In this document: one piece after another, positions 1 to 27,186 of the stretch | How positions within the stretch are numbered: position 1 is the stretch's first letter | How the letters are laid out: each line of letters begins with the position of its first letter | Source: a virus | Length of the DNA stretch: 27,186 nucleotides | Virus record (IMG/VR): IMGVR_UViG_3300036792_000277 | Span: 1 to 27,186 of that record | Direction: 5' to 3' (one strand) | Notes under the pieces: generated by a model | The model's database searches: none | Seen by the model: the letters and a program-made list of their open reading frames with translations, nothing else | What the model was told of the DNA's origin: nothing | Made by a program: the position numbers and the translations under genes

Positions 1-696
1 GGCGCAAGCGCACGCGATCAAAAGCGCGATGTCTCTGGCGACATCCACGTCCGTGGTGAGATTGAAGTAACGGTTCCCCCAAACGTTATCAAGAAAAACG
101 ACGCCGCAGATGAAAAGAAGGAAACCAGAGACCGCAAACGCTATCGACTTGAATTTGTGGGTCTGATCGCTGTCATCATCTACGCTGGCTTGACCTTTTG
201 GCAGGCGTATCTCACACGTGAACTCGTGAAGAGCGGCCGTCTTTCCACTCGTCCATATGTAGGAGTAGATTCAATCGGCGTAGGGTTTCGCAATCATAGG
301 CCAAACGGGGACAGCTTCCTCGGACAGAACCTTGATGACACAACTGATGCCTTCCAATGGTCTCCCGCGATAAAGAACTTTGGAACTGTCCCCGGTTACA
401 ACGAAGTCGGATATCAGAGAGTATTTATCAACAATGTTGAGTCTCGTTGGTACGAGAAAACACCAGACAAGCCGGGGATAATATTCCCGGGTCAAACAAT
501 ACTTCTTCTCAGTCACACTGGCACTAAAGAATGGCCTGGAATCAGGAACGGAACAGATACCTTGAATTTGGACATTCACATCGAATACGACGGAAACGAT
601 AAGGATAAGAATGAACACTACACATACTGCGAGAGACTTCAGTACTCGACGAGAGCCGCTAAATTTATGAACTTGGGTCCGGTCTGCGCTAAATGA
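1..696 (+). CDS. Membrane-anchored hypothetical protein, 5'-truncated
   Basis: The frame is open from the first base of the window to the TGA at 694-696, so the true start lies to the left; the GTG at 157 falls inside the transmembrane helix and is unlikely to be the start. About 52 charged residues (many Lys, Arg, Asp) precede one membrane helix at about 157-220, which contains VGLIAVIIYAGLTFWQAYL. A soluble domain of about 155 residues follows, beginning RPYVGVDSI and looking beta-rich. One N-terminal helix followed by such a domain is common among uncharacterised bacterial proteins, and I cannot assign a function. The gene converges on the minus-strand gene ending at 732, with a 35-bp gap that has no clear terminator. 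It could be host or phage accessory DNA. Confidence 0.7.
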   Translation, partial: GASARDQKRDVSGDIHVRGEIEVTVPPNVIKKNDAADEKKETRDRKRYRLEFVGLIAVIIYAGLTFWQAYLTRELVKSGRLSTRPYVGVDSIGVGFRNHRPNGDSFLGQNLDDTTDAFQWSPAIKNFGTVPGYNEVGYQRVFINNVESRWYEKTPDKPGIIFPGQTILLLSHTGTKEWPGIRNGTDTLNLDIHIEYDGNDKDKNEHYTYCERLQYSTRAAKFMNLGPVCAK

Positions 697-731
697 CTGA
701 AAGAAGATCGTCACAAGAGAGTGATGTGACC

Positions 732-1193
732 TCATTCCTCCAGGAGTTCCTCAATCTTCTTGACCGCCTTTTTCCAACTAATATGCAGCTCGACGGTCAG
801 GCTTTCTAGAGCCTCGATCGCGGCCTTAGGTGCATGCTGCGTCTTCAGGTAGGCCTTCAGGATGTCGATGTCGTCATCGAGCCGCTTCAGATTCTCATCT
901 TTGACCTCGGCGACGCGTTCCAGCACCTCGCCGGCGTCGATCAAGGACTCAGGGTCGGTGAAAGGGTTCGAGGTTCTGACTGGAGGCTTGCGCTCAACGA
1001 AGGTCAAGTTGTCGACGCGTTCGCGAAAGCGCTGCATGTTGGTTCCCGGGACGTGGAGGTCAACCTCCTTGCCTCCGTAATGTACGTTGGAGATTTCGTA
1101 GGTCAACACAGAGCGACCGGGCTTCACCTTGTCGCCGACCTGGGGCTGGGGTGTGGACTCAGGGGTACCGGCTTTTTTGAGGGTTTTAGCCAT
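732..1193 (-). CDS. Hypothetical protein, 153 aa
   Basis: This is a soluble protein starting MAKTLKKAG. The N-terminus is Pro/Lys-rich and disordered, followed by a short beta-like domain (about residues 20-70, VGDKVKPGRSVLTYEISNVHYGG) and a charged helical C-terminal half (about 85-153, rich in Glu, Lys and Leu) that could form a helical hairpin or coiled coil. There is no signal peptide or membrane segment, and I do not recognise the family. It lies 13 bp downstream of the exported proteasome-like gene on the same strand, so the two may be cotranscribed. The ribosome binding site is weak (GAG close to the ATG), which fits coupling to the upstream gene. Confidence 0.65.
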   Translation of the reverse strand: MAKTLKKAGTPESTPQPQVGDKVKPGRSVLTYEISNVHYGGKEVDLHVPGTNMQRFRERVDNLTFVERKPPVRTSNPFTDPESLIDAGEVLERVAEVKDENLKRLDDDIDILKAYLKTQHAPKAAIEALESLTVELHISWKKAVKKIEELLEE

Positions 1194-1206
1194 GACTCAG
1201 CAAGCG

Positions 1207-2079
1207 TTATTTCCAGACGTCTGGACAGACGGACTTACGCTTCAACCAAGAAGCACCTGTCGGCCCAAGCAGAATAATGTCAGTTTCACCGCCAACAGCG
1301 AAGGTACCGTTGTCTTGTTTCGATGTGGGAGCCACAATGGTCATAAATTCTACTGCATTTGCTTCCTTTTGCTTGAAATCTCCTGGTTGGTCAATTGACC
1401 CAAGCAACGGTTTGAACGCAGCATTAGAACCAACCAGTCGAGACCAATAAGTTTGCTGTTGCCGCAATTCCTCAAGGTCTCCGTACCTCAATCCGTATGC
1501 CTGAGAGCCTTTATCTCCTTCGATGAATCGGAGATTTCTCAGCCAGACGGGTGTTGATGAAGTAGCGGTTGAATCAGGGGTATCCACTATCTCAAATGAA
1601 GACCTCACGAACACTACATTTCTGTTGTCGTCTACTGTAGCGAAAACGGCTTCGATGGGACTCAAGCCTGGAGCCTCGGAGCGGAGTTGAGGATTCAACA
1701 TTGAAGCGTCCAGTTGCGCAATCACCCAGGTATTCCAACGTTTTGCGACCGACATTAAATCCTTTCGCGTATGAATTGGTTTTTCCCGAACCAGTTCCGC
1801 AGCCTTTGCAAAGAAACTATTATCATCGCGGCCAATCCCTCCGATCCCGGCTTCCGTGAATATCGTTTTGCCGTCGACCTTAATGATTTTGCATGTCTGA
1901 TAGGTGGTCATGTTCCTAAACGTCATCGCGCTATCGGCTGCGAAGAGAATCTGGTTATCAGTTGGCAGAGCAAGGACCGCAGTACCGTGACTGTATTGGG
2001 ATAAAGCAGAAGAATTCGTTGCAACAAGCGCCATATGCAATCCAACGATTGCGACTCCCAGCTTTCTCATGTCGGGCAT
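1207..2079 (-). CDS. Exported Ntn-hydrolase (proteasome/HslV-like) protein
   Basis: The N-terminus is a Sec-type signal (MRKLGVAIVGLHMALVA then small residues). Just after it comes HGTAVLALPTDNQILFAADS, which aligns with the start of proteasome beta and HslV subunits. If the Thr of G-T is Thr1, then Asp17 of the AADS motif falls at exactly the proteasome spacing, and a Lys (TCKIIKVDGK) lies one residue from Lys33. A C-terminal GGETDIILL segment resembles the family's closing GG motif. Seen: the motif order and spacing. Known: Thr1, Asp17 and Lys33 form the proteasome active site. Inferred: an exported, self-processing Ntn hydrolase of unknown substrate. I chose the second of two adjacent ATGs because GAGGA then lies 5 nt upstream; 2082 is the alternative. 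It is AT-richer than the phage genes. Whether it is host or phage accessory is unclear. Confidence 0.6.
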   Translation of the reverse strand: MPDMRKLGVAIVGLHMALVATNSSALSQYSHGTAVLALPTDNQILFAADSAMTFRNMTTYQTCKIIKVDGKTIFTEAGIGGIGRDDNSFFAKAAELVREKPIHTRKDLMSVAKRWNTWVIAQLDASMLNPQLRSEAPGLSPIEAVFATVDDNRNVVFVRSSFEIVDTPDSTATSSTPVWLRNLRFIEGDKGSQAYGLRYGDLEELRQQQTYWSRLVGSNAAFKPLLGSIDQPGDFKQKEANAVEFMTIVAPTSKQDNGTFAVGGETDIILLGPTGASWLKRKSVCPDVWK

Positions 2080-2386
2080 CATCTTCCTCGCTTTGAACTG
2101 AAAAGTGTAATCACTCTGGATACCAGCCCCTTACGTCTCGCTGAATCTTCGGCAGCAAGCTCTTTTATCCTTTTGTTATACCGGCGCTTTCCGCAGCTTC
2201 AGCCTCGGTGTTAGATCATCCCTCGATTGATTCGCGGCATGTGGGCATTTGGGTCGAACATGGAAACAGTATAGGCGAAGAAAAAGAGAATAAATGCCGG
2301 ACAAATTTCCTACTTTTAGAAAGGTTGCCGTTTGCGGGTCCCGTAGAATAAGGCGTATATTGTGATTGTTATGGAGAGTATGTAAA
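2080..2386. other. Divergent intergenic region, no gene seen
   Basis: About 300 bp separate the minus-strand exported gene from the plus-strand gene at 2387. I find no convincing ORF or RNA gene. It is AT-rich around 2270-2325 and should hold promoters for both directions. Confidence 0.5.
2332..2361 (+). promoter_or_regulatory. Possible sigma70-like promoter
   Basis: TTGCGG (2332-2337), an 18-nt spacer and TATATT (2356-2361) lie about 25 nt before the ATG at 2387. The hexamers only moderately match consensus, so this is a weak call supported mainly by position. Confidence 0.3.
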
Positions 2387-2653
2387 ATGGCCGCCTTTTC
2401 GAAGCTGTATTTTTATGCGATGACTCTCGGACGGAGTTCGGAAGCAAAGCGACGCCTTCGTACAGCTCTTGCGGATGATCTTGCTGGAAAGAGTATTCCG
2501 ACCTCCGAAGCCTTTAGATTAGCTAAAGCTAAAGCCCCGGCAATGCCTGCCGGTCGGAGCCTGCAAGAGGTAGATCTGCGCGATAGGTTGAACGACACGC
2601 ACATGCTGCGCCAATCGGGCGCACCAAATTGCAACTTCAAGAACAAGTCATAG
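2387..2653 (+). CDS. Small hypothetical protein, possible antitoxin partner
   Basis: This is an 88-aa basic, mostly helical protein starting MAAFSKLYFYAM. The ATG at 2387 was chosen because GGAGAG lies about 10 nt upstream. Residues about 15-60 are rich in Arg, Lys, Ala and Leu and could bind nucleic acid; the C-terminal 25 residues look disordered. No known antitoxin fold (AbrB, RHH, HTH, Phd) is recognisable. It lies 9 bp upstream of the RelE/ParE-like gene in the same operon, the usual place for an antitoxin. That context is the only reason to suggest the role. Confidence 0.55.
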   Translation: MAAFSKLYFYAMTLGRSSEAKRRLRTALADDLAGKSIPTSEAFRLAKAKAPAMPAGRSLQEVDLRDRLNDTHMLRQSGAPNCNFKNKS

Positions 2654-2662
2654 GGGTTGAAC

Positions 2663-2959
2663 ATGCGCGAATTGCGTTGGTCTCCTTTTGCCTACGAGTC
2701 CCTTCGTCTCGCGAAGCCCACTGATGCTGAGTTTGAAGAACTTGACAAGGTCCTGGCTCTCATTCTGGAAAGGCCTGATCAGATAGGACTAAAGGTTCCA
2801 TTCCAAGTCAGTTACCAGACTCGCGTGGTAAATTGTGGGCGTTTCGTGTTGGAGTTTACGACTAATCTACTTATCACCGCTTTTTACGTTGAGCGCCAGA
2901 TGATGGAGGAGTTTAAAACCACGCGAGAATCGAAAGTGTCTAAATTTAAACGGGTCTAA
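2663..2959 (+). CDS. RelE/ParE-superfamily-like protein (possible toxin)
   Basis: This is a 98-aa protein starting MRELRWSPFAYESL. The ATG at 2663 has AGGGG 6 nt upstream. The order of elements fits RelE/ParE folds: a first strand and helix (LRWSPFAYESLRLA), a helical pair with a short ERPDQIGLKVPF turn, then strands with RVVNCGRFVLEF and ITAFYVER, where an Arg-X-X-X-X-Gly-Arg pattern precedes the closing strands. Family length is typically 85-110 aa. A catalytic set cannot be confirmed by eye, so it may be an inactive or divergent member. If real, it would act in the cytoplasm as an mRNA interferase or gyrase inhibitor, with the upstream 88-aa protein as antitoxin. Confidence 0.45.
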   Translation: MRELRWSPFAYESLRLAKPTDAEFEELDKVLALILERPDQIGLKVPFQVSYQTRVVNCGRFVLEFTTNLLITAFYVERQMMEEFKTTRESKVSKFKRV

Positions 2960-3013
2960 CGAGGAGTCAATATCAGAGCAGCTATCGCTCTCGGCGGTCC
3001 CTTCGTCACCCTG

Positions 3014-3310
3014 TTGGGTATAGCTCTGAGTGTATGGGGAACTTATGTGATCACAAAGGCTTATCACCCCTTTCGAGGTGTGGGTCTCCTTATTGTCCTC
3101 GTTCGGTTGAGCACGCGCTATCTTCTCGGACATCGCGAAAGAGCAATAGAAGAATTTCGCTACATGAATAAAATTGCGATAAATAAAGAAAGCCGGACAG
3201 AGTCGCTCGTGGGGATCTATCTAGTGTTCGTTGGCTTCATTCTTCAGGGAGCTGGAGCCCTGTTTTGGGCAGTGGACGAGTTTATGACCGTTAACTCCCC
3301 CACGAAGTGA
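3014..3310 (+). CDS. Small two-helix membrane protein, start uncertain
   Basis: The C-terminal part is clear: a membrane helix near VGIYLVFVGFILQGAGALFWAV and a basic loop (RYLLGHRERAIEEFRYMNK) before it. The first hydrophobic helix begins upstream of the TTG at 3014 (in-frame residues IRAAIALGGPFVTLLGIAL), and no ATG, GTG or earlier TTG lies between it and the stop of the preceding gene at 2959. GAGGAG at 2961-2966 sits 5 nt before an in-frame ATC at 2972, so translation may start there or by coupling. Taking the TTG would cut the helix in half. Function is unknown; it is the last gene of the plus-strand group and ends about 20 bp before a strong terminator. Confidence 0.5.
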   Translation: MGIALSVWGTYVITKAYHPFRGVGLLIVLVRLSTRYLLGHRERAIEEFRYMNKIAINKESRTESLVGIYLVFVGFILQGAGALFWAVDEFMTVNSPTK

Positions 3311-3332
3311 CCCGTTCTTCTGGCAAACAAAC

Positions 3333-3360
3333 AAGCCGCCTCCGAAGAGGCGGCTTTCTT
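3333..3360. terminator. Bidirectional Rho-independent terminator
   Basis: A perfect 10-bp stem (AAGCCGCCTC / GAGGCGGCTT, 3333-3342 with 3347-3356) has a 4-nt loop. On the plus strand it is followed by TTTCTT. On the minus strand the loop is C-UUCG-G, a very stable tetraloop, and the tail is TTGTTTGTTT. It ends both the plus-strand accessory operon and the minus-strand late operon. Confidence 0.9.
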
Positions 3361-3414
3361 AGTTGAACGGAACGTTGATGCGTCCCCTAAGATGCGTCGA
3401 AGGAGCGTGTAGCA

Positions 3415-4206
3415 TTAAAGGGCGAATTTGCAAGCGCCCCACGCGGCGACTTGGCTTTCTATTGTTCCGGAGACTGAGTTGATAAATCCAACCTCTGCGA
3501 TGCCGGAGTTCCAGAAATCCCCTACTCCGAACGCCGCGCCTACTTCATCAACGTTCGTGCTGAGTGCGCTCACCACCGTCGCGGTTGCGTCCGTCGTACA
3601 ACTTCCGCCTGCGCAAGTCTTCAGTGTGGCTAGGCCGGTACTCTGGTTATATTCAGCCAACAGCAGGTGATATCCGGCAGTAAGGGTTGCGCCCTCAACA
3701 AGACCAGCTATGCCCTGATTCAGCAGCAGCGACTTACCGCTGTCCATTCGCCACTCAAGACACCCGCTTGAAAACGAGCAGCCGATGATCGCGTGTGATC
3801 CACTTGGGTTGCTCGGGACGTTCACCACGGCGTAGTAGGTCCACGAGACATTCGAGGAAGAAAGCGGTGACGTAATTGGAAACAGGCTACCTGTTCCGTT
3901 AAATGTTGCTGCTGCAAGGCCGTTGATCTGCCCAGTTGTGTAGGTAGGCTTGCTACCGGAAGGCTGGCTCAGAGTATTCCCTCCCGCCGGGTCCACCACC
4001 TGCTCGATCTGCATGCCATTGGTGCAGGTAACTCCTCCGGTACAAGTATTTGGCGGAGAGGCATACATCGGCCACCGGTTCGTCATCGTGGGAGGAGTGC
4101 AGGTTCCAGAAGGCGGGTTGAAATTCTGCCCGAAGAACACTGCATTCTGAGACAGCAAAACGCCGGGCCAGAAGATCAAGAGGAGCATTGCGATTAGTTT
4201 TCTCAT
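3415..4206 (-). CDS. LamG/concanavalin A-like protein with signal peptide (fibre cassette)
   Basis: This 263-aa protein starts MRKLIAMLLLIFWPGVLLSQ, a Sec signal with likely cleavage near residue 19. The remainder is rich in Gly, Ser, Thr and Asn and reads as a jelly-roll: ATFNGTGSLF, WTYYAVVNVP, ARSGGHAI-like and WNSGIAEVGF segments are typical of LamG-like laminin/glucanase folds, ending VAAWGACKFAL. Cys pairs (for example residues about 36-61 and 140-150) would suit disulphides. AAGGA lies 6 nt before the ATG. It is the last gene of the late operon, 10 bp after the fibre gene, and is followed by the terminator. A role in binding host surface glycans is inferred from fold and position. The signal peptide is unexpected for a virion protein. 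Confidence 0.7.
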   Translation of the reverse strand: MRKLIAMLLLIFWPGVLLSQNAVFFGQNFNPPSGTCTPPTMTNRWPMYASPPNTCTGGVTCTNGMQIEQVVDPAGGNTLSQPSGSKPTYTTGQINGLAAATFNGTGSLFPITSPLSSSNVSWTYYAVVNVPSNPSGSHAIIGCSFSSGCLEWRMDSGKSLLLNQGIAGLVEGATLTAGYHLLLAEYNQSTGLATLKTCAGGSCTTDATATVVSALSTNVDEVGAAFGVGDFWNSGIAEVGFINSVSGTIESQVAAWGACKFAL

Positions 4207-4215
4207 GAGCTGTCC

Positions 4216-5502
4216 TTAGCGAAGATTTCCGTAGCAGTTTGTGCCGTCGTAAATGAAGGCGAGGATGTTGATAGCCGATGCAGTGGTGTTCAGAGCGAGA
4301 GTGGTGAGCGAAGTGAAGCCGGTCGACCCGCCCTGCTTCCACGTGCAACCGGTTCCGAGTGTCGCCGTCGCCCCGCCCGTTGAGTCTTGTTTGAAGACGA
4401 GGACGTAGCTTCCACCGTTGACCAGACCGGTTAGGTTGATCGAGCGCGTAGAAGTCGTATGGACCAACGTCACGGTCGAATTTGAGATGAGCGCGGATGC
4501 AATTGCCCAGGTCACCGAAGCTCCGTCGGTCAAGGTGCTGAACGAAGGACTCGCCGTTCCGATACCGCCCTGTGCTACTGGTAGCGGCGCTGCCAGGTGA
4601 GTCACCGTGACCTGGTTCGACGTATTAATGTCCGAGCCAGTTCGAGCAATGCTGGGGCCGCAGGTAACTGATACTGCACCGGCTGATGTAGTGCAGTCGC
4701 CAGTCAGAGCAGGCATCTGCGTCGCCGCGGCGCTGCCAGAGATGTCAGCGAACGTAGGTTGAGACGCTGTGAAGCCGCCGGTTGCGCTGTTGTATGAAGT
4801 GAAGAAGTTATGCGCTACGGCAGACAGAGTCGAGGCCAGTACGGTCGAGCTCGGCAGGTAGGCGTTCGCGTTGGTCGCCGCCGCCGTTCCGAATGATCCG
4901 CCCGCGTACGAAGTGAGAGACGACGAAGTGACATTCGGTGCGAGTGTTGTGCCGGAAAGCGTTCCAGCAGGAGCTACGACGGCGCTGGTTGACACCGCAG
5001 TTGCTCTTCCCTTCCCGTCGTACGTGACGACCGGAATGGCAGATGGCGAGCCAAAGGAACCGACGTTCGAGTTCACAGTCGCCAGCGTGGTTGCGCATAG
5101 TGAACTGGTGACGTCGCCAGTAAGGGAAGGAAGCTGTCCGCAGCCCGCCGATCCAGAGAGGTTGTTGAATGCCAGGCTGACGATACCCGTCTGACCATTG
5201 ACTGATTGGACTGGAGAGGCTGGCGTGAGAATCTGCTGCCAGTTCGCAAGCGTTGACGCCGGTGAGTTCTGAAGGATGTAAGTCGTATTGGTGTCCGACC
5301 GGATAGCCACGTCACCTATCGTCGCCGCCAGAGCCAGCATTGCTGACTGAGAGGTAACCACGAAGGTTTGATCGATGGCTATAGGTGGCAGTTGAGAAGA
5401 GGGCAGTAAGCCGCTGGAGTCCAGAGAGGCATAACCATTAGGCTGACCCTTTGCAGAGCTTGGCTGTGAAGCATTCGCAGTTGCCTGGGCCGCCAGCATC
5501 AA
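4216..5502 (-). CDS. Tail fibre, C-terminal part (frameshifted from upstream ORF)
   Basis: About 428 residues of repetitive fibre sequence rich in Ser, Thr, Ala and Gly. Repeated segments of the type [11 protein letters not shown] and [11 protein letters not shown], and [11 protein letters not shown], are characteristic of long phage tail fibres, and a C-terminal beta domain (about 330-428) ends [13 protein letters not shown]. The nominal TTG/ATG start at 5502/5499 has no Shine-Dalgarno. The first residues ([14 protein letters not shown]) continue the sequence expected after the TAFDA of the upstream collagen-like ORF. One extra G at 5493/5494 explains the break. I therefore read this as the distal part of one 750-aa fibre, separated by a natural mutation, a sequencing error or programmed slippage. 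Confidence 0.75.
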
Positions 5503-6475
5503 ACGCGGTGGACGGCTGAGTCGCAGCTGACCCTAGTCCCAGGTTGGACCGGGCAGAGGAGACGCTGGCGAGATCGCTCAGGTTGTTCGCTGTCTGTGCA
5601 GCTCCCACGATGCGAGGGTCATTGCCTTCTGCGGCAGTGTTTGCCGTCGAGCCATAGGTCACGGTGCCGTTGCCGCCGGAACCAGCCGGTCCCTGAGGAC
5701 CAGTGGCACCCGTCGCGCCCGTCAGACCGATGGGGCCTTGTGCTCCAGTCGCACCCGTCAGACCAATGGAACCTTGGGCACCCGTCGCACCTGTCGTTCC
5801 GGTTGCTCCTTGTGGTCCAGTCGCACCGGTGAGTCCGATCGGACCTTGAACACCTTGAGGTCCTGTGGCTCCGGTGTCACCTTTCGGTCCAGCAGGACCA
5901 ACAGGTCCGACGCCACCCGCACCCGTACCGGAACCCGTCACGAGGACAGGAACGCCGCCGACACACATATATAAGAGACCACCGTCTAGATTCTGAACAT
6001 AGAACGACGGACTCACACATGTGCTGGGAGGCGCGGCGGTACCGTACGACACCTGGATCGGTTCGACGTTGGTCGTCTGGGCAGGGGGAGCATACGCGTC
6101 AAGAGCCCACGTAGCGCCGGTGATGTTCGGCACCGCAGTGAGAGTGAACGCTCTCTGCGCGGCAGTATTCGTAATCTGGATCGAATAGAGAAGGTTCGGA
6201 GTATTCGTCAGAGCAGCGTCAGGAATCTGGCACGCGCCTGTGATTACGCCTGAAACGATCGTGCAGGAATAGGAGTCTGGAGAGTTCAGTCCGCCGCCGC
6301 CCTGCTCAAACGCAATCGGGATCCCAGCGAGATTCACGGGAGTGAACGTAACTGTGCCGGCGGCGATTGTCTTTCCACCCATTTTGATGGAGCTGGCGGT
6401 GATGGTGGTCAGCTGTGCATGAGCGGCGCCGAGCGCGCAGACGAGCGCGACGGCTACTTTGAGTAGTCGATTCAT
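5438..6475 (-). CDS. Collagen-like tail fibre protein with signal peptide, N-terminal part
   Basis: The 345-residue ORF starts with a Sec signal, [20 protein letters not shown], cleaved after A-H-A. A beta-sandwich-like domain follows (about 21-180, starting [17 protein letters not shown]) with Cys residues at 71, 82, 153 and 171. Residues 188-267 are collagen-like Gly-X-Y repeats ([17 protein letters not shown]). Residues 270-326 ([25 protein letters not shown]) are a classic fibre stem that normally runs on as FDAAxxA. Here the frame changes after FDA, and the last 19 residues (with Cys-Glu-Cys) are probably nonsense. AGGAG lies 4 nt before the ATG. Collagen-like stems form trimers, so a trimeric host-binding fibre is inferred. 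The signal peptide is atypical for a phage fibre. Confidence 0.8.
5675..5914 (-). repeat. Collagen-type Gly-X-Y coding repeat
   Basis: About 27 Gly-X-Y triplets are encoded here, with near-repeated DNA units coding for [10 protein letters not shown]-like peptides. The DNA similarity between units makes the array prone to slippage or recombination and hence to length variation of the fibre. Confidence 0.85.
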
Positions 6476-6500
6476 GGTGCTCCTGAGTTGCTGGTGGGTC

Positions 6501-7037
6501 TTAGAGGGAAAGCTTGGGAGATGTGGTCTTATGACGATGAGGGACTTGATGCAATAGAGCCATCTCAGCTCGCTCGTGCATCCTCGTCTGTAGCAGAGCG
6601 CTGAAGGCCGGAAGGTCGGTCGTCATCAGAGCGGTCTCGTCGTGGTTGAACGACGACATCACGTGGATGTCAGGTACACGCTTGTAGCTGCCCATCAGCT
6701 CCTTGCGGGTCAACGTGGCTTTCCACGCCTGAAACCCTTCCTCAGTGATTTCGCCGCTCTTACGCATCTCTGGATAGTGAAAGGTCGCATCCGTGCAGAG
6801 CTTGGCGTGAACTTCGGCGATGCGGTTACCGGGCTTCAGCGTGGTGGGGCCACCGCAAACGGGGCATATCACCTCACCATCTTCATCCTGTAATCCGGCT
6901 TGCTCAGCCATGTCCGGATTGATTGCACCGGGGCAAAACTGCTGATGGCAGTGGTGAAGATCAGGGTGCTGATGGAGGTTGCAGCGAGGGGAGTGAAAGC
7001 AGTAGTGCTTATGAGAATTAAGTAGTCGCTGGGGCAT
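6501..7037 (-). CDS. Cys/His-rich hypothetical protein, putative zinc binding
   Basis: This 178-aa protein starts [10 protein letters not shown]. Residues 9-36 contain ten Cys or His ([25 protein letters not shown]). A CPVCGG motif with a later Cys (AKLCTD) follows at about 58-81. The rest is helical and charged, with [12 protein letters not shown] and a C-terminal helix. AGGA is about 10 nt before the ATG, which overlaps the end of the preceding gene by 20 bp. I do not recognise the family. It sits inside the tail-fibre cassette between small tail-associated proteins and the collagen-like fibre, so a metal-stabilised virion or assembly role is possible. The start could be later, for example the Met of MAEQAGL, if the His/Cys-rich part is not translated. 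Confidence 0.55.
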
Positions 7038-7281
7038 TGGTCGAGGTTCCTGTGGTTGTCGCCGGCTTCTTTACAACGGTTTTGGTAGCTGCGTCATAGG
7101 TGAAGTTCTGAATCCCTTCAGCGATGAGGGTGTCGTACGTAGCAGCATCAATCCCAACCGGATCGGCTAGGATTAGGTTCGGAAAGGACACTATGTTTAC
7201 GAGAGGAACGATGGTAAGTCCTGGGTTAGCACAAACGTGACAAATGTTTTCAGCGTTATCGTGCTCGAGAAAATAGATCAT
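7018..7281 (-). CDS. Small hypothetical protein of the fibre cassette
   Basis: The 87-aa protein starts MIYFLEHDNAENICHVC. I chose the ATG at 7281 over the one at 7302 because it overlaps the stop of the upstream gene as TAATG and has AGGTGG 5 nt upstream. A CxxC (ICHVC) near the N-terminus is followed by hydrophobic segments (GLTIVPLVNIVSFPNLIL) and a region resembling a small peptide-binding or cap motif (DAATYDTLIAEGIQNF). The C-terminus is a low-complexity Thr/Ala tail. Function unknown; the position suggests a tail accessory protein. Confidence 0.65.
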   Translation of the reverse strand: MIYFLEHDNAENICHVCANPGLTIVPLVNIVSFPNLILADPVGIDAATYDTLIAEGIQNFTYDAATKTVVKKPATTTGTSTNAPATT

Positions 7282-7778
7282 TAAAGCCACCTGTATACGC
7301 ATGGAGCGAAATCAAGACCACCGTCGTGATACTGGGAGTTGGGGTCGTTCACATATCCGTCTCCTTGGTTCTGGTTGAAGATTGTGAAGCTACCCGCAGC
7401 TGCGTTGAAGTTGTGAACAGTCTTACCGAAGATTGCTGTTGTGCTCTCGGTGCCTCCGCTAGTGGGATCACCGGGATTACGGAATTCCATGAAGTAATTC
7501 GCTGCCGGTTGAGTTGTGTCGACCTGTACCGTAGGAACTCTCCCAGAGATCGTTGTGATCGTGGCGCTGCTGGTTATCCCAACGTTGACGGAGCCGCTAA
7601 CAGGATTTGCTGAACACGAGTTGAGTCCGTGGACCACATGTCCGTTACTGTCAATGATTCCGTGACCCCCGACTGTTAGCAGGTTGATAGGAGTTCCATC
7701 CCCAAAAGTCGCATTCCCACTGTTGTCTATAGTGAGGATAAGAAGGTTCGCTGTTTCGTCTCTGATGATGATGGGCAT
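7281..7778 (-). CDS. Small tail accessory protein, paralogue 3
   Basis: This 165-aa protein starts MPIIIRDETANLLILTIDNSG. The first 25 residues match the two upstream genes (pattern RDETA..-IL..DNS-N..-G). The middle is beta-rich with many Ser, Thr and Val residues (SGSVNVGITSSATITTISGRVP), and the C-terminus has an insert compared with its paralogues and ends in aromatic residues (PCVYRWL). TAATG overlaps with both neighbours imply coupled translation. A structural role at the tail tip or fibre base is inferred from position and composition. Confidence 0.7.
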   Translation of the reverse strand: MPIIIRDETANLLILTIDNSGNATFGDGTPINLLTVGGHGIIDSNGHVVHGLNSCSANPVSGSVNVGITSSATITTISGRVPTVQVDTTQPAANYFMEFRNPGDPTSGGTESTTAIFGKTVHNFNAAAGSFTIFNQNQGDGYVNDPNSQYHDGGLDFAPCVYRWL

Positions 7779-8134
7779 TAAAACACCGAGTAGTTCAGGG
7801 TTTGTGTGGAGCTAGATTCATTCAGGAGGTCAAATGAGCTCTTGTCTGAGGCGAAACTAACCACGGTTCCAAATATGCTCACGCCGGCGAATCCCGCAGT
7901 CGTGGTGGTCGAAACCGTAGCCTGGGCAAAGGCAGCCAAAGTTACAGCCCCCGATATCCGTGCCATGCTCGGAGGAGCGGCTGTCCGTTGGTCTAGTACT
8001 GACCCACTCAGGAGGTTCCTACCTTGGAAAGACAGCTTCGACGACGGGGTAGCACTACCTAGCTCGAAGTTGGACGAGTTGTCCGCCGCTAGACGCTGTG
8101 TTCCCGTTGTCGCGTCATTGAGTATGATGCTCAT
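7778..8134 (-). CDS. Small tail accessory protein, paralogue 2
   Basis: This 118-aa protein starts MSIILNDATTGTQRLAADNSS and ends NYSVF. It shares the N-terminal pattern (DAT..., DNS.N...G) and the C-terminal pattern (aromatic end after N-S-T-Q-T-L) with the genes on either side, in a beta-rich Ser/Thr/Ala background. The stop overlaps the start of the next gene as TAATG. I do not recognise a named family. It is likely a homo-oligomeric beta-structured tail component. Confidence 0.7.
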   Translation of the reverse strand: MSIILNDATTGTQRLAADNSSNFELGSATPSSKLSFQGRNLLSGSVLDQRTAAPPSMARISGAVTLAAFAQATVSTTTTAGFAGVSIFGTVVSFASDKSSFDLLNESSSTQTLNYSVF

Positions 8135-8142
8135 TTTGTTGT

Positions 8143-8496
8143 TTACCAGATGGAATACTGCATGGTGCGTGGTGAACCCGTAGCGTTAGAGAAGGTCACG
8201 CTTGAGCTAGATATTGCTACAGCCGGAGCATCAGCGCCGACGGTAGGAATATCGTTAACGACAATGGGGACGGTTGCTGTTGAGTTGGCGGGAATAGAAA
8301 TTGATCCTTCAACCGGAGCCGTTGCCCCAGGCCCTAAAACATCGCAGGCGAAGGTTCCGCCTATCGTTACCACACCCGAGCCTTGCACGGTGAGTTGTTG
8401 ACCAGCGATAGGCAAGCTCCCCAACCCCATCTGATTGGAGTTATCCACGTACAGGATGTTGACTCCGGCGGTCTCATCGCGCATTTGGAATGGCAT
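8143..8496 (-). CDS. Small tail accessory protein, paralogue 1
   Basis: This 117-aa protein starts MPFQMRDETAGVNILYVDNSN and ends MQYSIW. It is beta-rich with no membrane segment. The RDETA and DNS signature and the aromatic C-terminus mark it as a paralogue of the next two genes. It begins 2 bp after the stop of the J-like gene, so it is cotranscribed and probably coupled. The location directly after J suggests attachment to the tail tip; the exact function is unknown. Confidence 0.7.
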   Translation of the reverse strand: MPFQMRDETAGVNILYVDNSNQMGLGSLPIAGQQLTVQGSGVVTIGGTFACDVLGPGATAPVEGSISIPANSTATVPIVVNDIPTVGADAPAVAISSSSVTFSNATGSPRTMQYSIW

Positions 8497-8498
8497 GA

Positions 8499-11400
8499 TT
8501 ACACCGCCTGAATCGAGTACGAACGTGACCCGTTGTTGATGAACAGTTTGTATCCAGTTGGCACCACACTGGCAATGGTTGAAGCGGGAACTCCGTCAAC
8601 TGTGTTGGTGTCAGCCGAGGTATTTGACCCCGTGACGTCAGCTCCCCACTGGCCAGCCGCCGCATAAGGGATGCATGAGACAGAATGGCAGGCCAGGTCA
8701 GAGACTCCGACGGCATAGACAATCATCGAGGCGTAGTACACCCCGGCTGGACACGTCCAATCGTAGCTGTAGGGTGTCATCACGGTTGTGACGCTGCCAT
8801 TAGCCATGAGGTCCGTGAAGCCCTTTGTTGCCGACGTTCCGCCGTTAGGGTCTACGTTGGGAACATAGGTGCTTTGCCAAGCGATACGAAGGTAGATTCC
8901 GCCCGGTGGGTAACCCCCCATGTAGACGGTGTACGTGAGCCTGTACTTCTGACCCGGCACAACGCTAAACGTGGGCGAAATGGCACCATTACCATCTCCA
9001 TTACCAAATGGTAATGAGTAGAGGCGGTAGCCATTTGGGTCGGAGCCAAATGTGAACGCCGCATGCAGATCCCACCCTTGGGCGTTTCCGAGGATGAAGT
9101 TTCCGTTCGGAACAATCGACTCGCTGGCCCCGCTATAGACGATGGCTTGTGAGCCTGTGACGTCAGCAGCACCAGAGGTGTCCGTCAACGAGATCCCGTC
9201 GAACCATGCATTGGCGTTGGAATTTCCGCTCCCATAGTGGTCGGTGAGATTGACGGTATAAGCACCGCCAGTAGAAGCCGCGAACGTGAGCTGAATAAAT
9301 GTCCAACCAACGGCAGAGGCAGTTGCTACCACTACACCGGGGAAGGTGCCGTTCTGATTTAGAACTGTTCCGTTTCCCTTCTGGATCGTTATATTCCCGC
9401 TAGGATCAGAGACGTACAGTCCAGCACCCAGAGACCCACTACCAATAACCGAACCATCAGTCATCACCCATGCCTGAAACAGATACGTGTGACCACCGAC
9501 TAGATTGACTGTCTGGTTGAGACTTGCCCCTTGGCAGCGCACAGACTGCGTACCGAGGTAGTGCTGGGTGGTGTCGAGCGTTGGAGTCCCAGCGGCAATC
9601 GTCCAACCCGTCAGACCGTTGGCGAAGTTGCTGTTGACCAGCATCTCGCCCGGCACCGTACCGCCTAGTTGAGAGTTCGCTGTGATGGTCGGAATCTGCG
9701 CACCCAGCGTCCCAAGGAACGACGGCGTCGTGCTGACCGTGTAGCCGAGTTGCTGGACCCACTCAGATGAGACACCATTGGCGCGAGTCGTGCGGATTTG
9801 AACGTTGTAGGCCTGACCAGCGATCACACCGGAGACCAAGCCAACGTTGAGGCTGATGTCGATCGCAGGAGCGGACAACCACGTGCTCTCACCGACTAAC
9901 TGGTACTGCACCTGGATCTGCACGGCGAGATTATCCAGAGGCGTGTTGAACGTCACCTGGATAACCGATTCGAGCGAGCCGTCTGGCTGCACGATCGCAG
10001 TGTCAGGCCCGGACGTCAGCACCATGTTCGTCGGTGGTGCCGGGGTCAGTGGGGTCTGTGACGGCAGAGCCGGGACAGCATAGACGTTCTGCTCCTCGAT
10101 CGTGCTCCACTCGTAGATCGAGGAATCGGTCTCGTTGACGTTGAAGCTCGCGCGAATGCTCTGTGTACCGCTGTCCTGATCCTCAACGACGCTCAAACTT
10201 GCGCCGGATACCTCTAGAAGCTTGTTCGTCCAGTTCAGGGCCGGGAAGTTGAAGTCGAAAACGTTCTTCGGCTGCATTACATAAGCAGCTAGACTCATCT
10301 CCAGCGTTCCCATTCCCTGGAAGCGATTCCGCAGTAGGTGGATCTTCGCGACGCGCTGCCATTGCGCTACCGACAGTACGGACTGTAGTGACAGCTCTAG
10401 TGGATGCTGATGACCGCCGTCCGCTGCCAGCCACTCATCCGAAGGATAGCCGTGGAGTTCATCCTGGGCATACCGCGGCGCGTTAGTCGGTTGGAACGCA
10501 AAGGAGAAGTTGTCTTGCGCTTGGCCATTGTAAAAGCCGTTCGCGTCGTAGAGATTACCTGCGACGTTGTAAGGGAACGTCGGGGCGGTGTACGTGCCGT
10601 TCACACAGTTGATCAAGTCAGGCACACTGCGATACGGCTTCCACTGGAACGTGGATGTGAGGTGCTGTGGACCAAAGGTGAAGCTAGGACCCTGCCAGTA
10701 AGCGGGCCAGACATAGTGCTCTCCGCCGATCTGACTGTAGCTCCCAGCCGCGCCCGGCATGATGGTTGCGAGAGCATCGCCGGGCGAGACGCTGGTGTCA
10801 TAGTGATACGAGCAGGAGTAGCGAGCTTCGGTCTGTCCGGAGGCAAGTTCTACCTGTTCATCGCAGACATTCGCGGCGGCGATCAGGTTCAGCTGATTCA
10901 CTGCAAGTGTGTCGCCGAGGCCAAACTGCGTGTCGCTGATGATGTCGGCTGCGACTAAAGCCCAATTTGTAGTGAAACCGGTAGTCGATGTGCGAGGGTC
11001 CCAAATGTCGTTCTTGCCGTTGACGGTGATGCGTACCTCTGGCTCGCCCGGGAACAGTGATGGATTGTTCTCCACCTTCAAGTAGATATAGGTGCAACCA
11101 GCAACCCACGGATTATTACCGTGGATGTCGTAGTCCCAGGTGGGATCATTGGCTCTGAGTGAGCCCATGATCTGAGTAGCCGGGTTCTCGCCCTCGGTGT
11201 GGTCGCCGAATCGAGCTTCGCAGTAAACCGCGCCTCCGAAGTTGTACTGAACACCATTAGGTCCGGTATAGCTGTTGCCGTTGGCAGCGCCGCCGAAGTT
11301 GATGCCATTGCGCGTGACGTTGCCGACACCACCAGCCCAGTGAACCTGACGACCGTCGAGGTAGATATTGACGAGGGAGTCGCAAACGTGACCGGCGATG

Positions 11401-11714
11401 ACGATGACGTAGTTGAGCTGATCTCGATGGGAACCAGTGGTCGACTTGAAGATAATTACCCCACCGACGCGCTGCTGGCCGTAGATGATCTGCCGGTTGG
11501 CAGCCGCCTGACGCGTGGTAATGTTCATCCCACGGTTGGAGGTCAGGGCGCTGGCGATAGCTCCAGCTTCCATGCTGACGCCCATCATGCCGAGGGCGAA
11601 CATCGCTTTCTGGAAGGCTGGGTTGACAGTCAGCGCGGGGTCAAACATGGCGGTCAGGACTTCTGCCCCGATTACACCTGCAATTAACGCTGCGCCTTCA
11701 ATTGCTTTCGACAT
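8499..11714 (-). CDS. Host-specificity (tail tip, J-like) protein
   Basis: This 1071-residue protein starts MSKAIEGAALIAGVIGAEVL. The N-terminal third carries the hub pattern of J-like proteins (RQIIYGQQRVGG, NYVIVIAGHVCDSLVNIYLDG). A tail hub domain runs to about 550. A fibronectin type III-like domain spans about 555-660. Two modules resembling carbohydrate-binding jelly rolls follow at about 686-850 (NSNFANGLTGWTIAAGTP) and 865-1005 (NGNFILGNAQGWDL). J proteins form the tail tip and bind the receptor; the modules suggest a surface glycan. The start overlaps the upstream stop as TAATG. It follows M/L and K-like genes as in lambda, except that no I-like gene is seen. Confidence 0.85.
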   Translation of the reverse strand: MSKAIEGAALIAGVIGAEVLTAMFDPALTVNPAFQKAMFALGMMGVSMEAGAIASALTSNRGMNITTRQAAANRQIIYGQQRVGGVIIFKSTTGSHRDQLNYVIVIAGHVCDSLVNIYLDGRQVHWAGGVGNVTRNGINFGGAANGNSYTGPNGVQYNFGGAVYCEARFGDHTEGENPATQIMGSLRANDPTWDYDIHGNNPWVAGCTYIYLKVENNPSLFPGEPEVRITVNGKNDIWDPRTSTTGFTTNWALVAADIISDTQFGLGDTLAVNQLNLIAAANVCDEQVELASGQTEARYSCSYHYDTSVSPGDALATIMPGAAGSYSQIGGEHYVWPAYWQGPSFTFGPQHLTSTFQWKPYRSVPDLINCVNGTYTAPTFPYNVAGNLYDANGFYNGQAQDNFSFAFQPTNAPRYAQDELHGYPSDEWLAADGGHQHPLELSLQSVLSVAQWQRVAKIHLLRNRFQGMGTLEMSLAAYVMQPKNVFDFNFPALNWTNKLLEVSGASLSVVEDQDSGTQSIRASFNVNETDSSIYEWSTIEEQNVYAVPALPSQTPLTPAPPTNMVLTSGPDTAIVQPDGSLESVIQVTFNTPLDNLAVQIQVQYQLVGESTWLSAPAIDISLNVGLVSGVIAGQAYNVQIRTTRANGVSSEWVQQLGYTVSTTPSFLGTLGAQIPTITANSQLGGTVPGEMLVNSNFANGLTGWTIAAGTPTLDTTQHYLGTQSVRCQGASLNQTVNLVGGHTYLFQAWVMTDGSVIGSGSLGAGLYVSDPSGNITIQKGNGTVLNQNGTFPGVVVATASAVGWTFIQLTFAASTGGAYTVNLTDHYGSGNSNANAWFDGISLTDTSGAADVTGSQAIVYSGASESIVPNGNFILGNAQGWDLHAAFTFGSDPNGYRLYSLPFGNGDGNGAISPTFSVVPGQKYRLTYTVYMGGYPPGGIYLRIAWQSTYVPNVDPNGGTSATKGFTDLMANGSVTTVMTPYSYDWTCPAGVYYASMIVYAVGVSDLACHSVSCIPYAAAGQWGADVTGSNTSADTNTVDGVPASTIASVVPTGYKLFINNGSRSYSIQAV

Positions 11715-12166
11715 TAAATACTCCAGCCGCGGACTACATTTGGTTTGCCGTTAGCGTCGGCCATGGGTAGGCGAACGAGTCCCTTTTCGGAGACCGAGAT
11801 AACGTGAAAGCCGTTGAGGTGAACGACACCGGCAATGAGGTTTTCATCGTTCTCGATCACCACTAAATCGCCACGCTTGGCGAGGAGTGGATGAGTGTGC
11901 TCGAGAAGCCCATGCTTGTTGGCGCAGTAGGCAGCGGCGTCGGCTACTGACGTGCCGCCGGTCACTTCTTGAATGGTGCGGAGAGCGCCGAGTTGAGTGG
12001 TGTACTTCCCCCGAAAGTCAGCCGCGATATCGATACCGGTGTTGGCAAGGATGGCGTCGGCAGCGAATAGAGCGCAGTCGTTCGTTCCCCAGGCAAACGG
12101 CATCTTCTCTCGCTCGCGGAGGAAAGGATCGAACTTGCGAGTGTGCCAGTGGTCGTGCTTCTTCAT
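11714..12166 (-). CDS. Tail tip assembly peptidase, NlpC/P60-like (lambda K-like, DUF6950 type)
   Basis: The 150-aa protein starts MKKHDHWHTRKF. The motif WGTNDCALFAAD, with Cys as candidate nucleophile, and a later HLNGFHVIS with a His fit the NlpC/P60-related DUF6950 family of tail-tip proteins. The closing VVRGWSI is also typical. I chose the ATG at 12166, which lies 2 bp after the stop of the upstream gene; the longer frame to 12214 would run into that gene. The product is expected to help tail-tip assembly, and in some phages opens peptidoglycan during entry. Order M/L-K-J matches lambda-like phages. Confidence 0.8.
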   Translation of the reverse strand: MKKHDHWHTRKFDPFLREREKMPFAWGTNDCALFAADAILANTGIDIAADFRGKYTTQLGALRTIQEVTGGTSVADAAAYCANKHGLLEHTHPLLAKRGDLVVIENDENLIAGVVHLNGFHVISVSEKGLVRLPMADANGKPNVVRGWSI

Positions 12167-12168
12167 GA

Positions 12169-13368
12169 TTAGGTTCCCCAGACGTCCGCTTGGTCGTTCA
12201 GCGATTCCACCCACCCGAACGAGCTGTCGGTCGGAAAATAGTGACGCTGGTCAGCCGATGTGTATCGGCGGTTGCTGGCGCGAGAGAGGTCAAGCATCTT
12301 CGTCTCTAATGCCAACTGGATGCTGATCGTGTCCCCACTGACACTGACTGTCGGCTCATCCATCGCCCCTTTGAAGAGCTGGTAAGGATTGCCGATGATG
12401 TTTCCGTTGGCCAGCAAACCCAGCCACAACGTAGCCTGAGCGCCCGGCTCCATGTCGGTCAGGCACTCACCAAGCAGAACGGGGTCGATGCCGCTGAGGG
12501 TTACCGTCGTCCCGTATGCATGGACGCCAGTTCCCTCCTGGATGCTTCCGATCTTGGCGAGGGACCCGACGCCGACGAATGGTTGCGAGTTCCAGACGAG
12601 AGTTCCGACGCCGGTCCATACCCACTGCATCTGGGTTTTGAAGGATAGCTGCGCCATAAAGAAGGGCTGGATCAATCCCGATGACAGCGCCGCTGCCAGA
12701 CTTGGGTCTAGTTGTCTGCTCATCGGTACTCCTGAAACTGAAAAGCTGAGATGGGTGAGGTGATCGACGCCGGCGCTCCACGTGACTTTGTTGTTGGCGA
12801 GGCGGAAGAGGCCGACTGGATTGAATAGTGCGAGAGCTTCGCCGTCTAAAGGCGGCTCGCGTAAAGATGGCCAGATGTTGATCGCAACTTTTCCTGAGCT
12901 GTCCGAATTGACACCATCGAGAACTCGGTGCAGACGGAAGCCAATCTGCAGGTAGTCACCAGGCATCAGAAGATTGAGCTGCGATGGCGTCCAGCCCTTC
13001 GTGTGAAGTACCTGGCCACCGGCGACCATAGCTATGGAGGCGTCGGCGGCAGGCGTTCCCAATGCTGATCCTCTGGGGAGCTTCTTCATCGGGTCGCCAA
13101 GCTGGAATGCGTTGGACATGCCTTGCATCTGCATCAGCGCGCTGATCCATGCGTCAGCCTGTATCTGCGTGAGTGGCGGGAGCGTAGCCGTTCCAGATAG
13201 AGCATCGGCGCCAGGCCATCTCTGTGCCTGGACTTGCCCTGTGAACACCGAAGTGACCGTGGCCACCGCGGTAGAGAAGTTCCAATCTATTGATTGAAGC
13301 GACCCTGCGGTGGCAGGCAGGTTGACGACGCTCACGGTGTTCCCGTTTAGCGAGATGAGAGAGACCAT
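12169..13368 (-). CDS. Fused tail-tip protein (distal tail / M-type plus DUF2163/L-type)
   Basis: This 399-aa protein has two parts. Residues 1-205 (LQSIDWNFSTAVATVTSVFTG, WPGADALSGTATLPPLTQIQ, GSALGTP) resemble a distal-tail protein normally encoded alone. Residues 216-399, starting MSRQLDPSLAAALSSGLIQP and containing WTGVGTLVWNSQPFVGVGSL and RRYTSADQRHYFPTDSSFGW, resemble a baseplate hub/L-like family whose members usually start at exactly this Met. The internal ATG at 12723 has CAGGAG 5 nt upstream (12729-12734). The natural reading is that the stop between two former genes was lost while the second start was kept, so both a 399-aa fusion and a 184-aa product may be made. The main ATG has only a weak AAGG 8 nt upstream. 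Confidence 0.75.
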   Translation of the reverse strand: MVSLISLNGNTVSVVNLPATAGSLQSIDWNFSTAVATVTSVFTGQVQAQRWPGADALSGTATLPPLTQIQADAWISALMQMQGMSNAFQLGDPMKKLPRGSALGTPAADASIAMVAGGQVLHTKGWTPSQLNLLMPGDYLQIGFRLHRVLDGVNSDSSGKVAINIWPSLREPPLDGEALALFNPVGLFRLANNKVTWSAGVDHLTHLSFSVSGVPMSRQLDPSLAAALSSGLIQPFFMAQLSFKTQMQWVWTGVGTLVWNSQPFVGVGSLAKIGSIQEGTGVHAYGTTVTLSGIDPVLLGECLTDMEPGAQATLWLGLLANGNIIGNPYQLFKGAMDEPTVSVSGDTISIQLALETKMLDLSRASNRRYTSADQRHYFPTDSSFGWVESLNDQADVWGT

Positions 13369-13404
13369 GAATTGTGCCTTCGGGATACAGCTGGTGGGGG
13401 GGAG

Positions 13405-13527
13405 CTACTTGCGGCGGCGGGGTTTCTTGCGTTTCAGAAGCCGAATGAGCTGGAAGAGATCACGGGTGAGAGACCAGATCCCGTAGAAGAGACAGATCCC
13501 GAGGCAAATGCAGAAGAGGTCCACCAT
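13405..13527 (-). CDS. 40-aa single-TM basic-tail protein (holin-like candidate)
   Basis: A short ORF starts MVDLFCICLGICLFYGIW. One hydrophobic helix (about residues 3-18) is followed by a short amphipathic stretch and a strongly basic tail (KRKKPRRRK). AGGAG lies 5 nt before the ATG, an ideal ribosome binding site, which supports it as a real gene. It sits between the tail-tip protein and another small membrane protein, a place where some phages keep lysis genes. Small membrane proteins with basic tails are often holins or their regulators, but no family is recognisable and no endolysin is seen in this window. Confidence 0.55.
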   Translation of the reverse strand: MVDLFCICLGICLFYGIWSLTRDLFQLIRLLKRKKPRRRK

Positions 13528-13585
13528 GTGGGCTCCTAGTGATTAAGGTCGCCGCACATGGACGCTCGTTGTGTGAGGGGGTGGA

Positions 13586-13885
13586 CTAGTGTTTGCCGCG
13601 AACTTCATCATCGTGAAGCTGAGTGCGAATCACGGTGATGTCACGCTCGTCAGCTGCTAGACGATCGGTAATTCCATGGAGACTTTCATCGACGTAATCT
13701 TTGCTGACCATTCCGTGCTTGATCTCCTGCACGGTAGTCGACAACGTATCGAGCTTCTCCACGACGACTGCCCGAAAGGCAACCCAGCCGAAGACCGAGA
13801 GGAGCATCGTGATGATCATGGGCGCGACGATAGCGACGATGAGTTTGGATCCGGCTTGTTCCCAGACCGAGGTTTGTTTCGCCAT
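13586..13885 (-). CDS. Small one-TM protein with coiled coil (holin/antiholin candidate)
   Basis: The 99-aa form starts MAKQTSVWEQAGSKL. A membrane helix (LIVAIVAPMIITMLLSVFGWVAF, about residues 15-38) is followed by a coiled-coil-like helix (VVEKLDTLSTTVQEIKHGM) and a charged tail. AAAGGA lies 6 nt before this ATG, so I prefer it. An in-frame ATG at 13936 would add 17 residues including RKRKRKP directly before the helix, and GGAAG is present upstream of it too. Two starts differing by basic residues recall the holin/antiholin pair of lambda S. Alternative: a tail-associated membrane protein. It lies directly after the tape measure gene. Confidence 0.6.
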   Translation of the reverse strand: MAKQTSVWEQAGSKLIVAIVAPMIITMLLSVFGWVAFRAVVVEKLDTLSTTVQEIKHGMVSKDYVDESLHGITDRLAADERDITVIRTQLHDDEVRGKH

Positions 13886-13941
13886 AGGTTTCCTTTTGCG
13901 TTTTCGTATGACTGGGATTGCGTTTATCTGGCTCATAGTCG

Positions 13942-16122
13942 CTACTTCCGTTGAGAGGGTGGTGTGCGTCTACGATCTTGCGTCTGTGAACTGATCGTGG
14001 CAGCAGCTATGTGAGGAGCCGCTGCCTGGATTCCACGCACGACCTGGACACGAGTCTGAGCTGGGTCAGTTGATCCCGTCGCGTCGATGTTGATGGTGTG
14101 GCCGGTGCTTCCTGAACTGACCAGCTTGTGGTTCGGCGTTATTTGCCCGGTTCCAGCGAATAATTCCGGACCGTCCTCACCAACCAGCGTTGGGCCATTG
14201 ATGAAGCCGCCTGATGCAGCGTGAGGGATGAAGGAGTTCAGCAAACCACTCAAGAATCCAGTGAAGCCACCACTTGAGCTTGTGGAAGGTGAGCGGATCT
14301 TGCCCAGAAGGCCCCCGGCAGTAGCCAGGGTGTCAGCTGACTTCGTGAACATCGGATTCGATCTGGTGCCGAGCTTGCCGCCGCCGCCGAAACCGAACAT
14401 GCTGAGCGCGGAACCCTCAGCCTTCTCGAGTCCTGTGTTGGCGACAGAGCGGAACATCCCGGCGCCAAAGTTGCCGAACTGAGTCCCTTGGCCGCTCATT
14501 GCACCGACTACCTGTTGATTGAATCCTTTGAGTGTGTTGTCTGTCAGCTCGCGCATTTGAGATGCGGCATCACGAGACGCGATGACGAACTCATCGAGCG
14601 CGTCACCCGCTCCCACCAGTCCGGAAGATGATGCTGGATTTGTGTTCTGATTGTCCTGTGCAGCCTGAATACTTCCGGCCACTCCCAATGCGCTCTGACG
14701 GCTCTGGTTGTCGATCAGTGCAGCCTGGCGGGCTTCATCGTGATTGTTGTACTGAGGGTCAGTCGCAATCGCTTTGGCCTGGTCCTGAAGTTGCTCCAAG
14801 GCGTCGGCATACTGCTGCTGATGCATCGTTGCCATGACGCGCGCGGCGTCCATCTTGCTGATCTGGCCGGTCGCCACCGCCATCTGTAGCGATGACTCGG
14901 CTATTGCGGCGGAGTTCTCTTTGTTCAGATCGATGCCTTGACGCATCGCAGTGATACGAGCTGAAGATGCATTACCAGCCTCACTCAGGCTCTTTGAATC
15001 ATGACCGGATAGGAAGTTCGTTCTGTACTTCTCTAGATTGTCTTCACTGAAGATCTTGGCATTGTTGTCTTCATATGCCTTCCACTTCTGAGCAATCTCA
15101 CCGTCAACTTCCAACATCTTGCCGAATTCTTCAGCTGCCTTCTTGCGTGCCTCAGTCGCCTTGAGTGCGGCGGCATGGGCGGCTTCGGCGGCGGCCTTTT
15201 GAGGAACTAGTTTGGCGTTTCGTTCCTCTTCAGACTGTTGATTCTGCTGCGTGAGGATGTTTGTTGCTACGCCGGTGTCGATGGCTACGTTGGCGGAACC
15301 GTCTCCGGCTCCGGCCTTTTGACCAGCGATCTGGGATGCCCGGTCTAGCAGAACGTTCTTGAGCTCCGAAGCCTGTGAGCTCTTCAGGTCTGCGCGTGCC
15401 TTCGCTTCAGCGTCCTTGTCGCCGCTGGCAACGGACTGTTGAATGCGTAGAGCCGCGTCATCCTGTTGAGCTCCGTAGTACTTGACGGTGCCTTCACGGT
15501 CGGCTGTACCACGCTTACCCATTAGAAGCGTCCAGCCGGAGAGATGATTCTTTGACAGGAGATCATTCATTTTACTGTCGGCTGACATGATCGACTCGGC
15601 CAGTTTGTCGGCTGCGAGTCTCGCTTCATCGAACGCGAGCTTGGCATTGTTCTGCGGCTTGCCCTGGAGCTTGTCGATGGAGTTCTGGAGTAAGTCGTTG
15701 GTCACGCGGAGTTGATCGACCGACGTCTGACCGGACAGATTGAGGGTCGCGAATGCGGTGGTGATCGCCTTCGGCATGTTCTCTACTGTCTTTATGAACT
15801 CGGCAACCTTCATGCCCATATCTACGAGCAATCCGGCGAAGGCGATACCACCGACCAAAGGGAACGCAGCCTTGAGGGCGTTGCCTACACCGGGGATGGT
15901 CGTGATAAACCGTTCGATCGCACGGAGATTGTTACCGAGCGGATTTTCCAGTCCGCGGATAGCGGCTGAGGAGGCCTGCATCGAGGAGACGGTCGAGTGG
16001 CCAGCCTCCTTCGTCTTGCCAGCAAACTTGTCCAACTCACGCTGAGCCTGTTTGATGCCCTCAGTGTAGGTGGCCGCGTTCAAGCCCAGAACGATATTTA
16101 CGCCACCGGCTTCAACACTCAT
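13942..16122 (-). CDS. Tail tape measure protein
   Basis: This 726-residue protein starts MSVEAGGVNIVLGLNAATYTEG, the standard tape measure opening. Long helical, Ala/Gln/Lys-rich regions (EAARKKAAEEFGK-like) fill the middle, with hydrophobic patches at about 85-110 (VGGIAFAGLLVDMGMK) and a Gly-rich segment with a GPTLVGEDGPELFAGTG motif near 660. It sets tail length and can form a channel in the host membrane during DNA entry. The start overlaps the stop of the upstream gene as TAATG, so translation is coupled. It is a moderate length for siphoviruses. Confidence 0.9.
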   Translation of the reverse strand: MSVEAGGVNIVLGLNAATYTEGIKQAQRELDKFAGKTKEAGHSTVSSMQASSAAIRGLENPLGNNLRAIERFITTIPGVGNALKAAFPLVGGIAFAGLLVDMGMKVAEFIKTVENMPKAITTAFATLNLSGQTSVDQLRVTNDLLQNSIDKLQGKPQNNAKLAFDEARLAADKLAESIMSADSKMNDLLSKNHLSGWTLLMGKRGTADREGTVKYYGAQQDDAALRIQQSVASGDKDAEAKARADLKSSQASELKNVLLDRASQIAGQKAGAGDGSANVAIDTGVATNILTQQNQQSEEERNAKLVPQKAAAEAAHAAALKATEARKKAAEEFGKMLEVDGEIAQKWKAYEDNNAKIFSEDNLEKYRTNFLSGHDSKSLSEAGNASSARITAMRQGIDLNKENSAAIAESSLQMAVATGQISKMDAARVMATMHQQQYADALEQLQDQAKAIATDPQYNNHDEARQAALIDNQSRQSALGVAGSIQAAQDNQNTNPASSSGLVGAGDALDEFVIASRDAASQMRELTDNTLKGFNQQVVGAMSGQGTQFGNFGAGMFRSVANTGLEKAEGSALSMFGFGGGGKLGTRSNPMFTKSADTLATAGGLLGKIRSPSTSSSGGFTGFLSGLLNSFIPHAASGGFINGPTLVGEDGPELFAGTGQITPNHKLVSSGSTGHTINIDATGSTDPAQTRVQVVRGIQAAAPHIAAATISSQTQDRRRTPPSQRK

Positions 16123-16628
16123 TAGGAATTCCCTTTCGTTGCCGCGGCCGCCTCGACTTCAGCGACCAGTGTTGTGGTAATGGCGTTAGTTACTGCTTCG
16201 CGGGATGCTTCCCAGGCCGGACGAATGAACGGATGCTCGGCAACTTCTCCAGTTTGAGAACCGGGGCCACGTGCCTTGCCGTTAGCCAATAAGCGCGATC
16301 GACCACCACGAACCAGACGATGCCCGTATTCCACCCAACGAGCTACGTGCGCTGTGAACTTGTCGGGACCGACGATGGCATTCATGCCGCCATTGTTGTC
16401 TCGTCTGATCTTGATCACGATGTCGTTCTTCAGTGCGCCATCGGGAAGGATGCCGCCTGTGCCGTCCTTCATAGGAGCCCGTTCACTGATGGCAGCTTGC
16501 TCTATGGCAGCACCGGCCTTGAGCGCCTTACGCATGGCTGCGTCGGCTGCTTTGGTGCCAAGGTCGTTCAGCTTTACTTGCAGCTCTGACAGACCCTGAA
16601 TATCAATGGTCAGTCCGTCCTGTGCCAT
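16122..16628 (-). CDS. HK97 gp10-like tail component
   Basis: This 168-aa protein starts MAQDGLTIDIQGLSELQ. HK97 gp10-family features are present: N-terminal LSELQVKLNDLGTKA helix, AGAAIEQAAISERAP segment, VGPDKFTAHVARWVEYGH, and a C-terminal HPFIRPAWEAS. The ATG at 16628 overlaps the upstream TGA as ATGA; the longer N-terminal extension to 16766 has the wrong composition and no support. The family is thought to act at the head-tail junction or during tail completion. Here it lies between the chaperone and tape measure genes instead of near head closure, an unusual order. Confidence 0.75.
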   Translation of the reverse strand: MAQDGLTIDIQGLSELQVKLNDLGTKAADAAMRKALKAGAAIEQAAISERAPMKDGTGGILPDGALKNDIVIKIRRDNNGGMNAIVGPDKFTAHVARWVEYGHRLVRGGRSRLLANGKARGPGSQTGEVAEHPFIRPAWEASREAVTNAITTTLVAEVEAAAATKGNS

Positions 16629-17019
16629 CAGTTTGTCTTCCTGGCTATCAGGCCGAGGGTATTGTTGAGGGCGTCCATGAGGTGTTGCCGTCTCTTCCTG
16701 TTCATGCGAACAGCAGGTGCATTGGACTTCGCCTTGTTCGCACCGGTCCTGGCCTTGTTTGCCCACTGCGTTGGCATGAAGTCCTGCACGGTGGTCGGCT
16801 TCTCAGCCGTACGGAAGCCTGTGTTCGCGACCCAGCTGGTGAGCTGAGCGAGCATGAACTCTGGACCCTGTAGGCTGATCTTCTGCCGTTTCAGGAGCGC
16901 ATCAAGCTGTTTCGGCGTGATTGCATAGAACTCCTCGGCGGTGAGCCTAAGGTCGAAGCGGGCGACGGACCAGAAGTGCAGCCATAAGTCTTTAGCCGGG
17001 GCTACGCCGGCTGCTCGGG
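16628..17019 (-). CDS. Tail assembly chaperone frameshift extension (T part of GT)
   Basis: No good start exists for this frame, which is open from 17047 to the TGA at 16630-16628 and lies in the -1 frame relative to the upstream chaperone. The translated text contains FWSVARFDLRLTAEEFYAIT followed by PKQLDALLKR and LAQLTSWVANTGFR, matching the well-known extension of G/GT-type chaperones (Trp-Arg, LT.EEFYALTP, L..R). Only an ATG at 16855 gives a shorter 75-aa ORF with no upstream SD. I therefore read the product as a 124+129 residue GT fusion made by slippage, with CCCC at 17017-17020 as the likely site. Confidence 0.8.
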
Positions 17020-17388
17020 GTCCGGCTTCACATCTTCCGGCGAGGTCTCAGCGAGGGAGGCTCCGTAGGCCCGTGCGAGGCCCTCGAAGATCATGCCCAT
17101 GTTTTTGAAGGTGACAAGCGTAGCGACCTTCTCGAGCGTGATCTTTGGCTGGTGAGAGAGCAGGGCCGCGTAGAGCAGCGGGACGAGACGTAGCGCATCC
17201 ATAGACGAGAGATCGAGAGCATGGAGCAGGTTGCACTCAACACCGATGTCACGAAGATTCTTCTGCGCGAGGGAGAGAGCACCAAATGTGAAGCAGAGGT
17301 AGTAGGTCTCGCTGCCGAGCTTGATGTCAACCTTCGGCAGAGTGGGGTCGATCTCGGGATTTCCTGCGATCTTTACAGTCTTGGACAT
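17002..17388 (-). CDS. Tail assembly chaperone (G-like)
   Basis: The 128-aa protein starts MSKTVKIAGNPEIDPTLPKV. It contains the G-like elements (YYLCFTFGALSLAQKNLRDIG, DALRLVPLLYAALLSHQPKI) followed by a helical C-terminus (FEGLARAYGASLAE). I chose the ATG at 17388 although its SD is poor (GGAG about 12 nt upstream); extending to 17469 would cross a perfect hairpin and is unlikely to be coding. With its -1 extension it coats and delivers the tape measure protein during tail assembly; the product ratio between G and GT is set by the frameshift. It lies between tail tube and gp10-like genes. Confidence 0.8.
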   Translation of the reverse strand: MSKTVKIAGNPEIDPTLPKVDIKLGSETYYLCFTFGALSLAQKNLRDIGVECNLLHALDLSSMDALRLVPLLYAALLSHQPKITLEKVATLVTFKNMGMIFEGLARAYGASLAETSPEDVKPDPEQPA

Positions 17389-17423
17389 GGGGAATGCGGC
17401 TCCGGATAGAGAGTGGTGAGTGT

Positions 17424-17467
17424 GGCAGCCCATAACGGTTAACTGGAGAAGTTCGTTATGGGCTGCC
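17424..17467 (-). promoter_or_regulatory. Strong intergenic hairpin between tube and chaperone genes
   Basis: Arms GGCAGCCCATAACG (17424-17437) and CGTTATGGGCTGCC (17454-17467) are exact complements (14 bp). The inner part can add 4 pairs (AACT/AGTT) around a small loop after a 3-nt bulge. It starts 7 nt after the tube gene stop. There is no U-tract after it, so it is not a simple terminator; an RNA-processing or stability element that raises tube mRNA relative to chaperone is inferred. Confidence 0.75.
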
Positions 17468-17474
17468 ATTCGGC

Positions 17475-17957
17475 TTACGAGCCGGGGGTGATGGTGACAT
17501 CGTTCAGGTCAATCGTGAACTGACAACTTGATACTTTGGTCTGAGAAAGGTCGAATCCGCCAGCGCTCGTGACGATACCCGTCAACGCGTACAGATTGCC
17601 AGTGGTCGTCTGACCGGCGAGTGGGTTCGGCGGAAGCTGCAATGTGAAATCGTACGCCACGCCCGATTTGAGGGCGGTGAGCAGGGCGAGCTGACCCGCG
17701 TTGTTGGCCACGTTGTTGTACGTGCCGCTAAGCGTGCCGAAGTCCAGCAGGGTGCCGAGTTTCTTAGTGACCTGGCCCGAGTCGAAGTTGGTGTTGGTCG
17801 TGGTCCCCATCTTCCAGCCGTCGAACTTGAAGTCAGAGAGTTCGCCAATGGGGACTGCGGTTGCGGCGGGGCTGATCCCAGTGGGGCCGAGGATGGAGAG
17901 GACGGTGCCGGAACCGAGGACGACGGCTTTGCTTGCTACGGGTGTGAATGTGGACAT
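17475..17957 (-). CDS. Major tail tube protein
   Basis: The 160-aa protein starts MSTFTPVASKAVVLGSG and has the beta-rich profile of major tail proteins: ELSDFKFDGWKMGTTTNTNF, VTKKLGTLLDFGTLSGTYNN, and a C-terminal QFTIDLNDVTITPGS strand pair. It stacks as hexamers to build the tube. It lies between the tail terminator gene and the chaperone, matching lambda-like order, and ends at a strong hairpin that may protect its mRNA. About 160 aa is within the usual range for short tube proteins without an Ig-like extension. Confidence 0.85.
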   Translation of the reverse strand: MSTFTPVASKAVVLGSGTVLSILGPTGISPAATAVPIGELSDFKFDGWKMGTTTNTNFDSGQVTKKLGTLLDFGTLSGTYNNVANNAGQLALLTALKSGVAYDFTLQLPPNPLAGQTTTGNLYALTGIVTSAGGFDLSQTKVSSCQFTIDLNDVTITPGS

Positions 17958-17978
17958 GTGTGGTGCTCCTGGAGAGGG

Positions 17979-18353
17979 TTAGGGGGTGAAGTTCGATGTG
18001 ACGTAAAACTCCGCAACAGCTCTGAATTCCATAAGCTCGTGGTCGAACAAATCGGTGGGCTGGCTGAAGCTGATGGAGATGCCATTCGCGTTGTATTGCG
18101 ATAGCGCTGCGATGATGGCGTGACGGAGGGTTACGGCGTCGTAGTAGCTGTCACCCCAAGCATTGACCTCAACACGGTATCGTTGATTGCCGTAAGTGTC
18201 CTGAGTGGCTTGAGAGCTGCCGCCAACGAAGAGGTAATGAATCGCGGGGAACGTTGCGTCCTTCGGCAAGGCGGCGGGATGAATGCCCCCGGCGGCGAGC
18301 GCACTGACTGAGGGAGACCCGCGAAGCAGAGCGTCAAAGATGAGTTCGATCAT
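17979..18353 (-). CDS. Tail terminator/completion protein (DUF3168 type)
   Basis: The 124-aa protein starts MIELIFDALLRGSPSV. The characteristic DUF3168 pattern is present: an N-terminal helix, GGIHPAALPKDATFPAIHY, a beta strand with RYRVEVNAWGDSYYDAVTLR and a terminal EFYVTSNF strand. The product caps the finished tail tube and joins it to the head. The 3-bp gap to the head-closure gene upstream (stop at 18357) and 21 bp to the tube gene suggest a coupled operon. Confidence 0.85.
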   Translation of the reverse strand: MIELIFDALLRGSPSVSALAAGGIHPAALPKDATFPAIHYLFVGGSSQATQDTYGNQRYRVEVNAWGDSYYDAVTLRHAIIAALSQYNANGISISFSQPTDLFDHELMEFRAVAEFYVTSNFTP

Positions 18354-18356
18354 GGA

Positions 18357-18713
18357 CTACTCCTCACCGGACAGCTCGTATACCAAAAGCGTCAATTGCT
18401 CATTACCCTGCTTGTCATTGAGCACGGCTTCGATCTCATACGTGTGCGTGACGTTGGTCGTAGGCTCGGTGTAGATCACGCGCTGCTTTGCGCTGATGAT
18501 CACCGAAGATGTCCAGCGCATCTTGATCTCGTGTGAGCTTTGGGACACGAAGTTGGCGGTGGCATAGATGAGTTTGCCGGTGATGGTCGAGATCGATGCC
18601 CAGCACTCATAGATGGTGTCCCACTTGGAGGGGAGTGGCTGTTTGAAGGCGTCTAGATCTGTTGTGGTCTGCGATTGGATGGAGATGCGACGATTGAGTT
18701 TTCCGGCCTGCAT
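18357..18713 (-). CDS. Head-tail joining (head closure) protein
   Basis: The 118-aa protein starts MQAGKLNRRISIQSQTTTDL. The family pattern of phage head-tail joining proteins (PF05521/SPP1 gp16-like) is visible: the N-terminal GKLNRRISIQ, CWASISTITGKL, an EIKMRWTSSVIISAKQRVIY stretch, and a C-terminal ELSGEE. It closes the connector after packaging. A 278-bp non-coding gap precedes it, unusual for this packed operon. Confidence 0.85.
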   Translation of the reverse strand: MQAGKLNRRISIQSQTTTDLDAFKQPLPSKWDTIYECWASISTITGKLIYATANFVSQSSHEIKMRWTSSVIISAKQRVIYTEPTTNVTHTYEIEAVLNDKQGNEQLTLLVYELSGEE

Positions 18714-18991
18714 GTTCGTCCATTTCTTGGCTTGTTGAGCGGCGCGCGCGGCGCGCTAGGCAGTTGACTTCGCCAGAAACGTGAGCGAGAATGGCGGGGA
18801 ATGAGTAAGCCCGGATGCTGTGCAGCGTCAGGGTTAGCGATCCCGAGGTGGTTGCACACCCCGGGGCGGTGAGCCTTACTTGTTCAGTAGAACTCTAGCG
18901 AGTACTGCCAAGGCCAATGAGACCGATAGTCTCGTTGGCCTTACTCTTGTGCGTGAGAGACAACCTTCAGCACGGGTGCCGTAGCCCGCAT
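18714..18991. other. Non-coding gap with a hairpin in the head operon
   Basis: 278 bp with no credible gene on either strand. A near-perfect 14-bp inverted repeat lies at 18910-18923 and 18929-18942 (AAGGCCAATGAGAC / GTCTCGTTGGCCTT, one wobble on the plus strand, one C-A mismatch in the minus transcript). A GC-only stretch lies at about 18739-18757. A small RNA, operator, or scar of a lost gene is possible. Confidence 0.5.
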
Positions 18992-19675
18992 CTAGTACCC
19001 GGTTTCGTAAGAAAAACTGTCGAACCGGACGGTATCGAGCAACGCGCAAACGCCAAGAGGAATGTTCTTGAGGGCGAGCTCAGAGCTCGACTCGCGATGC
19101 TCATAGAAATGTCCCACGAGTAGAAGAATCGCGATGACAACGGTCTGTGGACAAGTGTTTATCTCAACCCCGTCACCGTACGATCCCGCGACATAAAGTA
19201 CGCGCACCGATCCCGGCAAATAGGATTGGGTGTAAGGCCAGAAAGTGCTGGGCGCAGGTACAATCCGAGCCGGTTCACTCGACGCATCCAACACATAGCT
19301 CACTGGATCCAGAGTCTGAGGGCTGCCGGACTGATCGACAAACGTTATCGACGTGACCGATACACAAGCCGGCCGCGGAAGACGAATGATCAACCCATCC
19401 CAGAGAGCACCCCAATAGGGCCAGTTGCGAGCGGTCGACGGTTGCATGCTTGCCGCATGGCAACCGTACATCGGAAAATGATCGAGGCTAAGTTGCAGCG
19501 TCTGGTTGAAGAAGACGCGCTTGGTGTATTTCTCGCAATATTGGCGCGCTGCAACGATGTAAGCACCGATGAGTAAGTCATCGTCTGGGGAGTCGACCCT
19601 GAGATGACTCTTCGCCATTTGGAGCGCTACGGGCTCCACCGCCGGCGGCGTCACGAGTTTGAGTCCGAATGCCAT
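18992..19675 (-). CDS. Head-tail connector (gp6-like / phiE125 gp8 family)
   Basis: The 227-aa protein starts MAFGLKLVTPPAVEPVAL. The VTPPAVEPVALQMAKSHLRV opening and YIVAARQYCEKYTKRVFFNQ are hallmarks of the phage gp6-like adaptor family (PF05135) and of the phiE125 gp8 type. A longer N-terminal extension to 19831 has no support, since it is Arg/Ser-rich and antisense-like. The product bridges the portal and head closure protein. It lies 10 bp after the small head protein, whose TAG ends at 19686. Confidence 0.8.
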   Translation of the reverse strand: MAFGLKLVTPPAVEPVALQMAKSHLRVDSPDDDLLIGAYIVAARQYCEKYTKRVFFNQTLQLSLDHFPMYGCHAASMQPSTARNWPYWGALWDGLIIRLPRPACVSVTSITFVDQSGSPQTLDPVSYVLDASSEPARIVPAPSTFWPYTQSYLPGSVRVLYVAGSYGDGVEINTCPQTVVIAILLLVGHFYEHRESSSELALKNIPLGVCALLDTVRFDSFSYETGY

Positions 19676-19685
19676 GGATAAGTGC

Positions 19686-19874
19686 CTACTTCTTCTTGCG
19701 GCGAGAGGGTTTGGGGAGGAAGCGTGTCGCTGTCTCGGAAGCCGTAGGCGTCCTGGCGACGGAGGTTTCGTACGCATGGCCGAGGTTGATGAGCCCTCGC
19801 CCGAGCGATACAGACACGTCTGCGCTTTCACCAGACCTGTATTGGTCGACGGTGCGGGTGAATGTAACTGTCAT
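19686..19874 (-). CDS. Small head-associated protein, 62 aa
   Basis: The protein starts MTVTFTRTVDQYRSGESADV. I chose the ATG at 19874 because AAGGA lies 5 nt upstream. Residues YRSGESADVSVSLGRGLINLG match the small conserved protein found between capsid and connector genes in many HK97-like phages; the C-terminus is basic (RFLPKPSRRKKK). Its function is not established. It is the second gene after the capsid, in the same operon. Confidence 0.65.
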   Translation of the reverse strand: MTVTFTRTVDQYRSGESADVSVSLGRGLINLGHAYETSVARTPTASETATRFLPKPSRRKKK

Positions 19875-19920
19875 GAGATCCTTGCGAGGGAGCGGTCGTA
19901 TGAACCGCTCCCTCTGAGGG

Positions 19921-21150
19921 TTACTTGGTCGCGAGGCCAACGATGGGGTGACTTCCCGCGTCGGTCAGAACACCACCAGCGCGAACGGCATAGAAGAAGC
20001 CGGTAGACCACTGGTCGATGTAGCGCTCGTTGGCGCGGACGATCTGGAGGCCGGGGTTGACCGTCTTCAGCATGTACCCCTGCTCGAAGTCACCGAAGAG
20101 AATCGGCAGCTTGGCTGTCAAGCGGTTCGGGAAGGCTTGAACCAACTTGATCGGCCGACCGAACAGCGTGCTAAACGGGTTGCCCAGTACGTCCTTCTGG
20201 AGGATTGGATCGCCAAGAGTGTTGGTGATCCCCAGCAGGTATGCGCGGGTTGTCGAGTTCATTGCAAATGAAGCGGACTGCTCGTATGCCGGGTCGAGAG
20301 CGCCATACAACGAAACGAGATCGTTGTACTTGATCTCATGCTGATCGGTGTCGCCGACCGTCGGGTTGGCCTGAACGATTGCACCGGCCTGAAGACTGAG
20401 AATCGACGCGATGTTTCCGGAAGTCGACCCCGTGCAAATCAGCTGGGACATTCCGCGGAAATAACGTTTCGCAAACTCGTTGCGGAGCCACTTCTCCACG
20501 TCAAACGCCGAATCCTGCATTGTCGCCAGGGGCACGATTACAGGCTTGGCGGTCAGGAGAGACGTCGACAGCATGACGGAGGTCAATGTTGGATCTCCGC
20601 CCTGGGTCGAACCAACTTCGTCGCCGACCTCATAAAGTGTATTCGCAAGGTCATTGCTGACTGGGATCTTGGTCGGCGCGCCTGTGTCGCTAGGAACGAC
20701 GTTGACGATGTTTAGCAAGTCTCCCCATGCGGCCTGAGCTTCCACCAAGACGCGGCTGAACGCCTGAGGAATGACCGCGCCGGCCGCACCGGTGGAGGTC
20801 ATGTCGCGGGTTTCAGCAGGCTGGAGATAGGTGCGAAGGTCGGCCGAAACGGACTCCATGCGGCCACCACTGCGGAGGAACTGTCCAAACGCACGACGCT
20901 CTCCGTCGGTACGCTCATCAGCGGATACGCCGCCACGAGGAGGAGCCACGAAAGAGCGCTGCTCGGCATCGAACTTCTCAATCCGTTCCGCAACGGCGAT
21001 ATCGCTCTCGAGTCGGTCGGCTTCGGCGATCATGGCCTCAACGGAAGTGCGCTGTTCGGAGGTAGGCTTGTTGTCGGCGGATACCATGATGGTCTGTGCA
21101 TCCGTGAGAGCTTTGTTCCGCGCGTCGCGGAGCTGGAGGAGAGTCGGCAT
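19921..21150 (-). CDS. Major capsid protein, HK97 type
   Basis: The 409-aa protein starts MPTLLQLRDARNKALTDAQT. Residues 1-95 are a charged helical delta domain that would act as scaffold and be removed by the protease. The capsid core starts near TGAAGAVIPQAFSRVLVEA and includes PTKIPVSNDLANTLYEVGDE, VPLATMQDSAFDVEKWLRN and the C-terminal GFFYAVRAGGVLTDAG. This layout is diagnostic for HK97-type capsids. The cleavage point is likely in residues 90-120. AGGA lies 8 nt before the start. It follows the prohead protease gene after 73 bp. Confidence 0.93.
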   Translation of the reverse strand: MPTLLQLRDARNKALTDAQTIMVSADNKPTSEQRTSVEAMIAEADRLESDIAVAERIEKFDAEQRSFVAPPRGGVSADERTDGERRAFGQFLRSGGRMESVSADLRTYLQPAETRDMTSTGAAGAVIPQAFSRVLVEAQAAWGDLLNIVNVVPSDTGAPTKIPVSNDLANTLYEVGDEVGSTQGGDPTLTSVMLSTSLLTAKPVIVPLATMQDSAFDVEKWLRNEFAKRYFRGMSQLICTGSTSGNIASILSLQAGAIVQANPTVGDTDQHEIKYNDLVSLYGALDPAYEQSASFAMNSTTRAYLLGITNTLGDPILQKDVLGNPFSTLFGRPIKLVQAFPNRLTAKLPILFGDFEQGYMLKTVNPGLQIVRANERYIDQWSTGFFYAVRAGGVLTDAGSHPIVGLATK

Positions 21151-21223
21151 GTGATGTGTCCTATGAGGCAGGGGTTATCGCTCGACTGGATAGCCGAGTG
21201 TATGGAGCGGTTAAGTTCAGGGG

Positions 21224-21859
21224 TTAGTAGCGGGTGCGCTGCGCCAGCGAGACACGCAGAGCCAGGCAAGAGCCTTCGTCTGACTGCAACTCATCGGGCA
21301 CGGCAGGGGGTGTTACAGGAGGGGCTTCGATTCGGGAACGAACCTCAACCGGGCAGGAGCGAAGTGATGCACTCGTATCCGGATATGCCGGAAACGATAC
21401 GATACTGATCTCATAAAGAGTCACCGCGATCAGAGTCCGTACCGTGCAGCCTTCTCCGTCCTCAGTCCAAACATCGTTGTCGGTTGAAAAACCGAAGCTG
21501 CAAGAATCGATGTCTCCGCGGGACATACTTTCAGCCAAGTCCCTGGCCTGAGTTGTATCTGGCAAAGTGCATTCGAACTTGAGCCCGACTGTGTCTTCAC
21601 TAAGCTTGAGCGTGCCGGACTTCGTGCGGCCAAGAAGAATAGAAGCATCGTGATCGCGGAGTGCGAGCACGTCTGGGTTGTCTTGTAGCGTAGTCGCGAA
21701 TGCTGCCGGCGAGATCATCTCGTACCACCCGCCAAAGTCCACCGACCTGCTAAGGAAGAGTGCCGCGTATCCTGACACAGTTCTGACTCCATCGTCGCCG
21801 GTTGCGACGCGAAGTTCATGAATCGGAAGGTAGCGCAGCTCGCGAGCGTTAGGTTTCAT
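21224..21859 (-). CDS. Prohead protease (HK97 family, peptidase S78/U35)
   Basis: The 211-aa protein starts MKPNARELRYLPIHELRVAT. Family motifs: GYAALFLSRSVDFGGWYEMI, LRDHDASILLGRT with catalytic His70, and SRGDIDSCSFGF with Ser121 as the probable nucleophile. A third residue of the triad is not assigned. It cleaves the capsid delta domain and itself during maturation. The start overlaps the portal stop by 11 bp; ATG at 21871 is an alternative with similar support. Order portal-protease-capsid is standard. Confidence 0.88.
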   Translation of the reverse strand: MKPNARELRYLPIHELRVATGDDGVRTVSGYAALFLSRSVDFGGWYEMISPAAFATTLQDNPDVLALRDHDASILLGRTKSGTLKLSEDTVGLKFECTLPDTTQARDLAESMSRGDIDSCSFGFSTDNDVWTEDGEGCTVRTLIAVTLYEISIVSFPAYPDTSASLRSCPVEVRSRIEAPPVTPPAVPDELQSDEGSCLALRVSLAQRTRY

Positions 21860-23222
21860 CTGGGGTCTCATCTTCTGTGTCTGTTTTGTCGGAGGCAGAC
21901 TTGCTGGACTTAGCTGGAGTTGATCCGGTGGGTTGCCCGTTGTAATCGGGGTCCAACAGCTTCTCTGCATTGATCATGTTGACTGCTGCGAGATAAACGT
22001 CGCCTTCAGGTCCAATTGGATTCATACCCAGACTCTTGCGGGCTTCGTTCGCGGACATGTAGCCCCATTGACGGGCTGACGACAGAGCTTCCAAAGTCGA
22101 TTTGAAGTCACCCTTGAGCCGCTGTCTGAAATCAGCCTCGACAAAGAATCGATTCGCATTCCGTCCGGTCGTTGGCAACAGCTTCACCAGAACCTCATTC
22201 TCAATCTGAGTTGTGATCGGTGTGAGCGCATTCACGACTAGGTCGAGGGCTGCCTGTTCCGCGTTTGCATTGGATAGACGAGATAAGTCGCCTGCCATGT
22301 GCGGCGGAATTCTGTACAGGGCACAGATAGCAGATCTCGTGTAGTTCTGAGTGCCTAGGAACTGCGATTCCTCTGGCGAAATGCCCAGCTGGTTGTACTT
22401 CCAGTCGCCGTAGAGAAATGCAGTCCGACCCTGGTTTTCGCCGCCGTTACCCCGCTCAAATGATTCTTTGATTTCCTGTCGTGTGACATCGTCGATGTCA
22501 CTCGCAGTACTCATAACGCCACCAGGACGCGAACCGTTGCCGAAGAAGCGACTTCCAAACTTGTTGGCCGCGATGTCGAGGCCGATCATGTTGCGGGCCT
22601 GGGTAATCGGGGACATTCCCGTGATGCCATCTAGCGAGTAGAGTTTGACGTGGATGATATTGGCAGTTTCAATACGTCTGGATCCGCCGTTCTGCTCACC
22701 ATCTCGTGTCGAGTAATAAAGCTTGCCGGCGCTGTCTCGTTTTGCCGTAGTGAGAAGAGGGTGCAAGATGTATAAGGCAGCCGGTTGTCCTGACGGGTTA
22801 CGTCGTATCTCGACGTAACCGTTGCCCGTCGTCATCAGACCGGCTACGAGTGCCTCTTTGAAGCTGTAGGCATTTTGCTCCGGGTTCGGAGCAACCATCA
22901 GCAAATACCAGATCGCGTTATCAACCGCCTCTTTTCGCCCATTCTCCAGGCGCTCGAATACACGAAACGGCAGAGATGCGATGGCCTCCGACAGAATCTT
23001 GATACAGGTGTAGATCGAGGCCACCTGGAGCGCTGTGGCATGTCCGACAAGTTCCCCGGACGGGGTCGGCGTATCGCCAGATAGAATCGCCCAGGCTCCA
23101 GGAGACGTAGGGCTGACCGAGGGATTCTCTAACGGATTTCCGCGCGTTTCCGACAGGTTTAGCCGAGTCATGGCTGGGTTCATCCCTGCTCGGGTCCGGT
23201 TTACGATGTCTTTGAGTTTCAT
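21849..23222 (-). CDS. Portal protein, HK97 family
   Basis: The 457-aa protein starts MKLKDIVNRTRAG. Typical portal segments: HATALQVASIYTCIKILSEA, NAYSFKEALVAGLMTTGNGY, NIIHVKLYSLDGITGMSPI, and NYTRSAICALYRIPPHMAGD near residue 305. The C-terminus is acidic and disordered (SASDKTDTEDETPDET). Portal dodecamers form the DNA entry vertex and dock the terminase. The ATG overlaps the stop of the large terminase gene, so translation is coupled. Confidence 0.93.
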   Translation of the reverse strand: MKLKDIVNRTRAGMNPAMTRLNLSETRGNPLENPSVSPTSPGAWAILSGDTPTPSGELVGHATALQVASIYTCIKILSEAIASLPFRVFERLENGRKEAVDNAIWYLLMVAPNPEQNAYSFKEALVAGLMTTGNGYVEIRRNPSGQPAALYILHPLLTTAKRDSAGKLYYSTRDGEQNGGSRRIETANIIHVKLYSLDGITGMSPITQARNMIGLDIAANKFGSRFFGNGSRPGGVMSTASDIDDVTRQEIKESFERGNGGENQGRTAFLYGDWKYNQLGISPEESQFLGTQNYTRSAICALYRIPPHMAGDLSRLSNANAEQAALDLVVNALTPITTQIENEVLVKLLPTTGRNANRFFVEADFRQRLKGDFKSTLEALSSARQWGYMSANEARKSLGMNPIGPEGDVYLAAVNMINAEKLLDPDYNGQPTGSTPAKSSKSASDKTDTEDETPDET

Positions 23223-24907
23223 TAGTTCCTATGCGAAAAAGGGGCTGAAGCCTTTCTTCTTGATGGGGACGACCATTGCGCGGACAGTGCGCAGATCAAC
23301 GCGCTGATGCCGTCTATCTTCTCGGCCGACTTCGCTTTATCCGGCTTGCAGCTCCCGGTAGCGTCCATGTCTACAACGACATTGGAGGCCATCCACCGAA
23401 GAATGGGATTCTCGAGGTGAGCGAGGTCATGTTTGAGAATGAGTTCGAGGAGTCTCTTGGTCGGTCCGGCCAGAGAGGCCATTGCCTGACGGAGTGGAGA
23501 GCAGACGAAACCCTGATCTTGCAGCCAAGTTGATGTCTCCGTGCAGTTCCACGGATCGAAAGCTATCTCACGTATGTCGTAAATGTCAGAGAGCTGAGTG
23601 ATCTTCAGCCGGATTGCGTCATAATCGATTACGTTTCCAGCCGTGAGATTGAACAGTCCGAGACGCTTCCAGGATTCATACGGAACGCGGTCTCGTTTGG
23701 ACCGCTTCTCGATATTGGCCTCGGGGAGAAAGAAGTGAGGCAGGATAGCCCACTTGATTCGGTCACCGTAGGGAGGAAACAACAGAACAAATGCCGAGAT
23801 ATCCGTGGTGGTGGACAGGTCAAGCCCGCCGAAACAGGGTTGGCCTTTCAGAGATGCGATATCGATGGGAGCGTTACACGCTGCCCACTCGTCCATCGGG
23901 ATCCAAGCTACGGACGATTGAGTCCAGAGACCGAGTCGAAGACGGAGTACGCCGTTGAGGCTGGCAGGATCACCCTTAGCCTTGTTGATGGATTCACGGA
24001 GTTCCTTGATATTGACCGAGACGCCCAGGTTTGGGTTTGCTTTTATCCAGTTGCGCTCGTCAAGGTAATCGTCATCGGGATCGAGTCCGCAGATCCAAAC
24101 GAATCTGCTGTCATCTGTGTGAATGCCTGTAAGAACCTTCTCACCGTAGTTGTGCTCAGTGCGACAGAGGGACACTTCACCGGAGCCGGCCGTCGTGATG
24201 ACCAGGAAGATCGGAGAGCGTCGTTTGCCTAGCGCGTTGGCAAGAACGTCCCATAGCTTGCGAGCGTTGACTCCCCAAGCGTGTAGTTCGTCCGCAATCA
24301 GGGCTTGAGGCCGAGGTCCATCGAGGGAGTCTTCGTCCGATGACAGAGGCTGAAACTTGGCCGCGGTGCCTGCGATGTGCAAGTTGTCGCGAAAGGATCT
24401 GATGCGTAACTTGAGTGCCGGCGAGGCGGCGACCATCCGCTCGGCTTCAGAGAAGACGATGCGAGCCTGATCCTTCTTCGTGGCGACAGAGTAGACCTCG
24501 GCGCCAGGTTCGCCCGATGCGATCAGCTCGTAGAGTCCCAGAGCACTGGCCAAAAAGCTCTTGCCGTTGCCCTTTGCCAATTCAATGTATGCAAACTTGA
24601 AGCGACGATAGCCCGTATCAGCCCAGCGCCAGCCGTTGAGGATATAGAGGAGCGCGCACTGCCAGGGTTCCAACACGACCAGATTCCCTGCCCACTCGCC
24701 TTGGCTGTGATGACAGAACTGCTCGATGAAGGTGATTACGTGTTTACCCTTGGCGGGATCAAACTTGAGATTGCGGAGGTGACCTTCTGAAAGGTCACGC
24801 TGATGCCGTGCACATGCGAGCCGTACGAACTTGCTAGTGACGATCTTCCCTGACAGTACCCCTGCGATGTATCTTTCAGCGCGGGTTGGGGAGGGCTTCT
24901 TCGGCAT
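23222..24907 (-). CDS. terL: Terminase large subunit
   Basis: The 561-aa protein starts MPKKPSPTRAERYIAGVLSG. Walker A-like LAKGNGKS is at 110-117 and Walker B ALIADELH at 202-209, in the ATPase part. The RNase H-like nuclease part has GGLDLSTTTDIS with Asp363 and Asp369, AFDPWN with Asp451, and KIDGISALICA with Asp532. This is the Terminase_1 (PF03354) pattern. It packages DNA into the prohead and cuts it. It overlaps the small subunit gene by 32 bp, suggesting coupling. The neighbouring HNH gene would match HK97-like cos packaging, but the cos site cannot be located by eye. Confidence 0.95.
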   Translation of the reverse strand: MPKKPSPTRAERYIAGVLSGKIVTSKFVRLACARHQRDLSEGHLRNLKFDPAKGKHVITFIEQFCHHSQGEWAGNLVVLEPWQCALLYILNGWRWADTGYRRFKFAYIELAKGNGKSFLASALGLYELIASGEPGAEVYSVATKKDQARIVFSEAERMVAASPALKLRIRSFRDNLHIAGTAAKFQPLSSDEDSLDGPRPQALIADELHAWGVNARKLWDVLANALGKRRSPIFLVITTAGSGEVSLCRTEHNYGEKVLTGIHTDDSRFVWICGLDPDDDYLDERNWIKANPNLGVSVNIKELRESINKAKGDPASLNGVLRLRLGLWTQSSVAWIPMDEWAACNAPIDIASLKGQPCFGGLDLSTTTDISAFVLLFPPYGDRIKWAILPHFFLPEANIEKRSKRDRVPYESWKRLGLFNLTAGNVIDYDAIRLKITQLSDIYDIREIAFDPWNCTETSTWLQDQGFVCSPLRQAMASLAGPTKRLLELILKHDLAHLENPILRWMASNVVVDMDATGSCKPDKAKSAEKIDGISALICALSAQWSSPSRRKASAPFSHRN

Positions 24908-25406
24908 CGTGTGATTCGTTTGCGCCTATCCCCTGCATGAACAACTCAAATGGATCAGCAGCGGTTGGCTCACCGACGGAGAGACGTGATCTGGAGCTGG
25001 GATCGAATCCGAATAAAGCTGATGCGCGTAGCATTGCTGTGAGAGCGTTACGTGCTATGCCGACAGCAGGGTGACACTTGATCTTGTGGCCAACTACTTC
25101 ACCGGCCTTGTTGGTGATTGGTTCCTGAACTGTCTGGCCGTCGCAATCGATCATGCGTTCGGCAGATTGCCAGCGCGAGTAGGACTGACAGTAGGCGGCC
25201 AGCGCAGATGAGTCGACCGACCGCAGCATGTCGAGCGCCGATAGTTCCTTGACTACCCGCTTCCACTCTGTCTTGGCATCAGGGGATAGCCATGTGGGAC
25301 AAACTGGTGCGCCACCGAACTTCGGTTCGTTCTTGTTGAGCGTGCGCTTGCCAGGATTGCCCTCGATCAGTTTCAATGCGGTAGGTTTCGGTGCGGGTCC
25401 AGGCAT
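24876..25406 (-). CDS. terS: Terminase small subunit, P27 family
   Basis: The 176-aa protein starts MPGPAPKPTALKLIEGNPGK, the well-known opening of P27-family (PF05119) small terminases, continuing with RTLNKNEPKFGG, LSPDAKTEWKRVVKELSALD and AAYCQSYSRWQSAE. It recognises the packaging site and recruits the large subunit. GAGGG lies 4 nt before the ATG. It is the first gene of the main late operon, and the divergent plus-strand gene starts at 25541. Confidence 0.93.
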   Translation of the reverse strand: MPGPAPKPTALKLIEGNPGKRTLNKNEPKFGGAPVCPTWLSPDAKTEWKRVVKELSALDMLRSVDSSALAAYCQSYSRWQSAERMIDCDGQTVQEPITNKAGEVVGHKIKCHPAVGIARNALTAMLRASALFGFDPSSRSRLSVGEPTAADPFELFMQGIGANESHDAEEALPNPR

Positions 25407-25433
25407 TATTCCCTCAAGAAAGATAGCGAATGG

Positions 25434-25454
25434 ACTAGACTTGGCGTGTCTAGT
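25434..25454. promoter_or_regulatory. Inverted repeat, possible operator
   Basis: ACTAGAC-N7-GTCTAGT is a perfect 7-bp palindrome lying about 28 bp before the small terminase start and about 20 bp before the plus-strand promoter. It would be a suitable site for a dimeric regulator of either gene, or a small mRNA hairpin. There is no direct proof of function. Confidence 0.4.
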
Positions 25455-25473
25455 TGTGCACGTGACTCTTGAT

Positions 25474-25501
25474 TTGAATTCAGGTTTTTACTTACTTTAT
25501 A
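25474..25501 (+). promoter_or_regulatory. Sigma70-like promoter for the membrane-protein gene
   Basis: TTGAAT (25474-25479), a 16-nt spacer and TTTATA (25496-25501) lie about 40 nt before the ATG at 25541, which also has GGAG 8-10 nt upstream. This would let the gene be expressed independently of the late operon. Confidence 0.5.
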
Positions 25502-25540
25502 GAGTCGCGTAATTCACATTCTCAGATCGGAGCATTTGCG

Positions 25541-26425
25541 ATGAGCCTGCTTCCGCACCTGGACATTCCGCAGAATACGGATATCCCGATCAAGATATTA
25601 GAATCGCTGTTGTCCGCGGTTGCGATAAGTATGGTCAAACCTTTTCTTACCGAGATTCAGAGTGTGATTGTAAGAAATAGGAAACGCGATCTCTATAAAG
25701 AACTTGCTGAGGCCAATATTCAGAGCAGAGAATTGAGAATCGCGGCGCGAGAATCTCAAAGCAGTCCGTCAGAGCCGATTGTGCGGTCTCTAAAGAAACG
25801 GAAAGACAAAATACTCGGCGCGATAGCCCAGCTTGAGTCCGAGGAAGAATTTAGGGCAGCGAGAAATAATCGAGTACTAACCCGTACAAGACAGCTTGCT
25901 TTGTGGTTTGTTCCCCGCGGCCATCGATCATGGTTCTTGCACATTGCATATTATTTTGTCATCTTGGAATTACTCCAGAATTCGAAAGCGCTTCTGCTGC
26001 TTGTCAGAGGTATGCGACTTCTGAAATGGGACCTCGTATACACCATCACATTTTACTCATTGTCCACAATAGACCTGGTGTCATCCATAGCAGCTTGGAT
26101 AATTATTGCTTCATTCGTCGGTCACGTGGCACTTGAAAGACAATATGGTGACTCGAAAATACGGGCAAAGACCGAATGGGTTGGCCTAAGGCATAAACGC
26201 ATTGTGAAGATCGTTTCTTATGTCACGATTTCTTTGAATTTAATTCAAATGGTAAGTTATCTCATTTGGCTTGGACACGGCACGCATAACGACAATAGAC
26301 TTGATTTCATTTGGAAAGTCACTTTTCCCGTCAGGGCCATCTTTCAAAGCGCTTGGCTCATTTACATCCTCTTGCAAATGCGCAAGACGTCGAGAAGTCA
26401 AGGTCAAGTGGCCGTGACCCCGTGA
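25541..26425 (+). CDS. Multi-TM membrane protein with coiled coil (moron candidate)
   Basis: The 294-aa protein starts MSLLPHLDIPQNTDIPIKIL. An N-terminal hydrophobic stretch (SLLSAVAISMVKPFL) is followed by a charged coiled-coil-like region (about 45-108) and four membrane helices: HIAYYFVILELLQ, TIDLVSSIAAWIIIASF, IVSYVTISLNLIQMVSYLIW and FQSAWLIYILLQM. It is on the opposite strand to the whole late operon, AT-richer than its neighbours and has its own promoter, as is typical of morons. No family was recognised. A role in blocking superinfection or altering the host envelope is possible but unproven. Confidence 0.65.
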   Translation: MSLLPHLDIPQNTDIPIKILESLLSAVAISMVKPFLTEIQSVIVRNRKRDLYKELAEANIQSRELRIAARESQSSPSEPIVRSLKKRKDKILGAIAQLESEEEFRAARNNRVLTRTRQLALWFVPRGHRSWFLHIAYYFVILELLQNSKALLLLVRGMRLLKWDLVYTITFYSLSTIDLVSSIAAWIIIASFVGHVALERQYGDSKIRAKTEWVGLRHKRIVKIVSYVTISLNLIQMVSYLIWLGHGTHNDNRLDFIWKVTFPVRAIFQSAWLIYILLQMRKTSRSQGQVAVTP

Positions 26426-26516
26426 CCAAGGCCTCTTTAATGGGCTGCAAATTCCTATCTTGCGGCCGCACGCGCGTGACCGGCTGTGGTCTTCGGCAGT
26501 CCCTTTAGAAACAACG

Positions 26517-26544
26517 ACTTACCCCTATCCCTCATGGGGTAGGT
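26517..26544. terminator. Weak bidirectional hairpin between convergent genes
   Basis: TACCCC (26520-26525) pairs with GGGGTA (26536-26541), extendable with a mismatch to ACTTACCCC/GGGGTAGGT. It lies between the plus-strand gene ending at 26425 and the minus-strand gene ending at 26553. No clear U-run follows, so termination is only suggested. Confidence 0.3.
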
Positions 26545-26552
26545 GAGCTGCG

Positions 26553-26915
26553 TTATTCGTTCGGTGGGTGTACCGGGGAGTCAACAGAGTCTTCTTCGAC
26601 TGATGCGGTCACGATCTTGGCTGTATCGGACAGATAGAGTTTCGTACCGTCCTTCTTCGATCCCTTGTGCATGACATACGCGACGATGACGGGAGTGATC
26701 TTGGTGTAATGATCCACGATGACGTAGAACTCGCCGATGTGGTCTGATCGTCCGCAACCAGTGCTCGATAGCTTGCACTGGCATTTTGTTGGCTCGTGCT
26801 GCTGAACCCTGATGCGTGACAGGACGTTGTAGACCTTGCCAGCCTTGCTGACGACTGTGGTCGGAACTTGCAAGAACAGTTCAGTACCGTCGATGACCTG
26901 GAAGACATCTCTCAC
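26553..26915 (-). CDS. Hypothetical protein, 120 aa
   Basis: The protein starts with GTG, MRDVFQVIDGTELFLQVPTT, with AAGGA 7 nt upstream. It is beta-rich and soluble, with a Cys cluster (CQCKLSSTGCG, about 46-56), a SDHIGEFYVIVDHY segment and an acidic C-terminus. I do not recognise a family. It is 21 bp after the HNH endonuclease stop and shares its strand, so both are likely cotranscribed early in the packaging operon. Confidence 0.65.
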   Translation of the reverse strand: MRDVFQVIDGTELFLQVPTTVVSKAGKVYNVLSRIRVQQHEPTKCQCKLSSTGCGRSDHIGEFYVIVDHYTKITPVIVAYVMHKGSKKDGTKLYLSDTAKIVTASVEEDSVDSPVHPPNE

Positions 26916-26936
26916 TTGTTGATCCTTATGTGGTGG

Positions 26937-27186
26937 CTACTGACCTATTGCGGTCAGCGCTGAATGGTGTGGTCGGCAAAGGCTGGTCAGGTTGGCCAAC
27001 ACTAGCCTGAGGTGTTTATGTGTCGTGACCTTGAGGATGTGATGGACATCTACAGCAGGTGTCGCTCTGCCGGCGGACAGACAGTGTTGGCAGATCCAAC
27101 GATCACGCTTGAGCGCCTGGAGCCTAATGACCTTCCATCTGTGGTCATATCCTCTGCTGGCCGCGGTGCCTCGGAAGTGAGAGTCG
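26937..27186 (-). CDS. HNH endonuclease, 5'-truncated at the window edge
   Basis: The minus-strand frame is open from the right edge and ends at TAG (26939-26937), giving 82 residues. The text contains SRGYDHRWKVIRLQALKRDR, WICQHC, then DVHHILKV and NLTSLCRPHHSALT. This is the ββα-metal HNH nuclease with two Cys pairs, of the type found beside terminase genes in HK97-like phages, where it helps cut at cos. The start is outside the window. Confidence 0.9.
   Translation of the reverse strand, partial: DSHFRGTAASRGYDHRWKVIRLQALKRDRWICQHCLSAGRATPAVDVHHILKVTTHKHLRLVLANLTSLCRPHHSALTAIGQ

Follow-up and report, generated by a model that had tools for sequence, protein, structure and literature searches.

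A tailed-phage accessory gene for a probably exported, distant relative of the proteasome subunits

Characterised relatives of the proteasome are, to our knowledge, cytoplasmic and mostly paired with ATP-driven unfoldases; HslV (ClpQ), e.g., is a cytoplasmic protein of ~175 residues that has HslU as its partner. Ntn hydrolases that are exported include the penicillin/AHL acylases and gamma-glutamyltranspeptidase, in which self-cleavage frees the N-terminal nucleophile. Proteasome homologues have been described in phages, i.e. PPH and AAH (Fuchs, Alva and Lupas 2021, PMC8665760), PPH being ~140 residues in length and lacking helix H2; among the PMI families treated in the same work, PMI-4 is likewise present in phages, and PMI-2 to PMI-6 have an insertion in the H3/H4 region. 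The catalytic triad Thr1/Asp17/Lys33 and the oxyanion hole Gly47 are named in that study (Fuchs et al. 2021, PMC8665760), the main text of which nowhere mentions secretion, a signal peptide, a signal sequence or the periplasm, including for the PMI families. Searches of the open-access literature turned up no report of a proteasome homologue, bacterial or phage-encoded, that is exported.

The stretch of DNA analysed here (the window) is a virus record of 27,186 bases with terminase, portal, capsid and tail genes that form an HK97-type head/tail cluster, its minus-strand order being terminase, portal, major head protein and tail-fibre-like genes. The favoured interpretation, which is considered rather probable, is that one of its genes is tailed-phage accessory cargo encoding an exported, distant Ntn hydrolase of the proteasome superfamily; the best reading of the sequence includes predicted Thr-type, ATP-independent hydrolysis. 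The open reading frame (1207..2082, minus) encodes 291 residues from the first of two adjacent ATGs, or 290 from the second, at 2079. A purine-rich, ribosome-binding-like stretch, GAGGAAG (2083..2089, minus), lies directly 5' of these codons, with its GAGG 6 nt upstream of the second ATG, which is the likelier start because the spacing is better there. Residues are nevertheless numbered from the first ATG (2082). A first-pass annotation had placed the gene at 1207-2079; the open reading frame is real and 2079 is its second ATG, but the coding strand is the minus strand and the first ATG is at 2082.

The N terminus, Met2-Ala26 (2005..2079, minus), resembles a signal peptide in sequence and hydropathy, with a short charged start (MPDMRK), a hydrophobic core of ~14 residues (peak hydropathy 2.4 over 12 residues) and a Ser-Ser-Ala cleavage-like end; no stretch comparable to this core was seen in the hydropathy of the rest of the protein. 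The signal-like segment stops ~7 residues ahead of a Gly-Thr pair, the intervening LSQYSHG (Leu27-Gly33; 1984..2004, minus) lying between the predicted signal-peptidase site and the residue equivalent to Thr1, with Gly33 conserved. The first-pass annotation had proposed a signal peptide and then GTAVLALPTDNQILFAADS; GTAVLALPTDNQILFAADS is present, and the segment before it does have signal-peptide character. In the homologue described below, a hydrophobic signal-like segment occupies the same place before Gly-Thr, yet is unrelated in sequence. From the N-terminal sequence and its recurrence in the homologue, we infer that the window protein is exported. Cys64 and Cys286 (the latter at 1225..1227, minus) are its sole cysteines and both are kept in the homologue; a disulfide between them is possible and would suit an exported protein.

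By alignment, the candidate nucleophile Thr34 (1981..1983, minus) corresponds to Thr1 and Asp50 (1933..1935, minus) to Asp17, which bears out the 1/17 spacing that had been noticed previously. Lys65 (1888..1890, minus), directly preceded by the conserved Cys64, corresponds to Lys33 and is the lysine that had been noticed near 33; a one-residue gap in the loop before it puts it at 32, rather than 33, counted from Thr1. Once this gap is allowed, Gly79 (1846..1848, minus), a further active-site residue that had not been pointed out before, aligns with the oxyanion-hole Gly47, and the same residue is present in both family members.

Membership of the proteasome superfamily is supported by several profile comparisons. 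In a whole-Pfam scan PF00227 matches residues 31-82 with E=6.7e-4, at 19.8 bits and thus under the curated cut-off of 22.4; when only the window record was scanned, the value was E=4.8e-6. No Pfam family at its curated cut-off, and no NCBIfam or PHROGs family, claims the protein, the sole NCBIfam hint being HslV (E=0.023). In a single-sequence search the best PDB sequence was PSMB5, with 34% identity over a 62-residue stretch, at a value (E=0.33) that is non-significant alone. With a profile made from the two family members, searched against 177,635 PDB sequences, all 30 matches at E<=10 were proteasome beta subunits; since the best E-value was just 0.025, the weight of this result lies in its unanimity. 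A weak second match of the profile covers a C-terminal GG-D strand, in the correct order. Comparison by HHalign with an alignment of bacterial beta subunits and HslV gave 94% probability and a score of 51.7, as against a maximum of 21.2 among 100 column shuffles and 16.6 for the reversed profile; alpha subunits gave 0.3%. Searched against 5,813 open reading frames, the profile recovered its own members and then HslV only, and in 398 Bacillota genomes it gave five matches, four of them HslV and the other an unrelated open reading frame. The significant matches to proteasome families fall chiefly in the first half of the protein. Taken with the conservation in the homologue, the PF00227, two-member profile and HHalign results agree with the original suggestion of an exported, proteasome-like protein, as far as sequence comparison can indicate.

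Structure prediction was less informative. AlphaFold models had low confidence, with a mean pLDDT of 32 without an alignment and 39 with a thin one, although the strand and helix order of the latter (six strands, two helices, two strands, further helices, two strands) is compatible with a beta subunit. For the low-confidence model Foldseek returned no significant match, and VIA-align returned many proteasome, HslV and Anbu chains at Z<=3.6, with a PPM phosphatase higher at Z 5.8; the models lack the quality needed to assign a fold, and neither result was taken as evidence.

The homologue came from a degenerate DNA pattern scan of viral sequences with GT-x10-hydrophobic pair-x-AAD[ST]-x2-T, for which one of the 51 matching stretches was a true relative. 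It is a 341-residue protein encoded within a different, 74.6-kb record (L106:9114-10139), which has portal, tape-measure, head-protease-like and tail-assembly genes and is therefore also a phage. The pair aligns along the whole mature length at ~25% identity (BLAST E=5e-8), with a Smith-Waterman score of 89 against a best of 53 in 300 shuffles. Common to both are Gly(-1), Thr1, Asp17, Lys33 and Gly47, the spacing in the homologue being exact, together with Cys-Lys-Ile at position 32-34 and a C-terminal VGG-x-x-D...L...G..WL.RK..CP motif. Thr34 and Asp50, the two residues whose loss from homologues would have counted against the first-pass proposal, are thus conserved in one distant homologue only, and conservation throughout this family of two known members means conservation within that pair.

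Single-sequence searches with the window protein found no relatives in viral contigs, in genome contigs or by tblastn of phages and plasmids, and a search with the protein aligned to the PSMB5 stretch found none either; tblastn of plasmids with the homologue as query gave chance-level matches only. A C-terminal pattern scan returned only the L106 record again, and rescanning with the two-member alignment, a procedure of low sensitivity that missed the known homologue too, confirmed none of 70 stretches. No member was seen in 395 Bacteroidota, 296 Actinomycetota or 398 Bacillota genomes, or in one Granulicella plasmid. The 13 stretches retrieved with an HGT-type pattern were all unrelated, as were two weak matches in Bacteroidota (L039 and L040).

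With respect to genome setting, related soil-type virus records have the same order of HNH endonuclease, terminase, portal, capsid and tail genes, and the proteasome-like gene was not found in those searched. Its GC3 of 0.48 is close to that of the other accessory genes on the plus strand or in terminal position (0.49-0.51) and unlike that of the main genes for head, tail and packaging (0.59-0.71). A two-way, terminator-like hairpin of 10 bp (3333..3356, no strand assigned) separates the accessory region from the block of tail genes. The low GC3, the flanking hairpin and the absence from related records suggest that the gene is mobile accessory cargo. An open reading frame of 153 residues (732..1193) follows on the same, minus, strand, beginning 13 nt after the stop of the proteasome-like gene; it has a GC3 of 0.73, gave no match in the family scans and is possibly co-transcribed with that gene. 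The window has no alpha subunit or AAA ATPase; there was no PF00004 match in it and no Walker A motif in its open reading frames of >150 residues, a result which, the record being incomplete, covers neighbouring genes only. With PADLOC, neither the proteasome-like protein nor its neighbours in the window had a convincing defence match.

Several other features of these records merit mention. Near the proteasome-like gene, each phage encodes a protein with a single membrane segment at its N terminus (window 1-696, plus; L106:8150-8998); that the two phages share this neighbour was not supported, the similarity of the two proteins being within the shuffle range. Two adjacent short open reading frames of 95 and 100 residues in the low-GC region (2366-2959, plus) have a toxin-antitoxin-type look and gave no family match in the scans made. 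Two open reading frames that close the structural block on its tail side (3415-4206 and 5438-6475, minus) have signal-peptide-like starts, which is odd for phage tail proteins, and one of them carries a collagen repeat (PF01391). An open reading frame of low GC3 with hydrophobic stretches (25541-26425, plus), inserted next to the terminase genes in the opposite orientation, is absent in related phages and is likely another cargo gene. In the second phage a DNA cytosine methyltransferase adjoins a Vsr-like repair endonuclease, beside a transposase-like open reading frame (L106:3205-4798, minus). A 1414-residue open reading frame elsewhere (L177:7148-11392, minus) has portal matches interrupted by a segment with matches to intein-bearing families (thymidylate synthase, PhoH-like and ribonucleotide reductase PHROGs), and is probably a phage portal protein with an intein; L177:14462-15994 has similar matches.

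Alternative explanations concern the location of the protein, its fold and the origin of its gene. The N-terminal hydrophobic stretch might be left uncleaved, giving a membrane-anchored protein of proteasome fold with a binding or scaffold role, in which Thr34 is never freed. Some proteasome relatives, the alpha subunits, are indeed inactive, and the off-by-one lysine register would fit such a protein, but this is unlikely in view of the signal-peptidase-like Ser-Ser-Ala ahead of the Thr and of the retention, at such low overall identity, of all five residues from Gly(-1) to Gly47, a degree of conservation that would be difficult to account for in a non-catalytic protein. Propeptides are possible in beta subunits and HslV, and export is not part of the description of any characterised proteasome homologue cited in PMC8665760, such that the hydrophobic N terminus might be the propeptide of a cytoplasmic protein; the combination of charged start, hydrophobic core and small-residue end, repeated in the homologue by unrelated sequence, makes this quite unlikely.

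A different-family Ntn hydrolase, or another alpha-beta-beta-alpha protein, with its proteasome likeness confined to the first strands, would accord with the concentration of significant matches in the first half and with the PPM phosphatase as top VIA-align match of the weak model; it is very improbable, however, given that the PDB profile matches are all to proteasome beta subunits and extend, weakly, to the C-terminal GG-D strand in order. For the window copy, which comes from an incomplete record, capture of terminal host DNA would explain why the gene lies close to the record end, has a GC3 unlike that of the phage core and is missing from related phages. By contrast, the gene that follows it on this strand has a phage-like GC3 and the second copy sits inside a phage record, with portal, tape-measure and tail genes, so that a host origin, too, is unlikely.

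If the protein is an exported Ntn hydrolase carried as phage cargo, a Sec-type signal peptide would take the chain across the cytoplasmic membrane and signal peptidase would cleave after Ala26. The chain may then fold and, as the conserved Gly-Thr suggests, self-cleave at Gly33-Thr34 in the manner of proteasome beta subunits, shedding LSQYSHG; the freed Thr34, together with Lys65, Asp50 and the Gly79 oxyanion hole, would, judging from their conservation, attack an amide or peptide bond. There is no ATP outside the cytoplasmic membrane, so an unfoldase partner is unlikely and the protein should act without one. It might act on peptides, on envelope proteins that are unfolded, or on a single specific substrate. 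For the phage, the likeliest benefit, albeit speculative, is a changed envelope of the infected or lysogenic host; that two different phages carry such a gene points to a role in phage-host contact. It may even be, though this is somewhat more doubtful than probable, that the two proteins represent an undescribed, phage-spread branch of the proteasome superfamily for extracytoplasmic work, in which a signal peptide replaces the propeptide, there is no ATPase, and one or a few host envelope proteins are cut or joined during infection or lysogeny. An exported protein of this type would have to function in the absence of ATP, and would reveal whether the fold is capable of serving as a free-standing peptidase or ligase. 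Retention of the Thr1/Asp17/Lys33 set means that standard proteasome inhibitors, together with a Thr34Ala variant, could test the idea directly.

Compared with 20S beta subunits (PF00227), the window protein has in common the Gly-Thr site, Thr1/Asp17/Lys33/Gly47, AADS and Thr21, as well as, by profile alignment, the helix pair after the Gly47 strand and, close to the C terminus, the GG-D strand; it differs in having a signal-peptide-like N terminus instead of a propeptide, a longer second half and carriage by a phage. Likeness to HslV is apparent in that the family profile finds HslV over the N-terminal half of the latter. The other exported Ntn hydrolases, by contrast, are of different families from the window protein and none was among its matches. 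As with PPH and AAH (PMC8665760), a proteasome homologue is found in tailed phages, but the ~258 residues that follow Thr34 put the window protein well outside the PPH size. The extra residues it has, by eye, in the H3/H4 region are reminiscent of PMI-2 to PMI-6, and it may be an exported offshoot of PMI or AAH. The first-pass annotation had called an exported version near phage genes unexpected; as PPH and AAH are described in phages (PMC8665760), the phage setting is less so than was claimed, whereas the export signal that the sequence appears to encode is the new element.

Follow-up and report, generated by a model that had tools for sequence, protein, structure and literature searches.

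The three small consecutive genes that follow the tail-tip protein gene in a 27,186-base IMG/VR virus record (IMGVR_UViG_3300036792_000277, positions 1 to 27,186; hereafter the window) are, by their sequences, homologous copies of an old duplication. These genes are here called A, B and C. The explanation towards which we lean, with modest confidence, is that they encode mini-fibre subunits. Each would consist of one N-terminal fibre-shaft repeat, of the kind that builds intertwined trimeric β-prisms, followed by a variable β-rich tip. Together the three would form one exchangeable receptor-binding tip, which would dock at the C-terminal end of the preceding tail-tip protein (J in the window, gp16 in the isolated phage Tunturi_4), probably via its conserved last ~52 residues. 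We infer trimerisation, docking on this C-terminal module and presence in the virion from these data, and the putative receptor binding from family resemblance, genome position and evolutionary pattern. The features of the locus are as follows.

8499..11714, minus strand: J-like tail-tip protein of 1071 aa; residues 690-771 are a CBM_4_9 domain
8502..8657, minus strand: C-terminal module of the J-like protein, its last 52 residues, conserved, AGQWGADVTGSNT...GYKLFINNGSRSYSIQAV; possible dock
8143..8496, minus strand: gene A, 117 aa; shaft-like N-terminal unit at about residues 1-40, then a β-rich C-terminal part; end YSIW
7778..8134, minus strand: gene B, 118 aa; layout as in A; end YSVF
7281..7778, minus strand: gene C, 165 aa; N-terminal unit as in A and B, then a longer variable C-terminal part; end YRWL
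7018..7281, minus strand: gene D, ~87 aa when counted from the ATG at 7281; start at 7302 according to the ORF finder
6501..7037, minus strand: gene E, 178 aa, Cys/His-rich
5438..6475: gene F, collagen-like, downstream of E

The upstream protein has PHROGs matches to phrog_5616 'tail fiber protein' (6.7e-47) and phrog_31 'central tail fiber J' (1.9e-22), and a Pfam match to PF02018 (1.1e-6). Its CBM_4_9 carbohydrate-binding domain sits in the least conserved stretch of the protein. Seven of the ten other window proteins scanned also have PHROGs matches, all on the minus strand, these being a terminase, a portal, a head protease, a major head protein, two connectors and a tail/distal tail protein. 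Gene D gave no match in the Pfam search, and gene E, which is conserved across arrays, gave weak zinc-ribbon matches in some relatives. By eye, F has a signal-peptide-like N-terminus, unusual for phage fibres, and the same is seen for F in seven related loci (L004, L005, L006, L034, L064, L065 and L066), several loci showing it also in the next gene; in the window the genes concerned are at 6475-5438 and 4206-3415. Window F is broken into two overlapping frames (345 and 428 aa) at 5438-5502, and is one long frame in L004, L005, L006 and L034.

The initial annotation had proposed three tandem paralogs at 7281-8496, and all three open reading frames are indeed found there on the minus strand. 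It had also described them as linked by TAATG overlaps or a short gap. Between them there is one junction of each kind, a gap of 8 nt from A to B and a TAATG overlap of the B stop with the C start; in addition, J and A are separated by 2 nt, and C and D share a second TAATG overlap. BLASTP of single pairs gave 2e-7 for A-B, 2e-11 for A-C and 1e-7 for B-C, and hhalign of ortholog profiles gave 1.1e-10, 1.7e-15 and 8.6e-14, respectively. Lack of significant profile similarity had been named beforehand as one result that would refute the claim; the similarity is significant for every pair. Chance similarity is thus ruled out by both methods, and since the same gene order is found in 11 other loci, the triplet as such is not a chance arrangement either.

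The proposed RDETA...DNS signature needs rewording: RDETA occurs literally in window A and C, whereas B has NDATTG, and what the three actually share is D-x-T...DN...G...P...L...G, or, written more fully over the N-terminal ~45 residues, D-x-T...L.(I/V)DN.G....G..(T)P...L...G. Over 22 aligned rows the invariant columns are M1, D7, G64 and Y114 (A numbering). The aromatic C-terminus, also noted at the outset, is a property of A, which ends Y-x-x-W in 12/12 loci, and of C, which ends YRW(L/I/M/F) in 12/12 loci, with two further C copies (L037 and L038) ending YIYM; it is not universal, however, as B ends Y-x-x-F in 9/12 loci and Y-x-x-(M/L/I) in the other 3.

In a tree of 40 rows (12 A, 13 B and 15 C), A, B and C each occupy one side of a branch, with support of 98/95, 97/99 and 98/96; when the first 48 residues alone are used, C is weakly supported (77/17). 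Because each copy forms its own clade, the duplications appear to predate the divergence of these phages. A recent or variable duplication is rejected, since each copy has its own clade across phages and none of the complete arrays, as counted on locus stretches (whole records or genomes for the window, L004, L005, L006 and L034 only), has two copies or four. A comparison of copy number among relatives had been suggested at the outset: the 12 complete arrays all have three copies, and the number is therefore constant among the relatives found.

The complete arrays are those of the window, L004, L005, L006, L034, L061, L064, L065, L066, L068, L069 and L086. By profile search all 12 contain one module followed by single copies of A, B, C, D and E in this order; in L066 gene E is split over two frames. 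Viral-contig scans with A and with the B and C alignments gave two relatives only (L004 and L005), while those with the J protein and with a single C gave none. A scan of genome contigs gave one, a contig of an Edaphobacter sp. metagenome-assembled genome (MAG). Among 398 genomes of the family of this MAG there were six matches, four with A/B/C genes and two with a repeat motif only, and among 396 genomes at phylum level there were 12, these being G001 and G022 again and ten weak matches. A search of a phage collection found Tunturi_4 by A and by C, not by window B, and the remaining arrays came from scans with the module and with E. There are also partial cases: L035 has A, then B and C in one frame; L036 has C alone; and L037 and L038 are two ends of one contig, with A cut by the contig end. 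On this 149-kb contig the two ends hold near-copies of B-C-D-E in opposite orientation, as would be seen with two prophages or an assembly break.

Relatives of J are present in Roseobacter, Microcystis and Pelagibacter phages (the three records examined out of 239), in which no A-B-C triplet is annotated after J, and six-frame profile searches of these three J loci gave no A/B/C match at 1e-3. Among the papers listed on tandem tail-tip paralogs, heterotrimeric tips and Acidobacteria prophages we found none that describes the triplet, the related cases being the precedents cited below.

The array is present in a cultured phage. In Tunturiibacter phage Tunturi_4 (PP885687.1) the orthologs of A-E are gp17-gp21, in the same order and all five annotated as 'hypothetical protein'. 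Tunturi_4 is described as a siphovirus with a prolate head, a genome of 88 kb and a tail of ~204 nm, which also plated on a Granulicella strain (PMC11924767). Judged by these terms, the main text of that paper reports no virion proteomics: neither 'mass spectrometry' nor 'structural protein' appears in it, and 'proteom' appears a single time, for work still to come. The preceding protein, gp16, ends in the same C-terminal module as window J; it matches window J in this module and in short repeats only, and shares a further ~186 residues (39%) with the J protein of L064.

Over residues 3-52 the module matches the end of gp16 at 72% (61.5% when 65 columns are taken), and with the five J proteins the gp16 end gives matches of 56-72% over 50-70 columns. 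The upstream protein of L068 matches window J only from its residue 1004 onward. The upstream proteins are thus mosaics, with different N-terminal parts and a shared extreme C-terminus. A scan anchored on the module, which is the unbiased count, gave 15 viral contigs. Eight have a near-full module, and in seven of these A-B-C follows; the other seven contigs (of which L075 and L076 may be near-copies) match residues 5-35 only and have no A, B or C match. In the latter, L070-L076, the viral proteins carry just the first module part, a GADVT..NT repeat. The one near-full-module viral contig lacking A-B-C is L067, which at 5001-5800 has a J-like gene with the full module, followed by packaging-type genes, and looks rearranged.

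Among the 398 family genomes the module is full in two, both with A-B-C, and partial in one. It has no match in G022 and G331, two of the four genomes with A/B/C genes; the G022 contig ends inside A, and no J-like frame was seen in ~860 bases upstream in G331. From the other side, the scan with E found A-B-C in 8/8 viral contigs. Once loci found via A, C or E are added, 12/13 full-module loci have A-B-C, a count to which these additions contribute by construction. From its genome position, the module is a possible dock for the A/B/C tip. A dock in which module and A co-evolve was also considered and is unsupported by their distances, which do not correlate (r = -0.13).

The N-terminal unit of A, B and C resembles one fibre-shaft repeat of trimeric adhesive fibres, as judged from profiles and motifs. 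Nine of the ten weak matches outside the arrays in the 396 phylum genomes are fibre repeats of the type GNVGIGTxxPxxxLxVxG, in frames of 445-2020 residues, and the tenth (L052) is not a repeat. Both weak matches in the 398 family genomes are also repeats, of the form G(N)(V)G(I)GT..P...L.V. The best weak outside match (L045, 1.0e-5) reads FYLQDETAGQYRLVVAANGNVGIGTTNPTQRLSVEG, which from DETAG onward runs parallel to the beginning of A, B and C, and one outside repeat reads QDETAG...NGNVGIGTTNPTQRLSVEG. Large open frames with fibre repeats of the GNVGIGT type were noted in genomes of the Acidobacteriota phylum at L045-L054, L023, L024, L039 and L040.

Database searches point in the same direction for B. 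The B family profile reached the Bdellovibrio fibre Bd2133 (PDB 8ond) at 7.9e-5, or 1.0e-4 with 13 rows, and a mixed profile reached it at 0.0011 (best single domain 0.061), with a second Bdellovibrio fibre entry at 0.036. The A-only and C-only profiles reached no fibre structure in the PDB, and for A and C no informative family emerged from Pfam, PHROGs or the PDB. Window A, B and C have no significant match in Pfam or PHROGs; no Pfam family, the C-terminal S74 chaperone domain of related trimeric fibres included, is above its cut-off in these three or in any A row or C row; and the PHROGs rows for B are weak, the best being 'tail fiber protein' at 0.0098.

A model built from 23 GNVGIGT-type repeats was also used to score the families. 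Twelve of 40 A/B/C proteins (3 A, 4 B and 5 C) beat the best of 8000 shuffles (11.8 bits), the top score being 28.1, and none of 20 D/E proteins did so; an earlier model of 12 repeats placed 13/40 A/B/C proteins above the shuffles. This control is not fully independent, because it was the family profile itself that had led to some of the repeat loci. Window A, B and C do not beat the shuffles in either model (with 23 repeats, B scores 7.8, A scores 3.7 and C is unreported), so the resemblance for the window itself rests on the families. It is worth adding that A departs from the spacing of the repeat, having GSLP with two extra residues after it.

AlphaFold monomer models were weak overall (pLDDT 63.6 for A and 44.8 for C), with the first ~25 residues better. 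Three strands are predicted in common in this part of the A and C models, which are not independent of each other because both used the same 12 sequences. The initial annotation had suggested comparing predicted folds, and A and C agree in their predicted N-terminal strands. Searched with the A model, neither the PDB nor BFVD yielded a Foldseek match at E <= 0.001, and VIA with this same weak model gave three rows at Z 2.2-3.7, too weak to use, the best (3.7) being the R2 pyocin fibre.

The divergence of the three proteins, which had been placed in their middle parts, is concentrated in their C-terminal parts, and modular exchange is supported. In 12/12 ortholog comparisons of the window with four relatives, conservation is higher in residues 1-45 than from residue 46 on, and in the same comparisons dN/dS is below 1 wherever it can be computed, that is, where dS is unsaturated. 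Between the window and L006, dS is 0.19-0.57 in A-E compared to 1.8 in J, the shift lying close to where J ends. Because dS is so much lower in A-E, this block has been exchanged separately from most of J.

The pairwise distances of A, B and C also vary together. Over ten loci, with the near-copies L006 and L066 left out, the distance correlations are 0.53 for A-B (0/5000 permutations), 0.55 for A-C (6/5000) and 0.78 for B-C (1/5000), and they hold in leave-one-out; without the L064/L068/L086 subtype they are 0.62, 0.52 and 0.50 (88-121 of 5000). Over the same ten loci, A, B and C against the module give -0.13 to 0.16, and against D give -0.11 to 0.11, while the correlation of C with E is weak (0.43; 83/5000). 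Linkage alone fails to explain this co-variation, because in the window only 2 nt lie between the module and A, and the C and D frames overlap. The pattern suggests that A, B and C have to match each other, bearing in mind that ten loci are few and that D and the module are short.

Two arrangements of the three chains can be considered. Tentatively, and with the co-variation as a suggestive sign, A, B and C could form an obligate 1:1:1 heterotrimer in which each contributes one strand set to a shared β-prism. A threefold tip would then carry three different receptor-binding heads at once, and the cassette, with its standard dock, would be passed as a unit from one tail-tip protein to another unlike it. 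A rival to the single tip, less likely than it, is that each forms a separate homotrimer, giving three tips or side fibres per tail, or alternative tips. Such an arrangement has in its favour that the solved fibres with this repeat are symmetric single-chain trimers (PMC10769870), and that alternative tips are the model which an in silico study put forward for the small proteins encoded after central tail spikes (PMC12309495). However, independent or alternative tips do not predict that exactly three copies are kept in every complete array, nor that all three co-vary.

Other explanations would take A, B and C away from the tip altogether. A small gene next to a fibre gene often encodes a chaperone, and the three might accordingly help J or the collagen-like F to assemble, as chaperones or as transient caps, and not be permanent parts of the virion. 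A fibre and its chaperone are common to distantly related phages in one published case (PMC10579305). This role is nevertheless improbable here, in that three paralogs with shaft-like N-termini and fast-evolving C-terminal parts look like fibres, no chaperone family was matched in Pfam (window A, B and C, A rows and C rows) or in PHROGs, and it is D that could fill the role, but without a Pfam match. Small β-rich proteins often decorate virions, and the suggestion at the outset had been a receptor-binding or decoration layer. Of these two, decoration of the tail tube or head seems very improbable, and a tip is favoured over a decoration layer, since the array comes after the conserved C-terminal module of the tail-tip protein, even where the N-terminal part of the upstream protein differs. 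Finally, a gene of the lom kind adjoins J in phage lambda, and signal-peptide-like starts are seen by eye in genes further downstream in the window, which would fit genes for lysogenic conversion or host modification that are not virion parts. By eye there is no such stretch at the starts of A, B or C, and the array is present in the plaque-forming isolate Tunturi_4; we therefore hold this to be most improbable.

The array amounts to a well-delimited cassette of five genes, with a recurring C-terminal connector and, in Tunturi_4, a cultured representative. In the Acidobacteriota phage isolates described in PMC11924767, 58-73% of open reading frames lack a predicted function, and those of this cassette are among them. 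For annotation, the rule would be to look for a small triplet right after a tail-tip protein ending in the ~52-residue module. If A, B and C co-assemble, the result would be a threefold tip with three different heads, which bears on host range and on the exchange of recognition modules among phages.

Several known systems offer parallels. The mosaic adhesive trimer (MAT) fibres of Bdellovibrio are trimers with exchangeable tips (PMC10769870). In MAT fibres such as Bd2133 (8ond) the shaft repeat has G-x-x-x-P-x-x-x-L, part of the capping-loop consensus, which is also found in B and C, and an exchangeable β-rich tip follows the shaft (PMC10769870), a layout that A, B and C would share. MATs are however long, with a signal peptide and an N-terminal β domain of ~130 aa (PMC10769870), whereas A, B and C are phage genes with one repeat each, encode 117-165 aa in the window, and start directly with the repeat, with no signal peptide evident by eye. 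A host-recognition cassette common to distantly related phages, as here, is described for Alteromonas phages; it consists of a tail fibre and its chaperone, and that description mentions no paralog triplet (PMC10579305). In Dhillonvirus, Traversvirus and Littlefixvirus, small unannotated proteins right after the tail-tip gene have been proposed, in silico, to be receptor-binding tips, these being by description one Ig-like and one hand-like protein as opposed to three paralogs (PMC12309495). In the virophage DSLV2, three consecutive small fibre-like tail proteins are kept together in the lineage and are reported to form a 1:1:1 heterotrimer that binds LPS, the fibre being compared in that paper with the T4 gp37 tip (PMC12724248). 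A, B and C are like these proteins, as described, in being three, consecutive and retained together (in 12/12 complete arrays), and the DSLV2 triplet is a published precedent for reading A, B and C as a heterotrimer.
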